This document shows positions 1 through 44,019 of a stretch of DNA of 44,019 bases, piece after piece (within the stretch, counting starts at the first letter, position 1; the number at the start of each line of letters is the position of its first letter). The DNA lies in IMG/VR virus record IMGVR_UViG_3300003886_000010, positions 1 to 44,019 of that record. The stretch is one strand, 5' to 3'. The notes under the pieces were generated by a model. That model was not told where the DNA came from. It worked only from the letters and a program-made list of their open reading frames with translations, and did not search any database. Both the position numbers and the translations under genes were made by a program. Source of the DNA: a virus.

Positions 1-128
1 TAGCCCGCCGGATTTAGCCGTTTTTTGGGGGGTCTGTGGCCGGATGCCAGAGCCTCATTTAGCGAGTAGGCTAATTAATAAGGCAGGCGAGTTAACGATT
101 TCACAAACGTTAAGTAGGACCCAACGAA
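1..128. promoter_or_regulatory. Non-coding leader upstream of terminase genes
   Basis: No convincing gene lies here. The stretch has a GC-rich start, a G-run after a T-run at 21-32, and an AT-rich part with TTAACG-type motifs. The 13-mer cgagttaacgatt at 88-100 recurs exactly in the other large intergenic region at 42609-42621. The Shine-Dalgarno leader aggacccaac at 116-125 serves the terminase small subunit. Packaging sites of lambda-like phages usually lie just before the small terminase gene, so a cos or pac site may be here, but no cohesive-end signature can be read with confidence. Confidence 0.5.
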
Positions 129-773
129 ATGGCGAGTGCAGAAAAGAGCCTGGTGTTCAAGAACACCAACAAAGAGCTGGACCACGTTCTGTCCAGAGTT
201 TTGACCCACGTACTTGGAATCACCCACGGCGTTATATCGAGGCACAAAGACATCTGGGTGCTGGCGGACGTTGCGGCTCATGGGCAGTACAACCTGCCGA
301 AATCTGTGCAGGCTTACATCCGCATGAAGCTGGAACTCGACGGGCGCGCAGAGGTGGGGCGCACCAGTGAGCGAGGTAAGCAAATACACCAAGCCGCCCG
401 CAAGCTGCAACTGCAAAACGACGTTAGCGAGGGCATCCTCGTCAAACGCAGCGATGCATCCGCAGTTGTGTCCGAGCTTGCTAACGGGATCAGGTCGGGA
501 CTTGCGGCTCTGCCCGGAAGACTTGCTAATGTCCTCGCTGGTACTTCGAGCCCCGGCGAATGCAAGGCGCTTTTAGATGCCGAAATTGAGGAGCTACTTA
601 GAGCTATTAACGTTATCGTTTCAAAGAACTTCGTGGAACCCGGCGCAAAGAGAGCTGGGCAGGGTGGCGGCGCGGATACTAAAGCCGACGCCAAACCGAA
701 CGCCCGACCAGTGGGCCGACGAAAATCGAATACTCCCCCCCGGAAGCGCCGAGCCCGGAAGGTGGCGAAGTAG
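129..773 (+). CDS. Terminase small subunit (Nu1-like)
   Basis: 214-residue candidate small terminase subunit, which would recognise the packaging site and hand DNA to the large subunit. It directly precedes a gpA-type large terminase. Residues about 100-165 have the pattern of Nu1/DUF1441-like phage proteins: an ILVKR segment, a helix with RSGLAALPGRLANVLAG, then an acidic ALLDAEIEELLRAI helix. The C-terminus (about 170-214) is strongly basic and low in complexity, with many Lys/Arg/Pro, so probably disordered and DNA-binding. The ATG is preceded by TAGGACCCAACGAA, matching the leader before many other genes in this window. The last 197 nt overlap the large subunit in another frame. No clear N-terminal winged-helix motif is visible, so the call rests on position and pattern. 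Confidence 0.7.
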   Translation: MASAEKSLVFKNTNKELDHVLSRVLTHVLGITHGVISRHKDIWVLADVAAHGQYNLPKSVQAYIRMKLELDGRAEVGRTSERGKQIHQAARKLQLQNDVSEGILVKRSDASAVVSELANGIRSGLAALPGRLANVLAGTSSPGECKALLDAEIEELLRAINVIVSKNFVEPGAKRAGQGGGADTKADAKPNARPVGRRKSNTPPRKRRARKVAK

Positions 774-2637
774 TCGCGTCCCACACATGACTCCGATATG
801 TGCTCAGGTTCGCAACCCGCAGGCAACAACTGTGGTAGCTGTGATGGGTAGCCAAATGGCAAAGAGTGAGACCGCGCTCAACGTTATAGGTCAGCAGATT
901 GATGATGATCCAGCGCCGTGCTTATACATCGCCCCCACAAAATCGTTTTGTGAGAAAGTTATCGAGCCGCGTTTGCGCGCCATGCTTAACGACACACCGT
1001 CGCTTGCCGCAAAAAAGAAGGGTGGTAAACAAGAGCAGAAAACGCAAAAGGAAATTGCGGGTGTAAAAATTCGCTTGGCGTGGGCGGGTTCTGCCACAGA
1101 GATTTCGGGCGACCCGGCGAAGCTTGTTTTTGTTGACGAGTATGATCGGTGCGATGATGACGTCGGCGGCGAGGGCGACGTTAAAGAGCTGGCTGACGCG
1201 CGCCACTCGACCTACGCTGGGGGCCAGACCTGGGTTTTCTCAACCCCGACTGACGGCCAGGCCGAAACCGTTGTAGAAGAAAGCAGCGGCTTGGAGTTTT
1301 GGGCGCAGCCAACGGACCCCGAAGCTATCCAGTCAAAGACCTGGCAGCTTATGCTACAAGGAACGCGACACCACTGGGCCGTTCCTTGTCCGCACTGCAA
1401 AGAGTTTTTTATACCTCGGTTTAAAAACTTGGTGTGGCCAAAAGAAGCTTCAGCAGAGGAATCGCTCTCGTCAGCAACGTTAAGTTGCGGGCAGTGTGGT
1501 TCGTTGATCGATCAGATTTACAAAACGAAGATGCACGCGCGCGGTGTGATGGTTGCACCTGGACAACGCATCACCAAGACCGGCAGGGTTTTGGGTCTGG
1601 TTAAAGATAACTCTATCGTTTCATTCTGGGTGTCGGGGCTTATGTCACCTTGGAAAACCTGGGGCGACCGGGCGGCTGCGTTTATTCGTGCGCTCAACAG
1701 CGGCTCGACAGAGAAGATACAGGCCGTTATTAACACCGGGTTCGGAGAACTTTTCTCCATCGGTGGCGAACGTGTTGACGAAGACGTTGTTAAGCAGTTG
1801 CGGCAACCTTACAAGCAAGGTGACGTGCCGGAGGCTTTGAACCATTTGGTTGCCGGTGCGGATATCCAAAAAGAGGGCATCTATTGGAGTGTCAAAGGTT
1901 TCGGCGCGGATATGATTAGCGGGCTGATTGACTATGGGTACATCCAAGGAGATACGTCGAAGCTAGAAGTTTTTGACGCCTTGGCTTTGCTGAAGGATCG
2001 ACACTACCGAGGTCTACCCATCGAGCGTATGTTTATCGACTCGGGTTACAGAACCTCGGCGGTGTACGAGTTTTGCCGCCGCGATGGTATGCGTGAGTGG
2101 GCCATGCCATCCAAAGGCCGTGACACAATAGAAGCATCGCCGCTGGTGCGCACTAAGCTCGACGTTGGGCGTAACTCAGGGCGGCGGCTGCGCTCAGGCT
2201 TGGCCATCTGGAACTTGTCTACCGACTACTTTAAGCGCTGGCTAACAGATCGGTTTGAGCGTGACCCTTCGATGCCTGGGGCGTTCATGCTCCCCGAAGA
2301 CGTTGGCCTTGAATACATCAGAGCGCTGCGTTCAGAGACGCGCATGGTGCGGCCTAACGGGCGCCCATCTTGGATAAAGCTGGACCCGTTTAACCACTAC
2401 TTTGACTGTGAGGTCATGGCCCTGGCGGCCGCGTACTCGCTGAACTTCCAGATGGTTACCGGCGATCAGGCTGACCGTGAACGACACCGCAACAGAGAAC
2501 GCGAGCAGCGCGACGCGCAGGCGCTAGCCAACGAGGGGGGAGGTAAAAACGACCCCTTTAGAAAAGCTCAGAAGCAAAACAACACCAGCGGCGGAGCGTT
2601 TAGAAGCGGTCGTGGCGGTTGGTTCGGGAGACGCTAA
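577..2637 (+). CDS. Terminase large subunit, gpA family
   Basis: 686-residue ATP-driven packaging motor and nuclease of the lambda gpA family. Visible in order: the family's N-terminal signature DQWADENRILPPGSAEPGRW (44-63); an ATP-binding loop GSQMAKSET (91-99); Walker B LVFVDEYD (183-190); a motif III-like FSTPTD; a CPHC...CGQC zinc-binding set near 270-310; and the nuclease acidic residues in GADIQ, MFIDSGYR and the C-terminal FDCEVMAL. Length matches the family (about 640-690). The start at 577 lies inside the small subunit gene; the conserved N-terminal signature is encoded at about 706-765, so the overlap must be real at least from there. The Arg/Gly/Asn-rich C-terminal tail is probably flexible. 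Confidence 0.96.
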   Translation: MPKLRSYLELLTLSFQRTSWNPAQRELGRVAARILKPTPNRTPDQWADENRILPPGSAEPGRWRSSRVPHMTPICAQVRNPQATTVVAVMGSQMAKSETALNVIGQQIDDDPAPCLYIAPTKSFCEKVIEPRLRAMLNDTPSLAAKKKGGKQEQKTQKEIAGVKIRLAWAGSATEISGDPAKLVFVDEYDRCDDDVGGEGDVKELADARHSTYAGGQTWVFSTPTDGQAETVVEESSGLEFWAQPTDPEAIQSKTWQLMLQGTRHHWAVPCPHCKEFFIPRFKNLVWPKEASAEESLSSATLSCGQCGSLIDQIYKTKMHARGVMVAPGQRITKTGRVLGLVKDNSIVSFWVSGLMSPWKTWGDRAAAFIRALNSGSTEKIQAVINTGFGELFSIGGERVDEDVVKQLRQPYKQGDVPEALNHLVAGADIQKEGIYWSVKGFGADMISGLIDYGYIQGDTSKLEVFDALALLKDRHYRGLPIERMFIDSGYRTSAVYEFCRRDGMREWAMPSKGRDTIEASPLVRTKLDVGRNSGRRLRSGLAIWNLSTDYFKRWLTDRFERDPSMPGAFMLPEDVGLEYIRALRSETRMVRPNGRPSWIKLDPFNHYFDCEVMALAAAYSLNFQMVTGDQADRERHRNREREQRDAQALANEGGGKNDPFRKAQKQNNTSGGAFRSGRGGWFGRR

Positions 2638-2640
2638 ACA

Positions 2641-2913
2641 ATGTCGGTGAGCACCAGAACAGAAACACAGATACGCGCAGACCTTGCGATATTTTACAAC
2701 GCGCGAACTGTCGCGGCCCAAGGTAAGTCGATAACTATTACAACGAGCGCAGGCACGCGCGTTGTGTCAGCGCAGGATTTAACGAGCCTTGAGTCTACAA
2801 TCCAAAACTTACAGCGCGAACTGGCTGCGTGCTTAGCGCTAGCGGCTGGCTCTACTGTGCAAGGTCAGCACAACTTTGCGCTTGCAAACTTTAACAATGA
2901 GTCACAACGATGA
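2641..2913 (+). CDS. gpW-like head-tail joining protein (candidate)
   Basis: 90-residue protein between terminase and portal, the position of lambda gpW. The pattern fits gpW-type connectors: a helical N-terminus (TETQIRADLAIFYNAR), a short beta hairpin (SITITTSAGTRVV), then a helix with DLTSLESTIQNLQRELAA. gpW-type proteins sit beneath the portal and help close the filled head. It starts 4 nt after the terminase stop and its end overlaps the portal start by 4 nt (ATGA), implying translational coupling. It is longer than lambda gpW (68 residues). The call is from position and secondary-structure pattern. Confidence 0.6.
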   Translation: MSVSTRTETQIRADLAIFYNARTVAAQGKSITITTSAGTRVVSAQDLTSLESTIQNLQRELAACLALAAGSTVQGQHNFALANFNNESQR

Positions 2914-4739
2914 GCGCTAAACAAAAAGTGCCGCACAAGATAGCAAAACTTACAGGGTTTGAGCGTGCGTTGATGAAGTTGTCACCACGGATGGCATCAA
3001 ATCGATACCTTGCACGCATAAATTTGGAGTCGAACAGCCGCGCCTATGAGGCTGTAGAGAAGTCGCGGCTCAGAAAAGAGCAGCAGGACTCCCGCAGCGC
3101 GGACCAGATCGGCTCTATAAGTGCTGATAACCTACGCTTTAAGGCTCGATACCTGGACGAAAATCACGACGTTGCCAAGTCGGTTCTGAACACGTTGGTT
3201 GCCAACGTTGTTGGCGGAGGCATTTTAACGTTCCCCACCGTGCGCAATGTCGAGGGGGGTATTGATCGAGGTTTTAATGCGGAGCTGATGCGTCTGTTTA
3301 GACAGTGGTCTAGGCGGCCTGATGTCACGTGGTCACACACATGGGCGCGCTGTCAGCAACTTGCTGCGCGTTCGTGGTTCCGCGATGGTGAGGCGTTCAC
3401 ACAGATGTTCATGGGTAGCGTTGACGGGTTGGTGCACGGCTCGGCAGTACCGTTCTCAATTGAGCTTATGGAGGCTGACTTTTGCCCGACAAATGTGTTC
3501 AGCGATGGCCGCTCTCCAACGATTGCCTCACAAGTAGAGCCTGGAAATACCGTTCGGCAGGGCATTGAGCGTGACTCATTCAAGCGCCCGCAGGCGTACT
3601 TTTTTTGGAGGGACTACCCCAGTGAATTACAAACTCAATTTTCGCCGTTCATAATAAATCCGATTAACGTCAGCTTCGCAATCGACAGCGAGAATTTACT
3701 CCGGGTTGATGCTAGCCGCGTAGCGCACCTTAAAGTTGCAGATCGTATTGGTCAGACGCGCGGCATTTCAATCTTCGCCAGCGTGTACACGCGGCTTGAT
3801 GATTTGAAGGATTACGAGGAGAGCGAGCGTATTGCTGCGCGCATTGGCGCGGCGTTTGCGTTGGCCATTACAAAGCCGATTGACAGCGTGGGTAATTCCA
3901 GCGGCGCAGACTGGCGAGAAATGGATTTAGCCCCTGGGATAATTGCCGATAACCTAGCCCCCGGTGAGAAGATAGAGACGATAAAGAACGAGCGCCCCAC
4001 TAACGGCTTTGCCGATTGGCGGCAGGATCAGCTGCGCAGCGTCGCTGGTGGTTCTCGCGCAGGCTACTCGTCGTTGTCTAAAACATACGAAGGCTCCTAC
4101 AGCTCGCAAAGACAAGAGCTTATGGAGCAGTTTGTAATCTATCGGATGATTCGGGAGGAGTTCGTTGGCGAGTTTGTGGACCCGGTGTGGCGCACGTTTG
4201 TCACAATGGCGATTACCTCCGGCGCGCTAGATGCATTTTTGAGTGGGGTGGATCAGTCAACGTTGTTTGATGCTGAGCACGTTGGTCGAGGCGCGCCGTA
4301 CATCGAGCCGCGTAAAGAAGTTGAAGCGGATGAAAAGAAGGTGCTGGCTGGGTTCAATGCGCGCCACCAGATAATTTTGGAGCGCGGCGGCAACCCGTTA
4401 GAGACGCAGGCGTTGATTGAAGCCGAGCGCGAAATGGACGAGGAGGCGGGCTTGGTGTTCTCGTCTACTGCGCAACCCGAGCCAACCGCAGCACCGCCCG
4501 GCGACAGCTCGGGCGGTTCAGACAATGAGCCGGTTAATGATCCAGACGCGGACGATGATAGCGATGATGATAGTGAAGGCGACAGCGAGGATGATGATGC
4601 TCGCTTAGAGGGTGTTGACATCGGGGAGCGGGGCGAGCCTTTTATCGTTGGTGCGCGCTATGAAGCAAACGATGGAAATGTTTACGTCTACACCAAAGAC
4701 GGGATGATTCCCGAAGGCAGACAAGTCGCGGCGATATGA
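2910..4739 (+). CDS. Portal protein, lambda gpB family
   Basis: 609-residue portal, the dodecameric ring at the head vertex through which DNA passes. The family pattern is clear: the N-terminal RYLARINLESNSRAYEAVEKSR segment, ARYLDENHDVAKSVLNTLVANVVG, a core with FRDGEAFTQM and SIELMEADFCP, and EMDLAPGIIADNLAPGEKIE followed by the YSSLSKTYEGSYSSQRQEL stretch typical of lambda-type portals. After about residue 520 comes a highly acidic Asp/Glu/Ser run, then a short ordered end (FIVGARYEANDGNVYVY). The acidic tail is unlike lambda gpB and may be an added docking or scaffold-contact element. The start and end overlap both neighbours by 4 nt. Confidence 0.95.
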   Translation: MSAKQKVPHKIAKLTGFERALMKLSPRMASNRYLARINLESNSRAYEAVEKSRLRKEQQDSRSADQIGSISADNLRFKARYLDENHDVAKSVLNTLVANVVGGGILTFPTVRNVEGGIDRGFNAELMRLFRQWSRRPDVTWSHTWARCQQLAARSWFRDGEAFTQMFMGSVDGLVHGSAVPFSIELMEADFCPTNVFSDGRSPTIASQVEPGNTVRQGIERDSFKRPQAYFFWRDYPSELQTQFSPFIINPINVSFAIDSENLLRVDASRVAHLKVADRIGQTRGISIFASVYTRLDDLKDYEESERIAARIGAAFALAITKPIDSVGNSSGADWREMDLAPGIIADNLAPGEKIETIKNERPTNGFADWRQDQLRSVAGGSRAGYSSLSKTYEGSYSSQRQELMEQFVIYRMIREEFVGEFVDPVWRTFVTMAITSGALDAFLSGVDQSTLFDAEHVGRGAPYIEPRKEVEADEKKVLAGFNARHQIILERGGNPLETQALIEAEREMDEEAGLVFSSTAQPEPTAAPPGDSSGGSDNEPVNDPDADDDSDDDSEGDSEDDDARLEGVDIGERGEPFIVGARYEANDGNVYVYTKDGMIPEGRQVAAI

Positions 4740-6946
4740 AACTTAGCACACTAAAATTCACTCGCATTGACGATAGTGCGCTTGGCGCGCCGCATGTTTT
4801 GGCGATTCAGGCCGACGACCCGGCTGTGCTGTCTAGGTTTTTGAAAAACGTACCGGACCTTAAGGGTCTCAAGGGCGACAAGGGGTTGTCTGTAAAGGGC
4901 GACCCTGGACGCCGAGGCCGACGCGGCGAGCGTGGCTTGGCCCCGGACCATTTACTCCGAGTGGTGCCTAACGGCTACGAGTTACAGTTCTTTAATCCGC
5001 ATGGCGACATAGGCAAAGCGATTACCATCGTCAACGGCGGCAAAGGTGACAAAGGTAGAGTAGGCCCGCGCCCACACCACGAAACAAGAAAGGCAGCGGG
5101 CGGTTACGAGTTTAGGTTCCAGACGGCTGCCGGTACGTTCGGACCTTGGAACTTAGTTCGACAAGGCGATCAAGGTCCCCCAGGCCCCCGGCCTCGGCAT
5201 GAGTGGGTTGGCACCAGGTTGCGGTTCGAAAAGCCCGACGGCACCTTTGGCGAGCTTGTTGACTTGCGCGGTCCGGCGGGCTTAGGCGGTGGTGGTGGGC
5301 GAGGACGCTCAGCCAACCCCGGCTACTCGTCAATTGTTCTCAACGGCACTAACTTGGAGTTCCGCAGAGCAACGGCAGGACCACTAGGGCCGGATACAGT
5401 TGTAGACTTGTCCGCGCTTGCTGGTGGTGGCGGTTCGGTTGTTAGTGTGGTTGGTGGCGCTAACGTATCGGTTGATGCTACCGACGCGGCTAACCCAATA
5501 GTTAACCTGGACGGCGCGCTTGTAGGTGTCAGCGTTAACGGCGTCACTCTAACTGACGCGGGTCCGGCGTTTATTTTCCTGAACGCAGCCGGTGCCTACG
5601 TTTCGCCACCACCTAGCGGTGGCGACGTGGACATGGTTTTTAGCGGCTCGAACATCGACGTTGATAACAGCGACCCGATCAACCCGGTCGTTAATTTAGA
5701 TACCGCAGTTGTTGGCATAAGTGTCAACGGTGTAACACTGGTTGGCTCGGGTTCGGCAGCCAACTTTTTGGACGAGACGGGAACCTATTCGCCACCCCCG
5801 TTAGACACAACAGCGGCAGATATTTTGTATCTTCGACTAGACACGGCTAACGACCCGTTAACTGGTGAGCTGGTTTCGGAGGACATTGTACCCAGCGCTG
5901 GGGCGGATAGATTTTTGGGCTTGGCCGATAACCGCTTTGCCACCTTACATTCACAAAGCCTCAACGCGGTTGAGGATATAGGTACAGGTGGCGGACCGAC
6001 TACAATTATCGACACTAACAAATCTAACCTTGTAGGTAAGGTACGAAACTCTAGCGTCAGCGGGGCATCGCTAGCTTCCTTGCGCTCTACTGGCTTGGGT
6101 AGCTTTGCTAATGGGTTTGCCGCTCAGAATGATGCAAACGCAGCCACTACCAGTCAATCAATAGTATCGTCTACAGGTAATGGTTCGTTTGCGGCTGGTA
6201 ACAGTAACGCGTCGGCTGGCGGAAACGCCTTGCTACAAGCTGATGGATTTGGCAGCACAACCTTCGGATACAGTGCGGGATTCAATGGCCAAGCCACCAT
6301 ACTCTCTAATGGATTGGGCGCTTTTGCTTCAGGGTTCAGTTTAGCTTTTAGCCCCAACCCAACTATTATCAGCGCCATTGCTAATGGTGCTTTTGCGCAG
6401 GGTTCTATAATCACATTTGGTGGTTCTGTAGCTGCGACCATTACTGCCGCGCAGCAAGGATCGTTTGCTCAGGGACAAGCAGGGACCGATGGAATCATAA
6501 GAGCAGGCGGTCAAGGTTCTTTTTCACAAGGAACGGCTACAAGCGGAAACATAACAGCCAATGGCCTTGGATCATTCGCTCAAGGGATTGTAGCGGCTGG
6601 CACTATCATAGCTTCAGGTAACGGTTCACTGGCCCACGGCTCAGCTACGGGAACAGGATCGATCATTGCTGGTGGGTCTGGCGCGGATGCAGGAGCCTTA
6701 GCCGTTGGAAGCGCTGCGGGCTCCGTGATTGCAGCTCTGGCCCCCAATGCGTTCCAATTTGGACCTGGGGTTAACACTGCCTCTGATTCCTTACAGGTTG
6801 GAAACTCAGGGGTTCGATTCAAAGGAACGGTTGGTGCCCCCCCAGTTCTTCAAAACGGAGACATTTGGGTCAGTGGGGGGTTTGTCTTTGTCCGCTCGAA
6901 TGGGACTAGTATACAGATTGCCGGACCTGGGCCGCTAACCAACTAA
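4736..6946 (+). CDS. Collagen-like / YadA-like fiber protein
   Basis: 736-residue modular fiber. Residues about 40-70 hold a Gly-X-Y run (GLKGDKG..GDPGRRGRRGERG). Then three small beta blocks (NGYELQFFNPHGDIGK; GGYEFRFQTAAGTFG; TRLRFEKPDGTFGE) are separated by further collagen-like GDKG and GPPGP pieces. Two similar modules containing VNLD..VVGISVNGVTL follow. From about residue 450 to 660 there are roughly ten copies of a G(S/A)FAxG unit, the pattern of the YadA/trimeric autotransporter head, which forms a left-handed beta roll. The C-terminus (NGDIWVSGGFVFVRSNG) resembles trimeric fiber tips. It lies between portal and prohead protease, so a head or neck fiber is likely (inference). It overlaps the portal stop by 4 nt. 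Confidence 0.8.
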   Translation: MKLSTLKFTRIDDSALGAPHVLAIQADDPAVLSRFLKNVPDLKGLKGDKGLSVKGDPGRRGRRGERGLAPDHLLRVVPNGYELQFFNPHGDIGKAITIVNGGKGDKGRVGPRPHHETRKAAGGYEFRFQTAAGTFGPWNLVRQGDQGPPGPRPRHEWVGTRLRFEKPDGTFGELVDLRGPAGLGGGGGRGRSANPGYSSIVLNGTNLEFRRATAGPLGPDTVVDLSALAGGGGSVVSVVGGANVSVDATDAANPIVNLDGALVGVSVNGVTLTDAGPAFIFLNAAGAYVSPPPSGGDVDMVFSGSNIDVDNSDPINPVVNLDTAVVGISVNGVTLVGSGSAANFLDETGTYSPPPLDTTAADILYLRLDTANDPLTGELVSEDIVPSAGADRFLGLADNRFATLHSQSLNAVEDIGTGGGPTTIIDTNKSNLVGKVRNSSVSGASLASLRSTGLGSFANGFAAQNDANAATTSQSIVSSTGNGSFAAGNSNASAGGNALLQADGFGSTTFGYSAGFNGQATILSNGLGAFASGFSLAFSPNPTIISAIANGAFAQGSIITFGGSVAATITAAQQGSFAQGQAGTDGIIRAGGQGSFSQGTATSGNITANGLGSFAQGIVAAGTIIASGNGSLAHGSATGTGSIIAGGSGADAGALAVGSAAGSVIAALAPNAFQFGPGVNTASDSLQVGNSGVRFKGTVGAPPVLQNGDIWVSGGFVFVRSNGTSIQIAGPGPLTN

Positions 6947-6955
6947 GGGAAAAGT

Positions 6956-7495
6956 ATGGACAACAACGTTAAGGACTATTTGAATACCTGGATTGAATTC
7001 ATCGTAGCAAATAGAACCGCCACCAAAGTGCAGTCAACCGATCATTTACAGTTTGTGGCGGATGTAACGAACGCTGAAGGAAATGCATGGTTTGACGCAA
7101 TTGCGGGGCTCTTTGAAAGTTTGGGGCTTACCAAGGCCTCAACCTACGGCGCGTTAAGGAACAGAGTGGCTAACACCGAAGGCAAGGTATCCCAAAGGCT
7201 TTACGCGGCTCTGCTAAAGAACATTATGGCGCTTCCAGAAACCTCGCCGGTAGAGCGCGCTTTGAGAATATTTGGCCGAGAACAGAGGATAGAGGTGTTA
7301 GTCGAAAGTATACGTGTGGTTAGAAAATATCGAAGCTCCTTGCCAGAGCCAGAAAAGATAACAGACCTGAACCAAGAGATGCTTATTAGAAGGGCGTTAG
7401 GAAAAGGTATTGACGACTTGAATTTAAAGGTGGAGCTTTTAAAAAATAGCCTCCTACAGAAGTTGGTTGCCGATGGGCTAATACCAGATGCGTAG
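6956..7495 (+). CDS. Hypothetical protein in fiber/sulfotransferase cassette
   Basis: 179-residue, mostly helical soluble protein with no signal peptide or membrane segment. I do not recognise its family. It begins 9 nt after the fiber stop (weak ribosome site in the AAGGGAAAAGT leader) and its last 8 nt overlap the sulfotransferase start, so the genes are probably translated together. Its place between a trimeric fiber and a modifying enzyme makes a fiber chaperone or an acceptor/adaptor for the sulfotransferase possible, but this is positional inference only. Confidence 0.6.
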   Translation: MDNNVKDYLNTWIEFIVANRTATKVQSTDHLQFVADVTNAEGNAWFDAIAGLFESLGLTKASTYGALRNRVANTEGKVSQRLYAALLKNIMALPETSPVERALRIFGREQRIEVLVESIRVVRKYRSSLPEPEKITDLNQEMLIRRALGKGIDDLNLKVELLKNSLLQKLVADGLIPDA

Positions 7496-8294
7496 TTTTA
7501 ACGTAGTAACTGGAATGCCGCGTAGCGGATCAACGTTACTGTGCAACATATTGAACCAGAACGCGGAGGTCTATGCTGGGTCTACAAGCCCGCTGCCGGA
7601 ATTATTGAGTACGTTCGTTAATATATTTAGCAACAGTTCAGAGATTCAAACGTACTTGATTAGAGACTTCGACAGCACTAACTCTAGGCTTACCAGCATT
7701 GTTCGAGCTGTAGTTGAAGAATGGTACAGCGGTGAGGAAAGGTCCGTTTTTGATAAATCTCGCGGCTGGACTTTCAACGCGTTGCTGCTAACAGAACTTT
7801 TCCCAAAGGCTAAAATTATTGCGGTGGTTCGGGACTTAAGGAGTATTTTCGGGTCTGTTGAGAAGCAACACCGCAAGACGCCAATTTTTGACACCGCCAG
7901 TAACCCGATAGAAAAAACTGTACTAGCCCGAGCGGACAAAATGCTTGGGCCTGATGGCATTATTGGGCAGAGCGCGGTTGGGATGGAGGATGTGATGGCA
8001 CGCCTTTCTGAGCGCGTCTTTGTTGTTCAGTATGAGGCATTCACGCTCGATCCAAAAGCTAAGCTTTTAGAGCTTTACGACTTTCTAGGGTGCGACCAAT
8101 TCCAGCACAACTTCGATAACGTTAAGAACACGGCAGAAGATGTTGACGCGCTTTACCTAAACAAATTCCCACACGAAGGCTCTGGCAAAGTGACCAAAGC
8201 CGATAGAAACGAATGGAAAAAGTACCTCACCCCAGAGCTGGGCGGAATGATTCACCAGCGTTACCCGCAATACAACGCGCTCTTTGGTTATTGA
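7488..8294 (+). CDS. PAPS-dependent sulfotransferase
   Basis: 268-residue sulfotransferase-fold enzyme that would transfer a sulfuryl group from PAPS to an unknown acceptor. The 5'-phosphosulfate loop is visible at residues 9-18 (GMPRSGSTLL), and the 3'-phosphate-binding motif at about 110-124 (IIAVVRDLRSIFGSV, with Arg115 and Ser119). The C-terminal KVTKADRNEWKKYLTPE block fits the family's third substrate/PAPS-contact region. The length is normal for bacterial and phage members. Sulfotransferases are known from marine phage genomes. Here the gene lies inside the head operon, directly after a fiber gene, so the phage's own fiber or its glycans are plausible substrates; host surface sugars are an alternative. 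Confidence 0.88.
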   Translation: MRSFNVVTGMPRSGSTLLCNILNQNAEVYAGSTSPLPELLSTFVNIFSNSSEIQTYLIRDFDSTNSRLTSIVRAVVEEWYSGEERSVFDKSRGWTFNALLLTELFPKAKIIAVVRDLRSIFGSVEKQHRKTPIFDTASNPIEKTVLARADKMLGPDGIIGQSAVGMEDVMARLSERVFVVQYEAFTLDPKAKLLELYDFLGCDQFQHNFDNVKNTAEDVDALYLNKFPHEGSGKVTKADRNEWKKYLTPELGGMIHQRYPQYNALFGY

Positions 8295-8310
8295 TAAAGG
8301 CCCAAACACT

Positions 8311-8532
8311 ATGAACGACGAGAGAACCGAAACTTTGGTTGACGATGAAGCAGGGACAGAAGAAAAGACACAGGAACCAGAGAGTTTGAAGGCAACGCAC
8401 TTAGCGATTGACATTAGAGTCGTTACGGATTTGCGAAAGCTTTTAGGTGTGAACCACGATTACGACACCGTTGCGCCCTTGATCTACGGGTTAGAGCGCG
8501 GCGTGCCTTTGAACCTAGGCGAAAGCAACTAA
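8311..8532 (+). CDS. Small acidic hypothetical protein
   Basis: 73-residue protein with an acidic, disordered N-terminus (about the first 28 residues) and a short ordered part (HLAIDIRVVTDLRKLLGVNHDYDTVAPLIYGLERG). The ATG at 8311 is preferred because it is preceded by AAAGGCCCAAACACT, the leader seen before many genes here; an upstream TTG in frame is less likely. It closes the cassette before the prohead protease gene. The family is not recognised. Confidence 0.65.
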   Translation: MNDERTETLVDDEAGTEEKTQEPESLKATHLAIDIRVVTDLRKLLGVNHDYDTVAPLIYGLERGVPLNLGESN

Positions 8533-8553
8533 ACCAACTACAAGGTAGACACA

Positions 8554-10680
8554 ATGAAAAGAGGTAAAGGCAAGCCCAGCTCAACGCGAATTAAGGGCAC
8601 TATATTCCGCTCTGTTGAGCTGGCCCGCGATGCGGTTATCAGCGAGGACGAGCGACTTGTGAGAATTTCCTTCTCAAGCGAGAAACCCGTACTACGGGCC
8701 GATTGGTTTGAGAAGCCGTGGGTTGAGGTTCTAGGACACAACGACGGCGAAATGAATACGGCAAGACTGGACGCCGGGGCCACACTTCATTATAACCACT
8801 CCCGAAGCCGCGAGGATCGCATCGGCGTTGTGGAATCGGCGACCCTTAAGAACGGACGCGGCGAGGCGATTGTTAGATTCTCTAAGAACGAACGCGTTGA
8901 CGATATTTGGGATGATGTAAAAGATGGAATCCTAAGAAACGTTAGCGTTGGTTATTCAATTGACGAACGTCAGCTTGTAAAAGATGGCGGAAAGGGAGAG
9001 CCGGACGAATTTAGAGTAGTTCGCTGGACACCGCACGAACTTAGCTTTGTAGACATCCCCGCAGACCATACGGTTGGCGTGGGTCGAAACTTAGCTGACG
9101 GCACGATGTATCGAAGCGCGGAGGGTAACAATCCCCTATACCGAGTCGAAAGCATCAACAACCCGAACTCTCAACCAGGAATCAACGAAATGAAACTACG
9201 AAAATACGAAGGCGAGACCGACGAAGAACTCAAAATTCGGCAAACAGCAGAAGATGCTCGCGTCGCCGCAGAGGAAGCCACGCGCGCCGCCGAGCTAGCT
9301 ACCCCAACCCCGGCACCGACACCCACACCAGCCGCCCCAACCCCGGCACCGGCAGTTGATGAGGCTGCAATTCGAGCACAAGGCCGAGAGGAAGAACGTG
9401 TACGACGTGATGCTATTGGTTCAGCCATTGCACCGTTCCAACGACAGCTCGGCGATGCGTTTGCGACGGTGCGAGATCATTGCATCACTGAAAACCTTGA
9501 GCTTGACGCAGCGCGCACTTACATAATGGCGAAGCTTGGCGCAGGGCAAACCCCCGTAGGTGGTGAGGCGCGCAGCAACGCCTCTGTTCAAGAGACTGAC
9601 GTACAAGCGTTTGCGCGCGGCGCTAACCTGGCTATCCAAATGCGCAGCGGTTTGATTGTGAAAGGTTCCGACGAGGAAAAAGAAGTACAGCGAGACGCCG
9701 TTGCGGGTTATTCGCTGTTCGAAATGGCGCGTCGAATGTTGGAGCTTGGCGGAACTGAGAGCGGGCGACTCGGCAAAATGGAACTAGTTGGCCGGGCGTT
9801 TACGTCTAGCGACTTTCCTTTGCTGCTGATTGACGCGGCAAACAAGATGATGCTGAAAGGGTTTGAGGAGGCACCGGAGACTTGGCAGATGTGGGCACAA
9901 ACCGGCAACCTCTCAGACTTTAAAATCGGCAATCGTCCGGGCCTATCAAGTTTTGATGATCTGTCTTTGGTCAGCGAGGATGGTGAGTTTACCTATGGTT
10001 CGTACACCGAGCAGGCGGAAACGATACAGCTTGCGACCTATGGTAAGTTGTTTGCGATTACTCGCCAGGCGATCATCAACGACGATCTCAGTGCGTTCAC
10101 TCAGATACCGGCTAGAATGGGCCGCGCGGCTTCCCGACTAGTGGGTGACCTTGCTTATGGCGTCATAACGGCCAACCCGCTACTTACTGATGGCGTAGCG
10201 TTCTTTGCTGCTGGGCACAACAACCTAAACTTAGGTGGTGCGGCGGTAATCAGCGCGGCTTCTGTAGCGGCTTCACGTAACGGTATGGCGCTGCAAACCG
10301 ACGCAAGCAATTCGGCAACCGGCTTAAACATCCGACCGTCGTACTTGCTCACCCCGCTCGCAATTGAAGATGCGGCAACTGTGCTGATGGCCTCTGAGAC
10401 TAACCCCATATCTGTGAACTCGCGGGTGCCGAACCCAGTTCGCAACTTGGCGCAGGTTGTAAGCGATCCTCGCTTGGACGCAGACTCTACAACTCGCTGG
10501 TACATGGCTGCTTCGCAGGTTTTTGATACTATCGAGGTTGCGTTCCTCGACGGCATCCAAGCACCGACGTTAGAGCAGCAGCAAGGTTGGAGCATCGACG
10601 GGACAGAGTTTAAGGTTCGGCTTGATGTAGGTGCCGCACCTATGGAATTCCGCACTTGGCAGCGTAACGACGGCGCATAA
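8554..10680 (+). CDS. Prohead protease-major capsid fusion protein
   Basis: 708-residue fusion. Residues about 1-190 are a U35/HK97-type prohead protease: candidate catalytic His82 in ATLHYNHSR, Ser131 in LRNVSVGYS, and the HELSFVDIPADHTVGVGR strand. Residues about 215-320 are charged and helical with a Pro/Thr/Ala-rich linker near 249-268, suggesting a scaffold (delta-domain) segment. From about residue 410 onward it is the capsid subunit (SSDFPLLLIDAANKMML; QLATYGKLFAITRQAIINDD; AYGVITANPLLTDGVAFF), similar to Mu gpT-like/HK97-fold heads. Self-cleavage would release the capsid from protease and scaffold. No separate capsid gene exists in the window, so this is the sole source of the shell. 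Confidence 0.92.
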   Translation: MKRGKGKPSSTRIKGTIFRSVELARDAVISEDERLVRISFSSEKPVLRADWFEKPWVEVLGHNDGEMNTARLDAGATLHYNHSRSREDRIGVVESATLKNGRGEAIVRFSKNERVDDIWDDVKDGILRNVSVGYSIDERQLVKDGGKGEPDEFRVVRWTPHELSFVDIPADHTVGVGRNLADGTMYRSAEGNNPLYRVESINNPNSQPGINEMKLRKYEGETDEELKIRQTAEDARVAAEEATRAAELATPTPAPTPTPAAPTPAPAVDEAAIRAQGREEERVRRDAIGSAIAPFQRQLGDAFATVRDHCITENLELDAARTYIMAKLGAGQTPVGGEARSNASVQETDVQAFARGANLAIQMRSGLIVKGSDEEKEVQRDAVAGYSLFEMARRMLELGGTESGRLGKMELVGRAFTSSDFPLLLIDAANKMMLKGFEEAPETWQMWAQTGNLSDFKIGNRPGLSSFDDLSLVSEDGEFTYGSYTEQAETIQLATYGKLFAITRQAIINDDLSAFTQIPARMGRAASRLVGDLAYGVITANPLLTDGVAFFAAGHNNLNLGGAAVISAASVAASRNGMALQTDASNSATGLNIRPSYLLTPLAIEDAATVLMASETNPISVNSRVPNPVRNLAQVVSDPRLDADSTTRWYMAASQVFDTIEVAFLDGIQAPTLEQQQGWSIDGTEFKVRLDVGAAPMEFRTWQRNDGA

Positions 10681-10699
10681 CAGCGCAGTTGTTAAAAGC

Positions 10700-10724
10700 G
10701 CAGTAGGCCACACCGGCCTACTGC
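10700..10724 (+). terminator. Post-capsid hairpin
   Basis: Perfect 10-bp stem GCAGTAGGCC / GGCCTACTGC with a 5-nt loop in the gap between the capsid and decoration genes. There is no U-run after it, so it is more likely an attenuator or mRNA processing/stability element than a full terminator. Such a hairpin could raise the amount of capsid mRNA relative to downstream genes. Confidence 0.6.
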
Positions 10725-10753
10725 AAACTTAACTAAACGGAGATCGAAAGAAG

Positions 10754-11125
10754 ATGGCTAAAAATCGCGTACAGGACGGAAAGGTTATCCAATACACCAA
10801 CGCCGGGGCTAACGTCTCTAGTGGCGATGCGGTTGTGATTGGTATTCTTGTCGGCATTGCACTCGTTGACATCGCTACAGGACAAACGGGCAGCGTTGCT
10901 ATAACGCAGGTTTACAACTTTGCAAAAGCTGACGCTGCCGTTATCGCTCAGGGCGAGACGGTGTTGCTTGACGTATCGGCGGGCGAGGTTGACGATAACG
11001 CCGCCGCTGCCGCGTCGGGTGACGTGCTTGGCTGGGGCATTGCGTTTGAAAGCAAGGGCGTAACGGTAGGCGAGACTATTGCGGTCAAGCTCATGCCAAA
11101 TGCTGATGCGGTTGTAACACCTTAA
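10754..11125 (+). CDS. Head decoration protein, DUF2190 family
   Basis: 123-residue beta-rich protein directly after the capsid gene. It has the DUF2190 pattern: an N-terminal VIQYTNAGANVSSGDAVVIG strand-turn, a GVALVDIATGQTGSVAI-like central segment (here ALVDIATGQTGSVAITQVYNF), and a C-terminal GWGIAFES..GETIAVKL. These proteins form trimers that stabilise capsids in several phages. The start is preceded by ACGGAGATCGAAAGAAG, a good ribosome site. Confidence 0.82.
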   Translation: MAKNRVQDGKVIQYTNAGANVSSGDAVVIGILVGIALVDIATGQTGSVAITQVYNFAKADAAVIAQGETVLLDVSAGEVDDNAAAAASGDVLGWGIAFESKGVTVGETIAVKLMPNADAVVTP

Positions 11126-11143
11126 GGTAGTCGGGGTAGTTTG

Positions 11144-11452
11144 GTGGCAATTTCCATTGCTGCGGTTGATACCGCCGTTCTTGCGGTGTGGGGTGAAGCA
11201 ATCACCTACACGCCGTTCGGCGGCTCAGCTACCCCAATTACTGCGCTCTATCAAGAACCCGACGTTCGGCCCGACTCAGTTGCGATTGAGTTTACGACCA
11301 CCGGGCCTATTGTTTTTGCTCTGCGCTCCGATGTGCCTACGCCTACTAAACAGGACTTGATAACGCGTGACCTCGACGGGCGTACGTTTCAAGTTAAAGA
11401 TTTTGAACTGGATGAAGGCGCGTTAACCGTGCTTGACCTTGAGGAAATTTAG
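11144..11452 (+). CDS. gpFII-like head-tail connector (candidate)
   Basis: 102-residue beta-rich protein, beginning at GTG 11144 or TTG 11141. Its pattern (AVWGEAITYTPFGGSATPITALY, then a strand pair and GRTFQVKDFELDEGALTVLDLEEI) matches lambda FII/head-tail attachment proteins that join the filled head to the tail. Position after the decoration protein and before tail genes agrees. The ribosome site is not obvious (GGGGTAG upstream). Confidence 0.6.
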   Translation: MAISIAAVDTAVLAVWGEAITYTPFGGSATPITALYQEPDVRPDSVAIEFTTTGPIVFALRSDVPTPTKQDLITRDLDGRTFQVKDFELDEGALTVLDLEEI

Positions 11453-11454
11453 AT

Positions 11455-11814
11455 ATGCGAAACCACCACATTTTGATGCTAGAGCGGGACGCGGACGGCG
11501 AGATCGTTGCGGGTCATGAAGTGCCTAACAACGAATGGGCAAGATGCCGCCGCAAGGGTTGGGATTTTGCGACGGCCGAGGAAATTTTGGCGTACCAGCA
11601 AATGCAAGTAGACGCGGCGGCAGATAAGGCTGCGAGAATGTCAGACTCGACCCCGGCGAAGGAGGAAAGCAAAACCGACGCAGGAACTATTACCCCAACG
11701 AGCGGTGGGTATTACGAGGTGACTGTGGGCGGCATAACCGAAAAAATACAAGGGCGGAATAAGGCCGAAGAATTGTTGGCGGAAATGGAAGCCGCCGCTA
11801 CCGCCACCGCTTAG
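11455..11814 (+). CDS. Hypothetical protein in head-tail junction region
   Basis: 119-residue protein with an N-terminal block rich in charged and aromatic residues (NEWARCRRKGWDFATAEEILAY), an Ala/Asp/Lys linker and a C-terminal block (GGYYEVTVGGITEKIQGRNK) that looks like a short beta domain. It starts 2 nt after its upstream neighbour. No known family is recognised; a small connector or completion role is positional inference. Confidence 0.65.
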   Translation: MRNHHILMLERDADGEIVAGHEVPNNEWARCRRKGWDFATAEEILAYQQMQVDAAADKAARMSDSTPAKEESKTDAGTITPTSGGYYEVTVGGITEKIQGRNKAEELLAEMEAAATATA

Positions 11815-11834
11815 GCTGAAGCCGAAACTTAGAT

Positions 11835-12308
11835 ATGGATAACCTGTTCTATACCCTTCTCAGCGCGCTTGTTGTTACGATAGCGGCGAACGCTAATATC
11901 ACGGCTAAAGGCGCTCTGGTTGAGCTGGGAAGAATTAGACCCTATGACGCAACGGAGCTGCCCGCTGTCGCTATTTTCTATGTAGGGGACGGTCCCACAG
12001 GTGAGTTTGGGCCGAAGAACACAAACTTCATCGACTGGGATCTACAGGTGGCTATAGAGATTTCGGTGGATGCGGACGCCAACACCGGCCCCGACGCCTT
12101 CCAGCGGGACTTACTAAATCTGCGCGCTGACGTTCACCAAGCTTTGATGCTCGTCGCGCCAACGCAGGGCCAACCATTCGTCAGCTTTACCGCACCGCTT
12201 GGGGGTGACGAACCAGCTCTGGATGATAGCGGTAGGGTCAAGACAGCCAGCTACCGAACAACCTGGATGTTCCGCATCAGGACTGCTATCTCGGATATGA
12301 CAACTTAA
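11835..12308 (+). CDS. Tail terminator, gpU-like (candidate)
   Basis: 157-residue protein with a hydrophobic N-terminal helix followed by ITAKGALVELGRIRPYDATELPAVAIFYVGDGP, a pattern common to minor tail protein U/tail-completion proteins, and a C-terminal TASYRTTWMFRIRTA strand. Such proteins cap the tail tube and dock it on the head. It lies two genes before the tube protein, as expected. Confidence 0.6.
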   Translation: MDNLFYTLLSALVVTIAANANITAKGALVELGRIRPYDATELPAVAIFYVGDGPTGEFGPKNTNFIDWDLQVAIEISVDADANTGPDAFQRDLLNLRADVHQALMLVAPTQGQPFVSFTAPLGGDEPALDDSGRVKTASYRTTWMFRIRTAISDMTT

Positions 12309-12324
12309 CTAAAGGTTCCGGCCA

Positions 12325-12540
12325 ATGACTGAACAACACACCCGAATTCGTCCGCCCAAAACCGCCAGCAAAGAGCAGCTTAAAAAGCTCGAAGATGGTG
12401 CGCTCGCGCGAAAAAAATCACTAGAGAAGGATGCGAAAAGTGGTAACGCTTCTCGGTCTACGAACAACCCGGACGTAGGACGCCCGTCACAGTTGAAGGA
12501 ATCGACACAACAAAAGGGAGCTGCCAAAGATGTTAGTTAA
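12325..12540 (+). CDS. Small charged hypothetical protein
   Basis: 71-residue, strongly charged, probably disordered protein rich in Lys, Ser, Asn and Gln. Its ATG is preceded by AAAGGTTCCGGCCA, a variant of the recurring leader. Its end overlaps the tail tube gene start by 11 nt. No family is recognised. Small charged proteins at this position often occur before tube genes in siphoviruses. Confidence 0.6.
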   Translation: MTEQHTRIRPPKTASKEQLKKLEDGALARKKSLEKDAKSGNASRSTNNPDVGRPSQLKESTQQKGAAKDVS

Positions 12541-13468
12541 TCGCGAGGTGATCTTACTCAAAACGGAGGTCTCTTATGGCGTGGATTCGGTGCCAACCGC
12601 TCTTTTGGATGGGTTGCTTGTGGAAAATATTTCTTGGTCCAACGAGGGCCTAAGAATGAACGAACGCCCGGCTGTGCGCGGTTCCATCGGCATGCTGCAA
12701 CAAGTATACGGCGGCACCATGCGAACAATGTCGTTTGACGTTGAAATGAAAGGCTCAGGAACCGCAGGCACGGCCCCTGAATTCGCCGCTGCGCTCCGCG
12801 CGTGCGCATTGGCGGAGACAATAGTCGCCGCAACTAGCGCAGCTTACCAGCCGGTGAGTAACCCGGCGTCGCATGAATCGGTAACCATTCACTACCAGCA
12901 AGACGGCATACGCTACGCTGTATTAGGTTGTCGCGGCAACGTGTCGTTTAACTTCGAGACTGGCGCAGTTGGTAAGATGTCGTTTAATTTTACCGGCCAC
13001 CTGGTTGGCCCGATTGATGAAGCACTCGCGCCCCCGGTAGTGCTTGCGCTTGTGCCGGTCGCGGTTATCAACTCGGCGTTTACGGTGGGCGGCTTCGCTG
13101 CAATTGTTAACGCGGTGACTTTGGACGTATCCAACACGATGGCCTTACCGCCTGATATGGCGGCGGCCGACGGGTTCAACGAAGTGCAGATTACTGCGCG
13201 CGACCCTAACGGGTCGTATGACCCTGAAGCGGAGCTGCTTGCAGTTGAAAACCCACACACCGATTTCTCTAACGGGGTTTCCCTAGCGGTATCTATCGGC
13301 TCGGTTGGCAGCGTTGCAGGCAATATCTACGATTTCGATATGCCCAGTATCTACTATCGCGATGTTGCCCCCGGCGACCGCGATGGAATTCGTACCTACG
13401 ACATACCGTTTGGGGCTGCGGAATCCATACCGACAATCGACGACGAGTTTAACCTCGTATTTACCTAG
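12530..13468 (+). CDS. Major tail tube protein
   Basis: 312-residue siphovirus tail tube subunit, which polymerises around the tape measure. The N-terminus (REVILLKTEVSYGVDSVPT..LLVENISWSN), the MRTMSFDVEMKGSGT..PEFAAALRAC block and the GNVSFNFETGAVGKMSFNFTGHLVG strands match the tail-tube pattern. The C-terminal third (about 180-312) resembles a second beta domain. The ribosome site AAAAGGGAGCTGCCAAAG lies inside the preceding gene. It is the most abundant tail component by position and type. Confidence 0.85.
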   Translation: MLVNREVILLKTEVSYGVDSVPTALLDGLLVENISWSNEGLRMNERPAVRGSIGMLQQVYGGTMRTMSFDVEMKGSGTAGTAPEFAAALRACALAETIVAATSAAYQPVSNPASHESVTIHYQQDGIRYAVLGCRGNVSFNFETGAVGKMSFNFTGHLVGPIDEALAPPVVLALVPVAVINSAFTVGGFAAIVNAVTLDVSNTMALPPDMAAADGFNEVQITARDPNGSYDPEAELLAVENPHTDFSNGVSLAVSIGSVGSVAGNIYDFDMPSIYYRDVAPGDRDGIRTYDIPFGAAESIPTIDDEFNLVFT

Positions 13469-13490
13469 GCAAAACTAAAGGCCCAACTTT

Positions 13491-13838
13491 ATGTCACTAG
13501 AACTTACTAAGGGGTTGACGCTCGAATGGTGGACGCCCGCCGGTCACGAAAACGATGATAACCCCGTGGCTTTTCACATACGGCCTTTGACGGGTCCGCA
13601 GATGATGATAATGCGCAAGCATTTCAACATAGAAGCGCAGAGCATTGAGCCGGAAGGGTTGTTGCTGGCGTGCAGAGACGGGCTGCGCGGTTGGCGCAAC
13701 GTTTTAGACGAGAACGGTGATAGCCAGGTATTCCATAGATCGATGATCGACCGCCTACCCCACGACTGGATAGCATTGATAGGCGCGCAGGTGATATCTA
13801 ACAGCGTTATGACGGAGGCCGCGCAAAAAAACTCATAA
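13491..13838 (+). CDS. Tail assembly chaperone, short form (gpG-like)
   Basis: 115-residue acidic protein just upstream of the tape measure gene, the place of lambda gpG. The ATG follows AAAGGCCCAACTTT, another copy of the window's recurrent leader. The last codons before the stop contain a canonical A AAA AAC slippery heptamer, so a fraction of ribosomes makes the longer product annotated separately. The short form probably coats the tape measure during assembly. Confidence 0.8.
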   Translation: MSLELTKGLTLEWWTPAGHENDDNPVAFHIRPLTGPQMMIMRKHFNIEAQSIEPEGLLLACRDGLRGWRNVLDENGDSQVFHRSMIDRLPHDWIALIGAQVISNSVMTEAAQKNS

Positions 13839-14197
13839 TCGCAATTGAGGTCAGGGAGCACGGTGCTTCATTCGATTGCGATAAATGTAGCTGTAACCCG
13901 ATAACTCACAACGCCGGTTGGTTTAAGTGGGTTATTGAAGATGTTGGCGGGGAGCCGTGGCGCTCAAAAGTTTGCCCCCGCTGGGTGGTTACTGAGCGCA
14001 GCGCATACTTGCTCAAGCTGCACAAATTTTGGAGCCAGGGAAAGTTAGCGATAGCGGGCGGGGTGATGGATCAACCCAGCGTCTACATAGACGCAATGGA
14101 ACTGTTGGACGTTCGGCTTAATAAGATAATTTTGGAGCGCGAAAGAGAACGTGCTCGACTAGGAAGCAAACGCGATGGCCAAAGAGTTTCGAAGTAG
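13491..14197 (+). CDS. Tail assembly chaperone, -1 frameshift product (gpGT-like)
   Basis: Predicted fusion made by a -1 frameshift at 13826-13832. The first 114 or so residues are shared with the short chaperone; then the frame beginning at 13832 adds about 121 residues before the stop at 14195-14197. The added part has a CDKCSC motif, an AGWFKWVIEDVG..WRSKVCPRW segment and a charged end. It runs to within the start of the tape measure gene (23-nt overlap). This G/GT arrangement is near universal in siphoviruses. The extension has no good start of its own at its beginning, which supports frameshifting. Confidence 0.82.
13826..13832 (+). promoter_or_regulatory. -1 ribosomal frameshift slippery site
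   Basis: Heptamer A AAA AAC in the correct phase (codons caa aaa aac), two codons before the 0-frame stop of the short tail chaperone. A -1 slip opens a 121-codon extension. A stimulatory downstream hairpin was not located with certainty by eye. Confidence 0.85.
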
Positions 14198-16391
14198 GAT
14201 AGTAATAAGCGCTAAGTCAAGCGCCGGAAAAGTATTTGCTTCGACCGCGCGCGCGTCGGCCCGCGTGGTTAAATCTCTAGGTAAAGTCGCCGCCGCTGGT
14301 GCGGTTGCTGGTGCTGCAACCTCCGCAGCATTCGCGGTTAGCTCTATTCGCAAAGCGGGTAATTTTCAAACCGCCATAGCCGACCTCTCGGCAATAACCG
14401 GCGCAACCGGTAAAGACCTTGAATTTTTGGCGAACCAGGCCAAGGCGTTCGGCGTAGCTTCTCAAGGTGGCGCGGTCGCGTCGGCCGAGGCGTTTAAGCT
14501 GGTAGCCAGCGCAAAGCCCGATTTGCTAGAAAACGCGGCGGCTCTGGCCGAAACTACGCGCAACGTTATACTGCTATCCGAGGCTACCGGCAACACCCTG
14601 GCATCCTCTGCCAATACGGTGGGCGGCGCGCTCAACCAGTTCGGCGTGGAAGCCGATCAAGCTGCGCGGTTTGTAAACGTCTTGGCGGCGGGCGCTAAAT
14701 TCGGCTCGTCTGAAGTTACCGACACGGCAGCGGCCTTGAATAAAGCCGGTGTTGCAGCCGCTAGCGCTGGCATCAACTTCGAAACTACAAACGCAGCTAT
14801 TCAAACCCTGGCGGGCGTTGGCATCAAAGGTGCAGAAGCAGGCACAGCGCTGCGCGGTGTTTTCTTAAAGCTGCAAACCCAGGCCAACGATAAGTTTAAC
14901 CCAGCCATTGTTGGCGTCAATGAAGCCCTTAAAAACCTAGGAGAGGCAAATCTTGACGCCACGGCAAAGGCTAAGCTGTTCGGCCAAGAGAACTTTGTCG
15001 CGGCGACAGCGCTGATTGAAAACCGAGATAAGCTAGCTGGGCTAACCAAGGCGTTAACGGATACATCTGTTGCCAGTGAGCAAGCCGAAAAGAAGCAAGC
15101 TACATTTGAAGCGCAGAGCAAGCTTCTCGCCAACACATTTGAAGTGTTGCAAATAGAAGTAGGCGAGAAGTTTTTGCCAACCCTCCTCGAACTTGTAAAA
15201 ATAACGACACAGATAATAAAAGAGTTTACCGATGAAGCTGAAAAAGCAGACGAGTTAAACGTCTCGTTTATGACACTTGACGAAACTGTCAGAACGATAG
15301 TAGCTACTTTCACAAGTGTAAAGACCATACTAGAAATTGTAGGCAAGGCCATTGGTGGTATTGTCGCTGCGTTTGTCACTGCCATAGCGGGAGACTTCGG
15401 CCAGGTTGACGATATTTTAAAGGCCGCGTTCGCTGATATCGCTAAGACTGCCGACGAGGGGTTCACTAGCGCCGTTGCTATCATCGCGCGCAAAACCCCG
15501 GAAGCAGTCAAGTCTGCGTTGAACACCCCCATAGTTGTGGAAGCCGCAAAAGCGGCAGGGCGGGAGATAGGTACAGCGTTTTTTGAGGGGGTTAATTCAC
15601 CATCAGCCGCAGCGGCAGAGGAAGCGGTGTCAACTCAGTTGGAGGAGCTGCGTCAACGCGTCGAGAACATACGAACCGGAACGCTTACTGAGGTCGAAGC
15701 GGAGAACGAACGCTTTGAACAAATACGCAGCGTTATCTTTCAGGGAAGACTTTCACAAGTAGAGGATGCTGATTTTTTCCGCGACCTCGAAGCGCGCGCC
15801 ACAGCAGAGCACCTCGACAATCTAAAAAACATCAACGCTAAATCGATAAAGTCAGATAGGGCTTTCTCGGAAAAGACTGCCGTCGGTAAAACTAAATTTG
15901 TTCTGGGTACGCTGAGCGATCTAACGGCTGGCAGCGCCCAAGAAAACAAGACGATGTTCAATATCAACAAGGCGGCTGGCATAGGTAACGCAATCGTCTC
16001 GACGGCCGTGGGTATAAGCAAAGCGTTAGAGCTGCCGTTCCCCCTGAACTTTGCAATCGCCGCCGTCACTGCCGCAGCGGGCGCGGCACAGGTTTCAGCA
16101 ATAGCAGGCACACGCTTTGGGGGTGGCACCACGCCAAGCTTTGCAGCCACGCCAACCGTCGGCGGCACCCCGGTTGGCGGGCCAGCAAGCGTTGGCGCGA
16201 GCGCGCTAGAGCTGCCAGGGTTGGACGGCGCAACCGGACCGGGCCGCGAGATAAACATAAACATTCAGGGCATACCGGAGTCTGGGGTTATGCCAGCCGA
16301 GTCGGTGCGCGATTTGATGCGCTCCATTAACGAGGAACTTGGTGACGGCGCAAACCTCAACGTGTCGGGCGGCTCAAGCGGAGGTACGTAA
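14175..16391 (+). CDS. Tail tape measure protein, TP901 type
   Basis: 738-residue tape measure that sets tail length; at about 0.15 nm per residue the tail would be around 110 nm (family rule, inference). A TP901-type core begins near residue 60 (QTAIADLSAITGATGKDLEFL) and runs through GVASQGGAVASAEAFKLV, STGNTL-like LLSEATGNTLASSANTVGG, GVGIKGAEAGTALRGVFLKL and KLFGQENFVAATALIENR. Later parts are Ala-rich with hydrophobic helices near 400-430 and 620-650 that could form membrane passages during DNA injection. It overlaps the frameshift product by 23 nt. Confidence 0.93.
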   Translation: MAKEFRSRIVISAKSSAGKVFASTARASARVVKSLGKVAAAGAVAGAATSAAFAVSSIRKAGNFQTAIADLSAITGATGKDLEFLANQAKAFGVASQGGAVASAEAFKLVASAKPDLLENAAALAETTRNVILLSEATGNTLASSANTVGGALNQFGVEADQAARFVNVLAAGAKFGSSEVTDTAAALNKAGVAAASAGINFETTNAAIQTLAGVGIKGAEAGTALRGVFLKLQTQANDKFNPAIVGVNEALKNLGEANLDATAKAKLFGQENFVAATALIENRDKLAGLTKALTDTSVASEQAEKKQATFEAQSKLLANTFEVLQIEVGEKFLPTLLELVKITTQIIKEFTDEAEKADELNVSFMTLDETVRTIVATFTSVKTILEIVGKAIGGIVAAFVTAIAGDFGQVDDILKAAFADIAKTADEGFTSAVAIIARKTPEAVKSALNTPIVVEAAKAAGREIGTAFFEGVNSPSAAAAEEAVSTQLEELRQRVENIRTGTLTEVEAENERFEQIRSVIFQGRLSQVEDADFFRDLEARATAEHLDNLKNINAKSIKSDRAFSEKTAVGKTKFVLGTLSDLTAGSAQENKTMFNINKAAGIGNAIVSTAVGISKALELPFPLNFAIAAVTAAAGAAQVSAIAGTRFGGGTTPSFAATPTVGGTPVGGPASVGASALELPGLDGATGPGREININIQGIPESGVMPAESVRDLMRSINEELGDGANLNVSGGSSGGT

Positions 16392-17230
16392 TGGCGATAG
16401 TAGTAAATGTTGGCGGCGTTAGCGGTGGCGGCGGCGGTCCTTTAGCTGCGGCGGGCAGCAGCTTCATAGCCTATGACTCATTCTTTCTACGCGCTGACGT
16501 TGCTAGTGTGGTCGCTGATAGTGAAGACTTTGGCCAAGCACTGGAGAATGGAACTAGCTGGCCTACCTACGGCGGTGGTTGGCAAACATCGACGCCTGGC
16601 GAGCACACCGTGACAGTCGGGTTTGGCAGTACGCGCGAAGCGCGCGGCTATGCAATCCACAAACACAACCTGGCTGACCTTGGGATTACTGTAGAGCTAC
16701 AATCGTCCCCAGATGCTGCTGTGTGGACTACGATACTGGGCAGCGATCAAATGCCGTCTAACAACAAAACCCTATTCTTTGTTGCGGCCGACGCGTCAAG
16801 TGAGAGGTTTTGGCGTTTGCGGTTTACCGGCCACACCGGAGGCACCTTAAGGATTGCCCAATTATTTATAGGCCCGGTGTTTCAAGTACACCAACCCCCC
16901 GGCATGGGCTGGACGCCACCTAACCTAGCGCTCAATAACGACTACATACAATCGCGAGCGGACGGCGGTGACTTCTTGGGGCGCTCACTTATTAGACGCG
17001 GCGGTAAAACCAACTTTACAATGACGCCGGTCCCCGAGACTTTTGTTAGGAACGTGTGGCTCCCGTTCATGCTCGAAGCTGAACAGCACCCGTTTTACTA
17101 CTCTTGGAACGCGCAGGGGTTTCCCGGCGAGGTTGCTTATTGTTACGTCGAAGGGAAGATAGACATACCTCGATACGTGACACACTTGCACATGTCTGTA
17201 CCCCTTAAGTTTATCGCGCTGCAATTGTGA
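16391..17230 (+). CDS. Distal tail protein (Dit-like)
   Basis: 279-residue protein directly after the tape measure, the usual place of the distal tail hub protein. Residues about 50-170 resemble a galactose-binding/discoidin-like beta sandwich (EDFGQALENGTSWPTYGGGW..TVTVGFGSTREARGYAIHKHN..FWRLRFTG). The C-terminal half (RSLIRRGGKTNFTMTPVPETFVRN..PFYYSWN) resembles DUF2460/Dit-type C-termini. It shares a stop/start nucleotide with the tape measure (TAATGG) and a GTGA overlap with the next gene, so the tail tip genes are coupled. Confidence 0.65.
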   Translation: MAIVVNVGGVSGGGGGPLAAAGSSFIAYDSFFLRADVASVVADSEDFGQALENGTSWPTYGGGWQTSTPGEHTVTVGFGSTREARGYAIHKHNLADLGITVELQSSPDAAVWTTILGSDQMPSNNKTLFFVAADASSERFWRLRFTGHTGGTLRIAQLFIGPVFQVHQPPGMGWTPPNLALNNDYIQSRADGGDFLGRSLIRRGGKTNFTMTPVPETFVRNVWLPFMLEAEQHPFYYSWNAQGFPGEVAYCYVEGKIDIPRYVTHLHMSVPLKFIALQL

Positions 17231-20200
17231 GTTTCGACGACTTTGCAGTTTTGCCTGGCCGCTTGCCCGCGACAATTTTGGAGCTTGATTTAGACTCATG
17301 CGAAAACCTTTACGGGTCCGCGCCGTGCGCGGCAACGCTAGCGCGCACAAACATTATAAGGGAGTCTCGAACTTTTGACGTAGGTGCGGTTTGGGCACCC
17401 TTCAATAGCGTTGTCAGCCCCAACGCTCAGGTCGCGCCGGATGGCACAACTACTGCGGACGCGCTCACCCCAGACAACTTTGCGATCAGCGAGGTGAAAG
17501 AACTAACTCAGCCGTTGAACTTGATCCTCTTAGACTTGGTTAGCTCTTTTGCGGTGGCGTGCTTTTTCAAACAGACGGCGATAAGCCCAACTAACGCGCG
17601 CGTCTTCATGCGAACTAATGGCGTTGATGGCGCTTTCGTAGACGTTAACTTAGACAACGGTATGGTGATTGATAGCGGCAATCTAAACACTGGCGCGCCG
17701 CTCGTCAGCTCTGCGGTGTCGCAGCCGGGGCTGATAGCCTCGCCCCCACCCGGTTGGTTTCGTGTGATTTTGGTGTTCAAGCTCGCCAGCTTGGTACTTC
17801 CGCAGATGCGCTTTGCACTTATCGACAAAGTAACTGGCAACGCAAGCTTTGTAGGTGTACCCGGCGGCGGCTTCTATATGTGGGAAGCGTCAATGCGGCC
17901 GGGAGAATCGCCGGGCATCTTCGCCACAACCACTGCCGCTATTTTGGATGGCATGGGTACGGTTGATGATATCTGCTTTAATACTTTTGGTACGTGCCAG
18001 GACCCGGCGAACTACGCCAAAGAGGTAAAGACTTACAGGTACATCGATACCATCAGTACACCGATAGAGATTAGCGACGCCTACCCAGCGATATCAGAGA
18101 ACGGTGTAAAGTTTACACCTACCCGTTTGCAACCAGGGGGGGACTTGAGCATCCGAGGTAAGGTGACTGTTCGCTTGCAGGACTTTACAGACCCCGACGC
18201 AGGCGGTCCGAAAGCCGCAAGTGGCAACGTGGTGGATAAGTACAACCGCCTAAGAACGTATGACCCTGAAAGCCGTGGCACACACTTCGGTAAACTTAAA
18301 GCTCGCAACGAGTTTTATGTCGGGCGACCGATGCGCGTCCTTGAAGGTTATATGGACGAGCCTTTTAGCCTGGCTAATTTCCGCACGCGTGAGTACATCA
18401 TAGAAGAAATACGCGGGCCAGGCCCACGCGGTGAAGTTGAGATAGTGGGCAAAGATGTTCTGAGCCTGGCCATCAACACCCGCGCGAAAGCGCCTACACC
18501 TAGCGTAGGAACTTTGGCTGCTGCTATGACGGCGGTACAGACAACTCTGACAGTGGGCGCGGGCGAGGGGGTTGCCTACGACGTTGATGTTAACGTGCGT
18601 GTTGACGACGAAATAATGACAGTAGCCAGCCGCGCGGCGGACGTGCTAACAGTAACGCGAGGCGACGGCGGCACAACGGCGGAGGAGCATGACGCTGGGC
18701 AGGCGGTACAGTCGTGTCTGACCTACGTTGACGAGCCTGTAATAAACGTTATTCAAACCCTGCTAGAAAACTTTTCTAGCGTGCCCCCAGCATTCATACC
18801 TTTTGTTGACTGGCAGGCAGAGGAAGCCGCGAGCTTAGCGGGGTATGATGTAACCACCATAATAAGCGAGCCTACTGGGGTCACCCAGTTGCTCAAGGAA
18901 ATTATGGAAGTGACGTTAATAGACTTGTGGTATGACGATGTTGCTCAGGAGATAAAGCTCAAGTTAGAGACGCCGTTTAGCACGGTTATAGGCACTATCG
19001 ACGATGAGAGTGTCATACTGCAAAACACGCTTAAGACAAAAGACGATCAAAACCGGCGACTGTCCCGCGTGCTCATTTGGTACGGCATTAGAAATTTTGC
19101 ACAGGACTTGTCAGAGGCATCCAACTACGGCCTTGCTAACTTCGACATTGAGGCTGACAAAGAAAGCGTTAACAAGTTTAACGACGAGCGTGTAAAAGTT
19201 ATCTTCTCGCGCTGGTTCGATGCTTCAAATGATACCCAGGTGCAGCTCACCAGTCAGCGATTGTTAGCTCGATTCGGGCGCGTGCCCGTGGAGCTGTCAT
19301 TCAGCGTGGATGCTAAAGACGTCAATACGTTCAACACTGGCGATGTGATAGACATAAAATCTCGAATCATTCAGGACCCTACCGGAGCAAATAAAGTTGA
19401 TCGGTTCCAGATCATAGAAAGCCGCCCCCACTTTCCTGCTAGCCAGTACGCATACACTGCGCTGGCATTTTTTATCGACCCTATTTCCCAAGGCCCTCTG
19501 GTAATCAACGTCAACCGAACTGACCTCGATTTGTTTGTAGAGTTTGGTGGACCGCCGACTCCGGTGGAAGTCACGGTAACCATTAACGCCGGGGTCATAG
19601 TCGATGCATCTAAGGGCAACGCGGCAATCACCACAGGTGCGCTGCACCCAGACAGCATCATAACGATAGTAAACAGCGGCACGATTCGTGGACACTCTGG
19701 GGTTGGCGGTGATGGCGGCGACGCTCAGATAACTTGTGTGTCCCTGCCAGAGTTTCCCCCACCCGGTGACCTGCTATTCCTTACCTTCACAGGCGATGGC
19801 GACCCCGGCCAGGCGGGCGGTGATGCGGTCAACCAAACTATCGACGAGATGTTTATTGACAACACCGCGCTTGGTAACATCTTTGGCGGCGGCGGTGGTG
19901 GCGGTGGTGGCGGCTCGCGAACCTTCCCCCTTGCACCAGGGCGAGCTGCGGGCGGCGGCGGTGGTGGTGGCGGCCGTGGCAGCGACGGCGTGGGCTGTGC
20001 AGGCGCAGGCGGCGTGGCCACGTCATTCACTGATTTTGGTTGTCCGGTGCCAGACCTCGCCAACGGCAGCGTAGGCACGGACGGCAGCGAGGTGGGTGCT
20101 GGGGCCGGGGGTGCAGGCGGCAGCGCTGGGGGCAACGCGGGTGCGGCGGGTAGTGCTGGCGCAGATTGGGCTGAGGTAGGCACGGTGGGTGTTGCGGCTG

Positions 20201-20313
20201 GCAGCCTCGGCGGTGCGGGCGGCGTCGGAGGATTTGCGGTTAGGAAGAATGGCGGCACTCTAACGTTTTTAGGCGGTAACAACCCAACTCAAGTTAAGGG
20301 CAGTGTGGCGTAA
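17227..20313 (+). CDS. Tail hub protein with glycine-rich adhesin end
   Basis: 1028-residue tail tip protein starting at GTG in a GTGA overlap. An N-terminal Cys pair (SCENLYGSAPCAA, about 18-30) and a second near 251-258 (CFNTFGTCQDP), then a hub-like stretch YRYIDTISTPIEISDAYPAI..FTPTRLQPGGDLSIRG, match the cysteine-bearing central hub proteins of siphoviruses that recruit an Fe-S cluster or disulfides. The last 260 residues end in an INAGVIVDASKG..IVNSGTIRGHSG repeat and long glycine runs (two uninterrupted runs of about 8-10 Gly), resembling the polyglycine-helix receptor-binding ends of lambda J-like and gp38-type adhesins. The protein is therefore likely both hub and receptor binder. 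Confidence 0.75.
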   Translation: MSFDDFAVLPGRLPATILELDLDSCENLYGSAPCAATLARTNIIRESRTFDVGAVWAPFNSVVSPNAQVAPDGTTTADALTPDNFAISEVKELTQPLNLILLDLVSSFAVACFFKQTAISPTNARVFMRTNGVDGAFVDVNLDNGMVIDSGNLNTGAPLVSSAVSQPGLIASPPPGWFRVILVFKLASLVLPQMRFALIDKVTGNASFVGVPGGGFYMWEASMRPGESPGIFATTTAAILDGMGTVDDICFNTFGTCQDPANYAKEVKTYRYIDTISTPIEISDAYPAISENGVKFTPTRLQPGGDLSIRGKVTVRLQDFTDPDAGGPKAASGNVVDKYNRLRTYDPESRGTHFGKLKARNEFYVGRPMRVLEGYMDEPFSLANFRTREYIIEEIRGPGPRGEVEIVGKDVLSLAINTRAKAPTPSVGTLAAAMTAVQTTLTVGAGEGVAYDVDVNVRVDDEIMTVASRAADVLTVTRGDGGTTAEEHDAGQAVQSCLTYVDEPVINVIQTLLENFSSVPPAFIPFVDWQAEEAASLAGYDVTTIISEPTGVTQLLKEIMEVTLIDLWYDDVAQEIKLKLETPFSTVIGTIDDESVILQNTLKTKDDQNRRLSRVLIWYGIRNFAQDLSEASNYGLANFDIEADKESVNKFNDERVKVIFSRWFDASNDTQVQLTSQRLLARFGRVPVELSFSVDAKDVNTFNTGDVIDIKSRIIQDPTGANKVDRFQIIESRPHFPASQYAYTALAFFIDPISQGPLVINVNRTDLDLFVEFGGPPTPVEVTVTINAGVIVDASKGNAAITTGALHPDSIITIVNSGTIRGHSGVGGDGGDAQITCVSLPEFPPPGDLLFLTFTGDGDPGQAGGDAVNQTIDEMFIDNTALGNIFGGGGGGGGGGSRTFPLAPGRAAGGGGGGGGRGSDGVGCAGAGGVATSFTDFGCPVPDLANGSVGTDGSEVGAGAGGAGGSAGGNAGAAGSAGADWAEVGTVGVAAGSLGGAGGVGGFAVRKNGGTLTFLGGNNPTQVKGSVA

Positions 20314-21395
20314 TGAAAAAGCATATAGACAACGTTCAGAATTTAGAAGGCGATGCTATCAGCGCCGTCACTGTAACGATAAGGCGAAGCTCTGATAGTT
20401 CGCTCGCCTCTATTTTCAGCGATGATTTGGCAATCCCAACCCCGCTAGCCAACCCGTTCACCAACGATAGCGACGGCGAGTTCTTCTTTTTTGCGCCAAA
20501 CGATGAATACGATATTTTGCTTAGCGGCGCGGCTTCCGAAACACGCGCCAACGTAACTCTGTTCGATCCTGATGATGCGCTTATTCGCGGTCCTATTCTC
20601 GTCGGTTCGACGGCCGGACCTACACTGCTAGCTATCGGCCAGGTGATTGTTGCCGACGTATCGGCTAATGCGGTTGTCTTGACGCTCCCCCCCGACCCCG
20701 GCGCAAGTGTGCAGAACCCCGACATTGTAGTTCAACACCTTGTAGGTGACATAAGCGCTAACAACGTAACGATACAACGCAATGGCGAACTGATTGGTGG
20801 GGTCGCTGCCGATCTGGTAATGAGCATACCCAATGAGTCGGTGCGTTTAATTTGGGCTGGTTCTGCGAACGGCTGGGCGGTGCAGCGCATCGGTGCTTCC
20901 GCCCCGGTTGGGGTTACTAGCGGACCCGGAACTTACTACAAGACTGCGGACACAGCCCGCAGCTCAACTATAGCCCCCGCCATCGATACTCATTTGACGA
21001 CCGGCGCGGGCGGCTTGGACGGTACGGCGCGCTATCGCTTTAAGGCGGTGCTGCAATTCGAGTGTGCGAGCGCCGTGCCGAATATTTTACTGGCCGTGTC
21101 TGGCAGCGCTGCGGCAACGTTCGGTATTCACTACATGGGAAATGACGAACACAGCACACCCTTTGGGGAGAATACGGTGGGGGATGCCAGCGACATTATC
21201 GGCTCGTCTGCAAACTTCTCTATGGACGGAGTGAACGACTTTATGATTACGATAGAGGGCTTTTGTAGCTTCTCGTCTGGGGGTGCCGCGTCTCGCCAAC
21301 TGAACATCGCGTGGTCACAAGCAACCTCAGACGCAACCGCCCTGATACTTAAGGAAGGTAGCTGGTTTGAAGTTCTTAAGATTGCGGATATCTAG
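20313..21395 (+). CDS. Tail fiber / tip-associated structural protein
   Basis: 360-residue protein following the tail hub. The N-terminus (NVQNLEGDAISAVTVTIRRSSDSSLASIFSDD..DGEFFFFAPNDEYDILLSG) has the pattern of small beta-sandwich domains that begin many phage fibers. The middle (DVSANAVVLTLPPDPGASVQNPDIVV) and the end (a C-terminal beta domain with FRAVLQFE-like FKAVLQFECASAVPN and DATALILKEGSWFEVLKI) are typical of distal phage proteins. It shares one nucleotide with the hub gene stop (TAATG). Receptor recognition is inferred. Confidence 0.65.
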   Translation: MKKHIDNVQNLEGDAISAVTVTIRRSSDSSLASIFSDDLAIPTPLANPFTNDSDGEFFFFAPNDEYDILLSGAASETRANVTLFDPDDALIRGPILVGSTAGPTLLAIGQVIVADVSANAVVLTLPPDPGASVQNPDIVVQHLVGDISANNVTIQRNGELIGGVAADLVMSIPNESVRLIWAGSANGWAVQRIGASAPVGVTSGPGTYYKTADTARSSTIAPAIDTHLTTGAGGLDGTARYRFKAVLQFECASAVPNILLAVSGSAAATFGIHYMGNDEHSTPFGENTVGDASDIIGSSANFSMDGVNDFMITIEGFCSFSSGGAASRQLNIAWSQATSDATALILKEGSWFEVLKIADI

Positions 21396-21398
21396 GCA

Positions 21399-21815
21399 GT
21401 GGAGCTTTGCATCAACCGAGTATCAACCCACGACGTTATAGGCACGTTCGGAACGCTTAAGTGGGACGAGGACTCAGCACCCTTTGCGCTCTGCTGTGAG
21501 GACCCTTGGCTCGATAACAAAGCTTGGGTGTCGTGCATACCTGCCGGACGATACTTAGCCCGGCGCGTTGACTCCCCCAGGTTTGGAGACACATTCGAGA
21601 TTACTAAAGTAGAGGGCCGCACCAATATACTTTTTCACAAAGGCAATACGCACCTCAACACCAACGGGTGTGTTCTTGTTGGTGAGCAGTTTTTGTTTTT
21701 AGGCGGCATTCCTGCTATCGGATCGTCTATGTCCGGTTATAGGGAGTTCATGCGTCGCTTGGAAGGCTCTGATAGTTTCAACGTGCGTATTGTTTGGTCT
21801 CAATATGAGCGCTAA
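21399..21815 (+). CDS. DUF5675 protein, candidate endolysin-position gene
   Basis: 138-residue protein starting at GTG. It fits DUF5675 closely: TFGTLKWDEDSAPFALCCEDPWLDNKAWVSCIPAG, then RYLARRVDSPRFGDTFEITKVEGRTNILFHKGNTHLNTNGCVLVG. The conserved H-x-GN and the terminal NGCVLVG with Cys resemble a catalytic layout, but a peptidoglycan activity for the family is not established to my knowledge. It lies just before membrane genes and the spanins, where an endolysin is expected, and no other lysozyme-like protein is visible. Endolysin is therefore a reasonable hypothesis. Confidence 0.75.
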   Translation: MELCINRVSTHDVIGTFGTLKWDEDSAPFALCCEDPWLDNKAWVSCIPAGRYLARRVDSPRFGDTFEITKVEGRTNILFHKGNTHLNTNGCVLVGEQFLFLGGIPAIGSSMSGYREFMRRLEGSDSFNVRIVWSQYER

Positions 21816-22062
21816 AACATGGAACGATTACCGCGTAGTCCCACGCATCCTTATAATAAGCTACTACATTTTTTTCGCCTACGCTTGGTTGTGGGTGGTG
21901 GGTTGGTTTATGACCTACGAGTTCACTGAGATCGAAAACGAGCTGGTTGCACTAGCGGTTGTCGCGTTCCCTGGTGGCATCTTAACCATACTGACAACGG
22001 TCCTTGGCACACTGACCAACAACTACTTTAGAACGGGCAACGGAAACGGCAAGAGTACGTGA
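21805..22062 (+). CDS. Small two-TM protein, candidate holin
   Basis: 85-residue membrane protein with two hydrophobic segments (about residues 10-30, ILIISYYIFFAYAWLWVVGW, and 45-66, ALAVVAFPGGILTILTTVLG) and a polar, Lys-bearing C-terminus. ATG 21805 overlaps the DUF5675 stop by 11 nt. Size, topology and position between a lysis candidate and spanins fit a class II-type holin. No holin family signature was recognised. Confidence 0.6.
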   Translation: MSAKTWNDYRVVPRILIISYYIFFAYAWLWVVGWFMTYEFTEIENELVALAVVAFPGGILTILTTVLGTLTNNYFRTGNGNGKST

Positions 22063-22460
22063 CGGACGAAGGTAAGCATCGCTGGTGGTCCGACTACACC
22101 GCTGCGCTGCAGGCGTTTGGGGCCACACTCGCGGTGCTCGCTGGGTTAATGGCCTGGCTGGTGAATTACCATGATGTTTATGCCGACGCCAGATATGTGC
22201 TAAAGGGTGAGCTGCGCGCCACTATAGAAGCGCTTGGTGAAACCTTAGACGCACGCGCTGCTGCCGAACATCGTAGCGTTGTAGAGGAACGCATAGTAGA
22301 TTTGGAAGATGATATTATTTGGTTCAGCGAGAACGGCGCAGCGCCGAGTGCATTGCGCCGATGCCGAAAATTAACCAGGGCCGTGCGTGAATGGAATGAC
22401 ATCGCCAAGCCCGAAATGTGGCAATCCGATAGGGTTGTTCAAAGGGTGTGTGACCAATGA
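22059..22460 (+). CDS. Single-TM lysis-region protein
   Basis: 133-residue protein with one membrane segment near residues 15-36 (ALQAFGATLAVLAGLMAWLV) and a long charged, helical C-terminal domain (about 40-133). It starts at GTG in a GTGA overlap and ends in an ATGA overlap with the i-spanin gene, so it is inside the lysis operon. It could be a second holin/antiholin or an accessory membrane protein. The family is not recognised. Confidence 0.6.
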   Translation: MTDEGKHRWWSDYTAALQAFGATLAVLAGLMAWLVNYHDVYADARYVLKGELRATIEALGETLDARAAAEHRSVVEERIVDLEDDIIWFSENGAAPSALRRCRKLTRAVREWNDIAKPEMWQSDRVVQRVCDQ

Positions 22461-22999
22461 GCGCAATTTTAGCGTGGCTTAACAGGGCAGCCGGGCTGGT
22501 GCCGCCAATGGTCTATGCGGCAGTTGTCGCCGCTCTGGGCACGTGGTCAATCTCTCAGGCGTGGCGGTTAGACAGCGCTAGGCTGGAACTCCGCGAGGCC
22601 CACGCGTCTGTTGCACGCGCCAAAAATGTTAACGACGATAACAAGCATCTAATTGCAGGGTTCGTCGAGTCTAATGCAGCGTGTTTCGCCGGACGCCGAG
22701 CGGACGCAGATAAATTTACAGTGGCTAGGGCACAGTGGGGGATGCAGCGCATTGCCTTAAACGCCACAGCCTTAGAGGTTAGAACAAATGAGATTGAAGT
22801 TTACAGGGACCCAACTTGCTCTGAGCTGGCGCGCGTTGACGTTAGCCTTGCTTGTCCCGATCTGGCTCGGGGGTTGCGCGAGCGCTCCGACCGTCTTAAC
22901 AAAATACGTGACCGTTACGAAAGAAGTGCCGGTACGGGTGTTGGTGCCGCCCAACTTGTTGACGCATCCGGCGAGGTGCGAGTTCCCGCCGGGGGATAA
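22457..22999 (+). CDS. Inner-membrane spanin (Rz-like)
   Basis: 180-residue type II membrane protein: an N-terminal membrane segment at about residues 12-33, then a long charged periplasmic domain with heptad-like helices (SARLELREAHASVARAKNVNDDNKH). Spanins fuse inner and outer membranes at the last step of lysis. The identification is strengthened by the lipoprotein gene that starts inside it in another frame. Confidence 0.8.
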   Translation: MSAILAWLNRAAGLVPPMVYAAVVAALGTWSISQAWRLDSARLELREAHASVARAKNVNDDNKHLIAGFVESNAACFAGRRADADKFTVARAQWGMQRIALNATALEVRTNEIEVYRDPTCSELARVDVSLACPDLARGLRERSDRLNKIRDRYERSAGTGVGAAQLVDASGEVRVPAGG

Positions 23000-23111
23000 A
23001 ATCTATATGTTCGACCTCGACGAGTTTATTTCTTGCGTAGTTGATTCTCTGATTATCTACTACGAACAGATTGAGCGGATCAAAGAAACTCAGGTGGCCC
23101 CTATACTCTAA
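22788..23111 (+). CDS. Outer-membrane lipoprotein spanin (Rz1-like)
   Basis: 107-residue lipoprotein. A signal peptide with basic start and hydrophobic core ends in a lipobox W-L-G-G-C with acylated Cys30, followed by ASAPTVLTKYVTVTKEVPVRV, a Pro-bearing periplasmic arm. It begins inside the Rz gene in a different frame and overlaps it by 212 nt, extending 112 nt beyond: the classic overlapping Rz/Rz1 layout. The C-terminal part is longer than in lambda Rz1 (60 residues before processing). Confidence 0.85.
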   Translation: MRLKFTGTQLALSWRALTLALLVPIWLGGCASAPTVLTKYVTVTKEVPVRVLVPPNLLTHPARCEFPPGDKIYMFDLDEFISCVVDSLIIYYEQIERIKETQVAPIL

Positions 23112-25039
23112 TGAACATGGTCGTTGACGATACCTTTAGAGCAGCGTGGGTTCCTGCCGCACAGGCATTCTCAGTGTCGGCAGATGGCAGCACGTCAGTG
23201 GCAACGGCGCGCATCGGGGGGCTGCCCAGTGACGGCGGCGTGATTGTTGGCGGACTACCCCCCTACTTTATCGGCTCGGTGGCATTCTTTCCCAGCGCGC
23301 CGGTGGTCGGGCTGACGCTCACACAAACCACCTCGCTTATTTTCGGCGACACAGTTGCGATAACATCAGCACCCGCCACCGTTGGCGGCAACTACGTGGG
23401 CACTATTAGGGCCGTTGTGCTGGACAGCTCCGCCCCCAACAAGGCAATCACAGTAGACTTGCCCTTTACGGTTAGCGTTGCAATCCAGAACACCTTCGCC
23501 AGCACGCTGTTGAATTTAATGGTGTCCCACTACTGGGCGATGGACGAGACCAGCGGGGTGACGCTTGCGGACACGGGCGTCGGTGGTGGTCTGGACCTTA
23601 CACTCACCGCAGCGGACAACTTCTACCACCGGGCTTGGCTGCCAGGTCCTCGCGCCGACCCGCCGGTTTACGGCCTATGGAAGTACAACAGCACGCTGCC
23701 CCGCCCGCAGTTCGCGGGGGGCGACCCCGTAGCGGGGTATGCCACTGGCTGTGTCGGTTGTTGGTTTATGCTCAGCAGCGCTAACGGCGTTAAGAATGCG
23801 CTGGTGCTGCAAAGCTATTCTAATAGTTTCGAGCTTAAGCACGGCATAACTATAACCGCAGACCTTCGAATTCGGTTTGAAGTCAAAGGCAGCTTCGGAA
23901 ATGATATTCTAGTTCAGACTGCCGCTAATTTTGTAGACCTCGGCGTGCCGTACTACGTGCATTGCGAGCAAGTAGGTGACGGCGGGGGGCTGGACCTTTA
24001 CGTGAACGGGGTAGACCTCGGGCTGGTTACTCAAGTTAGTGGGGGGTTGTCCATAGATGGCTATGTGGATACGTTCATAAGCGCGGGCGCTGGGCCTCAC
24101 GCGCCAACGCAACTAAGTGTTGGGTCCAACGGCCCCGGAGGCTCAGAAGGCACTTTTATCGGAGTGATTGGCGCGCCGTACATGGGTCGCAATGTGACCT
24201 TTGGCCCGGTCAACGTTCTGTCTCTTTTCAACAACGCCCAGCCCAACCTTCCAGCCAGCGATTTCCACGAGTTTGTTCAGGATTTGGGGTATGCCGATAA
24301 GAGTTTGATCGGGTTTCACGGAGGCTCGTATGTTGGCAACAATTCCCAAGGCGTTAACATGGCTGCGTTTACCCGAAACGTCACCTTCAACGCCGCTGGA
24401 GCCACCGCCCCCAGTGCGCAGAATGTGCTGGACAACGCAGGCGTTGGGTTACAGGTTGCGTCTCGGTACGACATGTACAAACAAGTCTATGGCACCAACA
24501 GCCCCACTTATTTTACAGTCGCGCCCATTAACTGGGAGCCCACCGCTGGGCGCACCGCTGGCACGGTAATAGCGACTGTGACAGTCAATGCGGTGCCTAC
24601 CGGCATTATCAAAACCATATGGACCTTTGGGGCCAACCCAGCGAACAGCCTTGAGCTGGGCGTTGTGGGGACCGCCTCGGGGTGGGTCCTGTACTTCTTA
24701 GCCCGCTTAGGTGGGGGTGGGCTAATCTACGAGGTAAGGTCGAGCGTTATCGAAGACAACTCCGGGCCGAACTTCGGCCAGCTCGCGGTGGTGCAGGACG
24801 GGGTGAGCCCGCGCCTGTACTGGAACGGCATCGACGTGACCGGCGTGCCTAGCACCAGCACTACCCCGACAATCTGGGTGCCATCTTTCGGCGCGAGTTC
24901 TAGGTGGGGGGGTGAGGCGGCCAGCGCATCGACAAATAATTGGCAGCCTGGACACCTTCACCAGATGCAGGAATTCATAAAGGCCCTCACCCCCGCGCAG
25001 GTCCTCGGCAACTACAACGCTGCTATCGGCGTGCTTTAG
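23111..25039 (+). CDS. Lectin-like (LamG-type) fiber protein
   Basis: 642-residue, beta-rich, weakly charged protein at the end of the late operon. Two likely concanavalin/LamG-like modules are seen: one starting near residue 137 (SHYWAMDETSGVTLADTG) with a DLYVNGVDLGLV strand pair near 300, and a second at about 480-640 (SLELGVVGTASGWVLYFLARL..PRLYWNGIDVTGV). Such domains bind sugars, so a receptor-binding or virion-surface role is likely. It shares one nucleotide with the Rz1 stop (TAATG). Location after the lysis genes is unusual for a fiber but occurs in some phages. Confidence 0.65.
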   Translation: MNMVVDDTFRAAWVPAAQAFSVSADGSTSVATARIGGLPSDGGVIVGGLPPYFIGSVAFFPSAPVVGLTLTQTTSLIFGDTVAITSAPATVGGNYVGTIRAVVLDSSAPNKAITVDLPFTVSVAIQNTFASTLLNLMVSHYWAMDETSGVTLADTGVGGGLDLTLTAADNFYHRAWLPGPRADPPVYGLWKYNSTLPRPQFAGGDPVAGYATGCVGCWFMLSSANGVKNALVLQSYSNSFELKHGITITADLRIRFEVKGSFGNDILVQTAANFVDLGVPYYVHCEQVGDGGGLDLYVNGVDLGLVTQVSGGLSIDGYVDTFISAGAGPHAPTQLSVGSNGPGGSEGTFIGVIGAPYMGRNVTFGPVNVLSLFNNAQPNLPASDFHEFVQDLGYADKSLIGFHGGSYVGNNSQGVNMAAFTRNVTFNAAGATAPSAQNVLDNAGVGLQVASRYDMYKQVYGTNSPTYFTVAPINWEPTAGRTAGTVIATVTVNAVPTGIIKTIWTFGANPANSLELGVVGTASGWVLYFLARLGGGGLIYEVRSSVIEDNSGPNFGQLAVVQDGVSPRLYWNGIDVTGVPSTSTTPTIWVPSFGASSRWGGEAASASTNNWQPGHLHQMQEFIKALTPAQVLGNYNAAIGVL

Positions 25040-25048
25040 ATCGACTAT

Positions 25049-25128
25049 GGTCCCCCGCTCTGAAGTTGAGCGTGCTGGTTTTGGTTGGGTCCTTTCCAGC
25101 GCACACCGCTTAACCGGAGCGGGGGGCC
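25049..25128. terminator. Candidate bidirectional hairpin between late and early operons
   Basis: Twelve-base arms ggtcccccgctc (25049-25060) and gagcggggggcc (25117-25128) can pair with one G-T mismatch across a 56-nt loop. It lies between the plus-strand late operon and the end of the minus-strand operon. There is no clear U-run, so factor-independent strength is uncertain. An orphan copy of the AGGACCCAAC leader lies in the loop on the minus strand at 25084-25095. Confidence 0.5.
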
Positions 25129-25132
25129 TCCA

Positions 25133-25504
25133 TCACCCCCACCCGGATCGCAGGGTTTCCAGGCAGCGCTGGTAGTCCCGCGTCTCGTCCTCGGTGGGCT
25201 CAGTTCCGGCGAGCATTAGGGCGTGGTCCACACACATCCGCATGGACCCCCTTCGGTGGGGGAACGGGTAGGCGCAGCAGCGGCAGATGTGTTGCTTGGC
25301 CCTGGCCCGCTTGGTGATAGCGTCAATACTGGTGACATCGAGCGACCCGCAGGTGGTGCACTTGGTTGAGCTTTCCCGTTTGTAGGCCAACGGGTGCCGC
25401 TTGAGCGTGTACCGCGCCGAGCAGTCAGAGCCGTATCTGCGGCGGTGTGACCGGCGGCAGGCGTTGCAGCGCATTACATGGCGCTTGTAGGTTCTGCTGA
25501 CCAC
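25133..25504 (-). CDS. Cysteine-rich zinc-ribbon protein
   Basis: 123-residue protein with Cys pairs arranged CNAC near residue 13-16, CTTC near 49-52, and CRCC near 74-77, then HRRGSMRMC, suggesting two zinc-binding knuckles or an HNH-like metal site. Very basic N-terminus (many Arg/His). The GTG start at 25504 shares its G with the stop of a small upstream ORF. It is the last gene of the minus-strand operon. A DNA or RNA binding role is likely; nuclease activity cannot be shown. Confidence 0.6.
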   Translation of the reverse strand: MVSRTYKRHVMRCNACRRSHRRRYGSDCSARYTLKRHPLAYKRESSTKCTTCGSLDVTSIDAITKRARAKQHICRCCAYPFPHRRGSMRMCVDHALMLAGTEPTEDETRDYQRCLETLRSGWG

Positions 25505-25623
25505 TAGACAGGCCCCCCGCCCACGCCAAGCGCCCGTTTGGTGGGACCAAATGGCGGGGTTTGGGGGTCCGATGGGGAAGGGTTGGCCTCGCGCCCTGTA
25601 GGGGGGCTCTCAGGAGCGCACAC
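25504..25623 (-). CDS. Possible 39-residue proline-rich peptide
   Basis: GTG-initiated ORF filling the gap between two genes; its TAG stop shares one nucleotide with the GTG start of the zinc-ribbon gene (TAGTG), like other couplings in this operon. The product is Pro/Gly-rich and disordered. The same DNA contains a 9-bp hairpin (ccgtttggt / accaaatgg, 25534-25554) inside GC-rich flanks, so the stretch may instead be a structured RNA leader. Confidence 0.35.
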   Translation of the reverse strand: MCAPESPPTGREANPSPSDPQTPPFGPTKRALGVGGGPV

Positions 25624-25629
25624 GGCGGG

Positions 25630-25986
25630 CTAGTTTCCGCCTGGCGACATATCGACCCTGACCAATATCGACCGCATGTAGATGGTTTGGAGGCAAACGC
25701 CATGGCGCTGTGCGATGGTCCTGTAATATAGGGGCTCGACCTCTGCGAGTAGGGCCTGACGCCGCGCAAGGTCTGGCAGCGCGACGGCGTGTTTCGGCTT
25801 TCTCAGCACCACCGACCCGTTCTTGCGCAGCTCAAGCGCCATTTTGTAGCACCTATCCAGGCACACCCCGCAGCGCGCCGCTATCTTCCGCATGGTGAAC
25901 TGATGCAGCTCAGCCTTAACTTCAAAACCGCGCTGAACGTCGGCGTCGATTGACGCTAACGCTTCGGGCGTTAGGTGCTTAGTCAT
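25630..25986 (-). CDS. HTH-containing small protein
   Basis: 118-residue protein with two helix-turn-helix-like segments: MRKIAARCGVCLDRCYKMAL at about 32-51 and RTIAQRHGVCLQTIYMRSIL near 90-109. Each has the pattern of a three-helix DNA-binding unit (IAxxxGVxxxTIY). The ATG at 25986 follows GAGGATGCGCTGGT. It may be a regulator of the minus-strand operon. No named family is recognised. Confidence 0.6.
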   Translation of the reverse strand: MTKHLTPEALASIDADVQRGFEVKAELHQFTMRKIAARCGVCLDRCYKMALELRKNGSVVLRKPKHAVALPDLARRQALLAEVEPLYYRTIAQRHGVCLQTIYMRSILVRVDMSPGGN

Positions 25987-26066
25987 ACCAGCGCATCCTC
26001 GATCGAGATCGTCCAATCAGGAATAGAACGCAAAGCATTCTTGCCGTTTTGGCATGACGGCCAGGC

Positions 26067-26420
26067 TCAAGCTGCGACTTTTAAGTGCCCGGCTTTTATC
26101 GCACGCATGATGCGGTCGCGGGCGTAATCGAAACTGCAGCCCCGCTTTTTGATAAAGGCGTTAGCTACCGACTCTAGCGACGCTCGCTTACCCTTGCGCA
26201 CGCAGCTTTGGACTATGGCGTGGATGCTCCCCTCGATGGGCGGAGCTGCACCAGAGTCGCGTTCCAGCATGACATCGTTACGCAACCTCAGCCGCGTTCG
26301 CTTCTCAGCTTCCGGTGCAGCTTTGGCCTTGGCTGGGCTCTTCTTTTTGGGGGTTGCGCCTTTGGCCTTCGCTTTGGTTTTTGCGGCTGGGCGTTTTTTA
26401 GTCTTAGCTTTTGCGGTCAT
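26067..26420 (-). CDS. Nested in-frame start: histone H1-like basic protein
   Basis: In frame with the helicase, an internal ATG at 26420 is preceded by AAAGGACCTAATACC, nearly the same leader found before independent genes of this phage. Translation from it gives a 117-residue protein: residues 1-45 are Lys/Ala/Pro-rich like histone H1 or AlgP tails, and 70-117 form an ordered domain (HAIVQSCVRKGKRASLESVANAFIKKRG, then SFDYARDRIMRAIKAGHL) with a winged-helix-like look. So the phage may make both a fused and a free form. The alternative is that the leader is a relic of a gene that later fused with the helicase. Confidence 0.6.
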   Translation of the reverse strand: MTAKAKTKKRPAAKTKAKAKGATPKKKSPAKAKAAPEAEKRTRLRLRNDVMLERDSGAAPPIEGSIHAIVQSCVRKGKRASLESVANAFIKKRGCSFDYARDRIMRAIKAGHLKVAA

Positions 26421-27902
26421 GGTATTAGGTCCTTTACGTTTGCGATTACGCTCTAACAATGCTTGATAGAGCCTCTTTTGGTTGCTCCCCTTAACGCTAA
26501 GGTTTGCAACAACGTCTTCGTCAACCGTATTACGGGCGACTAGGTAGTGAACAAATACACGAAAACGTTGGCCTTGTCGCCACACACGTTTAATGAATTG
26601 GTCGTGATTCTCGAAATTCCAGCCTATCGAGTAGAAGCAAATGCACGCCTCTGGGCCTTGTAGGTTGAGGCCGTGCGCAATCGAATCGGGTTGGCCCAGT
26701 AGGGCAACCAGCTCCCCCCGGTTCCACATATCTATAGATTCATCGGCTTCCGCGTCGCTGGTACCACCACCGATAGCGCGCATCCAGGGGAAGTGCTTTT
26801 GAATACGTTGGCGTTCGTGGTCAAACTCATAAGCGATCAGTAGCGGCGTGCCCTGTAAATCGTCTATCAACTCGTCTAGCTCGTCTATTTTTTCGTTGTC
26901 TAGCTCTTGCCAGGGCCGGTTTTTCCGAGGCTCAGCTTCGAGCTTAGGTCGGGTATAGATAGCGCCGCCCGTTATCTGCCGCAGCTTTCCACCAGCAACG
27001 CCTTTGTTCGGCGCGACAATAATCCCAGCGTCGAGCACCGCCATAAATTCCTCTTCGATATCGTCATAGACGTTGCGCGCGGGCTCACCTAGTTCGATTT
27101 CATGGGTGATTTTAACCAGCGGGGGCAGGTCCAACTCCTCCTCCCCATAGTGCAGCCACACATCGCTAATGATTCCCGCGATCTCTTTGGCCGACGCGTC
27201 GCCGCCATCGTGGGTGCCGTCAGCAAGCTGCTGCCGCTGTAGCCGCCAGTCGTGGCCGTCGAACCCGCTGGGGTAGAACCAACGGTTGCGAAACTGGGTA
27301 ATGAAGCGCCCCAGCCTTTTGCCCAGGTCGAGGACATAAGTGGGCATGAAAAGGTCCATTTCGCTGTTGGGTTGCAGCGATCCGGTTAGGCAATAGCGCC
27401 GCTTAAATTCGTGAAGGTGCAGGCGTAACAACTTGGAGCGTTTGGGGGACCACCCCTTTATCTTGCTAGATTCATCACACACTAGCATATCGAACTGCGC
27501 GTAAATCTTTGGTGACTGAGCATATAACCAGAACAAGCTTTCGTAGGTCATTAGGTAGACGTCATGATCTTCTTGCAACAGCCGAAGTTTCTTTTTTGGG
27601 GTGCCGTGAACCACAGCCGCGTCCAGGTCTATACCCCATTTTGCAATCTCGTCGGGCCATACTTTGCGGATGATTCGGCGCTTAGCCAGCAGCAAAGTTT
27701 TTCGCACTTCGCCCTCGTCTTTCAGTATAGATATAGCCAGCAACGCTATTAAGGTTTTGCCTAGGCCGGGGGCTAGCGCCAGGCCGCATGACGCTTTTGT
27801 GAGCATCCAGTAGAGTGAAGTCAGCACATATTTTTTATTGTTGAAGGCGTCTTTGCTCTTGGAAATTTTCGATAGCGCCAACTTTCGTGTCGCAGCTAAC
27901 AT
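26067..27902 (-). CDS. SNF2-type DEAD/H helicase with histone-like tail
   Basis: 611-residue superfamily 2 helicase/translocase of the phage SNF2-like type. Motif I APGLGKT (44-50), motif II VCDESS (141-146), motif III TGSLQPNS, and motifs V-VI near 410-450 (IAHGLNLQGPEACICF; QFIKRVWRQGQR) are visible. From about residue 488 the helicase fold ends and a Lys/Ala/Pro-rich, histone H1-like segment begins (KAKTKKRPAAKTKAKAKG...), then a small ordered domain to the end. It starts inside the VRR-NUC gene (68-nt overlap; TTG 27908 is an alternative start). It probably unwinds or remodels phage DNA in replication or recombination. An internal start for the tail is annotated separately. Confidence 0.88.
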   Translation of the reverse strand: MLAATRKLALSKISKSKDAFNNKKYVLTSLYWMLTKASCGLALAPGLGKTLIALLAISILKDEGEVRKTLLLAKRRIIRKVWPDEIAKWGIDLDAAVVHGTPKKKLRLLQEDHDVYLMTYESLFWLYAQSPKIYAQFDMLVCDESSKIKGWSPKRSKLLRLHLHEFKRRYCLTGSLQPNSEMDLFMPTYVLDLGKRLGRFITQFRNRWFYPSGFDGHDWRLQRQQLADGTHDGGDASAKEIAGIISDVWLHYGEEELDLPPLVKITHEIELGEPARNVYDDIEEEFMAVLDAGIIVAPNKGVAGGKLRQITGGAIYTRPKLEAEPRKNRPWQELDNEKIDELDELIDDLQGTPLLIAYEFDHERQRIQKHFPWMRAIGGGTSDAEADESIDMWNRGELVALLGQPDSIAHGLNLQGPEACICFYSIGWNFENHDQFIKRVWRQGQRFRVFVHYLVARNTVDEDVVANLSVKGSNQKRLYQALLERNRKRKGPNTMTAKAKTKKRPAAKTKAKAKGATPKKKSPAKAKAAPEAEKRTRLRLRNDVMLERDSGAAPPIEGSIHAIVQSCVRKGKRASLESVANAFIKKRGCSFDYARDRIMRAIKAGHLKVAA

Positions 27903-28146
27903 AGGCAAAGCCCCAACTCTGGAAGACGTGACCCCAGTAGCGTTGTAGCTTTTGTCCGCGCCGTTTTTTCGGGGCGTCGGGGCGCTTGAACTCTATAAAA
28001 AGCACAAACTTTCCTGGGCCAATGATAAGTCGGTCGGGCAGACCGGCCAGCTTTAAAAGCTTGATGCATAGATAGTCCGGGTACTCTGATTTGATGTGTG
28101 CAGTGAACGGGCGCTCAACGTCACGCTCTAAAGTATTTCGTATCAC
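27835..28146 (-). CDS. VRR-NUC domain nuclease
   Basis: 103-residue stand-alone VRR-NUC protein, a PD-(D/E)XK nuclease family linked to Holliday-junction and flap cleavage. Catalytic pattern: GLPDRLIIGPGKFVLFIEFKRP with Asp38, Glu52 and Lys54, then the QKLQRYWGHVFQSWGF helix. The GTG start overlaps the preceding micro-ORF stop (GTGA). It overlaps the helicase start downstream, and VRR-NUC genes are often found next to SNF2-type helicases in phages, so the pair may act together. Confidence 0.88.
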   Translation of the reverse strand: MIRNTLERDVERPFTAHIKSEYPDYLCIKLLKLAGLPDRLIIGPGKFVLFIEFKRPDAPKKRRGQKLQRYWGHVFQSWGFAYVSCDTKVGAIENFQEQRRLQQ

Positions 28147-28226
28147 AAGGCACGGATAATGTACGCTTCACCCGGTTCGCACGCTAGATGCAACCGTTGT
28201 CCTCGTTTGATTTGTGCGTAGATCAT
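28143..28226 (-). CDS. 27-residue micro-gene linking two genes
   Basis: Tiny ORF whose ATG overlaps the upstream stop (ATGA) and whose TGA overlaps the GTG start of VRR-NUC (GTGA), exactly filling the gap. The peptide is basic in the first half (QIKRGQRLH) with one Cys. The double overlap is the main evidence that it is translated; it may serve chiefly to couple translation. It is far below the usual annotation length. Confidence 0.5.
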   Translation of the reverse strand: MIYAQIKRGQRLHLACEPGEAYIIRAL

Positions 28227-28387
28227 TCTTCAAAGTCGCGAGAGCAGACGCGAGTTCTGGTGTCGTTAAACACCAGGAGCCAAAAACGCCATCTATACCA
28301 GTCTCGCCTAACCCTGTTTTTAAAGTGAGCGCGGCAAAAGACGCTGAACAAGTCGTAGCACTCTATATAACCACCATAATCTCGCAT
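28223..28387 (-). CDS. Small aromatic-rich hypothetical protein
   Basis: 54-residue protein rich in Tyr, Trp, Phe and Arg (DWYRWRFWLLVFNDTRTRV). ATG 28387 overlaps the upstream nuclease stop (TAATG) and has AAAGGGG upstream; GTG 28408 is an alternative start. Its stop overlaps the next micro-ORF. No family is recognised; the pattern of a central hydrophobic strand pair suggests a small folded domain. Confidence 0.6.
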   Translation of the reverse strand: MRDYGGYIECYDLFSVFCRAHFKNRVRRDWYRWRFWLLVFNDTRTRVCSRDFEE

Positions 28388-29154
28388 TAGCTGGTTACCC
28401 CTTTCCACTCGTTACAGTCACCATACTCGCCGTTGCCTAGCAGCTTATCACTGCGGAACGGGCACCACTTGCAAGCATCAGAGCTTGGCGTCTTTGGAAA
28501 CAACCGGCCCCCCAACATAGGTTTGATGCGCTTGATCCAGTCTCGCTTCATTGATTTTAGGTCCTTAAGCAGAAACGTCATGGGTAAGGTGTCGCCGCTG
28601 TCCCAATACCAGAACTCAACGTCCACCGCATCATACTCCGCTTGGTGGCGCTCAAGCGCTAACATGCCGTATATCTCCGCTTGCATTTGATGCTTGTCTG
28701 TTCTCATTGCTCCAGACTTACCGTCTATAACGGTAAGGGTGTCGCTGAGAACAGCGATATCGAGCTTAGCGCGCAGCCACGCCTTATCGAAGTCGTCCGA
28801 GGCGCAAGGTAACCAGTTGGCGTCAATGGTGTAGTCAACCTCTGCAACTGCGCCCAGCTCTCTGATTGCTTTGTACTCACCAGCAAACGTTAACAGCTCT
28901 TTGGGCACACGCTTAATCTCCCCCTCGATGTAGCTCTGCGATAGTAGGTGCAGCTTATTGCCCCGATCAAAAGCGGGGTTGTCAAAGCGCGGCAGTACGA
29001 CTTTGGCTATGTGCTTAAGCGCGTAGCGGTAGGGGCATAGGTAGAAATCCTCGTAGCGTGAATAGCTCCAAAACTGTGGTATTTTATTGAAGGCACGACG
29101 TTGAGGTTTGGCTTTGCCTTTGCCGTCTTTCGGGGCGAACTTTGATCTGGGCAT
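28387..29154 (-). CDS. Cas4/RecB-like PD-(D/E)XK exonuclease
   Basis: 255-residue nuclease of the PD-(D/E)XK superfamily. Visible: Asp132 (LDIAVL), Asp144-x-Lys146 in VIDGKSG, and a QAEIYG motif near 158. One cysteine before the core (Cys40 in FYLCPYRYAL) and three after it (Cys228, Cys231, Cys247) make the four-cysteine 4Fe-4S set typical of Cas4 and AddB-type exonucleases. The first 22 residues are Lys-rich and disordered. The ATG is preceded by CAGGACCCAACCCC, the recurring leader. It probably processes DNA ends in phage replication or recombination. Confidence 0.9.
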   Translation of the reverse strand: MPRSKFAPKDGKGKAKPQRRAFNKIPQFWSYSRYEDFYLCPYRYALKHIAKVVLPRFDNPAFDRGNKLHLLSQSYIEGEIKRVPKELLTFAGEYKAIRELGAVAEVDYTIDANWLPCASDDFDKAWLRAKLDIAVLSDTLTVIDGKSGAMRTDKHQMQAEIYGMLALERHQAEYDAVDVEFWYWDSGDTLPMTFLLKDLKSMKRDWIKRIKPMLGGRLFPKTPSSDACKWCPFRSDKLLGNGEYGDCNEWKGVTS

Positions 29155-29168
29155 GGGGTTGGGTCCTG

Positions 29169-29483
29169 TTATGAGTTTGCTATTTTACGTTGCTCAAGCA
29201 GCCAAACCGTTAAACGGTTAGATGCTTCGCTGTTGTTGTGCTTGTCGGGGTGAGTGAGCCTTATGAGGGCGTCTATCTCTTTGTTAAACTCGTTACGAAA
29301 CCTATCCACCCCCAAACCTGGCCCGCCTAAGAACGCGCTTTCCGGTTGGCCGTTGCGCCCCTTCCAGGTGCCATCATCTATCTTGGACTGACGCCAGCAA
29401 GCAAAGCATTCGAGAGCCCATTTCTTTTCTGGGTCTACTTTAAACTCCTCCCCACAGCTTGTGCAGTCACGAAAATACGCCAC
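29169..29483 (-). CDS. Zinc-ribbon protein with HPD (J-domain-like) motif
   Basis: 104-residue protein: Cys7, Cys10, Cys26 and Cys29 form a zinc ribbon, and residues 70-95 contain RLTHPDKHNNSEASNRL, where HPD at 78-80 is the signature that stimulates DnaK ATPase. The full J-domain is not present, only its helix II end and loop. Starts at GTG within the TAGTG overlap of the DNA polymerase stop; the leader AAGGACCCGACGTA lies inside the end of the polymerase gene. It may recruit host DnaK to the replication machinery (inference). Confidence 0.75.
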   Translation of the reverse strand: MAYFRDCTSCGEEFKVDPEKKWALECFACWRQSKIDDGTWKGRNGQPESAFLGGPGLGVDRFRNEFNKEIDALIRLTHPDKHNNSEASNRLTVWLLEQRKIANS

Positions 29484-31438
29484 TACGTCGGGTCCTTAAA
29501 CGGTTTGAGCTGCGCCCACGACTTACCAGACCACGCGCCGTCTGTAGGTAGTGACACGTCTAGTTGTAAATCCTCCATCGCTTCGCGCATCAGCGACATT
29601 TCTTTTCGCCAGTTGCCGCGCGCCGAGTTAACCACCATTTGATCGTAGACCTGTAACCTGATATCCAACCCGGCGGCATCGACTTGCAGCATCGCTTGCT
29701 TGGTGAGGTCCGCAGCGCTGCCCTGGATTAGAAGGTTGAGCATCTTGTAGTCAAAATCCATCCAACGCCGGTGCTGTCTGGAATACTGCGGGGGCTCGCA
29801 GGTGTACAGCCGCCCGCCGTAGGTTCGCATTGGTACGTTTTGCTTGACCATCGCTTTAAGCTCTGAGCTTAGGTCAGCCACCCCCGGCATGGCATCCATG
29901 TATACCGACTTCATTTTTCTGGCGGTGTCTCGATCTGTGCCAAGCGCTTCTGCCAGAGCGTCTACACCGCCACCGTAAATAACCATGAACGCAATGATTT
30001 TAACGGCCTTGTGGGGTAGGTCTATACCAACGATGTCTAGTATCAATCCGCGTACCATGTGATGCACGTTCATTTTTGGGTTGGCTAACATCGCATCCAT
30101 TAACGCGCCGTTCTCGTAGTGCGCCAGCACGCGCATTTCTTGTTGGGCATAGTCACGGTCGATAAAGACGCAACCCTTATCTGGCACGATGTAGTCCCGC
30201 ATCCCCAGGAACTCAAGGTTGTACTCGGTAAGTAGAAGACTAGCCAACGCCATCAGCACGTCACGATTTTTCGACTCGCTAACGTCAACGGGTATGTTGT
30301 TAAAGTTTGGCTTAGAGACCGACGGCCGCCCGGTTTTTGTGCCCCGCGTTCCACGTCCGCCATGCTCGTCGGTGGTGCGTATCAGATTGAACGTGGGGTG
30401 TATGCGGCCGTTGCCCGCAGTCCCGGCGTCTATCCACGCGCTAAAAAATGTGTTGCAGTAGGTGTCTATCACCGAGTGCATACCCATATCTAGCATCAGT
30501 CGCTTGTCTTTGCATATGGGTATAAGATTTTGTAGCGACGTTGATCGCTGCCCTTTTGGGTGTGTGTCGCTGGGTTGCGTGTAAATCCAGCGCGTCGGGT
30601 CTATTTTGCCGGATGCTTCTAGTGCGTCAGCGACCTGCTTAGAGCTGTTGAGGTTAAACACACCTTTCGGCAGCGTGGCCTCAAGCTTCTTTGTTATTTT
30701 TAGACGGCTTTTTATGCGGCCGTTGAGTTTGGTACGCAGGTTTTCGAATTTCGGCAGGTCACGCTTGAGGCGCGTTTGCGCAGTGAGTAGGCCGCTACGC
30801 TCCATCTTCAGCTTAATGCGTATCAGCTTTAGCTCGCGCGCATAGGCATCGAGCATCCCCATTTGTTTTATTAGGGGGTGCAGCAGCTTGAACAGCTTCA
30901 GCGTTCTGATGGTATCGCCTTTGGCGTAACGACCCACCAGCTTGCCCGGCGCTTGCGCTATGTACGCCCCCCAGTTAGAGGCCGTGAGCTTCTTACCTAA
31001 CGGTGGCGTAACGTTCGCCATGATCCACAACCGCAGCGCCGCTTGCTCGTCGGGGGGCATATCCAGCCAGGTATCGGCTAAACGCTTGAGCGCTAAGCTT
31101 TCCTCACGCGGGTTGTTTAGGTAGGCAAGCAGTTCAGTGTCGTGGTACTCAGTCTTGCCGATGATAGGCAGGCCCAGGTGTACCTCCCCCACGTCATGAT
31201 CGAAAGCTAAGTTGTGACAGATTATGGCGTGGCTTTTTATAAAGGCGCGGATGTCTTTGGTGGCTCTGGCGCGGGTGGTGTTGTTGTTAAGGGGGTGCCC
31301 CCACGCGAGGTAGATCGGCTTGCCGCCCTCGGGGTAGAGGGAGCAGCCGACTGGCGCGGGTGGGTAGGCCGGTCGATTTTCAATGCTTTGGGTTTCGTAG
31401 TCTAGGGCTGCCAGTCTCATGTTGTTAGTGCCATACAC
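29483..31438 (-). CDS. DNA polymerase, family A, with 3'-5' exonuclease
   Basis: 651-residue replicative polymerase. Exonuclease motifs: Exo I DYE (13-15), Exo II HNLAFD (75-80), Exo III YxxxD (171-175). Polymerase motif A FIDRDYAQQEMR with Asp429; motif B KIIAFMVIYG with Lys480, Phe484 and Tyr488; motif C QVYDQMV with Asp599. In motif C the usual His-Asp-Glu is replaced by Tyr-Asp-Gln, and the Arg four residues before the motif B Lys is His. No 5'-3' exonuclease domain is present. GTG 31438 is preferred because TAAGG lies 6-10 nt before it; ATG 31420 is an alternative. The start overlaps the small zinc protein by 14 nt. Confidence 0.95.
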   Translation of the reverse strand: MYGTNNMRLAALDYETQSIENRPAYPPAPVGCSLYPEGGKPIYLAWGHPLNNNTTRARATKDIRAFIKSHAIICHNLAFDHDVGEVHLGLPIIGKTEYHDTELLAYLNNPREESLALKRLADTWLDMPPDEQAALRLWIMANVTPPLGKKLTASNWGAYIAQAPGKLVGRYAKGDTIRTLKLFKLLHPLIKQMGMLDAYARELKLIRIKLKMERSGLLTAQTRLKRDLPKFENLRTKLNGRIKSRLKITKKLEATLPKGVFNLNSSKQVADALEASGKIDPTRWIYTQPSDTHPKGQRSTSLQNLIPICKDKRLMLDMGMHSVIDTYCNTFFSAWIDAGTAGNGRIHPTFNLIRTTDEHGGRGTRGTKTGRPSVSKPNFNNIPVDVSESKNRDVLMALASLLLTEYNLEFLGMRDYIVPDKGCVFIDRDYAQQEMRVLAHYENGALMDAMLANPKMNVHHMVRGLILDIVGIDLPHKAVKIIAFMVIYGGGVDALAEALGTDRDTARKMKSVYMDAMPGVADLSSELKAMVKQNVPMRTYGGRLYTCEPPQYSRQHRRWMDFDYKMLNLLIQGSAADLTKQAMLQVDAAGLDIRLQVYDQMVVNSARGNWRKEMSLMREAMEDLQLDVSLPTDGAWSGKSWAQLKPFKDPT

Positions 31439-31586
31439 CGAAGACCTTAGTTTGTAGTTTTAAACAGCGACCGCAAAAGCGTGTGAACGGTACACGCCGG
31501 CCGTCCTCTTGCAGCGCGTAACGATACCGCCAATCGTGCCCACCTAGCTTACAGCGTACCCTGTTGGGTCCTGTTGGGGGGCTCAC
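31425..31586 (-). CDS. DUF1660-like small zinc-binding protein
   Basis: 53-residue protein with Cys12 in RCKLGGHDW, His17, and a C-terminal CGRC (Cys38, Cys41): the C-x4-H...C-x2-C set of DUF1660-type small phage proteins. The GTG start overlaps the preceding stop (GTGA) and its end overlaps the DNA polymerase start. A copy of the AGGACCCAAC sequence occurs just inside the coding region rather than before the start. A nucleic-acid-binding accessory role is likely. Confidence 0.75.
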   Translation of the reverse strand: MSPPTGPNRVRCKLGGHDWRYRYALQEDGRRVPFTRFCGRCLKLQTKVFGVWH

Positions 31587-31735
31587 GCGCGCGGCACTCT
31601 TGGCGTGCGTCCCTTTCTATTACGCGCGGAGCATGATCTGCAAATAATAGAACGCGCGTCTGAGCGCATCGGACGCATCCGCGCACGCCCGCAAACAGTG
31701 CAGACAACGCGCTCCTTAACCCCGTAGTCGGTCAA
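31583..31735 (-). CDS. Small zinc-ribbon protein
   Basis: 50-residue protein with two CxxC pairs (Cys12/Cys15 and Cys32/Cys35) and a very basic C-terminus, a minimal zinc ribbon. TTG start overlaps the upstream stop (TTGA), and the stop overlaps the next GTG (GTGA). AAGGAG lies inside the coding part and not at the start, so initiation may depend on coupling to the upstream gene. Probably binds nucleic acid. Confidence 0.65.
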   Translation of the reverse strand: MTDYGVKERVVCTVCGRARMRPMRSDARSIICRSCSARNRKGRTPRVPRA

Positions 31736-32004
31736 TGTGTGACACCCCCGCGAGACTGCGCGGCTATCAGTTCAAAGGCGAATTCTTCCAGCTCTGCCTG
31801 TACATCGCTTAGGCGTTTCATATCCGCGTCGGTGGGCTCTGTGCCGGGGTCGAGGGACAGCAAAATATTTTCCAGAAGCAAAACCGCCCCCGCATAGAAC
31901 GCCTTTTTAGTCTCACGTATTTGCCTCGGTCCCGCGTCGGGGTGCAGAACATGGCGCTTGTAAGATCGCCATCCGGCGTTAACTAGGTAGGCGTTAACGC
32001 TCAC
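31732..32004 (-). CDS. Conserved phage hypothetical protein
   Basis: 90-residue, mainly helical protein. The layout (GWRSYKRHVLHPDAGPRQIRETKKAFYAGAVLLLENIL, then LSDVQAELEEFAFEL) is one I associate with a common small protein of unknown function in the early regions of proteobacterial phages. GTG start in a GTGA overlap with the gene upstream. No catalytic residues can be named. Confidence 0.7.
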   Translation of the reverse strand: MSVNAYLVNAGWRSYKRHVLHPDAGPRQIRETKKAFYAGAVLLLENILLSLDPGTEPTDADMKRLSDVQAELEEFAFELIAAQSRGGVTH

Positions 32005-32219
32005 AACGCCTCACCTTGCCGCTCGTTCCGCTTAAGCTTTTCTAAGCGCACTACCAGTCTTTCAAAGTGTAAGAGGTTGTCTTGTGTTTGCGAATTTGCG
32101 CGCGTGAGGACATCCTGTAAATCCCCTATGTTGCTGCGCATACTATCGGCAGCAGAACTAAACTCACTCGCAGCATGGCGCGCATCATCTGCGCCTATAA
32201 GGTAGACGTACTCAGCCAT
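32001..32219 (-). CDS. Small coiled-coil hypothetical protein
   Basis: 72-residue helical protein with heptad-like pattern from about residue 20 (SAADSMRSNIGDLQDVLTRAN...LLHFERLVVRLEKLK). ATG 32219 (preceded by an in-frame GTG at 32222) lies inside the end of the upstream gene, overlapping by 8 nt. Likely a small oligomer; the family is not recognised. Confidence 0.6.
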   Translation of the reverse strand: MAEYVYLIGADDARHAASEFSSAADSMRSNIGDLQDVLTRANSQTQDNLLHFERLVVRLEKLKRNERQGEAL

Positions 32220-32424
32220 CACAAACCGCCAATAGCTCTATACGCTCGCGGGCATTGCGCAACTTGCAGTAGCGGGCGTGGATTCGAATTAAAAAGTGCT
32301 TGCGCTTAGAGAATTGCACTTCTACGTTGAGCGCCGTGCGTAACTCGTCCTCGTCCATGCTCGGCGTGTGCCGGTTGAGCAGGTCCCAAGATTGTAGCGC
32401 TTCATTGACTATGTTCTCCCGCAT
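32212..32424 (-). CDS. Small helical hypothetical protein
   Basis: 70-residue protein. ATG 32424 is chosen because GGGGGAGGG directly precedes it and because the longer reading frame upstream lies inside the Lys-rich tail of the neighbour in another frame. The product is helical and basic (FSKRKHFLIRIHARYCKLRNARERIELL). Unknown role in the early operon. Confidence 0.65.
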   Translation of the reverse strand: MRENIVNEALQSWDLLNRHTPSMDEDELRTALNVEVQFSKRKHFLIRIHARYCKLRNARERIELLAVCDG

Positions 32425-32434
32425 CCCTCCCCCG

Positions 32435-33316
32435 TTAGCTGAACTTCGACCGCTTAGCCCGGACCTTGGCCTTTGGGGCGGCCTTTGCTTTGGCTTTGGC
32501 CTTGGCTTTAGATTTAGCCTTGGGTGCGGCTTTGGCCTTGGCTTTAGATTTAGCCTTGGGTGCGGCTTTGCGTTTTGCTGTTGCGCGCTTTTTCGGCTCT
32601 GGGTTATTAGCCTCATAACTTGAGAAGTCGGGGTATTGCATCACCGCCTCACTAAACACGCTGTCCATGTCCATGATGCTGCCGAGCAGCAGCGCGTCGG
32701 TGTGTTGCTCAACAGCATCGGTGTCGGGCAGCAGCAGCTTGAAGGTTGCTTCGACGTCACTGTTGTCAAAGTAGAACGTTGTCTTCACCCCCCAAACTGG
32801 CAGGTCCAGCTTTACCGCAAGCGCTTGAACGTACTCGTTCCACGGCTTTATTGACGTTGGGGGTAGGGTTAGGTAGGCGGTCTCGACGTCACGGGCATCC
32901 TTTGTATCGTCTGGTATAACTACGAGCCGGTACTGGTTCTTACACGCCTTGCCGCGTCCGATTTCGGCAGAGCCAAAAGCATTTTTCGAGCAGCCGTCAC
33001 AGTAATGGCTTTGTCGGTTCGGAGACTCCTTTGACGGTTGCATGCCATCGCCGTCGTGCGATAGCGCAATGCAATCTGGAGCCTGTATGTTTGCGCTGTC
33101 GAAGTCGGCTGAGTAGTAGGCGTTCTGCTGAGCAAAATCGACAACGGTGCAGGTGAACCGATCTCCTATAAGCTGCCCCTTGAACGTAAACCGCTCGTTT
33201 CGAGTGCCGATTACATTGCCGCCCGTGGTGACAAGCCGTGCGCGCCCCCCCTCAGCGCTAACTTTCATACGCGCTTTGATGTCCTTCATGGAGATCGGTA
33301 GGTTCTTTTTAGGCAT
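32435..33316 (-). CDS. Cys-motif replication-region protein with histone-like tail
   Basis: 293-residue protein. The body (about 1-235) has a CDGCSKNAFGSAEIGRGKACKN motif near 107-128, a pattern I recall from early-region phage proteins sometimes annotated as ssDNA-binding; the pairing of a beta-rich N-terminus with LTLPPTSIKPWNEYVQAL in the middle fits. I cannot prove single-strand binding. The last 50 residues are an almost pure Lys/Ala/Pro/Ser tail, like histone H1, encoded by a perfect 36-bp tandem repeat. The gene follows the upstream neighbour by 4 nt. The tail probably contacts phage DNA. Confidence 0.65.
   Translation of the reverse strand: MPKKNLPISMKDIKARMKVSAEGGRARLVTTGGNVIGTRNERFTFKGQLIGDRFTCTVVDFAQQNAYYSADFDSANIQAPDCIALSHDGDGMQPSKESPNRQSHYCDGCSKNAFGSAEIGRGKACKNQYRLVVIPDDTKDARDVETAYLTLPPTSIKPWNEYVQALAVKLDLPVWGVKTTFYFDNSDVEATFKLLLPDTDAVEQHTDALLLGSIMDMDSVFSEAVMQYPDFSSYEANNPEPKKRATAKRKAAPKAKSKAKAKAAPKAKSKAKAKAKAKAAPKAKVRAKRSKFS
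32492..32563 (-). repeat. Perfect 36-bp tandem repeat in Lys/Ala tail
   Basis: Two identical 36-bp units (32492-32527 and 32528-32563) and the first 7 bases of a third. The unit is in frame, so each copy adds 12 residues of Lys/Ala/Pro/Ser sequence to the tail of the encoded protein. Copy number could vary between isolates by slippage. Confidence 0.9.
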
Positions 33317-33320
33317 GGTT

Positions 33321-33821
33321 TTATTTGCTCCGGGTTAATCTGATTGTGGTTTTTTCGAACGTCTCAACGCCCGGTATGGGCTTGCCGTCAGACTCTACTC
33401 GCTCTAGCCAAGCGGCTTTGTTTACTCGACCCTGGAATAGTTCAAACGCTTTTTTGCGCAGCACGTAACGTTCGAACGCAGATCGATCTGTAAGGCTGGG
33501 GGATTTGGTGGTGGTGAGTGCAATGCGCGCCAAGCCGGTGGCACCGCTCGCGCCGCGTAGCTCGTCTTTAGTAAACGCGTCTTGCAGCTCATTAGATAAA
33601 GCTTCCCTTATCTTTTTTACTGCTGACAAGTGCGCCTCTACCTTCTTTACCTCGAAGTCGGCCACGTCGTATGCGTCTACCATTCGCCCTATCGACTTGC
33701 GCCTCTTTGGTTTTGGCGACTTTGCCACGGCTGCGCGTTTTTTTGCGGCGCGCTTTTTTGGCGGGGCGATCTTCCGCTTGACGACCTTTTTCGATGGCGC
33801 TTTCTTTTTGGCTCTGGGCAT
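33321..33821 (-). CDS. Basic-tailed hypothetical protein
   Basis: 166-residue protein. The first 45 residues are Lys/Arg/Ala/Pro-rich (PRAKKKAPSKKVVKRKIAPP), similar to the histone-like tails of neighbours. Residues 46-166 form a helical then mixed domain (VEAHLSAVKKIREALSNELQDAF; FEKTTIRLTRSK). The N-terminal 230 nt are also read in another frame by the preceding gene. Start at ATG 33821 (weak ribosome site). Family not recognised. Confidence 0.65.
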   Translation of the reverse strand: MPRAKKKAPSKKVVKRKIAPPKKRAAKKRAAVAKSPKPKRRKSIGRMVDAYDVADFEVKKVEAHLSAVKKIREALSNELQDAFTKDELRGASGATGLARIALTTTKSPSLTDRSAFERYVLRKKAFELFQGRVNKAAWLERVESDGKPIPGVETFEKTTIRLTRSK

Positions 33822-34026
33822 AGGTAAGGTTCTCGTTGAGTAACTCGTTAAGTGTATGCGGCAGCTTCCCCAGCCATGCCAGCACGCGCCGCCACTCCTG
33901 GGGACTGTGACCACCGGGTGCAACGGTGTCGTAGATAAGCATCGAGGCGTCAGTATCGTCTGCGGCCACAAGACGCCGAACCAGGCGGTGCCCGTGCTTT
34001 TCGGCTATGGTCGGTTCTCTATACAG
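33592..34026 (-). CDS. Hypothetical protein with overprinted basic tail
   Basis: About 144 residues if it starts near 34026 (a CTG codon overlapping the upstream stop region); TTG 34101 and GTG 33969 are alternatives, and the start is not settled. The front part (MLIYDTVAPGGHSPQEWRRVLAWLGKLPHTLNELLNENL) looks like a real globular domain. The last 75 or so residues are Lys/Arg-rich and lie on top of the start of the next gene in another frame. Either the tail is real and dual-coded, or an earlier stop has been lost. Confidence 0.5.
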   Translation of the reverse strand: MYREPTIAEKHGHRLVRRLVAADDTDASMLIYDTVAPGGHSPQEWRRVLAWLGKLPHTLNELLNENLTYAQSQKESAIEKGRQAEDRPAKKARRKKTRSRGKVAKTKEAQVDRANGRRIRRGRLRGKEGRGALVSSKKDKGSFI

Positions 34027-34282
34027 GCGTGTTGCGCTCCGCCGGGGGGACCATGGCCACCTTTTTAACCGTGAAAAGAGTGTCGCGCAAAACCGACGCA
34101 ACTACGTTTGGGTCGGCACTATAGTTTCTAATGAGCACGCCAACTTGCACGGACAAAATTGCAAGCATTTCAGCGTAACTCGCCCCAAGGTCTTCGCTCA
34201 TGTGACGAAGGTACCTAAGATTATCCAACCGGACAGACTCCATTTGTCGATCTGATAACCCCTGGGGCTTTACTCTTTTCAA
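34019..34282 (-). CDS. Small helical hypothetical protein
   Basis: 87-residue protein from TTG 34282, whose TTGA overlaps the stop of the small membrane gene; an ATG at 34246 is a shorter option. Helical, with MSEDLGASYAEMLAILSVQVGVLIRNYSA in the middle. Unknown role. Confidence 0.55.
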   Translation of the reverse strand: MKRVKPQGLSDRQMESVRLDNLRYLRHMSEDLGASYAEMLAILSVQVGVLIRNYSADPNVVASVLRDTLFTVKKVAMVPPAERNTPV

Positions 34283-34416
34283 AGGGCCGCCATAGCTACT
34301 AGGCCCGTCGCTGCCAGCGCCACGGCTATGAGCGCCGCGCCGAGTATCCACATTAGCTTATAGCGCGGCGCTCGCCCGCTGGCGTCGGCAGGGTTGTCCC
34401 CAAAGCGGCGGCTCAT
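34279..34416 (-). CDS. 45-residue single-TM protein
   Basis: Short membrane protein: a basic, polar N-terminus (about 20 residues) then one hydrophobic helix (ILGAALIAVALAATGLVAMA) ending two residues before the C-terminus. ATG overlaps the upstream stop (ATGA) and its stop overlaps the next start (TTGA). Could be an inner-membrane modulator such as superinfection exclusion or host takeover, but this is a guess from size only. Confidence 0.65.
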   Translation of the reverse strand: MSRRFGDNPADASGRAPRYKLMWILGAALIAVALAATGLVAMAAL

Positions 34417-34754
34417 ACGTGCCCCGGTTGAATTTTGTTTATGCGGTCCTTCCACGCCGCCCCCTTCCGCTGCTGCCGCGCATCAACGCCAAGCGCGTGC
34501 CGCAAAACTCGCTGGTGGAAAAACCATTCTCGGGGGCGCTCTCTGAATATGATGGACCCGAAGATAACGTTAAACAGCACGTCAGCCGCCCCCACAGCGA
34601 TCATGGTCAGCGTCATGGGTATGGCTACCAACCAACCAAAGTTCACGTCGGCCGCTTGCCGATCTCTGTACAGGGTGGTTGCGAACAAGCCAACGACGAG
34701 ACCGAACCAGGCGAACAGGATAAGGGTAGCGACAAAGAAAAGGGTGTAGAGCAT
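34413..34754 (-). CDS. Conserved phage membrane protein
   Basis: 113-residue protein with two or three hydrophobic segments: residues 1-27 (LYTLFFVATLILFAWFGLVV) and about 41-65 (WLVAIPMTLTMIAVGAADVLF), then a conserved-looking FNVIFGSIIFRERPREWFFHQRVLRH tail. The ADVLFNV...FRE.PRE pattern is one I associate with small membrane proteins found in many proteobacterial phages. Function unknown. Ribosome site CGAGGCATACCAAA. Confidence 0.7.
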   Translation of the reverse strand: MLYTLFFVATLILFAWFGLVVGLFATTLYRDRQAADVNFGWLVAIPMTLTMIAVGAADVLFNVIFGSIIFRERPREWFFHQRVLRHALGVDARQQRKGAAWKDRINKIQPGHV

Positions 34755-34787
34755 TTTGGTATGCCTCGGTTGTTGAGTGTGTTGCTG

Positions 34788-35303
34788 CTAGGCACCGGGG
34801 CCTAGTAGCTCGTCTAGGAGCATAGAGCGTATCACCCGCCGCTCTGCGGTGGTTGCGCTTAGGTATTCAAGCCGGATGGGGGCAACGCAGTCGCGCCAGG
34901 CTCGCAGCTTCTCCGTTTTTAACCGTGCGTACGCCGCCTTTTGGTGTTTTTGTTTTCTTGCGGCGGCGTCAAGTAACGACCATAGGGTTATCATTGGCGT
35001 CAAACTGGCTTCGAGTGCTGGGCTAATCAACTGTGCGTCGAAAGTCGAAAAGTACGCGGCACCTTCGTCTGTGCACTCGCCCGCGTAAACGCGGCCCAAT
35101 ATAAAGCTTGCATATTTGGGTTTGTACAACCAGCGATACTTGTCGAGCTGTTCAACGTAGTTTTTTTCGCCGACCTCGCTGAACAAATGGTGCAGCGTGC
35201 GGCCGTCGAACCGCACGCCCTGGTAGACTAGGCGCTTAGTCGTTACGACCTCTTTTTTCGCTGGCGCTCTCTTGGCTGGTTTTTTCTTCGGCTTGGGCAT
35301 CAT
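34788..35303 (-). CDS. Hypothetical protein with Lys-rich N-terminus
   Basis: 171-residue protein. The first 18 residues are Lys/Pro/Ala-rich (PKPKKKPAKRAPAKKE), another histone-like extension. The rest is a mixed alpha/beta domain (FDGRTLHHLFSEVGEKNYVEQLDKYRWLY; then a helical end with ATTAERRVIRSMLLDELL). Starts with a double ATG overlapping the upstream TGA (ATGATG). No family is recognised. Confidence 0.6.
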   Translation of the reverse strand: MMPKPKKKPAKRAPAKKEVVTTKRLVYQGVRFDGRTLHHLFSEVGEKNYVEQLDKYRWLYKPKYASFILGRVYAGECTDEGAAYFSTFDAQLISPALEASLTPMITLWSLLDAAARKQKHQKAAYARLKTEKLRAWRDCVAPIRLEYLSATTAERRVIRSMLLDELLGPGA

Positions 35304-35635
35304 CCACCGCTTGGCCTATCGTCGGCGCACGCGTGACACATCATCGCGCCATAGTAACTGTAGACGCGCCCACCCCGGCCACAGGCGCACAACTCAGGTA
35401 ACGACTGCACCTCAGCTACTTTTGTGACGTAGATAGGAGTTTCGTCGGCAGTGTAAGCCGTGGGCAGTCGGGCATTGTTGCTGGCGACGCCATCAGCGTC
35501 AACATGGACCGCTTCGAATTTTTTGAGCCACTGCGTCAGAGCGTTCTTTATGGCGGCGCGGCACTCCTCATGCGCTACCGACTGGCCCTCGTACAGAAGC
35601 GTTAATTCAACCGTCAGCTTGGTACGTCGCATCAT
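35300..35635 (-). CDS. Hypothetical protein with C-terminal zinc knuckle
   Basis: 111-residue protein from ATG 35635, chosen because it overlaps the stop of the small membrane gene (ATGA). The N-terminal half is a beta-alpha domain (TKLTVELTLLYEGQSVAHEECRAAIKNALTQWL); the C-terminus holds CACGRGGRVYSYYGAMMCHAC, a four-Cys zinc knuckle. It may bind nucleic acid or protein partners. The family is not recognised. Confidence 0.6.
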   Translation of the reverse strand: MMRRTKLTVELTLLYEGQSVAHEECRAAIKNALTQWLKKFEAVHVDADGVASNNARLPTAYTADETPIYVTKVAEVQSLPELCACGRGGRVYSYYGAMMCHACADDRPSGG

Positions 35636-35724
35636 CGCGCGGCCAGTTGCAGCACCCCCCCGGCGAGCGCAAACCAAAACACCGAGCAAGACGCTAACCA
35701 AAACAGCCTCCCCATGCGTTTCAT
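35632..35724 (-). CDS. 30-residue single-TM peptide
   Basis: Micro-gene whose ATG overlaps the upstream stop (ATGA) and whose TGA overlaps the ATG of the next gene (ATGATG). The peptide is mostly one hydrophobic helix (FWLASCSVFWFALAGGVL) with basic flanks. The exact double overlap supports translation. Unknown role at the membrane. Confidence 0.55.
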   Translation of the reverse strand: MKRMGRLFWLASCSVFWFALAGGVLQLAAR

Positions 35725-36059
35725 TGGCCGCCCCTGCGCAAGTAAAGGAGGGCGTGGGGGAGCGTGCCGGTGCCAGGGGCTTCGGCGGGGGGGTTCGCTT
35801 GAGCCGGTTTCAGGCAGATTTCGTTAATCATTGAGTCGGCAGGATCGACAAGCACCTTCGCCACGACGTCCGCTATCCATTTTTCGTCACTAAATAGCTT
35901 TTGCATCCGTGCGTGAACAATGCGGGTGTGCCGCTCGGGTATATCGTCGGGGTGTTGGGTGCCGATTTCGAACAACGTGCGGCGAACTGTCTGGGCGATC
36001 TGGGCTATGTGCTCGGCAGCCGTGGGCTGTTTGGGGGCGCTGGGGGTTGAGTCGGTCAT
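35721..36059 (-). CDS. First gene of the minus-strand replication operon, hypothetical
   Basis: 112-residue protein with a Pro-rich N-terminus, a helical core (TAAEHIAQIAQTVRRTLFEIG; MQKLFSDEKWIADVVAKVLV) and a Pro/Ala-rich end. ATG 36059 has GGACCCGACCC directly upstream, a variant of the recurring leader. As first gene of the operon it may be made early. No family is recognised. Confidence 0.6.
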   Translation of the reverse strand: MTDSTPSAPKQPTAAEHIAQIAQTVRRTLFEIGTQHPDDIPERHTRIVHARMQKLFSDEKWIADVVAKVLVDPADSMINEICLKPAQANPPAEAPGTGTLPHALLYLRRGGQ

Positions 36060-36258
36060 GGGTCGGGTCCGTTGGCTTCGAGTCAGACACTACCTTAAGG
36101 ATTTCTTTACCAACCGTAAAGGAAAACCTACGGAACTGGGTCACAACTAACCAACAATTTTCGTACAAAAACCACGACCCGGCCCTTTTATTTAACGTGG
36201 ATCGGCGTACTATAAAGTCTCAGTTAGTTAACGACCCAACCAAACGAGGATAACGATA
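36060..36258. promoter_or_regulatory. Divergent control region
   Basis: Gene-free 199-bp stretch between divergently oriented genes, so promoters for both directions should lie here. A possible plus-strand -10 is TACTAT at about 36209-36214. No confident -35 could be paired by eye, and the minus-strand promoter is not assigned. The leader AACCAAACGAGGATAACGA at 36238-36256 precedes the first plus-strand gene. Confidence 0.55.
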
Positions 36259-36390
36259 ATGACCGACACGCAAATTAAAGAAGCTCTAACCCTGGCGAAA
36301 AAAGGCTACAGCGTACTGATGATAGGCGCCATTGTCGGCGCTGACGAGAGTGCCGTCGATGCGCTTCTCGCCCAGCACGGTTTGTTGTAG
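36259..36390 (+). CDS. 43-residue HTH-like protein
   Basis: Small protein with pattern KKGYSVLMIGAIVGADESAVDALL, similar to the helix-turn-helix core of homeodomain-like (resolvase-type) DNA-binding units. Its ribosome site GAGGATAACGATA lies 4-10 nt before ATG. It and the DUF932 gene form a two-gene plus-strand unit with nearly identical leaders, flanked by minus-strand operons. It may regulate the divergent promoter region. Confidence 0.6.
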   Translation: MTDTQIKEALTLAKKGYSVLMIGAIVGADESAVDALLAQHGLL

Positions 36391-36417
36391 GCACCCTAAC
36401 CAAATGAGGATAAAGAA

Positions 36418-37188
36418 ATGAGCAAGCTAAATTTCGCGATCCATTGCGGCGGTAGAGAAGTAACCGAGGTCGAAGTCGATCAAGCGGCGAGGCCCGCAGC
36501 GACGCGCAGCTATTGTCCAGTCCCGCACCTGGGCCTAGCCAACCTTATCGAGCGCAGCGCTAAGAGCTTCGGCTTTGCTTTTGGCGAGCAGGCGCACGCG
36601 CTCAATCGTGGCGGCAACCAATACTTTGGTATGGCGGAGCTGCGGCACGAAAACGAAAACGATACCTTTGCCCTGGTGGCGGGGTGGCGAAACTCCTACG
36701 ACAAGTCGTTGGCGGCGAGCTTTGTCGTGGGCTCTCAGGTGTTTGTGTGCGACAACCTAGCGTTCTCAGGAGAGCAGAGCTTTGATCGAAAACATACGGC
36801 CAATGTGCTGCGGGACTTGCCGACGTTAGTGCGTGGGGCGGTTTCTCAAACCGAGGCGCTGGCGCAAAAGCAAGAGGCTCGGTATACGCGCTATCAGGCC
36901 GCCATTGTGACGAAAGATAGCATCGCTAACGACACCATCATTCGACTTTTGCAGATTGGCGCCATAACTACTCAGCGGGTAGAGCGGGTGGTAAATGAGT
37001 ACTACGAACCTAGCCACATTGAGCATTTGAACGGCATCGGCAATCGAACAATCTGGACTCTGTTCAACGCCGCAACCGAAGCCATGAAGGGCGTCGGCTT
37101 GGCCCAGCTCCCCAAGAGAACAATGGCGCTGCACGGCGCAATGGATGAAGTTGCAAACTCCCTGATAAGCGCGCAGTATCCGCACTAG
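36418..37188 (+). CDS. DUF932 family protein
   Basis: 256-residue DUF932 (phage/plasmid-like) protein. Recognisable are CPVPHLGLANLIERSAKSFGF near the start, the central GWRNSYDKSLAASFVVGSQVFVCDNLAFSGE segment, and helices toward the C-terminus (RVERVVNEYYEPSHIEHL). DUF932 proteins are common on phages and plasmids; their biochemical role is not settled. The gene is followed by a strong terminator 56 nt downstream, so this unit is transcriptionally separate. Confidence 0.88.
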   Translation: MSKLNFAIHCGGREVTEVEVDQAARPAATRSYCPVPHLGLANLIERSAKSFGFAFGEQAHALNRGGNQYFGMAELRHENENDTFALVAGWRNSYDKSLAASFVVGSQVFVCDNLAFSGEQSFDRKHTANVLRDLPTLVRGAVSQTEALAQKQEARYTRYQAAIVTKDSIANDTIIRLLQIGAITTQRVERVVNEYYEPSHIEHLNGIGNRTIWTLFNAATEAMKGVGLAQLPKRTMALHGAMDEVANSLISAQYPH

Positions 37189-37241
37189 CCCCGCCGTTCG
37201 ATACCCTCATTCGGCAGGGCGTTCCTTTCCAGAGCAGACAT

Positions 37242-37529
37242 TTAGGACCCTTCGGGGTCCTTTTTTTGTGCGCGGAAAAACCCGGCGTTGGTGCGCGCTA
37301 TCTCTGCGCGTGCTGTGAATGCTGACCTGCCATGCACACGCCGGTAGCGGTCGGCGAGCCACCCCGCGTTAGCGGTGTAATCAACTTCCACAATGGTGTT
37401 GCCTTTGGCCAACCAGCGCGCCACGTCGGCAGATAGCGTGACGCTCAGTGCCCGCTTCTCTGCGTTCAATCGGCCCAGCGCGTTCTTCGGTAATCTATCG
37501 CCGCTAACCACAGACACCATCGCTGCCAC
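37242..37529 (-). CDS. Hypothetical protein at end of minus-strand unit
   Basis: 95-residue protein from GTG 37529 (an ATG lies at the fourth codon). Mixed alpha/beta pattern (RALSVTLSADVARWLAKGNTIVEVDY; RSAFTARAEIARTNAGFF). It overlaps the upstream gene by 64 nt in another frame. Its last codons lie in the terminator of the convergent plus-strand unit. No known family. Confidence 0.55.
   Translation of the reverse strand: MAAMVSVVSGDRLPKNALGRLNAEKRALSVTLSADVARWLAKGNTIVEVDYTANAGWLADRYRRVHGRSAFTARAEIARTNAGFFRAQKKDPEGS
37244..37267 (+). terminator. Rho-independent terminator after DUF932
   Basis: Seven-base stem AGGACCC / GGGTCCT closed by a UUCG tetraloop and followed by a run of T (TTTTTTT). 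It is a textbook intrinsic terminator for the plus strand. The same DNA encodes the last residues (KKDPEG) of the convergent minus-strand gene. Confidence 0.92.
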
Positions 37530-37711
37530 AACCCTAGCGGCCGTCGCATAAATAAGACGGCCTTAGAGCCGTCTCGAAAGGTGAGGGAGACGTTCGGTAG
37601 CGGACGGTCGTTAAGCCGCGCCTCTAGCGTGTTTATGGCTGCGCGTATTTGCGAATCCGTTAACCCCTCGATTGCGCGCAGTCGGGGGGGTGGTGGGTTG
37701 CGTATGCTCAT
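37466..37711 (-). CDS. Small basic hypothetical protein
   Basis: 81-residue protein: a Pro/Arg start, a helix (GLTDSQIRAAINTLEARLND), then a strand pair and an Arg/Trp-rich end. ATG overlaps the upstream TAA by one nucleotide (TAATG). No family is recognised. Confidence 0.6.
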   Translation of the reverse strand: MSIRNPPPPRLRAIEGLTDSQIRAAINTLEARLNDRPLPNVSLTFRDGSKAVLFMRRPLGLWQRWCLWLAAIDYRRTRWAD

Positions 37712-37989
37712 TAGAGGCCTTTTGGCGCATCCGCGCTTGGCCCGCCAGCGCGATTTTCCCGGTCCTGGTCATAGCCAAAATCTTCCGACACCCCCTCGGC
37801 GACCCAATCTAGTTGTACTGAGTCTATCCAATGGCCCTCTACCATTTCGTTGCTTTTTTTGCCCGACCTTGGCTTAACACAAAACTGTAGGCACCCGTTG
37901 AGGTACTCACAACGCGCGATAGTGATCCCCTTAAACCCCGTTATCACGCAGCGCACTTCTGAACCCAATGGCGTGTTCCATTTAATCAT
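37711..37989 (-). CDS. Conserved small phage beta-barrel-like protein
   Basis: 92-residue protein with [29 protein letters not shown] then [13 protein letters not shown]. The xVTGFxGxxxxRxEYLNGCxQ pattern is one I associate with a widespread small phage protein, probably an SH3-like barrel. The ATG lies 8 nt inside the csrA 3' end, so translation is coupled to csrA. Function unknown. Confidence 0.75.
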
Positions 37990-38161
37990 CGTCTTTCCTC
38001 TCTTGCTGTATGCGTTGGTAAATTTCTTCTCTGTGGATGGGCGTGGCTTCGGGGGCGGTAATGCCTAAGCGCACTTGGTTGCCCTTCACCCCAAGCACGG
38101 TCACAACAATCTCGTCTCCGATCATAACCCGCTCGCCTATTTTCCGAGTAAGGACTAGCAC
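37982..38161 (-). CDS. csrA: Carbon storage regulator CsrA homolog
   Basis: 59-residue RNA-binding translational regulator. The sequence follows host CsrA through its full length: [18 protein letters not shown], the [11 protein letters not shown] strands, and [14 protein letters not shown]-contact residues Leu4, Arg6 and Arg44 are present. CsrA dimers bind GGA-bearing loops in mRNA leaders, usually blocking ribosome access. The GTG start has GAGGGGGG seven bases upstream. It lies between a cupin-like gene and a small conserved protein gene that overlaps its last 8 nt. It may redirect host metabolism, or regulate the phage's own mRNAs, many of which have AGGA in the Shine-Dalgarno. The C-terminus is a short acidic DDD rather than the longer E. 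coli tail. Confidence 0.93.
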
Positions 38162-38174
38162 CCGACAGCCCCCC

Positions 38175-38711
38175 TCAAACTATCCTATTGAGCGCCATTT
38201 TAACGTGGCGCTTGAGCAAGGCTGCGTCTGGTTGGTTTTCAAAGGCGTGCTCAATCGGCTTTTTTTCGAGCGACACGATACGTGCGCGATAGCCTTCTAG
38301 CGTCGCTGTCTTGGTCATTACGGAAACAGTGAGCCTACCGTCTGCCGGTATAGTGTCGTGAAAACAACTCGGACCCCCAACGCCGTAACTCTCCCCCGCA
38401 ACTATGCGCCTTTCAGATATCTTCTCTATGTCACACTCGCCGTAATACTCTAGCGGCGAGGATTTGTCGCTGAACGTCGGCCCTTGTTGGTATAGCGTGT
38501 GCTCGCAGTCCGTCCCTATTTTTACCGCGTAGCGTACATCTATTAGCGCGCCCAGCAGCACTTGTGATATGAACGTAAAGCGGTGGTCGTGTATGCGCGC
38601 ATTTTGTACGCGCGTTGCAGGCAGGTCTTGCGACCAAATGTGCAGTCGGGTCAGTTCGTTTAGGTAGACTTGGATAAAGCCGTTGCCGTGAAATCGGGGT
38701 TTCAAAATCAT
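38175..38711 (-). CDS. Cupin-like phage protein
   Basis: 178-residue protein with a cupin-like metal pattern: [17 protein letters not shown] near 40-56, then [29 protein letters not shown] at about 104-132. The two His-x-His/Glu-type motifs fit a small beta-barrel. Catalytic role unknown; I recall homologs in phage early regions. The ATG is preceded by TAAGGACCCAACCTC, one of the clearest copies of the shared leader. Confidence 0.7.
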
Positions 38712-38779
38712 GAGGTTGGGTCCTTAGTTGATTTAAGAAAAGCGCCGGAGCAATCGACGCAGCCATGCCAATATCCGCT

Positions 38780-39121
38780 CTAGTCGTCTACGAACTCTAT
38801 CGCGCCACCCGTTGGCGTTGCCGGGGGCGTGCCGTCGAAAGGGACGTCTTGCCAAACCTCTGGGCTCAGCGGGTCGCTTAAGCCGCCGCGACCATCGTCT
38901 GCAACCACTGCAAAGTCGTAGGTCGAATCGGCTAACCCGGTAATCTCCCACTCGGGACCGTCGGCAACGTCAACAAACGCAACAGCGCCAATGTTGCCCG
39001 CATCAACGGCAGCTAGAAAGTCGGGCGTTGCGCTATTGTTGTCGTTGACGTAGACGTGCCACCCCACTATTTCGTCTGTGGGCTCGTCCCACGTTAATCG
39101 TCGTTTACGTACTCGGGACAT
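38780..39121 (-). CDS. Fibronectin type III-like protein
   Basis: 113-residue protein with an FN3-like beta sandwich: LTWDEPTDEIVGWHVYVND at the start and DVADGPEWEITGLADSTYDFAVVADDGRGGLSDP in the middle. It lacks a clear signal peptide. ATG overlaps the upstream stop (TAATG), so it is coupled to the larger FN3 protein gene. FN3 modules usually mediate binding; here in an early-strand operon the partner is unknown. Confidence 0.72.
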   Translation of the reverse strand: MSRVRKRRLTWDEPTDEIVGWHVYVNDNNSATPDFLAAVDAGNIGAVAFVDVADGPEWEITGLADSTYDFAVVADDGRGGLSDPLSPEVWQDVPFDGTPPATPTGGAIEFVDD

Positions 39122-39801
39122 TACTGTATTCCTCCGCCGGTTGGCGCTGCTAGTTTAAAGAGATAGAGCAGACCGTGGTCTGCACTGTTGGTCCAAGGCC
39201 CGCAGTCTGGGTTGCAGTTGCGCATACGCAATTGAAACAAGCCCGCGCGTCTCGGGGTGAACTCCCATAGCGTTGTCGATGAGAACGTTGCCCGATCAAC
39301 CGGGAGCGTCTTACCGTACTCTATTAGTTCAACTTCGGTAGTACCGCTGGGGGGGCCTACCCACTCAAACGACATTGGCTTACCCGTCACCCCAACCGTT
39401 AACAGAAGCTCATTAACGCGCTCGCTGTCGGGTTGCGTTGCTGCACCAAATACAAAAGGCGATGCAGGTGGGTCAATCTCTTTGAAGCATATCTCGTTAG
39501 ACCTAATCGACACATCACCCTCGTTGGTGGTGGCGGTCATAACCAAGCAAACGGTTTCCTCGGGCTCGAAAATGTCTGGGAACTTATAGCGGGTGGCGTT
39601 CTCGTTAGTGATATCCACGCTGCTTGGGTGGTCACCAAAGTCATTCCCCCAATGGATCGTTACCAGGTCTAGGCACTCTATTGCATTAGCGATCTGTTCT
39701 TGTGTGAGCGCCGAGCACTTAAGCATCGGCTCGCCGTTGGAGAACTGGGTGGGGGGCAGCCAAGTGATTGTTATAAGGAACGCAAGCAGGGGTGTAATCA
39801 T
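39121..39801 (-). CDS. Fibronectin-like secreted or membrane-linked protein
   Basis: 226-residue protein with a hydrophobic N-terminus (about residues 1-17) that might be a signal peptide but also forms the first strand of a beta sandwich (ITWLPPTQFSNGEP). Two beta-sandwich domains: about 10-113 with Cys pairs (CSALTQEQIANAIECLD; CLVMTATTNEGDVSIRSNEIC), and about 113-220 ending in RRAGLFQLRMRNCNPDCGPW. The even number of cysteines suggests disulfides, favouring an exported protein. The ATG overlaps the upstream stop (ATGA). Confidence 0.62.
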   Translation of the reverse strand: MITPLLAFLITITWLPPTQFSNGEPMLKCSALTQEQIANAIECLDLVTIHWGNDFGDHPSSVDITNENATRYKFPDIFEPEETVCLVMTATTNEGDVSIRSNEICFKEIDPPASPFVFGAATQPDSERVNELLLTVGVTGKPMSFEWVGPPSGTTEVELIEYGKTLPVDRATFSSTTLWEFTPRRAGLFQLRMRNCNPDCGPWTNSADHGLLYLFKLAAPTGGGIQ

Positions 39802-40037
39802 CTAGGTTTATCCTTCTCTGTGCATGGCTCGCTGGCCTCTGGCAGTCTGGCTGTTACCTCGGCGAGTTTACGAATTGATTGGGTCGCGGCTTGAAGCGAT
39901 CTAGCGCAGGCTACCATCGCATCGGCGAACTCGTCTATGGTTGACTCAGATGAAACACTGACCACGGGATGCTCTATTGTCTTGCGCAGGAACGCCGGAA
40001 CGTCGTGCTGGTCTATACCCACCTCGCCATCCTTCAC
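39798..40037 (-). CDS. Small hypothetical protein
   Basis: 79-residue helical protein (TIDEFADAMVACARSLQAATQSIRKLAEV) with charged ends. GTG start in a TAGTG overlap with the primase stop; AAGGT lies 6 nt upstream. Its stop overlaps the next ATG. Unknown family. Confidence 0.58.
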   Translation of the reverse strand: MKDGEVGIDQHDVPAFLRKTIEHPVVSVSSESTIDEFADAMVACARSLQAATQSIRKLAEVTARLPEASEPCTEKDKPR

Positions 40038-42070
40038 TACGTTACCTTACCCCGTATAGATTTCTCGTTTTGTATATCCCACTGCTGGCCCCATTCGCCA
40101 GAGCTTCGAGCGTTCCAAATCTTGCGGTCGCGCAATGCCCACAACCGTAGCGGACCTTTTTTAGTGCGGGCTATCCGTTGCCGAAACCCGGCTTTTTTGA
40201 GCCCGCGCCCCAAGGCGTTACCGCTTGTACCCCTACGGCCAATTGGGTCGTAGATTGCAAGCGCTTCGCTGGGCTTGAACATAACCTTCGCTGAGATAGC
40301 GCCCCCCAGACTCAGGGCAAGCTCCGGGTTAGTTTTCAGGTCCTCGCACCAGGCATCTATATCGCTAAAGCTGGTTTGTACCATATCCGCGTGGGCGGCG
40401 CTCGCTGGGGGGTTGGCGGTTGGGCTGAACCCATCGCAGTTGACCTTGTGCTGTAGGTGGTACATCAAATGCCGCGCACCTATACGGCCCCCAACCGGCC
40501 CCCGCCATGCCCGTAGCTTTGCATAGAACAATCGTGTGAGCGGAGCCTCCGGCACCTGGCACACGGCATAACGCCGGTCGCCGCGCTCTATGTAGATAGC
40601 GTCAAAGTGGTTAGACGTAAAGAGGTAGTTAACGGTATCTCTTAAGCGGTATTTAGTTTCGAATTTTTTGTTTACTGTTATCGACTGGCGCGTGATTAGA
40701 CCCTTAAGCTTGTCTGCGTGTTTACGCGCATCCCGCCCGGTTGCCACAACTTCATCAGCAAGGCAGAACTGCCTACGCGCGAACGCATCATTAAACTTGT
40801 CCTCTAAATCGTCTTGCGTTAAAAGGGAAAAATTCTCACCGTAGATGTCGCCGATGATCTCCCCTAGAAAAGTTTTACCCGTGCCTTGGGTTGGGCCATG
40901 CATTACAACGGCGCTGTACAGCTTCGCGCCGGGGTTCTGAATTGGGTAGGCGAGCCACTGCCAAAACCATTTTTTAAGCGTTGAGTCGCCAGCCAACAAA
41001 TAATCGACCAACTTAACGAACGGCCGCAAATCCCCCTTTTTTGAATCTACCCCCCACCCTGGCCAAACGTTGTACGCGCCTTTCTCTGTTATCTCAGGCT
41101 CCGCAGGTTCATATGTGATGTCGGTGTGCGTCCGTCGCTGCGACCACTCGCGCCAGGCTTTAAACGCGTTAACCGTTTTGGTTTTGCCTGGGTTGGCCTC
41201 GGTGGGGCATGGCTCGTTATAGAAGCGATTTGCAAATGCGCCGTTCTCTAAAAACACGGCGTTTTTTACTAACGCGGCTTGTCTGAAGTGGTAGTAACTG
41301 CCATGGCCTTCTATGTAGGCGACCTCGCTCTGTAGCGCCCAAAGTTCTGCACTACCCTCATACTCGTTGTCTAAAGCTGCGGCTAGCAGGGCTTCGAGTG
41401 CTGCGCTGCGTTCGCGTGCGGCAAATGCTGCGAGGTAATCATCGAGCCCGGTTTTCCCCCAGTCATTGACTTCTGGTATGTCACATATGTACACGTGCGC
41501 ATCACGCTCTAAATAGCGTTTGGCTAGAGTGTTTTGCTCGCGGATGATGTCTGGGTTGTCCTGCTTGTCGCTATCAAAGGCGATGATAACGGCGCGTCCG
41601 CTAAGCTTAAAAGCATCAAGCTCTGGTAGAAGGTCGAAGCCGCGTTTGCGTGCCTGGTACATTGCAACACCCCCCAGACCAATAACGTTACCTCCCGCAA
41701 AGCACCCGGCGGCGGCTTTTTTCTCCCCCTCGGTAATAACGATTGTTTGCTCCGCGTCTTTTTCTACGGCCCTCCAGTTTATAACCGGGGGGAAGTATGC
41801 GTGTGGGGGTGTGTCGGCGGGTCCGCTGTAGCGGGGTGCCTTTGTCAAGACCTCACCAAAAGCGCCTTGTGCAGCTTCGAGATAACGCACACGGTAATAC
41901 TTAGTGGGTTTGCCGTTGGTGTTGAAGTAGGGGATTTTATAGCTGGCTGCGGGTAGGTGGCTAAGGTTGGTAGTTTGTTGTTTGGTTAGAACGCTAATCT
42001 TGAGCTGTTTTATTTGCGCCGGGGTAATGCCAGAGCGTGAGAAGTCTTTTTGCATTCTTGCTTGCGTCAT
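40037..42070 (-). CDS. TOPRIM (DUF3854)-SF3 helicase replication protein
   Basis: 677-residue primase/helicase-like protein. Residues about 80-220 form a DUF3854/TOPRIM-like domain: VITEGEKKAA with Glu114, GLGGVAMYQA, and AFDSD with Asp166 and Asp168. The helicase part (about 330-520) is superfamily 3/DUF5906 type: Walker A GPTQGTGKT (392-400), Walker B FCLADE (435-440), and sensor YLFTSN (482-487). The C-terminus (about 590-677) is basic with a winged-helix-like look. No separate polymerase-type primase domain was seen, so primer synthesis is not proven. It probably opens the origin and drives replication with the phage family A polymerase. Leader AAGGCCCAACCCC precedes ATG. Confidence 0.92.
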   Translation of the reverse strand: MTQARMQKDFSRSGITPAQIKQLKISVLTKQQTTNLSHLPAASYKIPYFNTNGKPTKYYRVRYLEAAQGAFGEVLTKAPRYSGPADTPPHAYFPPVINWRAVEKDAEQTIVITEGEKKAAAGCFAGGNVIGLGGVAMYQARKRGFDLLPELDAFKLSGRAVIIAFDSDKQDNPDIIREQNTLAKRYLERDAHVYICDIPEVNDWGKTGLDDYLAAFAARERSAALEALLAAALDNEYEGSAELWALQSEVAYIEGHGSYYHFRQAALVKNAVFLENGAFANRFYNEPCPTEANPGKTKTVNAFKAWREWSQRRTHTDITYEPAEPEITEKGAYNVWPGWGVDSKKGDLRPFVKLVDYLLAGDSTLKKWFWQWLAYPIQNPGAKLYSAVVMHGPTQGTGKTFLGEIIGDIYGENFSLLTQDDLEDKFNDAFARRQFCLADEVVATGRDARKHADKLKGLITRQSITVNKKFETKYRLRDTVNYLFTSNHFDAIYIERGDRRYAVCQVPEAPLTRLFYAKLRAWRGPVGGRIGARHLMYHLQHKVNCDGFSPTANPPASAAHADMVQTSFSDIDAWCEDLKTNPELALSLGGAISAKVMFKPSEALAIYDPIGRRGTSGNALGRGLKKAGFRQRIARTKKGPLRLWALRDRKIWNARSSGEWGQQWDIQNEKSIRGKVT

Positions 42071-42095
42071 GGGGTTGGGCCTTATGCTGTGCTGA

Positions 42096-42479
42096 TTAGT
42101 GCTCTGGTTTTTGTGTCACCTCTTTCTCAAGCGACGCGGCAGCAGCCAGCATTTCAGTCACCATGCTTTTGATGGGTAGCTCGAAGCTCTGCGCTTGATC
42201 GCGCGACCAGATATAGAGGATGGCTTCGACGAAAGCTCCATAGGCAAGCTCTGGCTGAAAGGCGCCCTCTATCGTCCGAGTGACGCCTTTATCGACGCCT
42301 AGGCCCACAAGGACCACCCCCTCGACGCGCTCTCTGTTTTCGAGCAGTGTGCGGTTCTCTATTTGGTAGGCGGCGGTAAGCAAAGCGGCGGCAGGCCCGG
42401 AGATTGTGTTGTCTTGCGTGCGGTCTATAAGATCGGCGATGGCTTTTAGCGCCTCCGCCTTACCCTCATTGTCGAGCAT
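42096..42479 (-). CDS. First gene of the primase operon, hypothetical
   Basis: 127-residue helical protein (GKAEALKAIADLIDRTQ; AFVEAILYIWSRDQAQSFELPIKSMVTEMLAAAASLEKE). ATG 42479 has AAAGGATTTGACA upstream; TTG 42485 is an alternative. It is promoter-proximal to the replication operon, so likely expressed early. No family is recognised. Confidence 0.6.
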   Translation of the reverse strand: MLDNEGKAEALKAIADLIDRTQDNTISGPAAALLTAAYQIENRTLLENRERVEGVVLVGLGVDKGVTRTIEGAFQPELAYGAFVEAILYIWSRDQAQSFELPIKSMVTEMLAAAASLEKEVTQKPEH

Positions 42480-43059
42480 TGTCAAATCCTTTGTTTGGTT
42501 TTTTTAGGGGGCGAGAAGCACCATATCGGTAAAAACTGTCAGCGTAAAGCGAGGTAAAACTGGGCCTGTTTTTGGGTCCAAATAACGATTAACGTTATTT
42601 TGAAAAACCGAGTTAACGATTATTGCCCAAGGTGGGGGTTTTGGCCTCCAATTTTTCTCAAAATCGGGCCGTTTTGGTTTGGTCGTTTTGGGGTGTTTTG
42701 GGCTGTTTTGGGGATTAACGTTTCAATATCTAGCTTTGACGTTAAAAAATACCAGAAAAAATACTGGCTTTTTGGGGTGTCAATAGGGCGATAGCGAATT
42801 TACGCTCGAAACGCTATTTTCGCGTTTCTCTGTTCCACCCATTATATATAAGTACTCTATTACTACTATACCCCCCTTTATATATTACTAATTAGGGTAT
42901 AAAGCGATACATGTGTTACAGACTGCGCCGCACGGTGCGTTACGATTTTTCGATTTCGAAACAAAGCGAAACACGTGAAACAGCTTAGTTTTTCTTGGCT
43001 TTTGGGCTCGACTTGCCCACAATCCGGTTCCCGAACGCAGGACTTCGGGCTTTCGAAAA
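42480..43059. promoter_or_regulatory. Divergent intergenic region, candidate replication origin
   Basis: Largest gene-free stretch. It contains an inverted repeat aataacg-attaa-cgttatt near 42580-42598, TTAACG boxes at about 42613 and 42714, a run of GTTTTG units with about 10-bp spacing, an AT-rich block (about 42840-42895, with tatata and ttatatatt), an inverted repeat cgcac-g-gtgcg near 42930, and three GAAACA direct repeats at 42958, 42968 and 42977. It precedes the replication genes, where phage origins commonly lie. Promoters for both directions are expected but not assigned. Confidence 0.6.
42681..42710 (+). repeat. Three tandem 10-bp GTTTTG units
   Basis: GGTCGTTTTG, GGGTGTTTTG and GGCTGTTTTG follow each other, with a further GTTTTG at 42671-42676 and a GGGG run after the last unit. 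The one-helical-turn spacing resembles iterons. The G-rich strand could also form a quadruplex. Confidence 0.75.
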
Positions 43060-43815
43060 TTGGCATCGACGATAATTTCAGTTTCAGCGGGCCGCGCTGG
43101 TGGCCTAAGCCGCACCGCAGTTCGAGGTGTCGGTTCGCAACTTCGGGGCGATGGGCTCGAAGGGATTAACGATCAGCTCAAGGCGATTCAGGACTCGCTA
43201 AATTCGATCCAGATAAAAACCGATTTCCCGGCGTTACAACGTGAACTTTTGCGGAGCTGGGGCGATACGACCAAAGGCCAATCTGAGATCGCCAAGTCTG
43301 CAACGCGAGGCATGAACAGCGCCGCACGACCGGCCAAGACTGTCGCAAAACGCTTGATTTCAGCAAAGCGAAATCTGCCCCCTAATCGCGTTGGGCGGAA
43401 CCTAAAGATCATATACGCTGTCGCTAATCGCCCTAGTGTGGAGATTAGAGCGAGCGGTCAGATGCTCCCCTTGACTCAGCTCAAGGGTGGGCGAGCCAAC
43501 CCTAAACAAACAGCACTAGGCGTTAAAGTCACAGCTACACGCGGTAAGCGCACGCTTATTAAAGGGGCGTTTATCGCTAAGGGTAGAGGCGCACAAGGTG
43601 CCCAGGTGTTTCAACGGGACTCTATTGGTGCTGGGCCAAAGCGGGTGGGTAGGTTACCGATAACGGCACTTCGAACACCAAGCATAGCGCATACGTTAGT
43701 GCTGCCAGAGATCAGCGAGCCTACTATTGACCGCTTTGATTTAGCGTGGCTTAACGCCTACGAGAAACAGTTGATAGCTGCTATTCGTAGAAGTAATGTA
43801 CGAATTAAAGGTTAG
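43060..43815 (+). CDS. Tail protein of lambda gpZ family
   Basis: 251-residue protein with the gpZ-type pattern in its last two thirds: a long basic helix (SARPAKTVAKRLISAKRNLPP), then GRKxL-like GKRTLIKGAFIAKGRG..VFQRD, RLPITALRTPSIAHTLVLPEI. In lambda, gpZ acts at tail completion. Here it stands apart from the tail operon, upstream of the terminase genes if the ends join. The start is uncertain: TTG 43060 is the first in-frame option with no clear ribosome site. Confidence 0.72.
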   Translation: MASTIISVSAGRAGGLSRTAVRGVGSQLRGDGLEGINDQLKAIQDSLNSIQIKTDFPALQRELLRSWGDTTKGQSEIAKSATRGMNSAARPAKTVAKRLISAKRNLPPNRVGRNLKIIYAVANRPSVEIRASGQMLPLTQLKGGRANPKQTALGVKVTATRGKRTLIKGAFIAKGRGAQGAQVFQRDSIGAGPKRVGRLPITALRTPSIAHTLVLPEISEPTIDRFDLAWLNAYEKQLIAAIRRSNVRIKG

Positions 43816-43820
43816 GCGTT

Positions 43821-44019
43821 ATGGTAAGGTACTGTGACGTTAACTCATTAACGTTAGCCCCCACCCTCAATGGTGTAGTGGCTGCCCCCCACCCCCACGT
43901 AACGTTACGTAAAAAAATAACGTTGCCCCGTGGTCCAGGTGCAGGGGGGGCCCTAACAAATATTTCACTAGAAAAAAAGCGGGTCCTTTCCCGGCAAAAA
44001 GCTGCGCGGGTCGCTAGCC
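43821..44019 (+). CDS. Partial ORF running off the window end
   Basis: From ATG 43821, with AAAGGTTAGGCGTT upstream, the frame stays open to the last base (66 codons). If the ends are contiguous it would stop at 24 in the window, giving about 71 residues. The coding potential is weak: the product is basic and Pro-rich in the middle, and the DNA carries TTAACG motifs and a perfect palindrome. It may be a small protein or simply an open non-coding stretch. Confidence 0.3.
   Translation, partial: MVRYCDVNSLTLAPTLNGVVAAPHPHVTLRKKITLPRGPGAGGALTNISLEKKRVLSRQKAARVAS
43897..43910. repeat. Perfect 14-bp palindrome
   Basis: acgtaacgttacgt, a perfect palindrome directly followed by an A-run, in the stretch between the gpZ-like gene and the window end. 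Candidate protein-binding site (operator, or packaging recognition) on the terminase side. Confidence 0.6.

Follow-up and report, generated by a model that had tools for sequence, protein, structure and literature searches.

A basic Lys/Ala/Pro-rich module in frame at the 3' end of a phage SNF2-type helicase gene, with a putative start codon of its own

The viral DNA analysed here (IMG/VR record IMGVR_UViG_3300003886_000010, 44,019 nucleotides, referred to as the window) carries an SNF2-type helicase gene that continues in frame, with no stop before position 26067, into a basic tail rich in lysine, alanine and proline (K/A/P). The reading frame (ORF 26067-27908, minus strand) holds an in-frame ATG at 26420, its codon 497 (Table 1). 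On balance, comparison of the sequences somewhat favours a helicase gene that was fused to a formerly separate basic-protein gene and that would yield two products. The helicase would have been joined in frame to its downstream neighbour, a gene encoding a small, basic protein that binds DNA. Translation from the helicase start would give a helicase that its K/A/P-rich tail and small, winged-helix-like domain keep on the DNA, and initiation at ATG 26420 via a phage-type leader would release a free basic protein of 117 residues and 12.7 kDa. The free protein may coat or bend DNA, in competition or in cooperation with the tethered form. The production of both forms, DNA binding by the tail and the anchoring of the helicase are inferences.

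Table 1. Features of the helicase locus and its gene block in the window
Feature	Position	Strand	Basis
SNF2-family (superfamily 2) helicase body, residues 1-496	26421..27908	-	PF00176, phrog_62, alignment of 30 helicases
Leader AGGACCTAATACC directly before ATG 26420; phage start motif	26421..26433	-	6 motif matches vs 0.07 expected
Nested in-frame ORF, 117 codons from ATG 26420; K/A/P-rich tail and small three-helix domain	26067..26420	-	
Basic low-complexity tail, 40 residues, 75% K/A/P, TPKK and SPAK motifs	26301..26420	-	
Predicted three-helix domain, winged-helix-like, tail residues 62-109	26094..26237	-	AlphaFold2, Foldseek
Small endonuclease-like ORF, same gene block	27835..28146	-	phrog_93 endonuclease, E=2e-9
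PD-(D/E)XK (RecB/Cas4-like) exonuclease, same replication block	28387..29154	-	Pfam/PHROGs; start with phage leader motif

Residues 1-490 of the ORF form a complete SNF2 helicase (Pfam PF00176, E=8e-18; phrog_62, E=1e-109). The phrog_62 match covers residues 34-499, and the conserved helicase block ends at about residue 490. The SNF2/helicase core of the phage SNF2-type helicases (phrog_62) is present in one protein. Unlike the usual end of phrog_62 helicases, the ORF runs 117 residues beyond codon 496; this long C-terminal extension makes it a variant of the group and not a non-member, as the short end is usual but not defining. The start codon of the helicase is uncertain and could be TTG 27908 or ATG 27902. 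The small endonuclease-like ORF on the same strand and the helicase ORF share about 70 bases at the helicase start.

The position where related helicases end is informative for the origin of the tail. Viral contigs and phage records supplied the 143 homologous helicase loci that were compared, with several contigs fetched twice. An extension of more than 40 residues past the conserved helicase body is found in four of them (L040, L052, L069 and L134), and the remaining homologues stop at the position of ATG 26420. The tail is considered an appended gene because all but these four loci stop at the junction. In an alignment of 30 helicases, the 29 homologues likewise end at the window junction. 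The helicases of the closest isolate phages finish, before their stop, with '...LQRRRRGR' (PW916) and '...LQRRRRSRR' (AXL3), and that of the uncultured MW202621 with '...LAKKRRVR'. These ends align with '...LLERNRKRK' in the window, immediately before GPNTM, which places the leader of the nested gene at the former end of the helicase. No close sister phage was found by DNA polymerase and capsid scans. Of the extended relatives, L069 (2857-4893) and L134 (2914-5007) differ in that their C-terminal extension, about 200 residues long, is rich in Q/A/P.

As for the tail itself, its 117 residues have a charge of +23 and a pI of 11.0. Lysine makes up 35% of residues 497-536, and the small domain lies within residues 537-613. 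In a single-sequence AlphaFold2 model, the three helices are predicted with a pLDDT of 78-85, and the basic part is coil-like and of low confidence. The top PDB folds returned by Foldseek for the domain are the winged helices of SAMD1 and KAT6A (prob 0.99-1.0), with non-significant E-values of 0.27-0.5. The winged-helix-like identity of the domain is a lead from modelling only. Pfam, PHROGs and PDB-sequence searches with the tail gave weak matches only, and no histone family in Pfam/PHROGs matched it. The Pfam families of linker histone H1/H5 and bacterial Hc1 returned nothing at E<=1 for the tail or at E<=10 for the small domain. With regard to membership of the H1/H5/Hc1 group, the long Lys/Ala/Pro-rich basic tail is present (75% K/A/P over 40 residues), and the H1 domain order is reversed, with the basic stretch first and then the domain. 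The tail is named "basic, H1-like in composition" and is not filed as a histone because it does not match the H1-like family PF07432. No relative of the tail turned up in searches of viral and genome contigs, of phages or of plasmids. K/A/P-rich tails are, however, found on other proteins of the same minus-strand gene block, at the C-terminus of 32435-33316 and at the N-termini of 33321-33821 and 34788-35303, and in this phage they look like a general DNA-affinity tag.

An earlier sequence-only reading of the window had placed a Lys/Ala/Pro-rich tail and a small domain in the last 117 codons, in frame with the helicase, and these coordinates proved right. Its term "histone H1-like" holds for the composition but not for family match or domain order, and the winged-helix resemblance is non-significant. 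The stand-alone homologue that it proposed to look for among relatives was not found for the exact tail; only proteins of similar layout were.

Two further candidates were rejected. An "EGS" domain seemed to be shared by the window, L052 and L037, but phmmer with either L052 or L037 as the single query missed the others, and a three-sequence profile retrieved its own members only. The plus-strand ORFs 26149-26466 and 26208-26456, which overlap the tail, were judged by eye to be mirrors of its repetitive codons.

ATG 26420 is preceded by the leader AACGTAAAGGACCTAATACC-ATG, and positions 26421-26433 double as coding sequence for the helicase residues K/G-P-N-T. Its generic Shine-Dalgarno (SD) pairing is moderate (-5.3 kcal/mol). 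An SD as good is found in 18% of the 1001 ATGs of the window and, among 979 internal ATGs of homologous helicases, in 14%; synonymous recoding attains it in 27% of cases. The leader does fit a start motif particular to this phage. The pattern AGGACCYRA-N3-6-RTG occurs six times in the window, against 0.07 expected from shuffles, and none of 100 shuffles reaches six. As the pattern was written after inspecting starts, its excess establishes that such a motif exists, whereas its use at 26420 is argued from specificity: four of the five other matches are plain gene starts (129+, 38711-, 29483- and 29154-). Their leaders lie at 116-131 on the plus strand and at 38709-38724, 29481-29496 and 29152-29167 on the minus strand. 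When the 974 ATGs outside the training set are scored with a matrix built from 27 other gene starts, 26420 comes fourth, and the top-ranked ATG, 38711-, is itself a gene start. An in-frame start codon with a ribosome-binding leader at a domain junction, as looked for in a nested two-product gene, is found at ATG 26420. From its sequence, ATG 26420 is likely to be a real start. Motif and in-frame ATG together are nevertheless not proof, because the same motif is also found internally at 28551 on the minus strand (AGGACCTAAAATCA-ATG), in frame inside the exonuclease gene. Initiation at 28551 would yield the C-terminal 54 residues of the exonuclease, a piece that contains Cys, and this match may be due to chance.

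Parallel fusions are found in other phages. In L040 and L052, whose helicases are 41% and 37% identical to that of the window, the helicase is in frame with a lysine-rich tail and a small domain. Their junction ATGs have strong leaders, with SDs of -8.9 and -7.4 at codons 492 and 642 of L040 and of -8.7 at codon 498 of L052; about 1% of the 979 internal helicase ATGs reach -8.7. The small domain of L040 matches phage transcriptional regulators (phrog_14147, E=3e-4), and the structure model of the L052 tail was too poor for use. Furthermore, stand-alone K/A/P-rich ORFs are found downstream of the helicase in L037, L041, L059, L065 and L132, among others; none of them shows detectable homology to the window tail. 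In L132, a protein of 216 amino acids (4401-5102) directly follows the helicase stop. It has a K/A/P-rich C-terminal module, and this module has an internal ATG with an SD of -8.5 (AAGGAGATAAATATC-ATG).

A similar arrangement with another partner is seen in proteins resembling gp32 of phage AXL3. In these, an N-terminal domain leads to "...E-x-x-MATxKK", which is followed by a K/A/P-rich stretch and then by a small domain. The patterns used for scanning were taken from the gp32-like C-terminal domain, with no selection for fusion. The 49 loci fetched in this way and the earlier examples gave 52 gp32-like loci with the module (members include L035 7211-7975, L125 5217-5912 and L148-L196). An in-frame ATG at the junction of N-terminal domain and basic module is present in 51 of the 52. 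The best junction ATG has an SD of -5.3 kcal/mol or stronger (<= -5.3) in 48 loci, compared to 12.7% of the control ATGs, which were 71 ATGs located upstream in the same genes. When the ATG was picked for its closeness to the module, irrespective of SD, 30 of the 35 non-redundant members had an SD <= -5.3 kcal/mol. In this set the mean junction SD is -7.17, against -5.37 (sd 0.39) after synonymous recoding; none of 2000 simulations was as strong, a P value that is indicative only, as the sequences are related and not fully independent. The frame is uninterrupted across the junction, as is expected if the fusion and the free form are both kept. Searches with HMMER and hhalign detected no homology between the tail domain of the window and the gp32-like domain, and the family therefore supports the kind of arrangement and not this instance.

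Taken against these results, the fusion proposed in the sequence-only reading is well supported, since nearly all helicase homologues end at the junction. The gene-like leader that it saw at ATG 26420 matches a phage-specific motif, and as a generic SD it is only moderate. For its two-product reading, the phage leader, the junction SDs of L040 and L052 and the conserved starts of the gp32-like genes provide indirect support.

It could be argued that only the fusion matters. The helicase would recently have lost its stop, the tail would be a DNA-anchoring extension, and ATG and leader would be relics in a gene of which only the 613-residue protein counts. The exact tail occurs in this contig alone, so the event may be recent. 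Moreover, in contrast to the helicase tail, the K/A/P-rich tail of 32435-33316, another early protein of this phage, has neither an ATG nor a leader at its boundary, which implies that such tails are usable without a free form. On the other hand, a phage-type leader is still present at the helicase junction, and divergent gp32-like genes retain the junction start, with an SD that exceeds what the encoded peptide demands. This account is regarded as unlikely, though it deserves to be taken seriously.

A technical origin is less probable still. In a metagenomic contig, a sequencing or assembly error that skipped a base or a stop would have joined two ordinary adjacent genes; the sequence comes from an IMG/VR virus record, stops in another frame lie right at the leader, and it is at this very point that the ancestral helicase ended. 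However, the AAA run found there is too short to make a homopolymer slip especially likely, and the independent contigs L040 and L052 have analogous in-frame fusions, all of which makes an error improbable. Pure coincidence, in which the tail was born as a helicase extension and ATG and AGGA leader arose by chance in lysine and glycine codons, would fit the 14-18% of ATGs with an equally good SD and the internal motif at 28551. It fits poorly with the expectation of 0.07 exact motifs per window and with the position of ATG 26420, exactly at the domain junction where the homologues end, and it is considered very improbable. The preferred reading is the fusion of helicase and basic-protein genes with two products.

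A broader proposal can be made more tentatively, with slightly less than even confidence. A group of phages may systematically nest K/A/P-rich DNA-binding modules in frame at the 3' end of genes of the early replication block, the helicase gene here and the gp32-like gene in AXL3 relatives, and so obtain tethered and free copies; the arrangement would have arisen more than once, with different partners, and would be kept by selection. The nested basic modules with conserved starts across phages are a more interesting result than the single helicase case. If both forms are made, one gene would set the ratio of DNA-anchored helicase to free DNA-coating protein and would couple genome remodelling with DNA condensation in a compact way. 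As the gp32-like family occurs in a cultured phage, the idea is directly testable. AXL3 gp32 is annotated solely as one long hypothetical protein, and long-form-only annotation of this kind would miss nested proteins.

Several known systems resemble parts of this arrangement. The predicted three helices of the tail superpose on SAMD1 (PDB 6lui) with an rmsd of 1.0 A over 49 residues and a Foldseek prob of 1.0. Nevertheless, with E-values of 0.27-0.5 and about 16-20% identity, the function of SAMD1 or KAT6A (MOZ/MORF; 6lui, 8h7a; PMC9908889) is not transferable, and the single-sequence model of the tail has no beta-hairpin. H1-like PF07432 proteins have been reported in "moraphages" (PMC12619734). 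Like these proteins and Chlamydia Hc1, the tail is short, very basic, rich in Lys/Ala/Pro and presumed to bind DNA; it differs in that it has no PF07432 match, precedes a separate small domain and is fused to a helicase. Stenotrophomonas phage AXL3 gp32 shares the upstream domain, the in-frame ATG with SD, the K/A/P-rich stretch and the small domain, and it lies in the same replication neighbourhood. Its N-terminal partner is different, and the small domains have no detectable sequence homology. In Haloferax volcanii, an internal in-frame methionine of cas8b yields the free C-terminal small protein Cas11b (PMC11899642). In that system the small product itself was observed and its role put to the test (PMC11899642), whereas the tail here is an addition to a phage helicase and its free form is a prediction from sequence; the likeness is that of one gene giving two proteins via an internal methionine of a large ORF.

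Follow-up and report, generated by a model that had tools for sequence, protein, structure and literature searches.

The window, a whole virus record of 44,019 bases that is possibly a fragment, encodes an intact, well-preserved member of the CsrA family, the small RNA-binding proteins that bacteria use to choose which messages get translated. The gene lies at 37982–38161 on the minus strand, is real and probably functional, and is best explained, in a reading that we consider reasonably probable, as a source of extra CsrA acting on host messages. This reading is supported by an intact family member, by the RNA-contact residues that it retains, by its context in the replication block of the phage, and by a codon pattern of constraint, and its tight spacing with its neighbours (a 13-nt gap on one side and an 8-nt overlap on the other) was also counted in favour. 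Phage csrA genes are already documented in PHROGs families and published surveys (PMC7366521; PMC8450108), and the copy described here is an ordinary new example of them.

The csrA gene and its product

The initial annotation had the coordinates of csrA right, and the 59 codons and GTG start that it reported are borne out by the listing of open reading frames (ORFs). It had given no strand; on the minus strand, the start codon GTG occupies 38161–38159 and the stop codon TAA 37984–37982, and frame 1 of the plus strand contains in-frame stops across 37982–38161. The 59-residue product has matches in Pfam, PHROGs, the PDB, and Foldseek, at levels well past what chance would give. What had been described as a nearly full-length CsrA proves to be a complete domain, as PF02599 is matched end to end (model positions 1–53 of 53; 92.4 bits against a cut-off of 27; E=1.7e-26), and in PHROGs the protein matches phrog_9500, "CsrA-like regulator" (E=3.6e-29). 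PDB entry 1y00, "Carbon storage regulator", matches residues 1–56 (E=3.7e-23), and the solved chains 1vpz and 1y00 share 67–68% identity with the window protein, position 42 being Ile in the window copy and Val in the 1y00 chain. The residues that had been singled out are all present, namely L4, R6, GVKGNQVR (24–31), and HREEIYQR (43–50, including R44); we take L4, R6, and R44 to be RNA-contact residues.

CsrA proteins have a fold of five strands and a C-terminal helix and form an interlocked dimer. Structure prediction, proposed at the outset as a check, yielded an AlphaFold2 monomer model of middling confidence (pLDDT 77.9, pTM 0.57; from a 20-row alignment), with three strands of 3 or more residues plus a helix, which gave 15 Foldseek matches at E<=0.001, all of them to CsrA/Rsm chains. 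For 13 of these 15 matches the rmsd is 6.1–9.5 A, as could be expected when a single chain of an intertwined dimer is modelled.

The phage record and the surroundings of csrA

The gene belongs to the phage: csrA follows the primase in a minus-strand block, and the record also encodes terminase, portal, capsid, and tail proteins and a DNA polymerase. The terminase large subunit (577–2637, plus strand; PHROGs) marks the record as that of a tailed phage, and the plus-strand structural genes comprise those for both terminase subunits, the portal, the head protease/capsid, a minor tail protein, and the tape measure. By its phrog_9500 match and its presence on a record that also encodes a terminase, portal, capsid, and tape measure, csrA belongs with the phage CsrA-like regulators. 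An ORF of 708 aa at 8554–10680 on the plus strand appears to fuse the head maturation protease with the major capsid protein (phrog_4523, "major head and protease protein", and phrog_133).

The minus strand carries genes for a SNF2-type helicase, a PD-(D/E)XK exonuclease, a family A DNA polymerase (29483–31438, downstream of csrA on the same strand), and a primase-type replication protein (40037–42070; DUF3854 and DUF5906, PHROG DNA primase), the last upstream of csrA in the same block and separated from it by four ORFs, as chosen by hand from the listing. The immediate neighbours, both on the minus strand and of unknown function, are an upstream gene of 178 aa, 13 nt away from csrA (38175–38711; phrog_4784), and a downstream gene of 92 aa (37711–37989; phrog_16275; from the ORF listing and PHROGs), and the ATG of the latter falls inside the 3′ end of csrA, an overlap that suggests coupled translation. 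Within the minus-strand replication block is also a plus-strand DUF932 gene (36418–37188; PF06067, 31.3 bits). Between polymerase and exonuclease is a minus-strand gene (29169–29483) for a 104-aa protein that has an HPDKH stretch and no Pfam match; two phages with related primases carry an annotated DnaJ-domain gene downstream of that primase.

On sequence likeness, the host is likely gammaproteobacterial; terminase similarity extends to Vibrio and Halomonas phages (34–40%) and a Microcystis phage (40%), and primase similarity to phages of Pseudoxanthomonas and Stenotrophomonas and to one unassigned siphovirus (32–33%). The record yielded no match to PF00589 (integrase), PF00239 (resolvase), or PF01381 (HTH_3), and a PHROGs scan of 40 proteins, a subset of the ORFs, turned up no integrase. 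On a record that may be a fragment, these negatives leave the lytic lifestyle given in the initial annotation as a supposition.

The csrA leader

On the minus strand, a Shine-Dalgarno-like purine-rich stretch, GAGGGGGG (38169–38176), can be read from the sequence 7 nt before the GTG, sharing bases with the upstream gene's stop codon, and folding of the leader yields a possible weak hairpin, CTCAA-TAGGATAGT-TTGAG (38174–38192, minus strand). Both bear on an alternative that we regard as unlikely, namely that the protein chiefly sets the timing with which phage genes are translated, its own operon possibly included. The location of csrA in the replication block would suit such a role, as would the hairpin, which presents one GGA in its loop, 24 nt before the csrA start, and places its 3′ arm over the Shine-Dalgarno-like stretch; the hairpin is, however, not significant, being equalled by 23 of 200 shuffles, and the leader holds a single GGA and no ANGGA. 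Further points against a phage-directed regulator are that, in the leaders of 45 chosen ORFs, 17 of 52 GGA sites fall in predicted loops, under lax criteria and with no shuffle control, and that phage csrA leaders show no excess of GGA at −60 to −19 (15 of 32, with 16.7 in shuffles). An autoregulatory hairpin or an excess of GGA in the window csrA leader, considered as a candidate feature in its own right, was rejected on the same shuffle and motif counts. No CsrB/RsmY-type RNA was found in the phage by Rfam at gathering thresholds.

The csrA gene of E. coli regulates its own expression. Cellular csrA leaders are enriched in GGA at −60 to −19 (50 of 63, against 37.3 in shuffles, with 0 of 300 shuffles as high), as is expected if csrA regulates itself, whereas the viral leaders as a set are not. 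Comparison with other Shine-Dalgarno-bearing ORFs points in the same direction (59/75 cellular csrA leaders against 42/124 controls, and 14/31 viral ones against 76/171). The shuffle comparison followed a thinning of similar leaders, which removed 4 of the 36 viral leaders and 17 of the 80 cellular ones; a first control set of 572 ORFs included some that had no Shine-Dalgarno, which the second set required, the window leader being excluded. ANGGA, for its part, is raised in viral csrA leaders at −120 to −19 (24, against 15.5 in shuffles; 3 of 300 as high), stands at 10 against 6.4 at −60 to −19 (26 of 300 as high), and occurs anywhere in the leader in 27 of 31 viral csrA genes and 69 of 171 controls, mostly within the Shine-Dalgarno zone. 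Phage csrA genes, that of the window included, may have shed a GGA-rich leader, in which case the phage copy would escape feedback and, in infected cells, override host titration of CsrA, a proposal that we find doubtful. Given that ANGGA is raised in the viral leaders, that the controls come from a simple ORF caller, and that the cellular rows are related to one another, feedback escape is put forward as a suggestion only.

Other signals were observed in the record. A motif near AAGGACCCAAC stands 3 nt before five start codons (at 115–125 and 13477–13487 on the plus strand and at 29158–29168, 29487–29497, and 38715–38725 on the minus strand), those of the terminase small subunit, ORF 13491, the exonuclease, ORF 29169–29483, and the gene above csrA, and a variant of this putative ribosome-binding motif (42073–42082, minus strand) precedes the primase. 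With at most one mismatch, AAGGNCCCAAC has 14 matches against 3.14 expected (0 of 100 shuffles had as many), and the other 9 of the 14 are not so placed before any listed start. A perfect 6-bp inverted repeat, GCGCCA...TGGCGC with 8 nt between its arms (38192–38211, minus strand), occupies the end of the gene above csrA, immediately before the csrA leader.

Distribution, conservation, and origin

A tblastn search with the window protein (E<=1e-3) found csrA in 85 of 50,697 phage records, 75 of which are Vibrio and Pseudomonas records; the 85 include many near-identical isolates and at least one large bacterial contig (AGRM01000002.1), and no Escherichia-named record is among them. Of the annotated phages compared, Providencia PSTCR8lys and Pseudomonas phi297, H66, and Fyn8 have csrA close to repressor or early genes, and in two Vibrio phages it is surrounded by small genes, most of them without annotation. 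Peptide patterns recovered 29 viral (IMG/VR) and 80 genome loci with csrA; with flanks of up to 10 kb each, no neighbour is common to the window csrA and the 29 IMG/VR loci at E<=1e-4, and weak primase, helicase, or terminase matches occur in four of the 29 (L017, L022, L026, and L028).

Searches for relatives of the phage itself, in sets that may lack records very near the window, found none that is close: blastn of 1401 bases around csrA against phage records gave no match, and primase and terminase queries of IMG/VR, which as single-protein queries reach close relatives only, gave no confirmed relative. The gene upstream of csrA matches three IMG/VR loci, in records that have no csrA. PF02599 was found in 0 of the 11 distant relatives checked that share the terminase, the primase, or a neighbouring gene, namely the three records just named (possibly fragments), searched for the domain at E<=0.001, and 8 picked by hand from the top rows of lists of 564, 315, and 15 records, searched at E<=0.01; the upstream gene is matched in 307 records, and the count refers to the 11 relatives checked. 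As the gene is missing from these relatives, csrA looks accessory in the window phage and would not be needed by this general phage type. The same absence weighs against the reading as extra CsrA for the host and, together with the lack of neighbours in common with the 29 other csrA-carrying viral loci, favours the view that the gene is a decaying or neutral passenger acquired from a host.

Such a passenger is nonetheless quite improbable, as the frame is intact, the named residues are retained, and divergence is biased to third codon positions. L4, R6, and R44 are identical in 80/80 cellular and 35/35 viral homologues (115/115), which is in part a product of the search itself, some of its peptide patterns having contained these residues; the set also takes 6 of the 85 tblastn-matched phage records and includes an identical viral pair (L020/L021) and a near-identical one (L029/L030). 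Other positions are freer among the viral copies (H43 in 22, G24 in 15, and N28 in 15 of 35), and the window copy keeps all three. The best cellular homologues are gammaproteobacterial, at 69–73% identity (e.g., Porticoccaceae L064, Halomonadaceae L035, and Kushneria L034), and the viral copy L005 is as near. Against two of these, differences at codon positions 1/2/3 number 14/6/35 (L064) and 14/7/36 (L035); falling mostly at third positions, they fit protein-level constraint, as expected of a constrained protein. GC contents at the three codon positions are 0.65/0.32/0.58 in csrA and 0.59/0.44/0.59 in nine core phage genes, and the agreement at position 3 likewise speaks against a passenger.

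A tree of CsrA sequences, with 105 of 117 rows (12 were dropped as duplicates after trimming to 62 residues), places the window copy among long viral branches with no starred support, the nearest row by path being the cellular L035 (Halomonadaceae). The tree does not settle the origin of the window copy.

Comparison with known CsrA systems

The window protein shares with the chromosomal CsrA/RsmA proteins of Gammaproteobacteria (PF02599) a full-length domain and the named RNA-contact residues; unlike them, it is the product of a phage gene that sits below a primase and has neighbours of unknown function. The phage CsrA-like regulators of PHROG 9500, 5527, and 8397 have the same Pfam domain, by tblastn or annotation, and csrA is carried by Pseudomonas phages phi297, H66, and Fyn8, Vibrio crassostreae phages, Providencia PSTCR8lys, and Burkholderia JC1. 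The CsrA proteins of phi297, H66, and Fyn8 have 123 aa, with a C-terminal extension, whereas that of the window has 59.

Published reports set these phages in a wider context: csrA was counted in 30 of 2,517 phage genomes and occurs also on plasmids (PMC7366521), and single occurrences are noted in a Vibrio phage (PMC12038007) and a Burkholderia phage (PMC10269572). RsmA lowers CRISPR-Cas expression and activity in Serratia, and phage RsmA homologues, present in GenBank and IMG/VR, are proposed in the same report to suppress defence (PMC8450108). Knockdown of the csrA homologue of phage PTXU04 (PTXU04_00028) is reported to lead to smaller plaques (PMC11879866); a lowering experiment reported elsewhere (PMC7553319) was also counted in favour of the reading as extra CsrA. 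That a phage CsrA reprograms the host or times phage genes, as the initial annotation supposed, is plausible and has been put forward before (PMC8450108; PMC7366521), with one functional test, the PTXU04 knockdown, in another phage. Virion-carried CsrA delivered on injection, as suggested for gp47 of Burkholderia phage JC1, would by analogy be conceivable here but is highly improbable, since the JC1 evidence is a single CsrA peptide detected in virions and JC1 csrA lies between portal and capsid genes (PMC9144972), whereas the window csrA lies in the replication block, on the strand opposite the structural genes.

Proposed role and outlook

Under the preferred reading, in which the phage adds CsrA to that of its host, the layout of csrA within the replication block would imply co-transcription with the surrounding minus-strand replication genes and hence early expression. 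The protein would then form a dimer and bind host messages at GGA hairpins close to their ribosome-binding sites, tilting the host translation programme to the benefit of the phage, for instance by promoting active growth over biofilm, storage, and CRISPR-Cas expression. Against this stands a Salmonella study in which host csrA was reported to inhibit the release of a prophage (PMC12371270), so that extra CsrA does not necessarily help a phage.

The window thus adds one intact case, from a phage for which no close relatives were found, to a set of phage CsrA proteins whose role has barely been tested. If functional, the gene would provide a single-gene route by which a phage may shift host translation, possibly including that of defence genes.
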